37,640 nt of DNA from Pseudomonas sp. GM78 (GTDB lineage: Bacteria > Pseudomonadota > Gammaproteobacteria > Pseudomonadales > Pseudomonadaceae): assembly GCF_000282475.1 (NCBI RefSeq), contig NZ_AKJF01000087.1:1-37640 (forward strand), given 5' to 3'. The position numbers and the translations under genes are program-made. Shown in pieces: positions 1 through 37,640 of the stretch; positions within the stretch are counted from its first letter, which is position 1, and each line of letters starts with the position of its first letter. Below the pieces are notes generated by a model that saw only the letters and a program-made list of their open reading frames with translations, was not told the origin of the DNA and did no database searches.

Positions 1-58
1 TACCGGCCTGGTCTTTACTCTGAAGCGCGCAACCTCTCAATCGCCAAGGAGAAAGAGC

Positions 59-403
59 ATGTCCGGATGGTATGAAGTGAGCAAAAGCAGCAGCGGTCAG
101 TTCAGGTTCGTGCTGAAGGCGGCGAACGCCGAAACCATTCTGACCAGTGAGCTGTACACCACCCGCGCGGCGGCCGACAAAGGTATCGCGTCGGTGCAGG
201 CCAACAGCCCGCTGGATGAACGCTACGAGAAGAAAACCACCAAGGATGGTCATCCTTATTTCAACCTCAAGGCGGGTAACCACGAGATTATCGGCAGCAG
301 CGAAGCCTATTCCTCTGAGTCTGCGCTGGAGAAAGGCATCGCCAGTGTGAAGGCGAACGGCCCGACCAAGGTGATCAAGGACAAGACCCTTCCCGTCCTC
401 TGA
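59..403 (+). CDS. YegP/UPF0339 (DUF1508) family protein
   Basis: 114-residue soluble protein made of two tandem DUF1508 repeats, roughly residues 3-50 and 53-103. Each repeat has the family pattern of a short beta segment (GQFRFVLKAANAE and GHPYFNLKAGNHE), then a Ser-rich turn, an A..KGI helix and an ASVQANSP or ASVKANGP end. The start at 59 has a good AAGGAG ribosome site at 46-51. Family members are small proteins of unknown biochemical role, several of them stress-induced. It stands alone: the gene to the right reads towards it across a REPIN. The family call is secure and the function is not known. Confidence 0.9.
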   Translation: MSGWYEVSKSSSGQFRFVLKAANAETILTSELYTTRAAADKGIASVQANSPLDERYEKKTTKDGHPYFNLKAGNHEIIGSSEAYSSESALEKGIASVKANGPTKVIKDKTLPVL

Positions 404-416
404 ACCCAATACACCT

Positions 417-511
417 CCCCTGTGGGAGCGAGCCTGCTCGCGATGGCTGCTTAACATTCGACGAAGATGTTGAATGTCAGACCGCTATCGCGAGCAGGCT
501 CGCTCCCACAG
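417..511. repeat. REPIN: inverted pair of REP sequences (type A)
   Basis: Two copies of the REP core GAGCGAGCCTGCTCGC in inverted orientation (arms about 417-443 and 484-511) flank a 40-bp spacer. It lies between two converging genes. The spacer resembles that of the REPIN at 26242-26335 (both contain ATGTTGA and TGTCAG/TGACAC-like stretches), as expected of a family that moves as a pair. Confidence 0.9.
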
Positions 512-533
512 TTTTTCTGTGTGTGTCTTGCGA

Positions 534-1421
534 TCAGCGCAGGGCTTTCAACAGGCCTTGCAACTGGCTCAGACCCGCCTCATCCAACGGAAACACCGGT
601 AACCGCGGATCGCCCACCTCCAGCCCGGTTTGACGCAAACCGGCCTTGATCGTCGCTGGCAACCCTCCCTTGAGAATGAAGTCCAGCAACGGCAACTGGC
701 GATAGAACAGTTCACGTGCCTTGTTCAAGTCGTTCGCCAGTACGGCATCGTACAGGTCGAGATTGAGCTGCGGGATCAGGTTCGGCGCGGCCGTGCACCA
801 GCCTTTTGCCCCGGCCGCGAAGGCTTCCAGCGCCAGGGGGTTGCAACCGTTGTAGAAGGGCACCTGACCTTCGCCCAAGCGATACAGTTGATGCATGCGC
901 TGGATGTCGCCGGTGCTCTCCTTGACCATGGTCACGTTTTCCACGCCCTTGACGATGCGCAGGATCAGGTCCACCGACATGTCGGTGCCGCTGGTGGCCG
1001 GGTTGTTGTAGAGCATGATCGGCACGCCGATGCTGTCGCCGATGGCGCGGTAGTGCGCGAGGATTTGCGCTTCGCTGAGTTTCCAGTACGACGTTGGCAG
1101 CACCATCACCACGTCGGCGCCATGGGCTTCGGCGAGACGGGCGCGACGGACCGCCTTGGCGGTGGTCAGGTCGGACACGCTGACGATGGTCGGCACGCGC
1201 TTGGCCACGTGCTTGATACTGAATTCGGCGACCTGGTCCCACTCCGCGTCACTCAGGTAAGCGCCTTCGCCGGTACTGCCCAGGGGCGCGATGGAATGCA
1301 CGCCGCCGTCGATCAAACGGTCGATGGAGCGCCCGAGCGCGTCCAGGTCAAGGTTCTCGCCGTTGGCGGTGAAGGGGGTGATGGTGTAGCCGATGATGCC
1401 GTGAATGGTGGCGCTGGACAT
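534..1421 (-). CDS. DHDPS/NAL-family aldolase or dehydratase
   Basis: 295-residue TIM-barrel lyase of the dihydrodipicolinate synthase / N-acetylneuraminate lyase superfamily. Visible signatures are GSTGE at residues 48-52 (carboxylate-binding loop), the catalytic Tyr138 in LYNNPA and the Schiff-base Lys167 in MVKEST. The start at 1421 is preceded by GGAGAG at proper spacing; the upstream in-frame GTG at 1463 lies in the end of the neighbouring gene and has no better site. The gene is 29 bp downstream of a class II aldolase gene on the same strand, so the two are probably co-transcribed. This is unlikely to be the biosynthetic DapA. The context suggests breakdown of a keto-acid or sugar acid, but the substrate cannot be read from the sequence. 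Confidence 0.85.
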   Translation of the reverse strand: MSSATIHGIIGYTITPFTANGENLDLDALGRSIDRLIDGGVHSIAPLGSTGEGAYLSDAEWDQVAEFSIKHVAKRVPTIVSVSDLTTAKAVRRARLAEAHGADVVMVLPTSYWKLSEAQILAHYRAIGDSIGVPIMLYNNPATSGTDMSVDLILRIVKGVENVTMVKESTGDIQRMHQLYRLGEGQVPFYNGCNPLALEAFAAGAKGWCTAAPNLIPQLNLDLYDAVLANDLNKARELFYRQLPLLDFILKGGLPATIKAGLRQTGLEVGDPRLPVFPLDEAGLSQLQGLLKALR

Positions 1422-1450
1422 GGTGTCTCTCCGTTGAAAAGGGGCTGGGT

Positions 1451-2233
1451 TCAATTCAGGCAATCGGCGTGTCGACGCAGGTTCTGTCGGGCGTAGTAGT
1501 TGAATGCGGCGGCGTGGCGCTTGGGCCGGGCAATCCAGTCATGGGCTTCACGGCCCAGCTCGGGAATGATCGGCTTGATGGTGCCGGCGCTCATCGCCAG
1601 CAGCTGCAACCGGGCGGCGCGTTCGATCAGTTGGGCAATCACACAGGCCTCCTCGATGGTGGTGCCGGTGGACAACTGGCCGTGGTGGGAAAGCAGGATC
1701 GCCCGCTTGTCGCCCAGGGCGTCGGCAATCAATTCACCTTCTTCGTTGCCCACCGGTACACCGGGCCAGCCTTCGAGAAACGCGCAGTCGTCATAGAGCG
1801 GGCAGAGGTCCATGTGGGAAATCTGCAGCGGCACTTCCAGCATCGACAACGCCGCGACGTGAGTCGGGTGGGTGTGAATGATGCAGTTCACATCCGGGCG
1901 GGTGCGGTACACCCAGCTGTGGAAGCGGTTGGCCGGGTTCGGCATGCCGTGGCCTTCGAGCACTTCCAGGTCTTCGTTGACCAACAGCAGGTTGCCCGCG
2001 GTGATTTCGTCGAAGCCCAGGCCCAGTTGTTGAGTGTAATAGGTGCCAGGCTGCGGACCGCGGGCGGTGATTTGCCCGGCCAGGCCAGAGTCGTGGCCAT
2101 TCTCGAACAGAATGCGGCAGGTCAGGGCCAGCTTTTGCCGGTCGGTCCACGTATTATCCGCGAGGGTGTTTTGCATCTGGCTCAGCGCTTGCTTGACCAG
2201 TTGATCCTTGGGCAGTGCTAATGTCTTGGCCAT
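1451..2233 (-). CDS. class II aldolase/adducin family protein
   Basis: 260-residue member of the class II (zinc) aldolase/adducin superfamily. The metal ligands are visible as HTHPTH (about residues 124-129) and a later SHHG, as in L-fuculose-phosphate aldolase. An N-terminal helical region of about 40 residues precedes the core. The start at 2233 (MAKTLALP) has a GAGGA site 7 nt upstream. It begins the two-gene unit with the DHDPS-family gene and is divergent from an XRE-cupin regulator whose likely operator overlaps the promoter region. The role is inferred to be retro-aldol cleavage, decarboxylation or epimerisation in a small catabolic pathway. The substrate is unknown. Confidence 0.85.
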   Translation of the reverse strand: MAKTLALPKDQLVKQALSQMQNTLADNTWTDRQKLALTCRILFENGHDSGLAGQITARGPQPGTYYTQQLGLGFDEITAGNLLLVNEDLEVLEGHGMPNPANRFHSWVYRTRPDVNCIIHTHPTHVAALSMLEVPLQISHMDLCPLYDDCAFLEGWPGVPVGNEEGELIADALGDKRAILLSHHGQLSTGTTIEEACVIAQLIERAARLQLLAMSAGTIKPIIPELGREAHDWIARPKRHAAAFNYYARQNLRRHADCLN

Positions 2234-2254
2234 ATCGGTGTCCTCTTTGGCTGG

Positions 2255-2300
2255 GTCATGCATATGACACGAAAGATGCTATATGACACTTTGTGTCATA
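2255..2300. promoter_or_regulatory. Palindromic operator between aldolase operon and XRE-cupin gene
   Basis: TATGACAC-TTT-GTGTCATA at 2282-2300 is a perfect 8-3-8 palindrome. The half-site TATGACAC recurs at 2263-2270, exactly 19 bp away in the same orientation, and also overlaps a second imperfect palindrome GTCAT-GCAT-ATGAC at 2255-2268. The position, between divergent genes and next to a helix-turn-helix regulator, makes it the probable binding site of that regulator. The 19-bp spacing would place two dimers nearly on one face of the helix. Confidence 0.75.
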
Positions 2301-2326
2301 GGCAAGGGCAATTCGTCACCTCCTTG

Positions 2327-2887
2327 ATGGATAAATCGTTCTACATGTCTATCCGTTTGAAATTATTGAGAAAAAAACTTGGCGTAACCCTTGAGGCGCT
2401 GGCGGAAAAATCCGGTATGACCAAGAGTTATCTGTCAAAAGTCGAACGCGGCCTGAACACGCCGTCGATTGCGGCCGCCTTGAAACTGGCCAAGGCACTG
2501 AACGTGAAGGTCGAGGAGCTGTTTTCCGAAGACAAGGTGAGCCTCGACAGCTACAGCCTGGTACGCAGCCATGAGCGCCAGCCCCTGGGTGCCAGCGACG
2601 ACAATCCAGGTTACGCGGTGCTGGCCCATCAGGTCAGCGAACGCAGCTTGCTGCCGTTCATCATTTACCCGCCGACCGAGTTCGCCGACAAAGCCTTCAA
2701 GGAGCACCTGGGCGAGGAATTTCTGTTCGTCCACGAAGGGCAGGTGGAAGTGGATTTCGTCAACGAGCGTGTGCTGCTGAGCCGTGGCGATGCGCTGCAC
2801 TTCAACTCACAGAAACCGCACCGGATACGTTCGGTGGGAGAGGTGCAGGCGCAGTTGCTGGTGGTGGTGCACAGCGCAGAAGAATGA
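2327..2887 (+). CDS. XRE-family transcriptional regulator with C-terminal cupin domain
   Basis: 186-residue regulator. Residues about 8-63 are a Cro/CI-type helix-turn-helix (LRKKLGVTLEALAEKSGMTKSYLSKVERG is split over helices 1-3; SYLSKVERG is the recognition helix). Residues about 110-184 are a small cupin barrel (HLGEEFLFVHEG, GDALHFNSQKPHRIRS) that would bind a small ligand. The start at 2327 (MDKSFY) is favoured because earlier in-frame starts lie inside the operator palindrome; no strong ribosome site is seen, and ATG 2345 is an alternative. It is divergent from the class II aldolase/DHDPS unit, which it probably controls in response to the pathway substrate. Confidence 0.9.
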   Translation: MDKSFYMSIRLKLLRKKLGVTLEALAEKSGMTKSYLSKVERGLNTPSIAAALKLAKALNVKVEELFSEDKVSLDSYSLVRSHERQPLGASDDNPGYAVLAHQVSERSLLPFIIYPPTEFADKAFKEHLGEEFLFVHEGQVEVDFVNERVLLSRGDALHFNSQKPHRIRSVGEVQAQLLVVVHSAEE

Positions 2888-2904
2888 GTTGACCGAACTG
2901 ACGC

Positions 2905-2971
2905 CATCGCGAGCAGGCTCACTCCTACAGGGGGAATGCGTTCCCCTGTGGGAGCGAGCCTGCTCGCGATG
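2905..2971. repeat. REPIN, short-spacer inverted REP pair (type A)
   Basis: The core GCGAGCAGGCTC in inverse orientation at the left end and GAGCGAGCCTGCTCGC at the right end, separated by only a few bases. The inner flanks (AGGGGGAA and TTCCCCT) also pair, so the whole element can fold as one long hairpin. It lies between two converging genes and may act as a transcript end. Confidence 0.88.
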
Positions 2972-2989
2972 AGGCCAGCCGAGACGCCG

Positions 2990-4009
2990 CTAAACTTCGA
3001 CGGGAACCGATAATTTCGGGCTACCCAGCCCATGCGTCTTCGAATCAAAAAACCGCAACTCAACCCCGGTCCCCTCGAACACCTTCGCGTAATGCCGCTT
3101 CTGGTGCTGGATGAACGCCTTGCTGCGCGGATAAATCGAGATGGCCATCAGCTTCGGTTTCGCCAGGCGCAAGGCGTGCACGATATGACTGTCCTGCTCG
3201 CCCAACGCATGCCCGAAAATACATAACCCGTCACCATGGCCGAGCAACTGCTCGTAGCAGAACGACAGGTAATCCGAACTGCGGATGGTCTTGAGCTTGT
3301 CCGCGCTCGGCCCTTCGTTGATGAACAACGGCACATCGTCGAGGGTCTTGATCGTGTTGTTGATGGCGAAATTGCCCAGCAACGTGCCTTCGGTCGACAT
3401 CAATTTGCGCGCCGTGCCGTCCTGGTTGCGCACCAGGTGCAGACCGCCGTGCAGGTACAGCAAGCGGGTCTTGTCGGTGGCGGTCACGCTCAGGTCGAAG
3501 GCCGGTTCTGAACCCTGGAACAGGTCGGTGATCGCTTCGGGTTGCTGCTGGATCGCCCAGTAATTGAGCAAGTCGTAGTTGGTGGTGAATACCGTGCGGT
3601 AACGGCCCAGTTCCTGGCCGATCGTCGCCAGGCTCGACGCCTCCACCAACCGCCACGGGATGTGTACCGCGTGCACGGTGTTGATCAGCGCTTCCTTGAT
3701 CGCGTAGTAACGATTACGCGGTGCGGCGGAGCTGACGGCCAGGGCCTTGTTGACCCGGCTGGTGGTTTTCAAGGCGCTGAGCACCTGCTCGAAACTGCGC
3801 GTCTGCAGTGCATCGAACACACTCAGCTCGGACGGGCTGAGGGGTTTTTCTTCGACGGTGCGGGCGTTTTCGAACAGCGAGTCGTAGCCAAAATCGTCCC
3901 ACACCGCACGGCTGGCCCCATTGCCCACCAGCAGACCGTCGAACGCAGCGCTGCTGCGCAAGACGTTCCAGTCTTCAAGTTGGGCGTCGACATCCTGGAA
4001 ATCGGTCAT
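2990..4009 (-). CDS. DUF4917 family protein, SIR2-like fold
   Basis: 339-residue protein of the DUF4917 family. It shows the order of motifs found in SIR2-like domains: a Gly-rich GNGAS near residue 30, FTTNYD in the middle, LYLHGG, and a late IFGHALGEQDSHI resembling the conserved GxSxxDxHI of SIR2-type proteins. These would form a nucleotide (NAD)-binding Rossmann-like fold; catalysis is not shown. The start at 4009 (MTDFQDVDAQ) is chosen by family-like N-terminus, but there is no clear ribosome site, and a GTG at 4078 is possible. It is a single gene, divergent from a LysR gene, with no obvious partner. Confidence 0.75.
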   Translation of the reverse strand: MTDFQDVDAQLEDWNVLRSSAAFDGLLVGNGASRAVWDDFGYDSLFENARTVEEKPLSPSELSVFDALQTRSFEQVLSALKTTSRVNKALAVSSAAPRNRYYAIKEALINTVHAVHIPWRLVEASSLATIGQELGRYRTVFTTNYDLLNYWAIQQQPEAITDLFQGSEPAFDLSVTATDKTRLLYLHGGLHLVRNQDGTARKLMSTEGTLLGNFAINNTIKTLDDVPLFINEGPSADKLKTIRSSDYLSFCYEQLLGHGDGLCIFGHALGEQDSHIVHALRLAKPKLMAISIYPRSKAFIQHQKRHYAKVFEGTGVELRFFDSKTHGLGSPKLSVPVEV

Positions 4010-4143
4010 TGCGGGGCTCGTCTCGAAGCAAAAGGTCTGATGGGCGGCGACTTTATCATGCTCGGGCGCTTCAACCACGGCGCGTCACGGGCGAAGGGCG
4101 CTATGCTGCGACTTTCGCCCGAACCGCCATTGCCGAGAGTCCG

Positions 4144-5046
4144 ATGCTGCAAAAAAGCCTGATCCGCCGTCTCGACCTGATCACCCTGCAACTGTTTGTC
4201 GCTGTCCACGAAGAGGGCACGCTCACCCGTGCCGCCGCGCGTGAAGCGATTGCGGTGTCGGCGGCGAGCAAGCGCTTGATGGAGCTTGAGGAGGCGCTGG
4301 GGATCAGTCTGTTCGTGCGCCAGGCCAAGGGCATGACGTTGACGCCGGCAGGTGAAACCTTGCTGCACCACGCCCGGCAGATGCTGTTCAACGTCGAGAA
4401 AATGGGCCTGGAACTGGGCGAGCACAGCCATGGTGTGCGGGGTTATGTGCGGATGCTCGCCAATCTGTCGGCGATCATTCAGTTCCTGCCCGAAGACCTG
4501 CGGGATTTTTCCGAGCGCCACCCGCAGGTCAAGACCGACCTTGAAGAACGACCCAGTGCCGGGGTGATCCAGGGCGTGCTCGATGGCGTGGCCGACCTCG
4601 GGATCTGCTCCATCGACAGCGACATCAAGGGCCTGCACAGCGTGCTCTACCGTCAGGACAAGCTGATGGTGTTGATGTTGCCGGATCATCCATTGGCCGG
4701 TCGTTCGAGCCTGGCCTTCGCCGAGACGCTGGACAGCGATTACGTCGGGCTGCATGCGGCCAGTTCGATCAATATGCGCACCCATGCCGCCGCGCGTGAA
4801 GCCGGCCGGGTATTGCGGGTGCGTATCCATGTGCCGGGCTTCGACGCCATGTGTCGCATGATCCAGGCCAACATGGGCATAGGCGTCCTGCCGCAGCGGG
4901 CTTATGAGTTGTTTGGCCGGGCGTTGGGGTTACATGCGGTGCCGTTGACCGATGCCTGGTCGGATCGGGCGTTGATTCTGGTGGTGCGCGATGAGGCGTT
5001 GCTGTCGCCCGTGAGCCGAATGTTGTTTGAGCATTTGCGCGGTTAA
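4144..5046 (+). CDS. LysR-family transcriptional regulator of the CoA-transferase/HMG-lyase operon
   Basis: 300-residue LysR protein: winged helix-turn-helix at residues about 8-66 (LFVAVHEEGTLTRAAAREAIAVSAASKRL) and a two-lobed effector domain from about 95 to 295 with DLGICSIDS and MLPDHPLAG. The start at 4144 fits the family N-terminus; the ribosome site is weak. It lies in the same direction 104 bp upstream of the caiB-like gene, separated by hairpins and inverted repeats that could be its operator. It most likely activates that operon in response to its substrate (inference from position). Confidence 0.88.
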   Translation: MLQKSLIRRLDLITLQLFVAVHEEGTLTRAAAREAIAVSAASKRLMELEEALGISLFVRQAKGMTLTPAGETLLHHARQMLFNVEKMGLELGEHSHGVRGYVRMLANLSAIIQFLPEDLRDFSERHPQVKTDLEERPSAGVIQGVLDGVADLGICSIDSDIKGLHSVLYRQDKLMVLMLPDHPLAGRSSLAFAETLDSDYVGLHAASSINMRTHAAAREAGRVLRVRIHVPGFDAMCRMIQANMGIGVLPQRAYELFGRALGLHAVPLTDAWSDRALILVVRDEALLSPVSRMLFEHLRG

Positions 5047-5069
5047 GGCGTTCGCGTTTCGCGAACGCC
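5047..5069. terminator. Perfect 10-bp hairpin after the LysR gene
   Basis: Arms GGCGTTCGCG (5047-5056) and CGCGAACGCC (5060-5069) with a TTT loop start directly after the LysR stop codon. There is no U-run behind the stem, so it is not a textbook Rho-independent terminator. It could attenuate read-through into the next operon or stabilise the 3' end of the lysR mRNA. Confidence 0.5.
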
Positions 5070-5074
5070 CGTTG

Positions 5075-5132
5075 CCAACTGAAGGTTGGATTCCCAAGCC
5101 TGCTGTCCTCTAGCCTTGGCACATATTCCAAG
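5075..5132. promoter_or_regulatory. Candidate LysR operator repeats upstream of caiB-like gene
   Basis: Two inverted repeats lie in the 80 bp before the operon: CCAAC-TGAAG-GTTGG (5075-5089) and CTTGG-CACATATT-CCAAG (5115-5132). Their arms share CCAA/TTGG, so the region holds four related half-sites at about 20-bp phasing. This matches the usual layout of a LysR recognition site plus a promoter-proximal activation site. Binding is inferred. Confidence 0.5.
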
Positions 5133-5150
5133 AACAAGAGGTACCCCGCG

Positions 5151-6344
5151 ATGACTGCCCCCTTGAGTGCAATCAAAGTGATCGAGATCGGCACGCTGAT
5201 CGCCGCGCCCTTCGCCGCGCGCATGCTCGCCGAGTTCGGCGCCGAAGTGATCAAGATCGAAGCCATGGGCCAGGGCGACCCCCTGCGTAAATGGCGCAAG
5301 CTGCACGAAGGCACCTCGCTGTGGTGGTACCTGCAATCGCGCAACAAGAAGTCCCTGGCACTGAACCTCAAGTCCGCCGAAGGCATCGAACTGGTCAAGC
5401 AACTGGCAACCAGTGCCGACGTGCTGATCGAAAACCTGCGTCCCGGCGCGCTGGAAAAACTCGGCCTCGGTTGGGACGTGCTGCATGCCCTCAACCCCAA
5501 CCTGACCCTGGTGCGGATTTCCGGTTACGGCCAGACCGGCCCGTACCGCGACCGTCCTGGTTTCGGCGCCATAGGCGAAGCCATGGGCGGCATCCGCTAC
5601 ACCACCGGCACCCCCGGTTCACCGCCGGCGCGGGTGGGCGTCAGCCTCGGCGATTCCCTGGCATCGCTGCACGCGGTGATCGGCGCGCTGATGTCGCTGT
5701 TGAGGGTGAAGACCGGGCAGGGCGAAGGGCAAATCGTCGATGTGTCGCTGGCCGAAAGCGTGTTCAATGTGATGGAAAGCCTGGTGCCGGAATATGACAT
5801 GCTCGGCCATGTGCGTGAGCGCAGCGGCGGTGCCTTGCCGGGTATCGCACCTTCCAACACCTACCTCACGGCCAATGGCGCCTATGTGGTGATCGCCGGC
5901 AACAGCGATCCGATCTACAAGCGATTGATGCGCACCATTGGCCGCCAGGACCTGGCCGACGCCCCCGAGTTCGCCCATAACGACGGGCGTGCGGCCAAGA
6001 GCGGCCTGCTCGATGCGGCGATCACCCACTGGACCAGCAGCCTGCCGATCGACGACGTACTGGCAGCGCTGGAAGCCGCCGAAGTTCCCGCCGGACGCAT
6101 CTATTCGGTAGCCGACATCGTGGCCGATCCACATTATCAGGCGCGGGACATGCTGCTCACTGCCGAGCTGCCAGGTGGCGCCACGGTGAAGATGCCGGGC
6201 ATCGTGCCGAAACTCTCCGAGACCCCCGGAGGCGTCAACTGGTCGGGTCCGGGCCTGGGCCAGCACACCGACAGTATCCTCACGCAGCTTGGTCTTACGC
6301 TGGCAGACATCGAACGCCTGAAAGTTGAAGGAGTGGTGCAATGA
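5151..6344 (+). CDS. CaiB/BaiF (family III) CoA-transferase
   Basis: 397-residue class III CoA-transferase. It moves CoA between a donor thioester and a carboxylic acid through an acyl-aspartate. Visible features are the N-terminal KVIEIGTLIAAPFAARMLAEFGAEVIKIE, NKKSLALNLKS, the likely catalytic Asp168 in VSLGDS (position equivalent to Asp169 of formyl-CoA transferase) and the GEGQIVDVSL turn. AAGAGG lies upstream of the ATG at 5151. The stop overlaps the start of the next gene by 4 nt (ATGA), so the two are translationally coupled. With an HMG-CoA-lyase-like partner, a plausible role is activation of 3-hydroxy-3-methylglutarate or a related dicarboxylate, as in the human SUGCT enzyme of the same family. 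The substrate is inference. Confidence 0.9.
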   Translation: MTAPLSAIKVIEIGTLIAAPFAARMLAEFGAEVIKIEAMGQGDPLRKWRKLHEGTSLWWYLQSRNKKSLALNLKSAEGIELVKQLATSADVLIENLRPGALEKLGLGWDVLHALNPNLTLVRISGYGQTGPYRDRPGFGAIGEAMGGIRYTTGTPGSPPARVGVSLGDSLASLHAVIGALMSLLRVKTGQGEGQIVDVSLAESVFNVMESLVPEYDMLGHVRERSGGALPGIAPSNTYLTANGAYVVIAGNSDPIYKRLMRTIGRQDLADAPEFAHNDGRAAKSGLLDAAITHWTSSLPIDDVLAALEAAEVPAGRIYSVADIVADPHYQARDMLLTAELPGGATVKMPGIVPKLSETPGGVNWSGPGLGQHTDSILTQLGLTLADIERLKVEGVVQ

Positions 6345-7267
6345 TCACTGATTATTCCGAGCGCCTGATCGTTCAGGAAGTCTCCCCGCGCGACGGCTTG
6401 CAGATCGAGCCGACCTGGGTTGAAACCGTCGACAAGATCGCCCTGATCAATCAACTGTCGCAGGCCGGGTTCAGCCGTATCGAGGCCGGCTCATTCGTGT
6501 CGCCCAAGGCCATTCCGGCGTTGCGCGACGGTGAACTGGTGTTCAAGGGCATCACCCGCCAACCGGGTGTGATCTATGTGGCGCTGATCCCCAACCTCAA
6601 GGGCGCGCAACGGGCACTGGCCTGCAACGCCGATGAGCTGAACCTGGTGATGTCCGCCAGCCAGACCCACAACCTGGCGAACATGCGCATGCGCTGCGAA
6701 GACTCGCTGGCCGCCTTCGGCGAGATCGTGGCGTTCGTGCACGGCACACCGGTGCGTCTGAACGCCAGCATCGCCACCACCTTTGGTTGCCCATTCGAAG
6801 GCAAGATCGATGAGGACCGGGTACTGCACATCGTCGAGGCCTATCAGGAACTCGGCATCCAGGGCATCACCCTGGCCGATACCACCGGCATGGCCAATCC
6901 GCGGCAGGTCGAGCGGTTGGTGCGACGGGTGTTGCAGCGGGTATCGCCCGCGGACCTGACCCTGCATTTCCATAACACCCGTGGCCTTGGCTTGTGCAAC
7001 GTGCTGGCCGCTTACGAGGCCGGTGCCCGGCGTTTCGACGCGGCACTCGGCGGCCTCGGCGGTTGCCCGTTCGCACCCGGCGCCTCGGGCAACATCTGCA
7101 CTGAAGACCTGGTGAACCTGTGCGATGAAGTCGGGATTGCCACCGGTATCGATCTGCCGTTGTTGCTGAAACTTTCCCGAGGATTGCCGGCGCTGCTCGG
7201 CCACGAAGTGCCGGGCCAACTGGCCAAGGCCGGACGCAATTGCGACCTGCACCCCGTGCCCTCCTGA
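6341..7267 (+). CDS. hydroxymethylglutaryl-CoA lyase family protein
   Basis: 308-residue TIM-barrel lyase of the HMGL/DRE family. HMG-CoA lyase cleaves 3-hydroxy-3-methylglutaryl-CoA to acetoacetate and acetyl-CoA. The key residues are present: EVSPRDGLQ with Arg17 and Asp18, metal-binding His209 and His211 in HFHNTRG, and the active-site Cys242 loop GGCPFAPGASGN. Its start overlaps the CoA-transferase stop by 4 nt, and an MFS carrier gene follows. It is not in the usual leucine-degradation (liu) setting, as no carboxylase or acyl-CoA dehydrogenase is adjacent. It more likely serves breakdown of an imported branched hydroxydicarboxylate. True substrate not established. Confidence 0.9.
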   Translation: MITDYSERLIVQEVSPRDGLQIEPTWVETVDKIALINQLSQAGFSRIEAGSFVSPKAIPALRDGELVFKGITRQPGVIYVALIPNLKGAQRALACNADELNLVMSASQTHNLANMRMRCEDSLAAFGEIVAFVHGTPVRLNASIATTFGCPFEGKIDEDRVLHIVEAYQELGIQGITLADTTGMANPRQVERLVRRVLQRVSPADLTLHFHNTRGLGLCNVLAAYEAGARRFDAALGGLGGCPFAPGASGNICTEDLVNLCDEVGIATGIDLPLLLKLSRGLPALLGHEVPGQLAKAGRNCDLHPVPS

Positions 7268-7276
7268 CCACACAAC

Positions 7277-7381
7277 CCCCTGTAGGAGCGAGCCTGCTCG
7301 CGATGGAGGTTAACGATAACGCGTGTTTCCTGATTAAACGCGTTGCCCTCCAGTTCATCGCGAGCAGGCTCGCTCCTACAG
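7277..7381. repeat. REPIN between HMG-lyase-like and MFS genes (type A)
   Basis: Inverted REP cores GAGCGAGCCTGCTCGC (left) and its complement (right, ending 7381), with a spacer of about 50 bp containing AACGCGTGTTTCC and TGATTAAACGCGTT. It sits inside an apparent operon and could stabilise the upstream mRNA or lower expression of the downstream carrier. Confidence 0.9.
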
Positions 7382-7449
7382 TAAAAGCACCTTGACCAGA
7401 CAACAAAAACAATCGGACACCCCAAGGGAAGTCCGCCTGGAGAACCGCA

Positions 7450-8781
7450 ATGAGCCTGAATGCACTGGAGGCCGGCGCGAGCCCGGCCGTTAGCCACGAT
7501 GAAGAAAAAGCCCTGGTCAGCAAAGTCGCCTGGCGATTGATGCCGCTGATCATGGTCTGCTACCTGTTCGCGTTCTTCGACCGCATCAACATCAGCTTCG
7601 CCAAGTTCCAGCTGCAGACCGACCTGAGCCTGAGCGACACCGCCTACGGTCTGGGCGCCGGGTTGTTCGTGGTCGGTTATGTGATTTTCGAAGTGCCGAG
7701 CAACATGATGCTGTACAAGGTCGGCGCCCGTCGCTGGATCGCCCGGATCATGATGTCCTGGGGACTGGCCACGGCGATGATGGTGTTCGTCAACAGCGAA
7801 TGGCAGTTCTACGTGTTGCGCTTTGTGATCGGTGCGATGGAGGCGGGTTTTGCACCGGGCGTGCTGTACTACCTGACGCTGTGGTTCCCGCAGCACTACC
7901 GCGGGCGCATCACCTCGATGCTATTCCTTTCATCGGCCTTCGCCGGGCTGGTCGGCGCGCCGTTCTCCGGGCTGGTGCTGCAACACCTCGACGGCTTCCT
8001 CGACATGCGCGGCTGGCACTGGCTGTTCCTGCTCGGCGGCGTGCCGTGCATCGGCCTCGGTTTGCTGGTGCTGACCTTGCTCAAGGACCGCATCGAAGAC
8101 GCCCATTGGCTGACGCCCTCGGAGAAAACCCTGCTGGCCAGCCGCATCGCTCACCATGAACCGCACAAGAGTGGCGGCTCGCTGCTCGCCGCGCTGCGAA
8201 TCCCCGGGTTCCTGACCTTGGGCCTGATCTATTTCCTGATCCAGGTGGCGTCCTACGGCTTGAACTTCTGGGCACCGCAACTGATCCGTAGCGCAGGCAC
8301 CGAGAGCCCGGTCATGATCGGTCTGCTGACGGCCATCCCTTACATCTGCGGCGCCATCAGCATGGTGGTGATCGGGCGCTTGTCCGATGCCTCTGGCGAG
8401 CGACGCAAGTTTGTCGCCGGCCTGGTCGCCGTCGGGGCGATTGGTTTCTTCTGTGCCGGGATCTTCGCTAACCACACGACCTTCCTGATCGTCGCGCTGG
8501 GCTTGCTCGGCGCCGGCATCATCGCCTCCATCCCGAGCTTCTGGACCCTGCCGCCTAAACTGCTGGCCGGTGCCGGCGCGGGTGCCGCGGGCGGGATCGC
8601 GGTGATCAACACCCTGGGGCAGTTTGGGGGCATCGTCAGCCCGGTCATGGTCGGACGGATCAAGGACCTGACCGGCAGCACCACGCCGGCGCTGTATGTC
8701 ATTGGTGTCTGTGCGCTGATCGCTGTTGCGCTGCTGTTGTGGGGGTTGCCGCAGAAGCTGCGCACGCTGGACAAGTTCTAA
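7450..8781 (+). CDS. MFS transporter, anion:cation symporter (ACS) family
   Basis: 443-residue inner-membrane carrier with 12 predicted hydrophobic segments. The first segment reads LMPLIMVCYLFAFFDRINIS, the hallmark of the ACS/phthalate-permease family, which imports organic anions with protons. FVIGAMEAGFAPGVLYYL and GRLSDASGERRKF are further family signatures. A GGAG site lies 8 nt before ATG 7450. It follows the CoA-transferase/lyase pair in the same direction, so it is the likely uptake system for their dicarboxylate substrate. A REPIN separates it from the pair, so it may have some expression of its own. Confidence 0.9.
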   Translation: MSLNALEAGASPAVSHDEEKALVSKVAWRLMPLIMVCYLFAFFDRINISFAKFQLQTDLSLSDTAYGLGAGLFVVGYVIFEVPSNMMLYKVGARRWIARIMMSWGLATAMMVFVNSEWQFYVLRFVIGAMEAGFAPGVLYYLTLWFPQHYRGRITSMLFLSSAFAGLVGAPFSGLVLQHLDGFLDMRGWHWLFLLGGVPCIGLGLLVLTLLKDRIEDAHWLTPSEKTLLASRIAHHEPHKSGGSLLAALRIPGFLTLGLIYFLIQVASYGLNFWAPQLIRSAGTESPVMIGLLTAIPYICGAISMVVIGRLSDASGERRKFVAGLVAVGAIGFFCAGIFANHTTFLIVALGLLGAGIIASIPSFWTLPPKLLAGAGAGAAGGIAVINTLGQFGGIVSPVMVGRIKDLTGSTTPALYVIGVCALIAVALLLWGLPQKLRTLDKF

Positions 8782-8822
8782 GGACTCGCAGGCTACGGCA
8801 GCCCCCGCAAGGACCACGAACC

Positions 8823-8848
8823 CTTGTAGGAGCTGCCGCAGGCTGCGT
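8823..8848. repeat. Single REP sequence (type B)
   Basis: One copy of TGTAGGAGCTGCCGCAGGCT, the core of the second REP family here, between the converging MFS and DMT genes. It abuts the stop codon of the DMT gene. A partial decayed copy (GCAGGCTACGGCAG) lies at about 8788-8801. Confidence 0.8.
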
Positions 8849-9337
8849 TCAAGATGTTGCCGTGATCGCTTTCCCTGCCGAATCACCCAACTGAATCAAC
8901 ACCACCCCACCAATCAGCAACGCCGCCCCAGCCAATCGCGGCAAGGTGATTTGCCGCTCCACCAACCCGAACCAGCCAAAGTGATCCAGCACCAGCGAAG
9001 CCACGACTTGCCCCGCCAATGCCAGGGCCATGAATCCAGAAGCGCCAAGCCTGGGCAGCAGCATCACCGCCAACGAAATGAAAACGACCCCAAAAGCACC
9101 ACCGGCCCACATCCACAGTGGAGCTTTGGTGATGAACGCCACCGAAGGCAACGGCAAACGCATCGCCAACATGATCGGCAACAACACCACAATGCTCACC
9201 ACCAATGAAGCGAGGGTCGCCCACAACGGATGACCCAAACCGCGCCCGAGGTTGAAGTTGATCGCGCTCTGAAAGGGCACCACCGCCCCGGCAATCACCG
9301 CCAGTAATAGCAGGCCGATTGCGTGCAACGTACTCAT
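8849..9337 (-). CDS. DMT family transporter (YdcZ/DUF606 type)
   Basis: 162-residue integral membrane protein with five hydrophobic segments and the repeated small-residue pattern of the DUF606/YdcZ half-size drug/metabolite transporters (GAVVPFQSAINFNLGR, ALAGQVVASLVLDHFG). The ATG at 9337 is chosen because GGAG lies 7 nt upstream; the earlier ATG at 9343 would almost touch that site. It is transcribed away from a LysR gene. Substrate unknown. Divergence suggests control by that LysR protein. Confidence 0.85.
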   Translation of the reverse strand: MSTLHAIGLLLLAVIAGAVVPFQSAINFNLGRGLGHPLWATLASLVVSIVVLLPIMLAMRLPLPSVAFITKAPLWMWAGGAFGVVFISLAVMLLPRLGASGFMALALAGQVVASLVLDHFGWFGLVERQITLPRLAGAALLIGGVVLIQLGDSAGKAITATS

Positions 9338-9423
9338 ACTCATTCTCCAACAGGTTTTGCTGGACTCTAGAGTATTCATCGCGCAGATTTAAATTCCGTT
9401 TTGCTATCCAGAACATGCATCAG

Positions 9424-10368
9424 ATGAATGATCTACGGCGCATCGATCTCAACCTGCTGGTGATCCTCGACGCCTTGCTCAACGAACAACACGTCACTCG
9501 CGCGGCAGAGCGCTTATACCTGAGCCAACCTGCCGTCAGCCATGCTCTGGCGCGCTTGCGCGATCTGCTCGGTGATCCGTTGCTGGTGCGCGCCGGCGCC
9601 AGCCTTGTGCCAACCCCGCGAGCGCTGGAGCTGATGGCCCCGCTGGGCGAGGTCCTGGCCCAGGTGCAATCGCTGCTGGCGCCCAACGCCTTCGAGCCGG
9701 CCACGGCCAAACGCACCTTTCGCCTGGCGATGTCTGACTACGGCGCCGCCATCGTCCTGCCGGGATTGATCCGCACACTGTGTCGCGAAGCGCCGGGCAT
9801 CGACCTGCAAATCAGCCACGCCAGCCGTGAAGGCATGCTCGACGGAGTGCTCAACGGTGATATCGAAGTCGCCGCCGGGGTGTTTCCGGAAATGCCCAAC
9901 GAACTGCGCAGCACGGCGCTGTTCGAGGAGCACTGCGCCTGCCTGGTTGACCGCCAAAGCCTGCCCGACGACGGCGTCCTCGACCTGCCGACTTACCTTT
10001 CGCGCCCCCACGTGTTGCTGGAAATGCGCGGCAGCGGCACCCCGGAAATCGAACGCGCCCTGACAGCCTTGCGAGAACGCCGGCGCGTCGCGATCAGCCT
10101 GCCGCACTGGAGCGTGGCCCCGCAATTCATCAGCGGCACCGACCTGATCCTCACCGTCGCGTCCCGGGCCTTGCGCGATATCGATGAGCAGTCATTGATC
10201 GTCGTCCCGCCTCCGTTTCACATTCCGTCGTTTACCTTTGTTTTGGCCTGGCACAAGCGCCGGGGAGGGGACCAGGCGTTGAATTGGCTGAATGCGCAAA
10301 TCGAGCGAGCCTCAGCTGATATAGACTGGCGCCCATTCACCCAAACAGCTCAAAAGGACTTCCCATGA
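9424..10368 (+). CDS. LysR-family transcriptional regulator
   Basis: 314-residue LysR protein of the NodD/LeuO-like subgroup, seen in MNDLRRIDLNLLVILDALL followed by the helix-turn-helix VTRAAERLYLSQPAVSHALARLR and FRLAMSDYG at the start of the effector domain. ATG 9424 or 9415 could be the start; neither has a good ribosome site, and 9424 gives the typical family N-terminus. The stop overlaps the start of the following LysE gene by 4 nt (ATGA), so regulator and exporter are made together. It is divergent from a DMT transporter; the 86-bp gap is AT-rich and holds ATTTAAAT (9387-9394). Confidence 0.87.
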   Translation: MNDLRRIDLNLLVILDALLNEQHVTRAAERLYLSQPAVSHALARLRDLLGDPLLVRAGASLVPTPRALELMAPLGEVLAQVQSLLAPNAFEPATAKRTFRLAMSDYGAAIVLPGLIRTLCREAPGIDLQISHASREGMLDGVLNGDIEVAAGVFPEMPNELRSTALFEEHCACLVDRQSLPDDGVLDLPTYLSRPHVLLEMRGSGTPEIERALTALRERRRVAISLPHWSVAPQFISGTDLILTVASRALRDIDEQSLIVVPPPFHIPSFTFVLAWHKRRGGDQALNWLNAQIERASADIDWRPFTQTAQKDFP

Positions 10369-11003
10369 CCCCATCCCTGCTAATGGCCGTTCTCGCCTCG
10401 GGCTTCATTTATGGCATTACGCCAGGGCCGGGTGTACTGGCGGTGTTCGGCATCGGCGCCGCCCACGGACGACGGGCGGGGGCGGGGTTTCTCTGCGGGC
10501 ATTTGTTGGGGGACGTGGTCTGGTGCAGTACCGCGCTGATAGCCATCGTCGGTGCGCGGGAAATCGGCAGCACGGCCTTCGATGTGCTGGGCGTGCTCAG
10601 CGGGCTCTACCTGTTCTGGCTCGGCTGGCGTGCGGTGCGGGCGCGTCAAAGGGTGGGCGAGGCGCCGCAGGGGCCTGCGCGACAGCCATTCTGGCACGGC
10701 ATCCTGTTCGGCCTGACCAATCCGAAAGCGTACCCGGTGGCTGTGGCCACCTTCACTGCGCTGTTGTCCAGCCGGGCAGAGTTGCTGACCTGGTCGATGT
10801 TGCCGTGGCTGATCGTCTTGAGCTTCGTCGGTGGCCTGCTGGCCTACGCTATCCTCATCGGCATCGTCGGCGCGCGCCAAGTGCGCACCTTGTATCAACG
10901 CCATGAACTGGCTATCACCCGCTTGTGCGGGCTGATGTTCATCGGTTTCGCCATCAACGCCCTGGCGCATGCACTGCCGGGGTTGGTGACGAACAAGGCT
11001 TGA
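10365..11003 (+). CDS. LysE/RhtB family exporter
   Basis: 212-residue inner-membrane protein of the LysE/RhtB superfamily, which exports amino acids or similar metabolites by proton exchange. The N-terminal signature FIYGITPGPGVLAVFGIGAAHGRRAG, the conserved FWHGILFGLTNPKA after the cytoplasmic loop and six hydrophobic segments are visible. AAAGGA precedes ATG 10365. It overlaps the LysR stop by 4 nt, which suggests that regulator senses the exported compound. Substrate not predictable. Confidence 0.9.
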   Translation: MTPSLLMAVLASGFIYGITPGPGVLAVFGIGAAHGRRAGAGFLCGHLLGDVVWCSTALIAIVGAREIGSTAFDVLGVLSGLYLFWLGWRAVRARQRVGEAPQGPARQPFWHGILFGLTNPKAYPVAVATFTALLSSRAELLTWSMLPWLIVLSFVGGLLAYAILIGIVGARQVRTLYQRHELAITRLCGLMFIGFAINALAHALPGLVTNKA

Positions 11004-11048
11004 CGCTGATCGAAGGACACGTCGGCGCTCGGTCAGGGAGGGTTCTTA

Positions 11049-12410
11049 ATGGCTGCAGGCACCATGACCAGCACAAACTCCGCACCGTTGGCGAGCTACA
11101 TTGACCTCCTGCTGGACGCCGTGTGCGCGGTCGACAAGCAAGGCCGCTTCGTGTTTGTCAGCGCGGCATGCGAGCGCATTTTCGGCTACACCCCCGACGA
11201 GCTGATTGGCCGGCCAATGATCGACCTGGTGCACCCGGCCGATCGCCAGCGGACCCTCGACGCCGCGAAGGACATCATGGACGGCGAGCCCAAGCTCAAC
11301 TTCGAAAACCGCTACCTGCGCAAGGACGGCCGGGTGGTCAATATCCTGTGGTCGGCGCGTTGGTCAGAGGTCGATCAGCTGCGCATCGCCGTGGCCCACG
11401 ACATTACCGAGCGCAAGCTGGCCGAATCCCGACAAGCGGCGTTGTATGCGATTTCCGAAGCGGCCCATGCGGCGGAAGACTTGCTGGCGTTGTTCAAACG
11501 TATCCACCTGATCATCGGCGAATGGTTGCCAGCGTTGAATTTTTCCGTGGCGCTGTATGACGAGCAATGTGCGCAGCTGAATTTTCCCTATCACGTCGAC
11601 GACCACGAGCCGCACCCCGAACAGCCCGGGACCATCACCGCGCGCCTGTGCGCGGAGGTGATCCACAACGGCCTGCCGATCCTGCTGACGCCCGACCAGA
11701 GCGACCTGCCCTCGGAGTTCCAGGAGCTGGTCAGCGGGCAGCATTCGCCGTGCTGGCTGGGTGTGCCGCTGAACTCGCAAAACGGCACGATTGGTGCCCT
11801 GATCGTCAAAAGCGTGCCGGGAGGCGAGCGTTACACCGAGCGGGATAAGGAGTTGCTGCAATATGTTTGCGCGCAAGTCGCGACGGCTATCGAGCGCAAG
11901 CAGTTGCACACGCGCCTGCAGCACATGGCCCAATACGACCAGTTGACCCAGCTGCCCAACCGCGAACTGTTGCGTGACCGGCTGAAGCGGGCTCTGGACT
12001 CGGCGCGCGAAGATCACGGACGCATGGCCCTGTTATACGTCGATCTTGACCGCTTCAAGGAAGTCAACGACACCCACGGTCATGCAGTCGGCGACATGTT
12101 GCTGCAAACCGTGACCAATCGGCTCAAAGGCTGTGTGCGCGAAACCGACACGGTGGCGCGTATTGGCGGTGACGAGTTCGTGGTGTTGCTGCACAGCATC
12201 CACGCCTCGGGCGATGCCGACTGCGTGGCCGGGAAAATTCGCCAGGTACTGTCGGCTCCCATGCGCCTGGACGGGCACAGCCTGCACATCCAGCCGAGCA
12301 TCGGCGTCGCCCAGTACCCTGAGCACGGGACCGAAGAAAACCAGCTGTTCAGGCACGCCGACGAGGCGATGTACACCGCCAAGCGCGAGCAACACCTGCG
12401 GCTTGTCTGA
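11049..12410 (+). CDS. PAS-GAF-GGDEF diguanylate cyclase
   Basis: 453-residue cytosolic sensor enzyme making cyclic di-GMP. It has a PAS domain at about 15-125 (GRFVFVSAACERIFGYTPDELIG, ending in DITERK), a GAF domain at about 140-285 and a GGDEF domain at about 295-450. The catalytic GGDEF is at 373-377, and an intact inhibitory I-site RETD lies five residues upstream, so product feedback is expected. No EAL domain and no membrane segment are seen. GGGAGG precedes ATG 11049. Its signal is unknown. The gene follows the LysE gene by 45 bp but is not functionally linked to it in any obvious way. Confidence 0.93.
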   Translation: MAAGTMTSTNSAPLASYIDLLLDAVCAVDKQGRFVFVSAACERIFGYTPDELIGRPMIDLVHPADRQRTLDAAKDIMDGEPKLNFENRYLRKDGRVVNILWSARWSEVDQLRIAVAHDITERKLAESRQAALYAISEAAHAAEDLLALFKRIHLIIGEWLPALNFSVALYDEQCAQLNFPYHVDDHEPHPEQPGTITARLCAEVIHNGLPILLTPDQSDLPSEFQELVSGQHSPCWLGVPLNSQNGTIGALIVKSVPGGERYTERDKELLQYVCAQVATAIERKQLHTRLQHMAQYDQLTQLPNRELLRDRLKRALDSAREDHGRMALLYVDLDRFKEVNDTHGHAVGDMLLQTVTNRLKGCVRETDTVARIGGDEFVVLLHSIHASGDADCVAGKIRQVLSAPMRLDGHSLHIQPSIGVAQYPEHGTEENQLFRHADEAMYTAKREQHLRLV

Positions 12411-12527
12411 GCACATCGTCACCGTTCGTCGCGGCGATTTCAGCTTTTCTAAACCTTTTGGCGCGTGGAAATTCAGAATCTATGCGGGCGACGGCTCGCC
12501 GCGTTCATCATCAAGAGGTAGAGAATC

Positions 12528-12683
12528 ATGCCTAACTCAAGAAACTCGAACTCGGGACATGCCAACGATCGAACGAAGACGTCTGAAGCCGGTCGTAAAG
12601 GTGGGAAAACCACGACCACGACTGTTGATAAAGACTCCTCGAAATCCGAGATGGGCCGCAAACCCGGGCAGAAATCCAAGTAA
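12528..12683 (+). CDS. small KGG/Con-10-like stress protein
   Basis: 51-residue, highly charged, Ser/Thr/Lys/Gly-rich and probably disordered protein. It carries one clear KGG repeat (SEAGRKGGKT, residues 19-28) and a weaker second one (SEMGRKPGQK, 40-49), the motif of Con-10 and stress-induced KGG proteins. AAGAGG lies 9 nt before the ATG. It is followed by a strong terminator, so it is probably a monocistronic gene. Its short length makes it easy to miss. The role in stress response is inferred from the family. Confidence 0.8.
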   Translation: MPNSRNSNSGHANDRTKTSEAGRKGGKTTTTTVDKDSSKSEMGRKPGQKSK

Positions 12684-12707
12684 GGGATGTTGGTGGTTTT
12701 GATTGAG

Positions 12708-12738
12708 AAGCGGGAGCGAAAGCTCCCGTTTGAATTTT
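12708..12738 (+). terminator. Rho-independent terminator after the KGG gene
   Basis: Perfect stem CGGGAGC (12711-12717) and GCTCCCG (12722-12728) with a GAAA tetraloop, followed by TTTGAATTTTT. The stem can be extended by A-T and G-U pairs. Confidence 0.88.
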
Positions 12739-12757
12739 TACTGAGGAGGGCGCGACC

Positions 12758-13261
12758 ATGAACCCTATGGCCACCCGATTACGCAACTGCGGCCTGGCCG
12801 CGTTACTGGGCCTGTGTGCCAACAGTGCCTTCGCCCAGACACCCACCGAATTCATCAACGATGCATCGGCCAAGGGCATCGCCGACATCGAAGCCAGTCG
12901 CCTGGCGCACCAGAAGTCCGAATCCAAAGAGGTCAAGGACTACACCATCGTCGTGATCAACGACCGCACGACCGCCAACCAGCACCTGGCAAAAATCGCC
13001 AAGGAACTGGACCTGCCGGTGGCGCCGCGCGAAGAGGTGATGGAAAAGGCCAAGGCCCTGATGCCGCAAGTCATGGACGGCGCGACCTTCGACCAGGCCT
13101 ACGCGGCCAGTCAGGTCAAGACCACCGAGGAAGCCATCGAGCAGCTGGAGCAAACGGCCCAGACCACCGATGTGCCGCAAATCAAGGCATTCGCTGAAGA
13201 GACTTTGCCAAAACTGCAGAATCACCTGCAAATGGCCAGGGCCCTGCAGGCCAGTCGCTGA
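12758..13261 (+). CDS. DUF4142 domain protein, exported
   Basis: 167-residue protein with a Sec signal peptide (positive start, LAALLGLCANSAFA, cleavage expected after Ala26) and a DUF4142 domain of ferritin-like helical build at about 29-165. The typical elements are FINDASAKGIADIEASRLA, VKDYTIVVINDRTTANQHL and FAEETLPKLQNHL. GAGGAG precedes the ATG. Family members are periplasmic proteins of unknown biochemical role, often in stress regulons. It lies between a KGG-type stress gene and a low-affinity iron permease family gene, which supports a stress-linked group. Confidence 0.9.
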   Translation: MNPMATRLRNCGLAALLGLCANSAFAQTPTEFINDASAKGIADIEASRLAHQKSESKEVKDYTIVVINDRTTANQHLAKIAKELDLPVAPREEVMEKAKALMPQVMDGATFDQAYAASQVKTTEEAIEQLEQTAQTTDVPQIKAFAEETLPKLQNHLQMARALQASR

Positions 13262-13271
13262 CCCTTCTTCT

Positions 13272-13298
13272 GCGCGGGTGACTCGCGGCCACCCGCGC
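13272..13298. terminator. Hairpin between converging genes
   Basis: Perfect 9-bp stem GCGCGGGTG (13272-13280) and CACCCGCGC (13290-13298) between the DUF4142 stop and the end of the opposing iron permease gene. There is no U-run, so it could be a shared transcript end rather than a classic terminator. Confidence 0.55.
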
Positions 13299-13306
13299 AC
13301 TAGCGA

Positions 13307-13717
13307 TCAGCACTTGTTCAGATCCTGTTTGCCTTTCTCCTGCACCACGGTGCCATCAATGGAAATGGTCTGGCCTTCGCCCAGGCTGCGGTAGTGCTTT
13401 CTCAAGGCTTCCAGCTCCTTGAGGTCCAGCGCCTCGAGCCCCAGCATCGCGTTCTGAGCTTCTTTCGTCACCCGCAGTAACTCATCGACTTTCAGGTGCA
13501 GGATGTCCGTGTCGCGGTTCTGGGTGTTCTGGATCAGGAACACCATCAGGAAGGTGATGATGGTGGTCGAGGTGTTGATGACCAACTGCCAGGTGTCGTT
13601 GAAACCGAAAATCGGCCCACTCAACGCCCACACTAAAATCAGGATGATCGCCCCCAGGAAAGTCGTGGGGCTGCCGGTCCACAGGGCAAGTTTCTGCGCG
13701 ATTTTTGCGAATTTCAT
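13307..13717 (-). CDS. low-affinity iron permease family protein
   Basis: 136-residue inner-membrane protein of the low-affinity iron permease family (PF04120). Two hydrophobic segments (FLGAIILILVWALSGPIFGF and TWQLVINTSTTIITFLMVFLIQ) are followed by the conserved NTQNRDTDILHLKVDELL and a cytosolic helix. The real start is 13717, with AAGGA upstream; upstream in-frame sequence is only read-through of a REP element. Despite the family name, transport of iron by the bacterial short forms is not firmly shown. Confidence 0.88.
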   Translation of the reverse strand: MKFAKIAQKLALWTGSPTTFLGAIILILVWALSGPIFGFNDTWQLVINTSTTIITFLMVFLIQNTQNRDTDILHLKVDELLRVTKEAQNAMLGLEALDLKELEALRKHYRSLGEGQTISIDGTVVQEKGKQDLNKC

Positions 13718-13787
13718 GGCCGTTTTCCTTATAAGAGGGCGCCTGAATTTCAGACAGTGGCGGCGGGGTGAAAATTCGGCTTGTTTG

Positions 13788-13868
13788 AGATCAAAAGATC
13801 GCAGCCTGCGGCAGCTCCTACGGTTTGATCCGATGTAGGAGCTGCCGCAGGCTGCGATCTTTTGATCT
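13788..13868. repeat. REPIN, long perfect inverted repeat (type B)
   Basis: Arms of 34 bp (13788-13821 and 13835-13868) are perfect inverted repeats containing AGCTGCCGCAGGCTGC and ATCTTTTGATC, with a 13-bp loop. It lies upstream of both divergent flanking genes. Same family as 20597-20689 and 8823-8848. Confidence 0.92.
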
Positions 13869-13974
13869 TGAAACTTTGCCCATTGAAAGGCTCGCATTGG
13901 GTTGCCGGCGTTGTATGGTTACGGCTGAAGTTTTCGCCCGCGCTGAAAAACAAATGCACCGACAGGAGAACGCA

Positions 13975-14745
13975 ATGAGTTGGTCCGCCAAGCAATACGT
14001 CGCCTTTGAAGATGAACGCACCCGTCCCGCCCGTGACCTGCTGGCCGCCATCCCCGCCGGGGCAGTACGCTCGGCCATCGACATCGGTTGTGGTCCCGGT
14101 AACTCGACCGAATTGCTGGTGGAGCGCTTCGCCGATGCCACCGTACGTGGGCTGGACAGTTCGACCGACATGATCGAAGCCGCGCGCAAGCGCCTGCCGC
14201 AGGTGCGCTTCGATGTTGCTGACATCGACACCTGGAATGACACTGGCCCGTTCGATGTGATTTTTGCCAACGCGGTGCTGCAATGGGTACCCGATCACGC
14301 AACGTTGCTGCCGGCGCTGGTGAGCAAACTCGCGCCCGGTGGCAGCCTGGCGATCCAGATGCCGGACAACCTCAATCAGCCTTCACACCGATTGATGCGC
14401 GAAGTGGCGGCTGACGGTCCCTGGGCAGGCAAACTTGCCGAAGTCGCGGGGCAGAGGACCGAAATGGCCGATGCCAGTGTTTATTACCCGATGTTGAAAG
14501 CCTGTTGCACCCGCGTCGATGTATGGCGCACCACTTACCATCATCCGCTGGCGGGCGGCGCGTCGGGTGTGGTGGAGTGGTTCAAGGGCAGCGGATTGCG
14601 GCCGTTCCTCGAACCGTTGGATGAGGTGGAGCGCGTGCAGTTTCTAAAGCAGTATCAGGCTGCAATCGAACAGGTCTATCCGGCATTGGCGGATGGCTCG
14701 GTATTGCTGCCGTTTCCGCGCCTGTTTCTGGTGGCGACGCGCTGA
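13975..14745 (+). CDS. tam: trans-aconitate 2-methyltransferase
   Basis: 256-residue SAM-dependent methyltransferase closely matching Tam, which methylates trans-aconitate, a damage product that inhibits aconitase. The N-terminus MSWSAKQYVAFEDERTRPARDLL is typical of Tam. The SAM-binding motif is IDIGCGPGNSTE, followed by GLDSSTDMI, FDVIFANAVLQWVPDH and MPDNLNQPSH. GGAG precedes ATG 13975. It converges with another methyltransferase gene that ends 8 bp away; the two are not close relatives. Good confidence in the name. Confidence 0.9.
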   Translation: MSWSAKQYVAFEDERTRPARDLLAAIPAGAVRSAIDIGCGPGNSTELLVERFADATVRGLDSSTDMIEAARKRLPQVRFDVADIDTWNDTGPFDVIFANAVLQWVPDHATLLPALVSKLAPGGSLAIQMPDNLNQPSHRLMREVAADGPWAGKLAEVAGQRTEMADASVYYPMLKACCTRVDVWRTTYHHPLAGGASGVVEWFKGSGLRPFLEPLDEVERVQFLKQYQAAIEQVYPALADGSVLLPFPRLFLVATR

Positions 14746-14753
14746 TTCATCAA

Positions 14754-15482
14754 TCAGCGCTGAACACCGACCAACATCATCATCGGCCGCTCCCGTTCTT
14801 CGGCCAGTGCCGGTTGCACCTGGACCTCGGCATCCGTCGGTCCCCATTCATTGACATGCCGGATGCTGAAACCTGCGTCAATCAGACTGTTGAGTAACGT
14901 GCCAACGGTTCGGTGCTGCTTGATCACGCCGTCCGCCAGCCAGTTGGTTACGCGCTCACCTTCCAGTTGATAGCTATCCACCGGCCAGCTCTTGCGGCCC
15001 TCGGCATCGGTGATCCAGCCGGGATTACGCGGCGCCATGAAAATCGGGTGCTCGATGGAAAACACAAACCGCGAGCCGGGTTTGAGCGCTGCGTGGATAG
15101 TCGCGAACAGCCCCGGCAAATCCTTGATGTAATGCAGCGCTAGAGAGCTGTAAGCCAGATCGAAACTGTTTGCCGGCAGATTAAGCTGCTCCAGGTCTGC
15201 GCGTTCGTAGCGGATATTAGTGGCGCTGGTTGTGCTGCCAGCCCGATCAAGCATTTTCTGCGAAACGTCCAGGCCCAGCACACTGTCGGCACCTTGCTCA
15301 CTGGCCCAACGGCAAAACCAGCCGTAACCGCAACCGAGGTCCACCACCTTCAAGCCTCGCATCGGCGGCAACATCGTCTTCAGCGCAGGCCATTCCGGCG
15401 CGGCATCCAGGCCGTTGATAGAACGGGCCATTTGACTGTAGCCCTGGAAGAAACCGGGGTTGTCGTAGATGTTTTGGGTCAT
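14754..15482 (-). CDS. class I SAM-dependent methyltransferase
   Basis: 242-residue cytosolic methyltransferase (Methyltransf_11/25 type). SAM motif I is VVDLGCGYGWFCRWA, the acidic motif II is GLDVSQKML, and FDLAYSSLALHYIKDLPGLF is the post-motif. The N-terminus TQNIYDNPGFFQGYSQMAR resembles a common bacterial family of unknown substrate. The start at 15482 is selected by this family N-terminus; upstream in-frame sequence reads through a REP. The ribosome site is weak. Confidence 0.87.
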   Translation of the reverse strand: MTQNIYDNPGFFQGYSQMARSINGLDAAPEWPALKTMLPPMRGLKVVDLGCGYGWFCRWASEQGADSVLGLDVSQKMLDRAGSTTSATNIRYERADLEQLNLPANSFDLAYSSLALHYIKDLPGLFATIHAALKPGSRFVFSIEHPIFMAPRNPGWITDAEGRKSWPVDSYQLEGERVTNWLADGVIKQHRTVGTLLNSLIDAGFSIRHVNEWGPTDAEVQVQPALAEERERPMMMLVGVQR

Positions 15483-15530
15483 GGCTGGGGTGCTCTGCTG
15501 TGATCGTTCGATGCGTTTGGTTACCGCAAA

Positions 15531-15558
15531 CCCTGTGGGAGCGAGCCTGCTCGCGATG
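15531..15558. repeat. Single REP sequence (type A)
   Basis: One copy of the GAGCGAGCCTGCTCGC core between the methyltransferase start and the end of hicB. Confidence 0.85.
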
Positions 15559-15609
15559 ACAGTCGCATATTCACATACGTGTTGCCTGCCCGGGCACACT
15601 GCAACAGGG

Positions 15610-16020
15610 TTATCTGCTCTGCTGCAACACCTTGAGCGCTGCCGAGGCCAGAAAGCCCGAACGGCTTTTTTCTTCCGGGTGATGAAGCACGTACTCATCA
15701 ATACGGTTGAGCAGGTAACCAGGCAACGTGATGTTCAGCTTCTGGGCCTTGCCCAGATATTTTGTTACGTCAATGTCCACCAACGCCCACGCACAGCCGG
15801 CGTACTTCGGGTTGCCTGCGTGCAGGGTCACTTTATTTGCCGGCGGGATGGGTGAGCCGTCTTCGGCCAGAATCTCGAAGTGACCTTCAATCGCTTCCCG
15901 AGCCATTGCCATCGCATCATCCAGATCTTCCCCTGCGGAAAAGCAGCCCGGAATGTCCGGTACTTCAACGCCCCATGAGTGCTCCTCATCTCCCATTGAA
16001 ATCGCAATCGGGTAAAGCAT
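15610..16020 (-). CDS. hicB: HicB-family antitoxin
   Basis: 136-residue antitoxin. Residues 1-70 form the HicB RNase H-like fold that binds the toxin (YPIAISMGDEEHSWGVEVPDIPGCFSAGED, then a helix DAMAMAREAIEGHFEILAEDG). The C-terminal part, about 90-136, is a ribbon-helix-helix DNA-binding domain (LNITLPGYLLNRIDEYV), so the protein also represses its own operon. The GGAGG ribosome site lies 8 nt upstream. It follows hicA by 37 bp in toxin-first order, which is usual for hicAB. Confidence 0.93.
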   Translation of the reverse strand: MLYPIAISMGDEEHSWGVEVPDIPGCFSAGEDLDDAMAMAREAIEGHFEILAEDGSPIPPANKVTLHAGNPKYAGCAWALVDIDVTKYLGKAQKLNITLPGYLLNRIDEYVLHHPEEKSRSGFLASAALKVLQQSR

Positions 16021-16057
16021 GTTCGTTGTCCTCCGAGGACTCGGCGCATAGCGTTCG

Positions 16058-16237
16058 TCAGAGCAGCGCCTGTTGCAAAATACTGATGGCCGTTTTCTTG
16101 AGAAGATCTTTCTTCGGGTGAGGGACTGTCACCAGCCCCGGCTTGGTCGGGTGCTTGTAGTGATGATGGCTGCCTCTGATACGTACCAGATACCAGCCGT
16201 CCGCAACGAGTTGGCTAATCAAAAATCGGCTATTCAC
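16058..16237 (-). CDS. hicA: HicA-family mRNA interferase toxin
   Basis: 59-residue toxin with the dsRNA-binding-like HicA fold. The active-site His lies in RIRGSHHHYKHP (about residues 19-30), followed by the conserved VTVPHPKKDLLKKTA segment. It degrades mRNA and halts translation when free of HicB. The start is GTG at 16237 with a strong GGGAGGTG site just upstream. Small size and the GTG start make it easy to overlook. No frameshift or missing key residue is seen, so the pair appears functional. Confidence 0.92.
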   Translation of the reverse strand: MNSRFLISQLVADGWYLVRIRGSHHHYKHPTKPGLVTVPHPKKDLLKKTAISILQQALL

Positions 16238-16265
16238 AACACCTCCCTGTGGTGCGCTAGTGGTT

Positions 16266-16293
16266 ACTATACCTACTGGGCTTATTTAATCAA
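16266..16293 (-). promoter_or_regulatory. Candidate hicAB promoter
   Basis: Read on the minus strand: TTGATT (-35), a 16-bp spacer and TATAGT (-10), ending 29 bp before the hicA start. The area is rich in A+T compared with its surroundings. HicB would be expected to bind here; no unambiguous operator is seen. Confidence 0.5.
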
Positions 16294-16538
16294 CACTATA
16301 ACCACCAAGCTTCCTTGGCTCAGTGAGAGTGCGATAGGAATGGAGTCTAGGAGACCGCTGCAGTCATGGCTTTGGGCAAGCCTGAATGGATGTGGATTGT
16401 GTATTGCGAGGTTTTGCAGGTTGGAGTCAGCTTTGTATTCGCCAAAAAGGCTAATGTCCTATGAAATTTGATAATAAACCCGCGTTTTGAGAAAAAAACG
16501 TTAACGGCTTTCAGTGTGGTCCACCAAATCCCAGGCAC
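16294..16538. other. AT-rich gene-free stretch between hicAB and tRNA-Gly
   Basis: About 245 bp with no convincing coding sequence on either strand and lower GC than the neighbours. It holds an imperfect palindrome (CCAAGCTTCCTTGG) at about 16307. The composition and position next to a tRNA gene suggest an inserted remnant. Confidence 0.5.
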
Positions 16539-16569
16539 AAAAAAACCGGCCCTGAAGGCCGGTTTTTTC
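16539..16569. terminator. Bidirectional terminator behind tRNA-Gly
   Basis: A-run, stem CCGGCC (16546-16551), loop CTGAA, stem GGCCGG (16557-16562) and T-run. It works in both directions and would end the leftward tRNA-Gly transcript. Confidence 0.9.
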
Positions 16570-16616
16570 TATACCTGCATCCCCCGTCAAAAAACAACGT
16601 GAGACAAAAAATTTAT

Positions 16617-16690
16617 TGGAGCGGGTGAAGGGAATCGAACCCTCGTTATCAGCTTGGGAAGCTGGAGTAATGCCATTATACGACACCCGC
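16617..16690 (-). tRNA. tRNA-Gly (anticodon CCC)
   Basis: 74-nt tRNA with encoded CCA end. Read on the minus strand: acceptor GCGGGTG pairs with CACCCGC, anticodon loop TTCCCAA (anticodon CCC, reads GGG), T arm GAGGG-TTCGATT-CCCTT. The strong terminator is about 50 bp downstream. Sequence matches the usual Pseudomonas tRNA-Gly(CCC). Confidence 0.96.
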
Positions 16691-16793
16691 TCAGAGCGGT
16701 GACTTTGTACCAGATGTGCGCGTGGAAATGAAGTTTTTCTTTGCGTTTGATGGCTTTAGCTCGGATGAATCACATACACGACCCAGTGACGGT

Positions 16794-16856
16794 CGTTCGC
16801 GGGCAAGCCTCGCTCCTACGGGATTACGCAAGGGCAGCGGGGCTTGCTCGCGATGA
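16794..16856. repeat. Degenerate REPIN (type A)
   Basis: Two decayed inverted REP arms (GCGGGCAAGCCTCGCTCCTAC and GGGGCTTGCTCGCGATG) between tRNA-Gly and the end of phaG. One arm lacks bases of the core, so this is an old copy. Confidence 0.75.
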
Positions 16857-16863
16857 CGCTACT

Positions 16864-17748
16864 TCAGAGGGACAATGCATGGTGGTCCTGAACGTAGTGG
16901 AAACGCGGTCGGCTTTCGTGCTGGGCCGGCTTCAGGAACCCCAGTAACGCGTTACGGCTGTCTCGGCAGGCGGCTTTGTGTTCCATGTCGAGAAAGTGGC
17001 CGGTTGCATCCAGGGTCGTGAAAGTGGCGTGTTGCACGTGGCCGGCGAACAACCGGGCGTCTTCGGCGGCGGTGTATTCGTCCCATTCGCCGTTCAGGAA
17101 CAGCAGCGGTACGTTGATTTTCTGCGCCGCCTTGTAGAAGCACTGGCGGTCGCTGTGCAGCAGGTCGCTGATGTGGTAGTGCATCTGACCGTATTCGTGA
17201 TCGGCCAGGCTGCTGACGTGGCGGTAGTTGAAGCGCTTGAAAAGCGTCGGCAAGTGTTTGCCAATGGTGCTGTTGACCAGGTTGCCGACCCGGTCACCGT
17301 CGCGGCTGCCGAGGTAATCCACACCGCGCTCGAGGTAGTCGAGCATGTGCGCATTGATCTCAGGGGAGAATGAGCTGATCACGGCTTTTTCGATGCGTCG
17401 TGGCTGTTGGGCCAAGGCGACCAGGGTCGCGGCGCCCCCCCAGGAAAACGACAGCACGTGTTCGGCGGCGAAGTGGTCGATCAGCTCCAGGAGGATCTGC
17501 CCTTCGACTTCCTTGGTCAGCAATTTCTCATGCAGGTTGTGGGCTTTGGACTTGCCCGCGTAGGGCTGGTCGTAGCAGACCACATTGAACTGCGGGTGGA
17601 GGTTCTTCACGGTTTGTGCAAACGACGCAGTCGTGGCCATCGAGCCGTTGACCAGAATAATGGTCTTCTCTGCGGCGTCTGCGCGATAGAACTCCGTGTA
17701 AACCCGATACTGACCCTGTATATCCAACACAGCGATTTCTGGCCTCAT
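16864..17748 (-). CDS. phaG: PhaG: (R)-3-hydroxyacyl-ACP to CoA transfer enzyme for mcl-PHA
   Basis: 294-residue alpha/beta hydrolase closely matching PhaG of P. putida (MRPEIAVLDIQGQYRVYTEF is nearly diagnostic) and related to RhlA. It takes (R)-3-hydroxyacyl groups from fatty-acid synthesis towards CoA for polyhydroxyalkanoate. The likely triad is Ser102 in SFSWGG, Asp in EWDEYT and His in GHFLD, at the same places as in RhlA. The start at 17748 has AGGAG upstream. As is common, it stands alone, away from phaC genes. A 311-bp leader precedes it. Alternative: RhlA-type HAA synthase, less likely as no rhlB is adjacent. Confidence 0.92.
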   Translation of the reverse strand: MRPEIAVLDIQGQYRVYTEFYRADAAEKTIILVNGSMATTASFAQTVKNLHPQFNVVCYDQPYAGKSKAHNLHEKLLTKEVEGQILLELIDHFAAEHVLSFSWGGAATLVALAQQPRRIEKAVISSFSPEINAHMLDYLERGVDYLGSRDGDRVGNLVNSTIGKHLPTLFKRFNYRHVSSLADHEYGQMHYHISDLLHSDRQCFYKAAQKINVPLLFLNGEWDEYTAAEDARLFAGHVQHATFTTLDATGHFLDMEHKAACRDSRNALLGFLKPAQHESRPRFHYVQDHHALSL

Positions 17749-18059
17749 GTCATAAGACTCCTGGCAAGCGGGTATGCGCGCAAATGAGATTGCACGAGCT
17801 TTGTGACAGGTAGGCATACGCCTTGAAATTGTTAGCCCATGTCGATCCAATGCAGCCCGGTCGACGGGTATTGTTATTGGCGGGCAGTCTGCCGGGTGAG
17901 GCCGGAACCCTAGGGTCCCTACCGGCAAAAAGTTTCTAAGAAGTATCTTGTGACTCATCGGTCACATTTCGGCCGACGTCCTGATTCAAGCAGGGGTCAC
18001 GTCATCGCGCAAGTATCTTTGGCAAATTGTTCGACAACTTCTGCTGAGCGGTAGGCTGC
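17749..18059. promoter_or_regulatory. phaG upstream region with hairpins
   Basis: Gene-free 311 bp. It contains a palindrome ACCCTAGGGT (17907-17916) nested in GCCGG/CCGGC arms (17901-17926), the inverted repeat GTGAC-TCATCG-GTCAC (17950-17965) and AGGC-ATAC-GCCT at about 17813-17824. No clear sigma-70 or sigma-54 promoter could be assigned by eye. Confidence 0.45.
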
Positions 18060-18752
18060 TTAGATCAATTCGATCTCTGCATCGCTCAGCGGTCGGTATT
18101 CGCCCGGTTTCAACGCGCCGTCGAGCACCAGCGGGCCCATGCGTTCGCGATGCAGGCGCGTCACCTTGTTGTTGAAGTGACCGAACATGCGCTTGACCTG
18201 GTGGTACCGGCCTTCGACGATGCTCAGGCGCGCGCTTTTAGGGCCCAGCAGCTCTAGCCCGGCGGGTTGGGTGGTGAGGTCTTCGAAGGCGAAATACAGC
18301 CCCTCTCGGAAGGTGATCGCGTATTCGGGGCCGATGTCCTGCTCGGTTTCAACGTAATAGACCTTCGCCAGTTTGGTCTGTGGCTGGGTCAGGCGTCGCG
18401 ACCAACTGCCGTCGTTGGTGATGAGCATCAGGCCGGTGGTGTTGAAATCCAGGCGGCCGGCGATGTGCAAGTCATCCTTGTGCGGTTCCGCGATCAGGTC
18501 GAGTACGGTGCGGTGCTGCGGGTCGCGGGTGGCGCTCACGCACCCGGCGGGTTTGTGCAGCATGAAGTGACGCAGCGGTTTACCGGCTTGCAGCACCTCG
18601 TCGTCGACTTCGACGCGGCTGAATTCGCGAACGTCGGCGTGGGGATCGCTGACGGTCTGGCCGTCGATCCTGACGCGCTTTTCCACCAGCAACAGGCGCA
18701 CCTGCTTTCGGTTGAAGCAGGGCAGGTTGCTGAGAAAACGGTCGACGCGCAT
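18060..18752 (-). CDS. rsuA: 16S rRNA pseudouridine(516) synthase
   Basis: 230-residue RsuA-family enzyme that makes pseudouridine 516 in 16S rRNA. The N-terminal S4 RNA-binding domain is at about 1-58 (MRVDRFLSNLPCFNRKQVRLLL). The catalytic Asp102 lies in HIAGRLDFNTTGLML, the same number as in E. coli RsuA, and the C-terminal motif is EGRYHQVKRMFGHFNNKV. It follows the CWC gene by 36 bp on the same strand and may be part of that transcript. Confidence 0.93.
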   Translation of the reverse strand: MRVDRFLSNLPCFNRKQVRLLLVEKRVRIDGQTVSDPHADVREFSRVEVDDEVLQAGKPLRHFMLHKPAGCVSATRDPQHRTVLDLIAEPHKDDLHIAGRLDFNTTGLMLITNDGSWSRRLTQPQTKLAKVYYVETEQDIGPEYAITFREGLYFAFEDLTTQPAGLELLGPKSARLSIVEGRYHQVKRMFGHFNNKVTRLHRERMGPLVLDGALKPGEYRPLSDAEIELI

Positions 18753-18788
18753 GGATTTGAGGATCAGTGAAGTACGGGGGCGCGCATC

Positions 18789-19007
18789 TTACTTGATCGA
18801 CTGCGCCGTTGCTTGCAGCTGCGCCTCGACCTCGGCGCAACGCGGACACAGGCAGGCAGCGTTGCGCAGTTCGGCGGGCAGCGCCTGGAGCACCGCAGGG
18901 TCGATGCTGACGCCGTAGCACCAGCAGGCCCGGTCAGCGGTTCGTGGGTCGGCCAGGGTGCAGTCGTTGGGTGCGCCGCAGGCGGGGCAGAGGTCAGGCT
19001 TTGTCAT
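18789..19007 (-). CDS. cysteine-rich CWC family protein
   Basis: 72-residue protein with the Cys pattern of the CWC family: CPACGAPNDC near the start, ACWC in the middle and CLCPRC near the end. These Cys sets probably bind zinc. The start at 19007 lies 14 bp inside the 3' end of the diguanylate cyclase gene, in another frame, so translation may be coupled. Function unknown. rsuA follows. Confidence 0.85.
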   Translation of the reverse strand: MTKPDLCPACGAPNDCTLADPRTADRACWCYGVSIDPAVLQALPAELRNAACLCPRCAEVEAQLQATAQSIK

Positions 19008-20487
19008 AAGCAGGATGCGGTAGTTCCACGCAGGTTCGGTTGCGGCCCGATTGTTTGGCCCGATACATCGCATGATCGGCCCGCGACAGCAGTGTGTGCA
19101 AGGTGTCATCGGGTTGCAGGGTGGTCAGGCCGATGCTGACGGTCAGCTGCAAGCGGTTGCCATTGTACGCATAGGGTTGTCGCTCCACATGCCGGCGTAT
19201 TTTCTCGGCGATCACCTGGCCGCCGTCACCGTCGGTGTCCTTGAGCAGCACGATGAATTCCTCGCCGCCCCAGCGACAGACGATGTCGGAGTGGCGCAGG
19301 CAGCTTTCCAGGTCACGGGCGAAGCCGATCAGCACCTGATCGCCGGCCAGGTGGCCGTAGGTATCGTTCAGGGCCTTGAAGTGGTCCAGATCCAGCAGCA
19401 GGGCCGTCAGCGGCCTGGGTTCGCGCTGGGCTTCGTGCATTGCTTGCGCGGCCAGCAGGTCGAAGCCGCGACGGTTGGGCAGTTCCGTCAGGCTGTCGAG
19501 CGCCGCCTGGGTCTGGATCTGGCCCTGGTAGCGTTTGATCACGCGGTGGAGCAGGGCCAGCACGGTCAGTGTGACCACCAGGCAAATCAGCAGGTTGAGG
19601 TACAACGAGCGGCGGATGTCGCTGAGGTCGCCGTCTTCGCGCTTGTCGACGAACAGGTACCAGTTCAGCTCCGGGATGAACCGCACGTTGAGGAAGTGTC
19701 CCTGGCCTTGGCCCGAGTATTCGTAGCTGCCACTGTGGGGCTTGGGCAGTTGGCTGAGCAGGTCTTTCATGCTGTCGAGTTCGGCCAGGGTCTGCCCGGC
19801 CAGGGCACCTTGCGGTCCGCCCTCGGCCCCGGTGAGCACCAGGCGGCCGAAGGTGTCGACGAAGTACACGCTGCGCTGGTAACGCTGCTGGTATTTGTCG
19901 ATCAGCTTGATCACCGCATCGACCGTCAGCCCGACACCCGCGGCACCAATGAAGCGGTTGTGGTAGTCGTAGACCTTGTAGTTGATGAAGACGGTCAGGT
20001 TGTCCTTGTTGGCGAGGTCCGGGTCGACGTTGATCTCGTACGGGTCCTTCATATCACGGACACGGAAGTACCAGGCATCCCGGGGCTCGGTGGTCTTGAC
20101 CTGCTTGAGCACGCCCTTGGCGTGGTAGTAGGTCAGGCTGGCCTCAGAGACGAAAAACGCCGTGTAGGCACCGTAGTGGGTCATGACCTCGTCGAGGTAG
20201 CGGGTCATCTGCCCGGTGTCGCGTTCGCCGTTGACCACCCAGTCGCGCATGAAGGTGTCGCGGGACATCATCGAGGAAATCAGGATCGGCCTGACCAGGT
20301 CTTTCTGGATTTCCGAGTAGACGGTGTCCGAGGTCAGCGGCAACTCGGTATTGACGATGTTGTCGCGGATCGACGCCCGCGAGGCGTAGTAACTGAGAAA
20401 GGAGGTGGCCAGGAAGCCTGCGCCCAGCAACGCGACCAGTGTGAGGACCAACGACCGTTGGGAATACAGCGGCGAGCGAAGTGGCAT
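18994..20487 (-). CDS. membrane diguanylate cyclase with periplasmic dCache sensor
   Basis: 497-residue inner-membrane enzyme. TM1 is at about 12-32, a periplasmic double-Cache sensor at about 35-290 (DAWYFRVRDMKDPYEINVDPD, VGLTVDAVIKLID), TM2 at about 297-318 and a GGDEF domain at about 330-490. The active site reads GGEEF at 407-411 and the inhibitory site RHSD lies five residues upstream, so it should make cyclic di-GMP with product feedback. The start at 20487 has a modest GGAA site. The ligand is unknown; dCache domains often bind amino acids or small acids. Confidence 0.92.
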   Translation of the reverse strand: MPLRSPLYSQRSLVLTLVALLGAGFLATSFLSYYASRASIRDNIVNTELPLTSDTVYSEIQKDLVRPILISSMMSRDTFMRDWVVNGERDTGQMTRYLDEVMTHYGAYTAFFVSEASLTYYHAKGVLKQVKTTEPRDAWYFRVRDMKDPYEINVDPDLANKDNLTVFINYKVYDYHNRFIGAAGVGLTVDAVIKLIDKYQQRYQRSVYFVDTFGRLVLTGAEGGPQGALAGQTLAELDSMKDLLSQLPKPHSGSYEYSGQGQGHFLNVRFIPELNWYLFVDKREDGDLSDIRRSLYLNLLICLVVTLTVLALLHRVIKRYQGQIQTQAALDSLTELPNRRGFDLLAAQAMHEAQREPRPLTALLLDLDHFKALNDTYGHLAGDQVLIGFARDLESCLRHSDIVCRWGGEEFIVLLKDTDGDGGQVIAEKIRRHVERQPYAYNGNRLQLTVSIGLTTLQPDDTLHTLLSRADHAMYRAKQSGRNRTCVELPHPAYDKA

Positions 20488-20596
20488 GGCAGTTCCATTG
20501 TCAGCAATCCGATGGCAGGCATTCTAAGGGCTATCGGGGGAAATAACTGCTCCATGTACGTCGCGAATGGTCGTTCCCATGCATTACGCAAACAAT

Positions 20597-20689
20597 CCCT
20601 GTAGGAGCTGCCGCAGGCTGCGATCTTTTGACGTTGCTCTTTCGACAGCAAAAATCAAAAGATCGCAGCCTGCGGCAGCTCCTACAGGG
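20597..20689. repeat. REPIN (type B) after the guanidine operon
   Basis: Inverted pair containing GTAGGAGCTGCCGCAGGCTG and its complement plus ATCTTTTGA next to the core, with a spacer of about 20 bp. It ends 6 bp from the allophanate hydrolase stop and may serve as the 3' end of the operon mRNA. Confidence 0.92.
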
Positions 20690-20695
20690 AGCGGG

Positions 20696-22474
20696 TCAGG
20701 CGAGGGTTTTCAGGTAGGCCCGCCAACCGCCCAAATGGCTGATATCCGCCGCCCCCTCCAACCCATAGGCCTCGCAGATAAACCCGCTTTCCCAGCGGCC
20801 ATCCGCCAGCTGCACCTTGCCCAGTCCCAACGGTGCCGGGATGCCGGTCAGGAACGAACCCAGTTCGCTGCTCGGCAGTTCCCAGACCTCCACGGCAACC
20901 GCCACGCCGCCGTCCTTGACCCGAACCATGCCCGGACGAAACGGCGGGCCACCGGCCAGGGCATACAGTCGATAGTCGGCTGAGCTGAACGTGCTTTCCA
21001 CCAGGCGCGCGCCACGCTGCTTGAGCTGCAAGTTCAACGCCAAGCCGTCCAGGTGCGCGCCACAGACCACCAGCCGCGCCCGGTCATTGCGCGCAACAGC
21101 GGTCGGCGCCGGGGCCGCCAGTCCTTGCTGGCGCTGCAAGCCATCGGCCAGGCTCAACAGATACTGATCGGTGAACGCCCGCCCGAACAGGGTCACGCCC
21201 CAGGGCAGGCCGTTGTCCATGAAGGCGCTGGGCACGGCGACGGCGGCGTAGTCGAGCAGGTTCATGAAGTTGGTGTAGTAGCCCAGTTCGCTGTTGCGCA
21301 GCACCGGTTCGGCGTCGAGTTCCGCCAGCGTGACCGGGCGGCCAATGGTCGGCGTGACCACGCAATCGAGACCCTCCAGCGCTTTGTCGCACAGGGCTTT
21401 CAGCGCTTGCAGTCGATACTGCGCGCGGAAGGTTTGCACACCGCTGACCGCCGGTGCCTTGGCCAGTACGGCGCGGATCACCGGCAACACGGCTTGCGGG
21501 TTTTCCTCCATCAGCTCGCCGGCCACGCTATAGCGCTCGGCGACCCAAGGGCCTTCGTACAGCAAGCGCGCCGCTTCGAGGAATGGCGACAGGTCCAGCT
21601 CCACGGCTTCGCCGCCCAAGGCCTTGAGTTGCTCGACGGCATCGGCGAACAACAACGGGCCTTCAGCGCAGCCGAAAAATTCCAGGTCTTGCGCCCGGGG
21701 CACACCGAAACGGAACGCGCGCATTGCGCCGAACGCCGACCCGTCATTCCACAACGGATTGCTGCGGCTGTAGGCGTCCCGTGGGTCGAGTTTCGCGGTC
21801 AATGCAAGCAACTGGCTCGCCTCCCGGGCGGTCGCGGTAAAGGTCGTCACGCAATCGAGAGTGCGACAGGCCGGCACCACACCAGCGGTGGAAACCAGGC
21901 CCTTGGTGGCTTTCATCCCCACCAGATTGTTCAACGCCGCCGGCACGCGCCCGGAGCCTGCGGTGTCGGTGCCCAGGGAAAAGCTCGCGACACCGAGCGC
22001 CACCGCCAGTGAAGAACCGGCGCTGGAACCACCGGACGGATACTCCGGCAGCACGCTGTTGGGGCACGCGCCATAGGGCGAGCGAGTGCCGTTCAGGCCG
22101 GTGGCGAACTGATCGAGGTTGGTCTTGCCCAGGGGCAAGGCGCCCAGCGTCAGCAGTTGCTCGACGATGGTCGCCGAACGTTGCGGTACGTAGGCAAACG
22201 CCGGACAGGCCGCGGTGGTTGTAATGCCCGCCAGGTCGATGTTGTCCTTGATCGCGAACGGCACGCCGTACAGTGGCAGGCTGTCGATGTCGCGGCCGTC
22301 GAGGGCGGCGAGGTAGGGTTCCAGTTCTTCGGCGCTGAGCAAATGGATGAACAGGCGATAGTCCGGGTTCAGTGCCGCCGCTTTGTCCCGAAGGCTCAGC
22401 AGCAATTGACGGGGGGTGGTGCTGCCGTCGCGGTAGGCGTTGCGCAGGGCGTCGAGTTGCAGATTGATGTTCAT
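20696..22474 (-). CDS. atzF: allophanate hydrolase
   Basis: 592-residue amidase-signature enzyme that hydrolyses allophanate to ammonia and CO2. Residues about 20-450 form the amidase core with the Ser-Ser-Lys set: Lys in PFAIKDN, cis-Ser in SGGSSAGS and the nucleophile in GTDTAGSGRVPAA. Residues about 465-592 are the C-terminal domain of AtzF-type allophanate hydrolases (ARLVVCGAHLDGLALN). The start at 22474 has AAAGGA 8 nt upstream; the ATG at 22483 would overlap that site. It follows the carboxylase gene by 24 bp and completes the pathway. It is a separate protein here, not fused to the carboxylase as in yeast. Confidence 0.95.
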   Translation of the reverse strand: MNINLQLDALRNAYRDGSTTPRQLLLSLRDKAAALNPDYRLFIHLLSAEELEPYLAALDGRDIDSLPLYGVPFAIKDNIDLAGITTTAACPAFAYVPQRSATIVEQLLTLGALPLGKTNLDQFATGLNGTRSPYGACPNSVLPEYPSGGSSAGSSLAVALGVASFSLGTDTAGSGRVPAALNNLVGMKATKGLVSTAGVVPACRTLDCVTTFTATAREASQLLALTAKLDPRDAYSRSNPLWNDGSAFGAMRAFRFGVPRAQDLEFFGCAEGPLLFADAVEQLKALGGEAVELDLSPFLEAARLLYEGPWVAERYSVAGELMEENPQAVLPVIRAVLAKAPAVSGVQTFRAQYRLQALKALCDKALEGLDCVVTPTIGRPVTLAELDAEPVLRNSELGYYTNFMNLLDYAAVAVPSAFMDNGLPWGVTLFGRAFTDQYLLSLADGLQRQQGLAAPAPTAVARNDRARLVVCGAHLDGLALNLQLKQRGARLVESTFSSADYRLYALAGGPPFRPGMVRVKDGGVAVAVEVWELPSSELGSFLTGIPAPLGLGKVQLADGRWESGFICEAYGLEGAADISHLGGWRAYLKTLA

Positions 22475-22498
22475 GGTATTCATCCTTTCGAAATGGGT

Positions 22499-25400
22499 TC
22501 AGTCGAGTTCCAGCACCACGACGCGTTGTCCGGCACGCACCGCCGAACCCGGCTGCACGCGAATCTCCCGCACCACGCCGGCTATGGGCGCGAGCAGCGG
22601 GATTTCCATCTTCATCGACTCCAGGATCACCAGCACATCACCGGCCTCGACCCGGTTCCCGGCTTGCACCTGAACCTGCCAGAGGTTGCCAGCGATGTGG
22701 CTGTCGACGCTCAGTTGACCGCTGGCCAGTGGCGCGTCTTCGGTCACCTCCGGGGCCAGTTCTTCGCTGTCGAAATGCGCCTGGCCGCTGGCGATCCAGC
22801 GTTCGCGTTCGGCGTTGAATGCGCTTTTTTGCTGATCGCGAAAGGCGTTGATGCCCTGGGCCTCCTGCGCCAGGAAGGCCTGGTAATCAGCCAGGTTCAG
22901 CTGACTGTGCTCGATGTTCAGGTGGAAGCGCCCGAGGGGGAAATCCCGGCGAATGCGCAACAGTTCATCGGCGCTGACCGGGTAGAAACGGATCTGGTCG
23001 AAGAAGCGCAGCAGCCAGGGTTTGCCATCGAACGCGGCGACTTCGCGGTAGCGATTCCACATCTGCAGGGTACGCCCGACGAACTGATAACCGCCGGGGC
23101 CTTCCATGCCGTACACGCACATGTAGGCGCCACCGATGCCCACCGAATTTTCCGCGGTCCAGGTGCGGGCCGGGTTGTATTTGGTGGTCACCAGGCGATG
23201 GCGCGGATCGAGCGGGGTGGCGACCGGGGCCCCGAGGTAGACATCGCCCAGGCCCATCACCAGGTAGCTTGCGTCGAACACCGTGCGTTGCACCTGATCG
23301 AGGTTCGGCAGGTCGTTGATGCGGCGGATGAACTCCAGGTTGCTCGGGCACCAGGGGGCGTCCTTGCGCACGGTGGTCATGTATTTCTCGATGGCCAACT
23401 GACAGGCCGGGTCGTCCCAGGACAGCGGCAAGTGGACGATGCGCGAGGGCACCTGCAGGTCTTTGGCGGCGCACACGGCGTCCCATTCGCCGGCGACGAT
23501 GCCGAGCAGGTCCGCCAGTGGCAGTTGCTCGGGTTGGTAGTGCACTTGCAGCGAGCGGATACCTGGGGTGAGGTCGATCACGCCGTGCAGGTGTTTGCTT
23601 TCCAGGGCCTGCATGAGGGCGTGGGCGCGAAAACGCAGGACGAGGTCGAGCTCGGGGGCGCCGATTTCCAGGAGCAGGTGTGTATCGCCCGACAGCCGTG
23701 CAACGAGCCGCGTGTCTCCCTGATCCAACTCCAAAACAACAGGCGACACAATCCCCTGTAGGAGTGAGCCTGCTCGCGATAGCGGTGTGTCAGTCTCATC
23801 AACGTTGGCTGTGCTGCCGTCATCGCGAGCAGGCTCACTCCCACAGGGGGAATTCCATTTCACGGCGAGGTTGCGGGCGGTCTTGAGATCGACCGGTTGG
23901 AACTGCACCTTGTCGCCCGCCTTGAGCTGCCCCAGCTGCCAAAGATCCGCCTCGATCACCGTCACCGGGCACACGAATCCGCCCAGGCTCGGACCGTCCG
24001 GCCCCAGGATCACCGGCATGTCGCCGGTGAAATCCACTGCGCCGATGGCGTACGGATTGTCGTGGATGTTCGACGGATGCAAGCCTGCTTCCCCCCCGTC
24101 AGCCCGCACCCATTCCGGTTTCGGCCCGATAAGACGCACGCCGGTGCGGCTGGAGTTGAAATGCACTTCCCACTGGGTCGCGAAGAACGTGCCGATGTAG
24201 TTTTCCGTGAAGTATTCAGGCGCTCCATGGGGGCCGTAGATCACGCGAATTTGCCGTACGGCTGGCAACTCAGGGATTTCAGGCAGTTGCGCACCGACGC
24301 TGCGGTCGTTCAGCGTCGGCAGGTGCAACACATCACCCGCTCGCAAGGCACGGCCGCCATGCCCGCCAAACTGGCCGAGGGTGAAGGTACTTTTGCTGCC
24401 CAGGTAATCCGGCACCTGCAAGCCACCGCGCACGCACAGATAGCTGCGCGCACCAGCACCGGCAATCGTGCCGAGGTTTAACGTGGCACCGGCCGGAATC
24501 AACAACGCCGTGTTCATCGCCACGCTTTCGCCGTTCAGCGCCAGCGCAATCACTGCGCCCGTGACGGCAACGACCGCGTCGCAGTTGAAGCGCAGCAACG
24601 GCCCGCTCATGGTGATTTCCAGCGCGGCAAAGCCTTCGTCATTGCCCAGCAACAGGTTACCCAGGCGCAACGCGCGACTGTCCATCGGCCCCGATGGCGG
24701 TACGCCTACCGCCCAATAGCCAAGGCGGCCGGGATAGTCCTGGACGCTGGTCTGGGTGCCGGCGCTGAGCACTTCGAAGGTGTTGGCCTGATACATCAGG
24801 CCTTCCAGGCAACGGGTCCACGGCTGACCGCTGGCGAAGGGCGCATCGAGCAGAATCTGCCTCAGGTAATCACAGTTGGTTTCCACCCCGTAGAGCAGGC
24901 TTTCACCCAAGGCCTGGTGCAGATCGGCAGCCGCTTGTTCGCGGGTCGGTGCCCAACTGATGAGCTTGGCGATCATCGGATCGAAGTAGGGCGGGATCTC
25001 GCAGCCGGCCTCGACCCAGGTGTCGATCCGCAGGTGTTTGCCATCGGCGACGGGGAAATTGACCGCAGTGAGTAAGCCGGGGCTCGGTTGGAAATCCCGA
25101 CCCGGGTCTTCGGCATACAGCCGTGCCTGAATCGCATGACCCTCGGCTTTCAATCCCCGGCTCAACTCGCTCAACGGCGGCAGATCACCGGCCGCCAGTT
25201 GCACCATCCAGCGCACCAGGTCGACGCCCCAGACTTGTTCGGTGACGCCGTGTTCCACCTGCAAGCGGGTGTTCACTTCAAGGAAGTAGAACCGCCGGGC
25301 ATCGCTGTCGAACACGAACTCGACCGTGCCGGCGCTGCGGTAATTCACCGCCTTGGCCAGTTTTATCGCCGCCGCGCACAGTTCGTCGGCCATGCCCTCG

Positions 25401-26140
25401 GGCAGGTTCGGCGCCGGGGTTTCTTCGAGGACTTTCTGGTTGCGCCGCTGCACCGAGCAGTCGCGCACACCGAGGGCAATCACCTCGCCGCGACCGTCGC
25501 CAAATACCTGCACTTCCAGATGCCGGGCGCGCTGGATGTACTTCTCGATGAACACGCCGGCATCGCTGAAATTGTTCTGCCCCAGGCGCTTGACCGCTTC
25601 GAAGGACTCGCTCAATTCGGCCGCGCTGCGACACACCCGCATGCCGATGCCGCCGCCACCGGCGGTGCTTTTGAGCATCACCGGATAACCTACTTGCTCG
25701 CCGGCGATCAATGCCGCTTCGAGGCTGTCGAGCAGTTCGGTGCCTTCGAGCATTGGCACGCCGTGTTGCCGGGCCAAGGCGCGGGCGGTGTGCTTGAGGC
25801 CGAACACCCGCAGCTGCTCCGGGGTCGGGCCGATGAAGGCGATGTCGGCGGCTTCGCAGGCTTGGGCGAAGGCGGCGTTTTCCGAGAGAAAACCGTAGCC
25901 GGGATGGATCGCGGTGGCGCCGGTGGCCTTGGCGATGGCGAGGACTTTCTCGACGGCAAGATAAGTGCCCGCCGCCGCGCCTTCACCCAGGCTGTGGGCT
26001 TCATCGGCTTGCAGGATGTGCAGGCTCGCGGCGTCGGCTTCGGAGTACACGGCGACGCCTGCAACGTGCAGTTCGCGCAAGGTGCGCAGGATGCGACAGG
26101 CAATGGCGCCACGATTGGCAATCAGGACTTTTTCGAACAT
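22499..26140 (-). CDS. biotin-dependent guanidine/urea carboxylase with in-frame REPIN insert
   Basis: 1213-residue ATP-dependent biotin carboxylase. Order: biotin carboxylase N-domain (1-110, MFEKVLIANRGAIACRI), ATP-grasp (about 115-320, KSTAGGGGIGMR, EVNTRLQVEHGVTE), biotin carboxylase C-domain (335-440), KipA/AHS2-like carboxyltransferase part (about 470-750), KipI/AHS1-like part (about 800-1030), and a C-terminal biotin domain with Lys1177 in ESMKME. Residues about 764-796 are encoded by a complete REPIN (see 23753-23849); they are Ser/Asp/Gly-rich and fall between the two carboxyltransferase parts, so the enzyme may still work. Usually annotated urea carboxylase. The riboswitch and the two DUF1989 genes argue for guanidine as the true substrate, giving carboxyguanidine. 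Confidence 0.93.
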   Translation of the reverse strand: MFEKVLIANRGAIACRILRTLRELHVAGVAVYSEADAASLHILQADEAHSLGEGAAAGTYLAVEKVLAIAKATGATAIHPGYGFLSENAAFAQACEAADIAFIGPTPEQLRVFGLKHTARALARQHGVPMLEGTELLDSLEAALIAGEQVGYPVMLKSTAGGGGIGMRVCRSAAELSESFEAVKRLGQNNFSDAGVFIEKYIQRARHLEVQVFGDGRGEVIALGVRDCSVQRRNQKVLEETPAPNLPEGMADELCAAAIKLAKAVNYRSAGTVEFVFDSDARRFYFLEVNTRLQVEHGVTEQVWGVDLVRWMVQLAAGDLPPLSELSRGLKAEGHAIQARLYAEDPGRDFQPSPGLLTAVNFPVADGKHLRIDTWVEAGCEIPPYFDPMIAKLISWAPTREQAAADLHQALGESLLYGVETNCDYLRQILLDAPFASGQPWTRCLEGLMYQANTFEVLSAGTQTSVQDYPGRLGYWAVGVPPSGPMDSRALRLGNLLLGNDEGFAALEITMSGPLLRFNCDAVVAVTGAVIALALNGESVAMNTALLIPAGATLNLGTIAGAGARSYLCVRGGLQVPDYLGSKSTFTLGQFGGHGGRALRAGDVLHLPTLNDRSVGAQLPEIPELPAVRQIRVIYGPHGAPEYFTENYIGTFFATQWEVHFNSSRTGVRLIGPKPEWVRADGGEAGLHPSNIHDNPYAIGAVDFTGDMPVILGPDGPSLGGFVCPVTVIEADLWQLGQLKAGDKVQFQPVDLKTARNLAVKWNSPCGSEPARDDGSTANVDETDTPLSRAGSLLQGIVSPVVLELDQGDTRLVARLSGDTHLLLEIGAPELDLVLRFRAHALMQALESKHLHGVIDLTPGIRSLQVHYQPEQLPLADLLGIVAGEWDAVCAAKDLQVPSRIVHLPLSWDDPACQLAIEKYMTTVRKDAPWCPSNLEFIRRINDLPNLDQVQRTVFDASYLVMGLGDVYLGAPVATPLDPRHRLVTTKYNPARTWTAENSVGIGGAYMCVYGMEGPGGYQFVGRTLQMWNRYREVAAFDGKPWLLRFFDQIRFYPVSADELLRIRRDFPLGRFHLNIEHSQLNLADYQAFLAQEAQGINAFRDQQKSAFNAERERWIASGQAHFDSEELAPEVTEDAPLASGQLSVDSHIAGNLWQVQVQAGNRVEAGDVLVILESMKMEIPLLAPIAGVVREIRVQPGSAVRAGQRVVVLELD
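23753..23849. repeat. REPIN (type A) inside the carboxylase reading frame
   Basis: Arms 23753-23780 and 23822-23849 (28 nt each, one mismatch) carry the variant core GAGTGAGCCTGCTCGC in inverted orientation with a 41-bp spacer. The element has no stop codon in the frame used and is read through as part of a domain linker. Its 97 bp plus about 2 flanking bases equal 33 codons, so the frame is kept. Confidence 0.93.
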
Positions 26141-26241
26141 GGCATAACCCCTGGAGGGGATGCGGGCCGTCCCGCAGTTTTTCGATGAGCGTCGGGGTCG
26201 TCCCCGGCGAAAAAAACAATTTTCTTGCGAACAACTCCGAA

Positions 26242-26335
26242 CCTGTGGGAGCGGGCTTGCCCGCGATGGGGCCATCACATTCAACATTGATGTTGACTGA
26301 CACTCCGCTATCGCGGGCAAGCCCGCTCCCACAGG
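26242..26335. repeat. REPIN (type A, GAGCGGGCTTGCCCGC variant) within the guanidine operon
   Basis: Perfect inverted arms at the ends of a 94-bp element; the spacer holds TCAACAT-TG-ATGTTGA, itself a palindrome. It sits in the 274-bp gap between the second DUF1989 gene and the carboxylase gene. The strong hairpin could protect the upstream mRNA part from 3' decay and so alter the ratio of transporter and deiminase to carboxylase. Confidence 0.92.
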
Positions 26336-26414
26336 GATTAGTGGTGTTGTTGAGGTTTGAGGCACTGGCCGGAACGGGCCTGGCACAGCGCGAACAGCCA
26401 GCGGCGCAGACGAC

Positions 26415-27056
26415 TCAGTTCCATACCAGCAGCTCCGCAGGGGTCGGGTTGTAGGCGTTGCACGGGTTGTTCAGTTGTGGGCAGTTGGAGATCAGCACGA
26501 TCACGTCCATCTCGGCGCGCAGGTCGACGTATTTGCCCGGTGCGGAAATCCCGTCTTCGAAGGTCAGCCCGCCGTCCGCCGTGACCGGTACGTTCATGAA
26601 GAAATTGATGTTCGGCCCGATGTCACCTTTGCCCAGGCGCCCGTCGTGAACGCAGGCGCGCAGGTAGTTGTCGCGGCAACTGTGCATGTAGCGTTTTTCC
26701 AGGGCGTAGCGCACGGTGTTGCTCTCTTGTGCGCAGGCGCCACCCAAGGTGTCGTGACGGCCGCAAGTGTCGGCGACGATCGTCAGCATCGGCTTGCCGA
26801 GGTTGGAATACAGCACGCTGCCGGTGCTCAGGTACACGCTGTTCTGGCGGCGCAACGTGCGCTGCACGTCGTAGCGTTCCTTGGGGTTGGCGACGCTGTA
26901 GAACAGGGTGTCGACGGCCTGGTTGCCTTCCAGGTCGAGGATGCGCAGGGTCTGGCCGGCCTTGACCTCCATCAGCCAGGGTTCGCCGGCGGGAATGGTC
27001 GCGCGGTAGATCGCTGCTTCCGGTTGCTTTGGCGATGTGGCGATTGCAAGTGACAT
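26415..27056 (-). CDS. carboxyguanidine deiminase subunit (DUF1989; annotated UAAP2)
   Basis: 213-residue DUF1989 protein, traditionally named urea amidolyase-associated protein 2. The family signs are [18 protein letters not shown], a metal-site-like [17 protein letters not shown] (Cys/His set), CRDNYLRAC and [10 protein letters not shown]. In related bacteria the two DUF1989 proteins of such operons form the carboxyguanidine deiminase CgdAB, which turns carboxyguanidine to allophanate and ammonia. GAGGA precedes ATG 27056 and overlaps the stop of the preceding subunit gene, only 11 bp away. Which subunit is called A or B was not decided. Confidence 0.88.
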
Positions 27057-27067
27057 GGCAGCGATCC

Positions 27068-27793
27068 TCAGGCGAACAGGCGGTCGGTGTTGATGAAGCC
27101 GCGCTCGTTTTCCGGGCGCGAGGTGCGGCAGTGTTCGGCGACGCTGGGCTCGGCGTTCATCCAGCTGAGCTTCAGCGGCTTGGGCGCATATTCCGGCGTC
27201 GGGTCCATCGGATGTTGCAGGGCGGTGAGCACCACCAGGGTGTCCATCGGCGCGTACAACTCGATGTAGTCGCCGGCCTTCGAGTTGCCCTCGACGAAAT
27301 GAAAACGCCCGGCGTCGTCGACGTTCACCCGGCTGAACAGGTTGAGGGTCATCAGCAGGTCGGACAGGCCCAGCCCCCACTTGCCCAGTTCCACCAGCAG
27401 GTTGTCGGTACCATTGCGAAAGAAGCCGTTGCGCAGTTCCTGATAGCGGCCGACGCCGTATTTTTGCGCCACTTCGTCAGCGCAGAGCACGCCGCCGAGG
27501 CTGTCGCTCCAGCCGCAGGTGTCGGCGGTGATGGCGGCCAGCACGCGGCCCATGTCCGAGTACAGGCAATGGCCGGCGGTGAGCTTGGCCGTGTGTTGGC
27601 ATTTGAGGCTGTCGGGCAGGTTCAGGCGTTCGGTTTTTTCATTGGCGTTGAGCAGCGTCAGGCTGACGTTGGCTCCGCCGCGCAGGTCGGTCAGGCGCAG
27701 CAGTTGGCCGCGTTTGAGCACGAAGGAGCGGTGGCCGCCGCCGGGCAGCATTTCTTCGGCGAAGGGCGGGAACAGTTGGGTCGAATCAGTCAT
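27068..27793 (-). CDS. carboxyguanidine deiminase subunit (DUF1989; annotated UAAP1)
   Basis: 241-residue DUF1989 protein, traditionally urea amidolyase-associated protein 1. It parallels the next gene: [28 protein letters not shown], then the Cys motif [17 protein letters not shown] and [16 protein letters not shown], where the partner has [10 protein letters not shown] and [10 protein letters not shown]. The shared TCG..D.LGG element suggests a metal site in both; together they would be the carboxyguanidine deiminase. AGAGGA precedes ATG 27793. It lies 12 bp after the ABC ATPase gene, within the same operon. Confidence 0.88.
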
Positions 27794-27805
27794 TTCAAAA
27801 TTCCT

Positions 27806-28594
27806 CTAAGCAATACGAAGCGTGCCTGCCAATGGCGCCGGCAGGGCGTCGACGGCGGCACGCTGGGCGCGGCGGTCGCTGTTCAAAGGGATGTCGTAGG
27901 TGATGCGCGCGCCATAGGCGCCGGGGGCGTGCGGGTCGACGCGGACTTTGTCGAACACCAGCAAACGGGTGCCGAGGCTGAAGCCTTCGGACAGGTCGTG
28001 GGTGACCATGAACACGGTCAATTGGGTCTCGCGCCACAGCTCCAGGAGCAAGGTGTGCATGTCTTTGCGGATGCCCGGATCGAGGGCGCCGAAGGGTTCA
28101 TCGAGCAGCAATACCCGCGGCTTCATGATCAGTGCCTGGGCGATGGCGAGGCGTTGTTGCATGCCGCCGGACAGTTGCGCCGGGTACTTGTCCAGCGAAT
28201 GACCGAGGCCGACTTTGTGCAGCAGGACCGAGGCCTGTTCGCGGGCGTCTTTTTTCCCATGGCCGAACAACCGGCCCAGCAGTCCTGAGCGCGGCAATTC
28301 AAGACCGAGGGCGACATTGTCCAGCACGCTCAAGTGCGGGAACACCGAGTAGCGCTGGAACACCACGCCACGGCTGGCGTCCGGTTCAGCGGCCAGTGGT
28401 TGGCCGTCAAGCAGGATCTGGCCACGACTGGCGCGCTCCTGGCCAAGCAACAGGCGCAGGAAGGTCGATTTACCGCAACCGGAAGCGCCCACCAGGGTGC
28501 AGAACTCACCCTCGTTGACACTCAGGTTCAGGCCTTCGAGCACCACCTGGTCGGCGTATTGCTGCCAGACATTGTTCACCGTGATGAAGCTCAT
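27806..28594 (-). CDS. ABC transporter ATPase (NitT/TauT type), guanidine operon
   Basis: 262-residue ABC ATPase. Walker A is GASGCGKST (about 37-45), the Q-loop is VVFQRYSVFPHLSV, the signature is LSGGMQQR, Walker B is VLLLDEPFGALD and the switch His is in VTHDLSEG. It energises import by the adjoining permease and binding protein. Its ATG overlaps the permease stop by 4 nt (ATGA). The class is that of nitrate/sulfonate/taurine importers, a class often found under ykkC riboswitches. Confidence 0.93.
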   Translation of the reverse strand: MSFITVNNVWQQYADQVVLEGLNLSVNEGEFCTLVGASGCGKSTFLRLLLGQERASRGQILLDGQPLAAEPDASRGVVFQRYSVFPHLSVLDNVALGLELPRSGLLGRLFGHGKKDAREQASVLLHKVGLGHSLDKYPAQLSGGMQQRLAIAQALIMKPRVLLLDEPFGALDPGIRKDMHTLLLELWRETQLTVFMVTHDLSEGFSLGTRLLVFDKVRVDPHAPGAYGARITYDIPLNSDRRAQRAAVDALPAPLAGTLRIA

Positions 28595-29406
28595 GCCCGC
28601 GCTCCTTCATACCAGGGGAATGCCCGCAGGGTCAGGCGTTTGAGGCCCCAATCCATCAGCCAGGCGAGCAGGGTGATCCACACCACGTACGGCAAGATCA
28701 CGTCCATCGCCAGGTAGCGGCGCACCAGGAAAATCCGGTAGCCGAGGCCGTCGGTGGAGGCGATGGCTTCGGCGGCAATCAGGAACAGCCATGCCGAACC
28801 CAGCATCAGCCGCAGCGAGATCAGCAGGCGCGGCAGCAGCTGCGGCAGGACCACCCGCAACATCAGGGTCCAGGTCGATGCGCCGAGGGTCTGGGCCTTG
28901 ATCAGCAGTTCCACGGGGATTTCCCGGGCGCGCTGTTCCAGGTCGCGGGCCAGGGCCGGGGTGATGCCGATCACGATCAGCATCACTTTCGACAATTCCC
29001 CCAGGCCGAAGACGATGAACAGGATCGGCAGGATCGCCAGCGGCGGCACCATCGACAGCACGGTCAGCAAGGGTGACAACGGCGCGCCGAACAACGGCAG
29101 GGTGCCGGCGGCGATGCCCAGGCACAACCCGGCCAGCGCGCTGATGCCCAGGCCGATGGCCAGGCGTCGCAGGCTGGAAGCGCTGTCCTGCCACAGCAGG
29201 TATTCGCCGGTGCGGCTGTCGGCAACGAAGGCCAGGCGCTTGACCGCGTCGCTCATTTGCACGGCGCTGGGCAGCAGTTTGTCGTTGGGGTTGTCCGCCA
29301 GGCGCTCGGCCGAGCCCATGAAGTAGGCGAACAGCAGCAGGGCGAACGGCAGGATCACCAGCAACAGGCGACTCGGGCGATCCGGGTGGCGATTGATCAG
29401 GCGCAT
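28591..29406 (-). CDS. ABC transporter permease (NitT/TauT type), guanidine operon
   Basis: 271-residue inner-membrane permease with about six hydrophobic segments and the cytoplasmic EAA-like loop LLIKAQTLGASTWTLMLRVVLPQLLPRLL that contacts the ATPase. The start is ATG 29406 with AGAGGA 8 nt upstream; a TTG six bases further up is not needed. It starts 15 bp after the binding-protein gene and overlaps the ATPase gene by 4 nt. Confidence 0.92.
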   Translation of the reverse strand: MRLINRHPDRPSRLLLVILPFALLLFAYFMGSAERLADNPNDKLLPSAVQMSDAVKRLAFVADSRTGEYLLWQDSASSLRRLAIGLGISALAGLCLGIAAGTLPLFGAPLSPLLTVLSMVPPLAILPILFIVFGLGELSKVMLIVIGITPALARDLEQRAREIPVELLIKAQTLGASTWTLMLRVVLPQLLPRLLISLRLMLGSAWLFLIAAEAIASTDGLGYRIFLVRRYLAMDVILPYVVWITLLAWLMDWGLKRLTLRAFPWYEGARA

Positions 29407-29421
29407 GGCCAAGTCCTCTGG

Positions 29422-30489
29422 TTACAACTTGGCGTCGGCAGCCATCTGCACGTAGCTGGGGTCGAAACGCAGCTTGAGGTTGCCCTTGTCGCCGCTGGTC
29501 ACCCCGTTGGCGAAGGCCATGCCGACTGCGCTGGTGTCTTTGGCGCCTTCACCGAGCAAGCCGTGCTGGAAGGAAAACTCGGCGACCTTGCGCATGGTTT
29601 CCGGCAGTTGCTGGCTGGTGCTGAACGCCAGGGCCTCCTGAGGGGTGGCGAACAATTTGGTGGTGTCCAGTTGCGCCTGGAAACCGGCCAGATCGGTGCC
29701 CGAGGCCTTGGCCATGTGCTCCAGTGCGGCCTTGCCCGCGGCGTTTTTCGCGTTCATCAACTCGACCACTTCGAACCAGGCGCCGGTCAGTGCCTTGCCC
29801 AGGGCCGGGTTGTCCTTGAGGGTCTGGGAGTTGACCACCATCATGTCCATGATCTCGCCGGGGATCTGGCTGGAATTGAACACTTCGGTCACCCCGGGCT
29901 TGGCCTTGATGTCCGACAGCATCGGGTTCCAGGTGGTGACGGCGCTGACCTGATCGGTGTTGAAGGCGGCGGAGATATCGGCGTCGGAGGTGTTGACCAC
30001 CTTCAGGTCTTTCTCGGTCAGGTCCACCGAATCCAGGGCCCTGGCCAGCAGGTAATGCGACACCGAGAGCTCGACCAGGTTGACGTCCGCACCCTTGAGA
30101 TCGGCGACTTTCCTGCCTTCGCCCTTGAGCACGATGCCGTCGTTGCCGTTGGAGAAGTCGCTGACGATCAGCGCGGTGCTGTCGACGCCGCCAGCGGCCG
30201 GAATGGTCAGCGCATCCATGTTGGTCATGGTGCAGCCATCGAACTGGCCGGCGGTGTACTGGTTGATCGATTCGACGTAGTCGTTGAGCTGCACCACATC
30301 GATCTTGATGCCGTACTTCTTCGCCCACTTGTCGACGATGCCTTGGCTGCCGGCGTATTCCCAGGGCATCCAGCCGGCGTAGATCGTCCAGCAGACGCTG
30401 AAGTGGTCTTTTGGGGCGGCGTGGGACGAGAGGCTCACGAGGGCGGCGAAGGCCGCGGCGAGCAGGGCGGGTAAACGATGCTGGGACAT
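29422..30489 (-). CDS. ABC transporter substrate-binding protein, guanidine operon
   Basis: 355-residue periplasmic binding protein of the NitT/TauT (NMT1-like) class. The signal peptide has the core LPALLAAAFAALVSLSSHA and likely cleavage after Ala24; no lipobox is present. The mature start KDHFSVCWTIYAGWMPWEYAGSQG and GQFDGCTMTNMDALTIPAAGGVDSTALIVSD form the expected ligand pocket region, rich in Trp and Tyr, which would suit a cation. GGAG before ATG 30489 lies in a sequence that can pair with the upstream riboswitch. Guanidine or a guanidino compound is the inferred ligand. Confidence 0.92.
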   Translation of the reverse strand: MSQHRLPALLAAAFAALVSLSSHAAPKDHFSVCWTIYAGWMPWEYAGSQGIVDKWAKKYGIKIDVVQLNDYVESINQYTAGQFDGCTMTNMDALTIPAAGGVDSTALIVSDFSNGNDGIVLKGEGRKVADLKGADVNLVELSVSHYLLARALDSVDLTEKDLKVVNTSDADISAAFNTDQVSAVTTWNPMLSDIKAKPGVTEVFNSSQIPGEIMDMMVVNSQTLKDNPALGKALTGAWFEVVELMNAKNAAGKAALEHMAKASGTDLAGFQAQLDTTKLFATPQEALAFSTSQQLPETMRKVAEFSFQHGLLGEGAKDTSAVGMAFANGVTSGDKGNLKLRFDPSYVQMAADAKL

Positions 30490-30496
30490 GGTGGTT

Positions 30497-30590
30497 CTCC
30501 AGTTGATCAAGGGCGGACAGGAAGGCAGCGGCACCGCGAACGGTGGCTTGTCTCCCGGGCTTTTGTCCCGCCGTGTAACCTCAACTGGAG
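30497..30590 (-). promoter_or_regulatory. Possible anti-Shine-Dalgarno pairing of the riboswitch
   Basis: The RNA segment CTCCAGTTGA (30590-30581), in the variable hairpin of the riboswitch, is the exact complement of TCAACTGGAG (30506-30497), which contains the GGAG ribosome site of the binding-protein gene. The two pairings (local hairpin or SD-blocking) exclude each other. This would give translational control by guanidine. Confidence 0.55.
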
Positions 30591-30646
30591 GTCGCCAACT
30601 CTCGGACCAGTCACTCGCGCTTGCGAGCCGGAACCCTAGTCAGCCA
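30544..30646 (-). promoter_or_regulatory. Guanidine-I (ykkC) riboswitch
   Basis: Read on the minus strand, all conserved blocks are present in order: CTAGGGTTCCGG (30639-30628), ACTGGTCCGAGAG (30611-30599), then a variable hairpin ACCTC-CAGTT-GAGGT, and ACGGCGGGACAAAAGCCCGG with GGAGA (30574-30551). P1 closes by TGGCT (30646-30642) with AGCCA (30548-30544). Directly after it, CACCG-TTCG-CGGTG (30545-30532) forms a hairpin that competes with the P1 3' strand. No U-run follows, so a standard terminator is not seen. The class binds guanidinium and turns expression on. Confidence 0.93.
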
Positions 30647-30698
30647 TTGCAAATTGTGGTGCCGCGAACCTGTGATGACTCCTGCACACCGTTACTAA

Positions 30699-30715
30699 AG
30701 CGAGAGACGTGCCAA
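30699..30715 (-). promoter_or_regulatory. Candidate sigma-54 promoter of the guanidine operon
   Basis: On the minus strand TTGGCACG with GG at 30713-30712, then exactly 10 bp, then GC at 30701-30700 (TCGCTTT). This is the -24/-12 spacing of RpoN promoters, one base off the usual TTGC. Transcription would begin near 30688, about 42 nt before the riboswitch. Confidence 0.6.
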
Positions 30716-30800
30716 GTCGGCAGAAGCGCTCTGGCCCGCGGGATTGGTGGACTGGAGATGTAGAAGGGCCGCCTGCGCTTGCCTTGTGATGGTGCGCGGC

Positions 30801-30817
30801 TGCACCGCAATGGGACG
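30801..30817. promoter_or_regulatory. Candidate NtrC-like site upstream of the sigma-54 promoter
   Basis: TGCACC-GCAAT-GGGACG matches 10 of 14 fixed positions of the NtrC consensus and is centred about 120 bp upstream of the proposed start, a usual enhancer distance. A second TGCAC half-site is at 30851. The match is imperfect. Confidence 0.35.
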
Positions 30818-30927
30818 TGCCGGCCGCTGATCCGAAGGTTGCCGGGGCGCTGCACTTGGTCGGGGAAAGCGAGTCAAAACAAGTGACAGCCGGCCTGTAC
30901 CGGTTGTAGGTCTTTCAGGAGGCCGCC

Positions 30928-31155
30928 ATGTTTCGTCGATTGTTGCTCGGCTGTGTACTCGGCTTGGGCCTGGCCGGTTGTTATTACTATTCCGGCGGCT
31001 ACGACGTCGCGTATCCCGCACCTTATTACTATCCCGGTTATTCGCCTTATTACTACTACGGCGGCCCGCGCTTCTATGGCGGCTATCGCTATTACTATTG
31101 GGGTGGTCACGCGCCGCGTTATTACGGCGGTGGATATCGACATGGCCACCATTAA
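30928..31155 (+). CDS. small Tyr/Gly-rich lipoprotein
   Basis: 75-residue precursor with a lipoprotein signal (MFRRLLLGCVLGLGLAGC; lipobox LAGC, lipidated Cys18). The mature 58 residues are almost only Tyr, Gly, Pro, His and Arg, with runs such as YYYPGYSPYYYYGGP. The start has a strong AGGAGG in the string CAGGAGGCCGCC, which is identical before the next lipoprotein gene. It has the look of a low-complexity surface or envelope protein. No function can be assigned. Confidence 0.82.
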   Translation: MFRRLLLGCVLGLGLAGCYYYSGGYDVAYPAPYYYPGYSPYYYYGGPRFYGGYRYYYWGGHAPRYYGGGYRHGHH

Positions 31156-31169
31156 TCAGCGTGTGAATA

Positions 31170-31187
31170 GATGAAAAACCTTTCATC
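31170..31187 (+). other. Hairpin behind the first lipoprotein gene
   Basis: GATGAAA-AACC-TTTCATC, a perfect 7-bp stem 15 bp after the stop codon, without a U-run. A second inverted repeat, GACAGTC-N11-GACTGTC (31250-31274), lies before the next gene. Confidence 0.5.
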
Positions 31188-31323
31188 GGCGAGATGTTTC
31201 AGCGTGTTGCAAGAACGCACCAGCTCTCGAATTCGATGTCTGATTTATCGACAGTCGCAGAATCTTTGACTGTCGCCTGCCAGCGTCGCTGGTATGGCTC
31301 ACTCGCGGTCCAGGAGGCCGCCA

Positions 31324-31770
31324 ATGTATCGACGAATTCTTCTCATTGCCGTGTTGGGTTTGTCACTGGGTGGATGCGTAGCTTATTCCGATGGAGGCGG
31401 TTACTACGGTTCAGAGGTCTATTCATCGCCGGCGCCTTACTACGCCGGCGGTAACTCCTACTACTACAACGGCGGCGGTTATTACACTCCACCGCGCCGG
31501 TACTACGCGCCGCCAGCACGGTACTACCAGCCGACGCCGCGCTACTACCACCAGCCGCGGGTTTATCAACCGGCGCCGCGCTATTACCAGCCGGCTCCCC
31601 GTTACTATCAGTCCCGGCCGGACTACAGGGTGCATCAGAACCAGGGTTGGGACGGGCGCAATCGTGGCGGCTGGGACAATGATCATCGTCGTGGCCGAAA
31701 CGACAATCACGATCGTCGAGGCGACCGCAATGGCCGCGGCGATCACGACGGCCGGGGTAATCGCCGTTAG
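31324..31770 (+). CDS. Tyr-rich repeat lipoprotein, paralogue of the preceding gene
   Basis: 148-residue precursor. Lipoprotein signal MYRRILLIAVLGLSLGGC (lipobox LGGC, Cys18, same position as in the neighbour). The mature part begins Tyr/Gly-rich, then has a repeat of the type P-x-RYYQPAPRYYQP (about residues 57-98, six copies of PRYY or ARYY), and ends in a charged Arg/Asp/Gly/Asn/His tail. AGGAGG precedes the ATG in the same 12-bp string as the preceding gene. Likely outer-membrane anchored. Function unknown; a duplication followed by repeat growth is inferred. Confidence 0.84.
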   Translation: MYRRILLIAVLGLSLGGCVAYSDGGGYYGSEVYSSPAPYYAGGNSYYYNGGGYYTPPRRYYAPPARYYQPTPRYYHQPRVYQPAPRYYQPAPRYYQSRPDYRVHQNQGWDGRNRGGWDNDHRRGRNDNHDRRGDRNGRGDHDGRGNRR

Positions 31771-31791
31771 TCCGGTTTGAACGCCATTTCA

Positions 31792-31813
31792 GTGGGAGCC
31801 ATCAGGCTCCCAC
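31792..31813. terminator. Hairpin between converging genes
   Basis: Perfect 9-bp stem GTGGGAGCC and GGCTCCCAC with loop ATCA, between the lipoprotein stop and the end of the opposite gene. It resembles half of a REP arm. No long U-run. Confidence 0.6.
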
Positions 31814-31819
31814 AGTTAT

Positions 31820-32932
31820 TCAGTATTCCGACAAATCCGCCAATGGATGCCGGCCTTCCCAGGTTTTATGAAAGTGCGCCTCCACCACCGCATCCGGCAC
31901 GTTGTTGACGTCCGGCCAGTGCCAATGCGGCTTCTGATCCTTGTCGATCAACCGTGCACGCACGCCTTCGCTGAATTCCGGATGACGACAGCAGTTGAGG
32001 CTCAGGGTGTATTCCATCTGGAAGACTTGCGCCAGTGACAGGTGCCTGGCACGTTTGATCTGCTCCCAGACCAGATGAGCGGTCAGCGGCGAGCCTTCGC
32101 TCATGGTCCGCGCGGCGCGGTTGAGCAGCAGGTCGGTGTGATCGCGCAGCGTGGCAATGGCCTTCCAGGCGCAACGCACATCACTGACATCCAGCAGTTC
32201 ATCGATCTGCTCGCGGCGTGGCAGCCACTGGGCCTGGGGCAGTTGCGCCACGGCTTTCTGCTGCAAGGCCTTGAGCAGGCTGTTGAGCTGCATCGGCGTC
32301 TGTTCCTGCCAATTCAACTGCAGCAGGCCTTCGATCAGGTCTTCCTGTTGTTCGTCGAGCAGGAAGCGGTCGGCCAGGTCCAGATCGATCGCATCGCGAC
32401 CGTTCATATGGGCACCGGTCAGGCCGAGAAACAAGCCGAGCTTGCCCGGCAGGCGCGACAGGAACCAACTGGCGCCCACGTCCGGGTACAGGCCGATACT
32501 GATCTCCGGCATCGCCAGGCGACTGCTCGGCGTGACAATGCGAATGCCTGCCCCCTGCAACAGGCCCATGCCGCCGCCGAGCACATAGCCGTGCCCCCAG
32601 CAGATCAACGGTTTGGGATAGGTGTGCAGGCTGAAGTCCAGGCGATATTCCGAGTTGAAGAAGTGCGCGGCCAGCGTCGGCACTTCACCCGGGTGGGCAC
32701 GACAGGCCTCGACCAGGCTGCGCACTTCACCGCCGGCGCAGAAGGCCTTGATGCCCTTGCCGCGCAACAGGACGCAGACGATTTGCGGTTCCTTGGCCCA
32801 GGCGTCCAACCGGTCACGCAGGGCGTTGATCATCGGCAGCGACAGGGCGTTCAACGATTTTTCCGCATCCAGGGTGGCAATGCCGATGCGGGCGCCGTCC
32901 GTGCCGGTGAGTTCTTCGAAGTGCAGATTCAT
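31820..32932 (-). CDS. enoyl-CoA hydratase/isomerase family, 3-hydroxyisobutyryl-CoA hydrolase type
   Basis: 370-residue crotonase-fold protein of the long HIBCH-like subgroup. The oxyanion-hole segments are KAFCAGGEVRSLVE and GYVLGGGMGLLQG, and the catalytic Glu lies in MPEISIGLYPDVGASWFLSRLPG, which is typical of 3-hydroxyisobutyryl-CoA hydrolase (valine breakdown). The C-terminal half has the extra helices of that subgroup, ending EGVRARLIDKDQKPHWHWPDVNNV. The start at 32932 has GAGG upstream. No valine-pathway genes are adjacent, so a neighbouring acyl-CoA hydratase function cannot be excluded. Confidence 0.88.
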   Translation of the reverse strand: MNLHFEELTGTDGARIGIATLDAEKSLNALSLPMINALRDRLDAWAKEPQIVCVLLRGKGIKAFCAGGEVRSLVEACRAHPGEVPTLAAHFFNSEYRLDFSLHTYPKPLICWGHGYVLGGGMGLLQGAGIRIVTPSSRLAMPEISIGLYPDVGASWFLSRLPGKLGLFLGLTGAHMNGRDAIDLDLADRFLLDEQQEDLIEGLLQLNWQEQTPMQLNSLLKALQQKAVAQLPQAQWLPRREQIDELLDVSDVRCAWKAIATLRDHTDLLLNRAARTMSEGSPLTAHLVWEQIKRARHLSLAQVFQMEYTLSLNCCRHPEFSEGVRARLIDKDQKPHWHWPDVNNVPDAVVEAHFHKTWEGRHPLADLSEY

Positions 32933-33064
32933 CGTGACCTCGCTCGGGAATTTGAGGGTTAAGTATGATCGCTGTGCGGGAAAGTGCCGGATCGGTGTCA
33001 GATCAATTGACAAGCGTGATGGGCTTTCCTAGGGTTCGCCCCATTGTTTTTGCCGGATGTAACC

Positions 33065-33757
33065 ATGACTGCTGACGACCGTATCAAACTCGAACCGAGC
33101 TGGAAGGAGGCACTGCGTGCCGAATTCGACCAGCCCTACATGGCAGAGTTGCGAAAATTCCTCCAGGACGAGCGGGCGGCAGGCAAGGAAATCTATCCGC
33201 CGGGCCCGATGATCTTCAACGCGCTCAATTCCACGCCGCTGGACAAGGTCAAGGTGGTCATTCTCGGCCAGGACCCCTATCACGGCCCGGGCCAGGCCCA
33301 CGGCCTGTGCTTTTCGGTGCAACCGGGTGTGCCGGCGCCGCCGTCGCTGGTCAATATCTACAAGGAGTTGAAGCGCGACCTGAACATCGACATCCCCAGC
33401 CACGGCTACCTGCAAAGCTGGGCCGAGCAGGGCGTGTTGATGCTCAATACCACCATGACTGTGGAGCGTGCCAACGCCAACGCGCACAAGGACAAGGGCT
33501 GGCAGTTTTTCACCGACCGGGTCATTGAAGTGGTCAGCCAGCGACAGCCGCATCTGGTGTTCATGCTGTGGGGCGCCCATGCCCAGAGCAAACAGAAGCT
33601 GATCGATGCCACCAAGCACCTGGTGCTGACCTCGGTGCACCCGTCACCGCTGTCGGCCTATCGTGGCTTTCTGGGTTGCGGGCACTTCAGCCGGACCAAC
33701 AAGTTCCTGGAGCAGAATGGCGAGACGCCGATCGAGTGGCGGTTGCCACCGGTTTGA
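33065..33757 (+). CDS. ung: uracil-DNA glycosylase
   Basis: 230-residue family 1 uracil-DNA glycosylase that removes uracil from DNA. Catalytic Asp70 lies in [18 protein letters not shown] and the His in the DNA-insertion loop [18 protein letters not shown]. The uracil-specific [10 protein letters not shown] is also present. The start at 33065 matches the family length; the ribosome site is poor. The gene is divergent from the crotonase-type gene with a 132-bp gap. Confidence 0.96.
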
Positions 33758-33774
33758 TGTCGGCTTGAGGGCCC

Positions 33775-33866
33775 CATCGCGGGCAAGCCCGCTCCCACAG
33801 GGTTCGAGGGTGCTTACAAATTCTGTATCCACCAATGGACCTGTGGGAGCGGGCTTGCCCGCGATG
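33775..33866. repeat. REPIN (type A, GAGCGGGCTTGCCCGC variant)
   Basis: Inverted pair with a spacer of about 35 bp between converging ung and the AbrB-family gene. Same core variant as 26242-26335, but with the arms in the opposite order. Confidence 0.9.
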
Positions 33867-33879
33867 AAGGCGACTCGGT

Positions 33880-34923
33880 TTAGCTGTCTGAATCCGGGTT
33901 GCGGTTCCAATACTTGAACAACGGCTCCGCCAGAAACAACACGAACAACAACCGCATCACCTGCATCGCCGTGACCAACGGCACCGACAGTTGCAAGGTT
34001 TCTGCCGTCAGGCTCATCTCGGCAATCCCGCCGGGCATCATGCCCAGGGTCAGCGAGCGCAAGTCCAGGTGAGTCAGCGCACTCAAGCCCAGCGCAGCCG
34101 CCGTGGCGATCAGCATGGTCAGCACCGTGCCGATCAATGTCCGCCCCATGAACGAAGGCGCGCGACGGAAAAACTGCCGATTGAAGTGACAGCCCAGGCC
34201 GCTGCCAATCAGCCATTGGCCGATCTGGCTGCCGCCGTTGGGCAAGCCGATGTGCAGGTCCCAACCGATGCTGACCGCCGCGCTCACCAGCAAAGGGCCG
34301 AACAGCCAGGGATTGGGTTGGCGCAGACGCTCCCAGATCCAGGCCGCCGCCGCTCCTGCCGGAAACAACACCGCCAGCCAGCGCCAATCGATGCTGCCGG
34401 CGTGGGAAATCGGTGCGCCGTCACCCAGCAGGTATTTGAACGCTGCCGGAACGCAAAGGACCACCACCAGTACCCGCAAACTCTGTCCCGCGGCCACCCG
34501 ACTGAGCACCGCGCCATTGCGTGCGCCGAGGTTGACCATCTCGCCGGAACCGCCGGGCATGCTGGAAAAAAATGCAGTGGCGCGATCTTCGCCGGTGCGG
34601 CGCATCAGCCAGACCCCGACCACCGCCGAGAGGCTGGTGACCAACGCACCGAAGAAGATCAGGCCGAAATGACTCAGCACCTGCTCCATCACCACCGGGG
34701 TGAAGTGCAGGCCAATGCCGATACCGACGATCCACTGGCCGCACTTGCGCCCGCCAGGGATTTCCGCCAGTTGCCAGGGTGTCAGGCAGCGCACCAGGAT
34801 GATCGCCAGCAACGAGCCGACCATCCACGGCAGCGGCCAGCCGACCTGGCTGGCGAGGAATCCGCCCAGCAGGCCGACCAGCGGGGTACCCCACCAGGCT
34901 TTGAAGGGTGTTCGATCAGACAT
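33880..34923 (-). CDS. AbrB family membrane protein (PF05145)
   Basis: 347-residue integral membrane protein with two homologous halves of the AbrB/AmoA-like family: PLPWMVGSLLAIILV...GQWIVGIGIGLHF in the first, and NPWLFGPLLVSAAV...GQWLIGSGLGCHF in the second. Each half ends in a Gly/Pro signature (SSMPGGSGEMVNLG and GMMPGGIAEMSLTA). Many entries call it a transcriptional regulator, which is not supported by any DNA-binding motif here. It overlaps tctA by 8 bp, so it is probably part of the tct operon and may help in carboxylate transport. Confidence 0.85.
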   Translation of the reverse strand: MSDRTPFKAWWGTPLVGLLGGFLASQVGWPLPWMVGSLLAIILVRCLTPWQLAEIPGGRKCGQWIVGIGIGLHFTPVVMEQVLSHFGLIFFGALVTSLSAVVGVWLMRRTGEDRATAFFSSMPGGSGEMVNLGARNGAVLSRVAAGQSLRVLVVVLCVPAAFKYLLGDGAPISHAGSIDWRWLAVLFPAGAAAAWIWERLRQPNPWLFGPLLVSAAVSIGWDLHIGLPNGGSQIGQWLIGSGLGCHFNRQFFRRAPSFMGRTLIGTVLTMLIATAAALGLSALTHLDLRSLTLGMMPGGIAEMSLTAETLQLSVPLVTAMQVMRLLFVLFLAEPLFKYWNRNPDSDS

Positions 34924-36430
34924 CGGCGATAACGCGCCGTGCCACCGAACGTTTGCGCCAGATCCGCACGATCGGCACCAACAGCATGACCACGATCAAC
35001 CCCCAGACACCGACGGTGATCCCGCTCGACCAGAGGATATCCAGCGAACCGTTGGAGATCGACAGGGCCCGACGCAGGTTCTGTTCCATCAAGCCACCGA
35101 GGATGAAGCCCAGCAGCACCGGCGACAACGGGAAGTCCAGCTTGCGCAGGATGTAGCCGAAGATGCCGATACCGATCATCAGGAACAGGTCGAACGTCGT
35201 GGCATGCACGGCGTAGACGCCGATGGCGGTGATGATCGCGATCATCGGCACCAGCGCCCAGTTCGGCACGGCGAGGATCTTGGTGAAGATGCGGATCATC
35301 GGGATGTTGAGGATCACCAGCATGATGTTGGCGATGAACAACGACGCGATCAGGCCCCAGACGATGTCCGGTTGCTGTTGGAACAGCAGTGGCCCCGGGG
35401 TGATGTTGTACAGCGACAGGGCGCCGATCATCACCGCCGTGGTGCCCGAACCTGGAACGCCGAGGGTCAGCATCGGCACCAGTGCGCCGCAGGCTTCGGC
35501 GCCGATGGCGGTTTCCGGGGCCGCCAGGCCGCGTTTGTCGCCTTGGCCGAATTTACCGTTCGGGCCGGCAATGCGTTTTTCGGTCATGTAGGCCACGGCG
35601 CTGGCCAGCGTCGCGCCGGCTCCCGGCAACACGCCCATGATGAAGCCGAGCACGCCGCAACGCATGTTCACCCAGAACACCGAAGCGGCTTCCTTGAAGT
35701 TGAACAGCATGCGCCCGGTGGCCTGGAAGGCTTCCTGGCCGCGGTGGGTTTTTTCCAGCAGCAACAGGATTTCGCTGATGGAGAACAGGCCCAGCACCAG
35801 CACCACGAATTGAATGCCGTCGGTGAGGTGGATGTTGTCGCCGGTGAAGCGGTACACGCCGCTGTTGGCATCGATGCCGACGGTGGACAGGAACAACCCG
35901 ATCAGCGCTGCAATGAACGTCTTCAGGGGTCGATCGCCGGCCATGCCGCCGAGGCAGACAATCGCAAACACCATCAGCACGAAGTACTCCGCCGGACCGA
36001 AGGCAATCGCCCATTTCGCCAGCATCGGTGCGAACACCACCATCCCGCAGGTGGCGATGAAGGCGCCGATGAACGAACTCCACGCCGACAGCGACAGTGC
36101 CACACCGGCCAGGCCCTGACGGGCCATCGGGTAGCCGTCGAGGGTGGTCATCACGGTAGAGGCTTCGCCCGGAATGTTCAGCAGGATCGAACTGATCCGG
36201 CCGCCGTATTCGCAACCCAGGTACACCGCCGCCAGCAGGATCAGCGCCGATTCCGGCGGCAGGCCCAGGGCGAAGGCGATCGGGATCAGCAACGCAACGC
36301 CATTGATCGGGCCCAGTCCCGGCAGCAGGCCGACGACGGTGCCGATCAGCGTGCCGCTGAGTGCGGTCACCAGGTTGTAAGGGGTCAGTGCGACGCCGAA
36401 GCCGTGACTCAAGTAACCAAGCGTATCCAT
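34916..36430 (-). CDS. tctA: tripartite tricarboxylate transporter, large permease
   Basis: 504-residue inner-membrane protein with about 11-12 hydrophobic segments, the full length for TctA. Signatures are LLPGLGPINGVALLIP near the start, YLGCEYGGRISSILLNIPGE and TTLDGYPMARQG, with a second inverted copy around MGVLPGAGATLASAVAY and LGVPGSGTTAVMIGAL. GGAG precedes ATG 36430, 1 bp after tctB. It uses the ion gradient to take up citrate-like di- and tricarboxylates delivered by TctC. Confidence 0.95.
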   Translation of the reverse strand: MDTLGYLSHGFGVALTPYNLVTALSGTLIGTVVGLLPGLGPINGVALLIPIAFALGLPPESALILLAAVYLGCEYGGRISSILLNIPGEASTVMTTLDGYPMARQGLAGVALSLSAWSSFIGAFIATCGMVVFAPMLAKWAIAFGPAEYFVLMVFAIVCLGGMAGDRPLKTFIAALIGLFLSTVGIDANSGVYRFTGDNIHLTDGIQFVVLVLGLFSISEILLLLEKTHRGQEAFQATGRMLFNFKEAASVFWVNMRCGVLGFIMGVLPGAGATLASAVAYMTEKRIAGPNGKFGQGDKRGLAAPETAIGAEACGALVPMLTLGVPGSGTTAVMIGALSLYNITPGPLLFQQQPDIVWGLIASLFIANIMLVILNIPMIRIFTKILAVPNWALVPMIAIITAIGVYAVHATTFDLFLMIGIGIFGYILRKLDFPLSPVLLGFILGGLMEQNLRRALSISNGSLDILWSSGITVGVWGLIVVMLLVPIVRIWRKRSVARRVIADV

Positions 36431-36431
36431 A

Positions 36432-36890
36432 TCAGTTCTCCAGAACGTCGAGCAGGCCCAGAGGCAGTGGCACGTCCATGACTTTGTCGAACAGCAGGTA
36501 CAGACCGACGCTCATCAGGCTGATGATCACCGCCCCGGGCAACCAGCGCCCGCCGTACAGGCGCGCCATGGGAATGCCGACCAGCATGCTGCTGAGGATG
36601 AAGCCCAGGGGTTCGAACAGCCCGGCGAAGACCAGCAGCAACAGCACGCAAACACCGATCTTGGTCAGGGTTTCGCGGTCCATCGGTGGGTCTTCATCGG
36701 TGTGCTTGATGGCCGAGGGGCGATACACCATGTACACCAGCGCCAGGCCCATCAGCCCCAGCATCAGCAGGGGGAAGGCGCGAGGGCCGATCGGTTCGTA
36801 GGAAAAAGGTGCCTGGTAAGGCCAGGCCATCGCCACGAGGCTCAGGCAGGCCAGCAACAGCACCGAAGCAAAAATGCGTTGTAAGAGCAT
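36432..36890 (-). CDS. tctB: tripartite tricarboxylate transporter, small membrane subunit
   Basis: 152-residue membrane protein with four hydrophobic segments, characteristic of TctB (FSYEPIGPRAFPLLMLGLMGLALVYMVY early on, and FEPLGFILSSMLVGIPMARLYGGR late). The start is ATG 36890 with CAGGAG 7 nt upstream; the in-frame GTG at 36908 is not needed. The gene lies between tctC and tctA in the usual C-B-A order. Confidence 0.93.
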   Translation of the reverse strand: MLLQRIFASVLLLACLSLVAMAWPYQAPFSYEPIGPRAFPLLMLGLMGLALVYMVYRPSAIKHTDEDPPMDRETLTKIGVCVLLLLVFAGLFEPLGFILSSMLVGIPMARLYGGRWLPGAVIISLMSVGLYLLFDKVMDVPLPLGLLDVLEN

Positions 36891-36948
36891 GGGGAACTCC
36901 TGGGCCACGGCGGCGCAATCGCCAGCCGTGGTCGCTAGACAGGGACGA

Positions 36949-37573
36949 TCACTGGATTAGGCCGAACTCTTTGGCCAGCACTTTGTAGTCCGCTACCTGC
37001 TTCTTCACGTAGGTGTCCAGTTCCGGGCCGGTCATGGCGAACGGGAACAGTTCACGCTGATCGCGCAGCTTGGCGAACTCAGGCGAAGCCAGCAGTTTGT
37101 CGAAGGAGTCTTTCCACCAGGCGTAGTCTTCATCGCTGACTTTTGGCCCGAGGTAGAAGCCGCGTACCACCGGCCAGACGATGTCGTAGCCTTGTTCCCT
37201 GGCGGTCGGAATGTCTTTCATTTCCGGCTCGTCCAGGCGCTTGTCGGAGAACACTGCCAGCAGGCGCATGTCGCCGCTCTGGATGTGCGGCATGGAGTCG
37301 GAGATGTCGGTGCTGCCGACCTGGATGTGGCCGCCAAGCAGGGCGGTGGCGATTTCACCGCCGCCTTCGAGGGCCACGTAACGCAGGTCACGGGGGTTGA
37401 TCCCGGCGGCCTTGGCGATCAGGGCAGTCTGCATCCAGTCCTGGCTGCCGACGGTTCCGCCGGAACCGATCACCACTTTGCTCGGATCTTTCTTCAGCGC
37501 CTGTACCAGATCGTCCAGGGTCTTGTAGGGCGAATCGCTTTTCACCGCGATGGCGCCGGCTATGGTTTCAACG
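36949..37573 (-). CDS. tctC: tripartite tricarboxylate transporter substrate-binding protein (5' end missing)
   Basis: C-terminal 207 residues of a TctC/Bug-type periplasmic binding protein. SDSPYKTLDDLVQALKKDPSKVVIGSGGTVGSQDWMQ and GGGEIATALLGGHIQVGSTDISD are the binding-loop signatures, and ILAKEFGLIQ is the end. About 100-120 N-terminal residues including the signal peptide are absent, because the genomic sequence stops at 37573; beyond lies adapter. The GTG at 37545 is an internal Val, not a start. 58 bp separate it from tctB. The ligand is a carboxylate, exact type unknown. Confidence 0.93.
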
Positions 37574-37640
37574 AGATCGGAAGAGCGTCGTGTAGGGAAA
37601 GAGTGTAGATCTCGGTGGTCGCCGTATCATTAAAAAAAAA
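37574..37640. other. Illumina adapter plus A-run (not genomic)
   Basis: 37574-37631 is the full 58-base reverse complement of the Illumina TruSeq universal (P5) adapter, from AGATCGGAAGAGCGTC to CCGTATCATT. Nine A residues follow, as when reading runs past the end of a library molecule. This is a sequencing artefact left on the contig end. Confidence 0.98.

Follow-up and report, generated by a model that had tools for sequence, protein, structure and literature searches.

Guanidine-I riboswitches are usually transcriptional ON switches (PMC12186494, as excerpted), and they are likewise called transcriptional in the consulted parts of PMC5696562, PMC7544219 and PMC11410670. The operon type considered here, which combines guanidine import with carboxylation, is known from Vreelandella boliviensis and some enterobacteria (excerpts of PMC12508155 and PMC12186494), and for the guanidine-I element of a gammaproteobacterium with this operon an intrinsic terminator is presumed in the consulted sections of PMC12508155. 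For guanidine-II, the excerpted literature proposes that an anti-ribosome-site strand is freed upon binding. The excerpts of the literature examined contain no description of the sequestration of a ribosome site by guanidine-I. The founding guanidine-I/ykkC papers (Nelson 2017, Reiss 2017, Battaglia 2017 and Barrick 2004) may mention such platforms, and novelty is therefore claimed only with respect to the literature examined.

The window, by which we mean the whole stretch of 37,640 nucleotides that was analysed, carries an RF00442 aptamer upstream of genes for guanidine transport and breakdown (TIGR03427, UAAP1/2 and the urea carboxylase family). The operon runs in the order binding protein, permease, ATPase, two UAAP/DUF1989 proteins, Guanidine-II element and carboxylase, and it contains two guanidine sensors, Guanidine-I up front and Guanidine-II ahead of the carboxylase gene. 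Its features are the following.

29422..30489, minus strand: ABC transporter substrate-binding protein gene (355 aa), operon gene 1 (TIGR03427, 576 bits, cut-off 334)
28591..29412, minus strand: ABC permease (PF00528)
27806..28594, minus strand: ABC ATPase (PF00005)
27068..27793, minus strand: UAAP1, presumably a carboxyguanidine deiminase subunit (TIGR03425, PF09347)
26415..27380, minus strand: UAAP2 (TIGR03424, PF09347; ORF as listed, with the domain starting at about residue 123)
26162..26209, minus strand: Guanidine-II riboswitch, 5' of the carboxylase gene (RF01068, 51.1 bits, cut-off 32)
22499..26386, minus strand: urea/guanidine carboxylase (TIGR02712, 1884 bits; ORF as listed, with the domains starting at about residue 83)

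A tRNA gene was also detected at 16620-16690 on the minus strand (RF00005, 57.7 bits), distant from the riboswitch.

The Guanidine-I aptamer is the sole RF00442 match in its genome. It is located 60 nt upstream of the ATG of the binding-protein gene (30489, minus strand), and its family and operon suggest that it binds guanidinium. The elements of the leader, in the direction of transcription, are listed below.

30550..30650, minus strand: Guanidine-I (ykkC subtype 1) aptamer RF00442 (cmscan, 93.7 bits against a cut-off of 63, E 6.5e-16; the match spans model positions 1-107 of 107)
30577..30593, minus strand: hairpin GACCTC-CAGTT-GAGGTT, which we take to be the stem named P2; the switching strand would be its 5' arm and loop (sequence, cmscan, folding)
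30581..30590, minus strand: anti-ribosome-site segment CTCCAGTTGA, an exact 10-nt complement of 30497-30506
30565..30572, minus strand: 5' element of P3, GGCGGGAC, taken by the spacer in the ligand-free fold (stepwise folding)
30552..30556, minus strand: GGGAG at the 3' end of the aptamer, partner of the spacer in the ligand-free fold
30532..30546, minus strand: spacer hairpin CCACC..GGTG (folding)
30512..30524, minus strand: spacer segment CTTCCTGTCCGCC, invader of P3 and GGGAG, with no U-run after it (folding, terminator search)
30497..30506, minus strand: TCAACTGGAG, complement of CTCCAGTTGA, including the GGAG ribosome site (30497-30500)

The preliminary description had claimed that a segment of the P2 hairpin pairs exactly with the GGAG region of the binding-protein gene. 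Indeed, CTCCAGTTGA (30590-30581) is complementary to TCAACTGGAG (30506-30497) at 10 of 10 nt on the minus strand, and each segment occurs once in the leader. The further claim that such a match is improbable by chance was borne out as well. Within the window the 10-mer is found at these two places only, with 0.07 expected, and among 171 other ORF-start ribosome-site contexts, none of them near an aptamer, eight reached 7-8 nt and none reached 9 nt or more. These control contexts belong to ORFs of at least 200 aa in Pseudomonas-type loci that were mechanically listed and are not all real genes. When contexts near aptamers were still included, 8/189 reached at least 8 nt, four of these at 10 nt. 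Mono-nucleotide shuffles of both stretches gave 10 nt in 1/20,000 and at least 9 nt in 8/20,000. Genome-wide, the 10-mer followed by an ATG at 4-11 nt occurs at two places, that of the window and one other. Coincidence as the source of the match was rejected on the 10-mer count in the window and on the 171-context control. The CTCC/GGAG share of the match is nevertheless expected, because P2 starts with GACCTC in most relatives and a ribosome site must be GGAG-like. Since 4 of the 10 pairs follow from the P2 stem and the ribosome site by themselves, the conservation of the remainder is the real test, and the informative part of the match is the 6-nt extension and its covariation.

The ligand-free folds place this complement in an alternative structure. 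It had been suggested that the segment covers the ribosome site in the free state; in the unconstrained fold, the 10-bp helix has a mean pair probability of 0.97 and the ribosome site is closed, each GGAG base being unpaired with a probability of at most 0.003. By stepwise folding, the P1, P2 and P3 hairpins are present until the end of the aptamer. At 140 nt the emerged spacer segment takes the P3 strand GGCGGGAC together with the 3' GGGAG. P2 remains a local hairpin until the transcript includes the ribosome site, which at 154 nt takes the 5' arm of P2 as its partner. Invasion of P3 and of the aptamer's terminal GGGAG by the spacer is thus a further part of the OFF state, absent from the preliminary description. 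With 30 nt of coding sequence added, P1 was refolded too in the model.

The energies computed were -5.9 kcal/mol for P2 alone and -17.3 kcal/mol for the duplex of P2 with the ribosome site, and the OFF fold lay about 10 kcal/mol below the fold in which P2 is kept and 18 kcal/mol below the one in which the aptamer is kept (model). The KD of 44 uM given for a guanidine-I riboswitch of this operon type in the consulted part of PMC12508155 is worth about 6 kcal/mol by our own arithmetic. An OFF state lower by 10-18 kcal/mol is beyond what a micromolar ligand can overcome at equilibrium, so either the switch is kinetic or the model overstates the gap; comparison of the two energies suggests that the decision is probably made during transcription. 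When the aptamer was enforced, two of the four GGAG bases were still paired with the downstream coding sequence in the model.

The mechanism that we propose would act as follows. Without guanidinium, the spacer emerging past the aptamer would invade P3 and the 3' GGGAG; next, the ribosome site would emerge and form 10 bp with the loop and 5' arm of P2, opening that hairpin and closing the ribosome site of the binding-protein gene (OFF). With guanidinium, P3 would resist invasion, P2 would remain a local hairpin and the ribosome site would be free (ON). What we infer is how the RNA looks with ligand bound, which way the switch works, that the decision falls during transcription and what it does to translation.

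The RF00442 model matched 163/298 genomes of the genus, 153/248 of the family, 29/369 of the class and 43/398 of the phylum, these samples overlapping. From part of the matches, 230 loci were taken, 14 of them without the aptamer motif used by the script, and 222 aptamer entries were obtained (215 after removal of exact duplicates). Among these 215, the aptamer is ahead of a binding protein in 156, of a permease in 51 and of a UAAP-type protein in one, with seven lacking an assignment. Leaving out the 59 entries without a binding-protein assignment and 11 in which P2 does not start with [GA]ACC led to a set of 145 leaders, and dropping repeats of P2 plus ribosome site led to a set of 122. Two loci (L219 and L233) have two guanidine-I aptamers each, every one assigned to a binding-protein gene. 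Several genomes contain two or three aptamers that are 1.4-4.5 kb apart: G177 (C20:691528, 692931 and 697456), G300 (C29), G028 (C31) and G384 (C1). In L030 and in L265 (Pseudomonas sp. AL03), the aptamer and the complementary segments are present and no binding-protein ORF was found from the expected start.

Pairing was counted on an alignment anchored by the ribosome-site consensus and blind to P2, which was used because the loop columns are misaligned in the MAFFT alignment. The two segments change jointly in the relatives, where the pairs CTCCAGTTGA/TCAACTGGAG, ACCTCCAGTAG/CTACTGGAGGT, GACCTCCGA/TCGGAGGTT, GACCTCTG/CAGAGGTT and ACCTCTAAT/ATTAGAGGT occur (G-U being counted in some), and the complement extends to 14 bp in L207. 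In a permutation over the 49 distinct P2 sequences, positions 6-9 had 1.73 Watson-Crick pairs against 1.16 with shuffled partners (0/4000). The 29 P2 sequences with ACCTC account for most of this excess (1/4000), and the 20 without it show little (82/4000 at positions 6-9 and 1826/4000 at positions 7-10). The core positions 1-5 show no excess, as expected (4.02 against 3.99, 686/4000). This last result agrees with the view that the match has no function, P2 having the sequence GACCTC for independent reasons and ribosome sites containing GGAG, so that a complement of 4-7 nt comes free; permease leaders also share similar P2 sequences, and several of them do not pair. We consider this view highly improbable, because the flank past the core both pairs and covaries and because a 9-nt match is reached by 0/171 other ribosome-site contexts.

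Co-changes were also tested against random placement on a tree of the 145 binding proteins; independent-pair tests showed few pairs among those listed. Three independent C-G to U-A double changes were found at position 6 (null 2/400). Elsewhere there were three at position 7 (26/400), two at position 8 (142/400), one at position 10 (198/400) and four at position 12 (16/400), with none at positions 9 and 11. Branch co-change on this 145-leader tree gave no excess over the null at positions 5, 8, 9, 10 and 11 and a weak one at positions 7 and 12. At positions 6, 7 and 8, respectively, 6, 7 and 7 branches changed on both sides, and 3, 3 and 2 of them ended in a pair. The share of leaders that are paired is above the null at positions 6-12 (the null reaches it in 0 to 19 of 400). 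RNAalifold on the MAFFT alignment of 39 leaders returned the P2 and P3 hairpins only, with no helix between P2 and the ribosome site. The covariation is thus real and uneven along the helix, the alternative pairing being kept by compensatory change clearly at position 6 and less so or not at all elsewhere. The comparison of homologous leaders that the preliminary description had proposed thus finds both segments covarying, most strongly at one position.

The covarying positions 6-10 lie chiefly in the loop of P2, and in the window the loop could make a contact of 5 nt, CAGTT:AACTG. Both observations would suit a kissing contact, in which the loop pairs with the flank and the stem stays closed, for example placing or masking the ribosome site in the bound state. 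Such a contact is very improbable here, as the complement continues into the stem arm (10 bp in the window and 14 bp in L207) and P2 is opened in the free fold.

The 122 leaders were folded as well. In 87 of them (71%), P2 and the core of the ribosome site pair at P>0.5, against 33% when ribosome-site stretches were exchanged between leaders (swapped control) and 32% with shuffled flanks; for the 98 leaders with an ACCTC arm, the corresponding values are 72%, 43% and 32%. The P2 hairpin (P>0.5) is present in 102/122 leaders before the ribosome site exists and in 23/122 with it, and the GGGAG pairs with the spacer at P>0.5 in 111/122 before the ribosome site exists. The anti-ribosome-site strand is shared with the aptamer and engages in alternative pairings, both in the leader of the window and in its relatives. 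The remaining 35/122 leaders fold otherwise, including L211, which is a compensatory case. An exact complement of 9-10 nt is present and the P2 hairpin is yet kept in L003, L006, L007, L012 and L041, where the two states are close in the model. In some leaders, for example L190, L194, L056 and L143, pairing is confined to the core over 6-7 nt. By eye, different inverted repeats are found in the relatives at the place of the spacer hairpin.

Three leaders depart from this arrangement in their own ways. L174 has a degenerate ribosome site (GCGGAA) and its P2 loop AGTC keeps the upstream complement GACT. In L070 and L187, the match at or just 5' of the ribosome site (15 and 11 nt, G-U allowed) involves the loop and 3' arm of P2 instead of its 5' arm, possibly another way of closing that site.

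The permease leaders form a separate group. In six of them (L011, L018, L032, L036, L044 and L048) the permease is 175-213 nt downstream, the P2 arm is identical (ACCTCCAG) and no pairing of more than 5 nt over the ribosome site was found; a different expression platform may lie there, or a small gene that was not read. In the permease leaders L046 and L137, the gene is nearer and a 7-nt pairing is present.

The distribution beyond these sets was assessed by a pattern scan of named genomes, which took in at least 120 stretches and 125 entries (two more were dropped near contig ends, and seven entries were not scorable); a first reading used 80 of these stretches, and the counts given here used all of them. 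In this set, an entry pairs when at least 7 nt including the ribosome site are complementary, and terminator-like sites were called by a crude filter. Among the matches listed, pairing is seen in 45/75 gammaproteobacterial entries, against a shuffled mean of 18.9 and a maximum of 28, and 6/75 are terminator-like. With one entry per gammaproteobacterial genus, 17/34 of those listed pair (shuffled mean 5.9, maximum 13). In the Bacilli listed, 1/13 pairs and 10/13 are terminator-like. Pairing was found in 3/8 listed Betaproteobacteria (shuffled mean 1.9, maximum 4, a count within the shuffled range), in 1/15 listed Alphaproteobacteria and in 1/7 entries listed from other groups. Microbulbifer, Porticoccus, Marinobacter, Reinekea, Methylophilus and Methylophaga, as single cases, have loop variants of their own, and in Buttiauxella and Enterobacter CCTCT is situated in the P2 loop. 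The layout of the window is hence not specific to this locus and occurs in many Gammaproteobacteria, a few of which have an intrinsic terminator too.

These data bear on whether the leader could be a classical transcriptional guanidine-I switch, in which the hairpin of GGGAG and spacer is an intrinsic terminator and complementarity to the ribosome site is secondary. Guanidine-I is called transcriptional in the excerpted literature, and a U-run hairpin lies downstream of the aptamer in 10/13 Bacilli listed and in Raoultella, Pectobacterium and Vreelandella. For the window, such a switch is very improbable. The absence of a U-run terminator after the aptamer, as already described for this stretch, was confirmed: no terminator-like site was found at 30400-30900 and the leader contains no U-run. 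The stem partner of a terminator overlapping the 3' end of the aptamer is present and the terminator-like site is absent, so an intrinsic terminator in this leader was rejected. Moreover, the spacer has a U-run of at least 5 in just 12/122 leaders (4 in 11 and at most 3 in 99), the ribosome-site pairing covaries, and of the 6/75 listed gammaproteobacterial entries that are terminator-like, one (L321) is so only by T's past the ribosome site. L321 was rejected as a case of terminator plus pairing and left out of the cases below, because its T-run is 3' of the ribosome site.

A terminator-like site and the pairing occur together in L289 (Raoultella terrigena), L341 (genus Klebsiella in NCBI ranks) and L297 (Pectobacterium) and, by eye, in L207 and L211; a few enterobacteria thus retain a terminator besides the pairing. 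Such leaders could act at both levels, by termination, intrinsic or Rho-dependent, and by ribosome access, which would be compatible with a translational reading. We regard this as rather unlikely for the window, whose own leader lacks a U-run.

Tentatively, and with slightly more doubt than confidence, we view the gammaproteobacterial leaders as a natural series in which one aptamer shifts from transcriptional to translational control. The invading hairpin would be a terminator in Bacilli and Vreelandella; Raoultella and Pectobacterium, with both the U-run and the helix of P2 with the ribosome site, would draw two outputs from a single aptamer within the same leader; and in most of the Pseudomonas-group leaders that were read, which are without a U-run, the hairpin would persist as a wedge, setting the P2 arm free so that it can close the ribosome site. 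Related leaders with a terminator, the helix or both would be a set for the direct test of such a change.

Taken together, we consider it very likely that the leader of the window is a guanidine-I riboswitch with a translational expression platform and that it acts as an ON switch. Computation establishes that the two segments are complementary, that their pairing is conserved with compensatory change, how the leader folds without ligand and that no U-run is present here. The pairing is real and conserved, and it probably serves as a translational platform here and in many of the sampled gammaproteobacterial guanidine-I leaders. The earlier idea of control at translation thus gains support from ligand-free folding and from covariation in relatives, and it agrees with the missing terminator. 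The aptamer should act on ribosome access in roughly half or more of the listed gammaproteobacterial leaders (45/75 entries, 17/34 genera). The design of reporters is affected, as translational fusions with the native start codon would be required.

Riboswitch classes often act through terminators in Firmicutes and through ribosome sites in Proteobacteria, a habit that makes a translational guanidine-I less surprising. The aptamer is a known one, and the output, pairing with the ribosome site, is new relative to the excerpts of the literature examined. Like the transcriptional guanidine-I riboswitches of Bacilli, the window has an RF00442 aptamer, a 3' GGGAG that pairs downstream in the ligand-free fold and a presumed ON direction. 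Unlike them (U-run hairpin in 10/13 and pairing of P2 with the ribosome site in 1/13 of those listed), it lacks a U-run, and its ribosome site has a partner in the 5' arm of P2. The operon of Vreelandella boliviensis is of the same type, with a guanidine-I element at its head and a guanidine-II element ahead of the carboxylase gene (PMC12508155, as excerpted), but in contrast to the window the authors presume an intrinsic terminator for this guanidine-I in the same excerpts. The congener V. hamiltonii (L304), with a terminator-like site and no pairing of P2 with the ribosome site, agrees with these authors. Finally, the guanidine-II and -III riboswitches are described as translational ON switches for the same ligand (consulted parts of PMC12186494, PMC5696562 and PMC9561414), as proposed here, although their aptamers are unrelated to guanidine-I. 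In P. aeruginosa, the guanidine-II riboswitch has its anti-ribosome-site strand in a P0 helix that is not part of the aptamer hairpins (PMC9561414, in excerpt), whereas in the window it is an arm of the aptamer itself.
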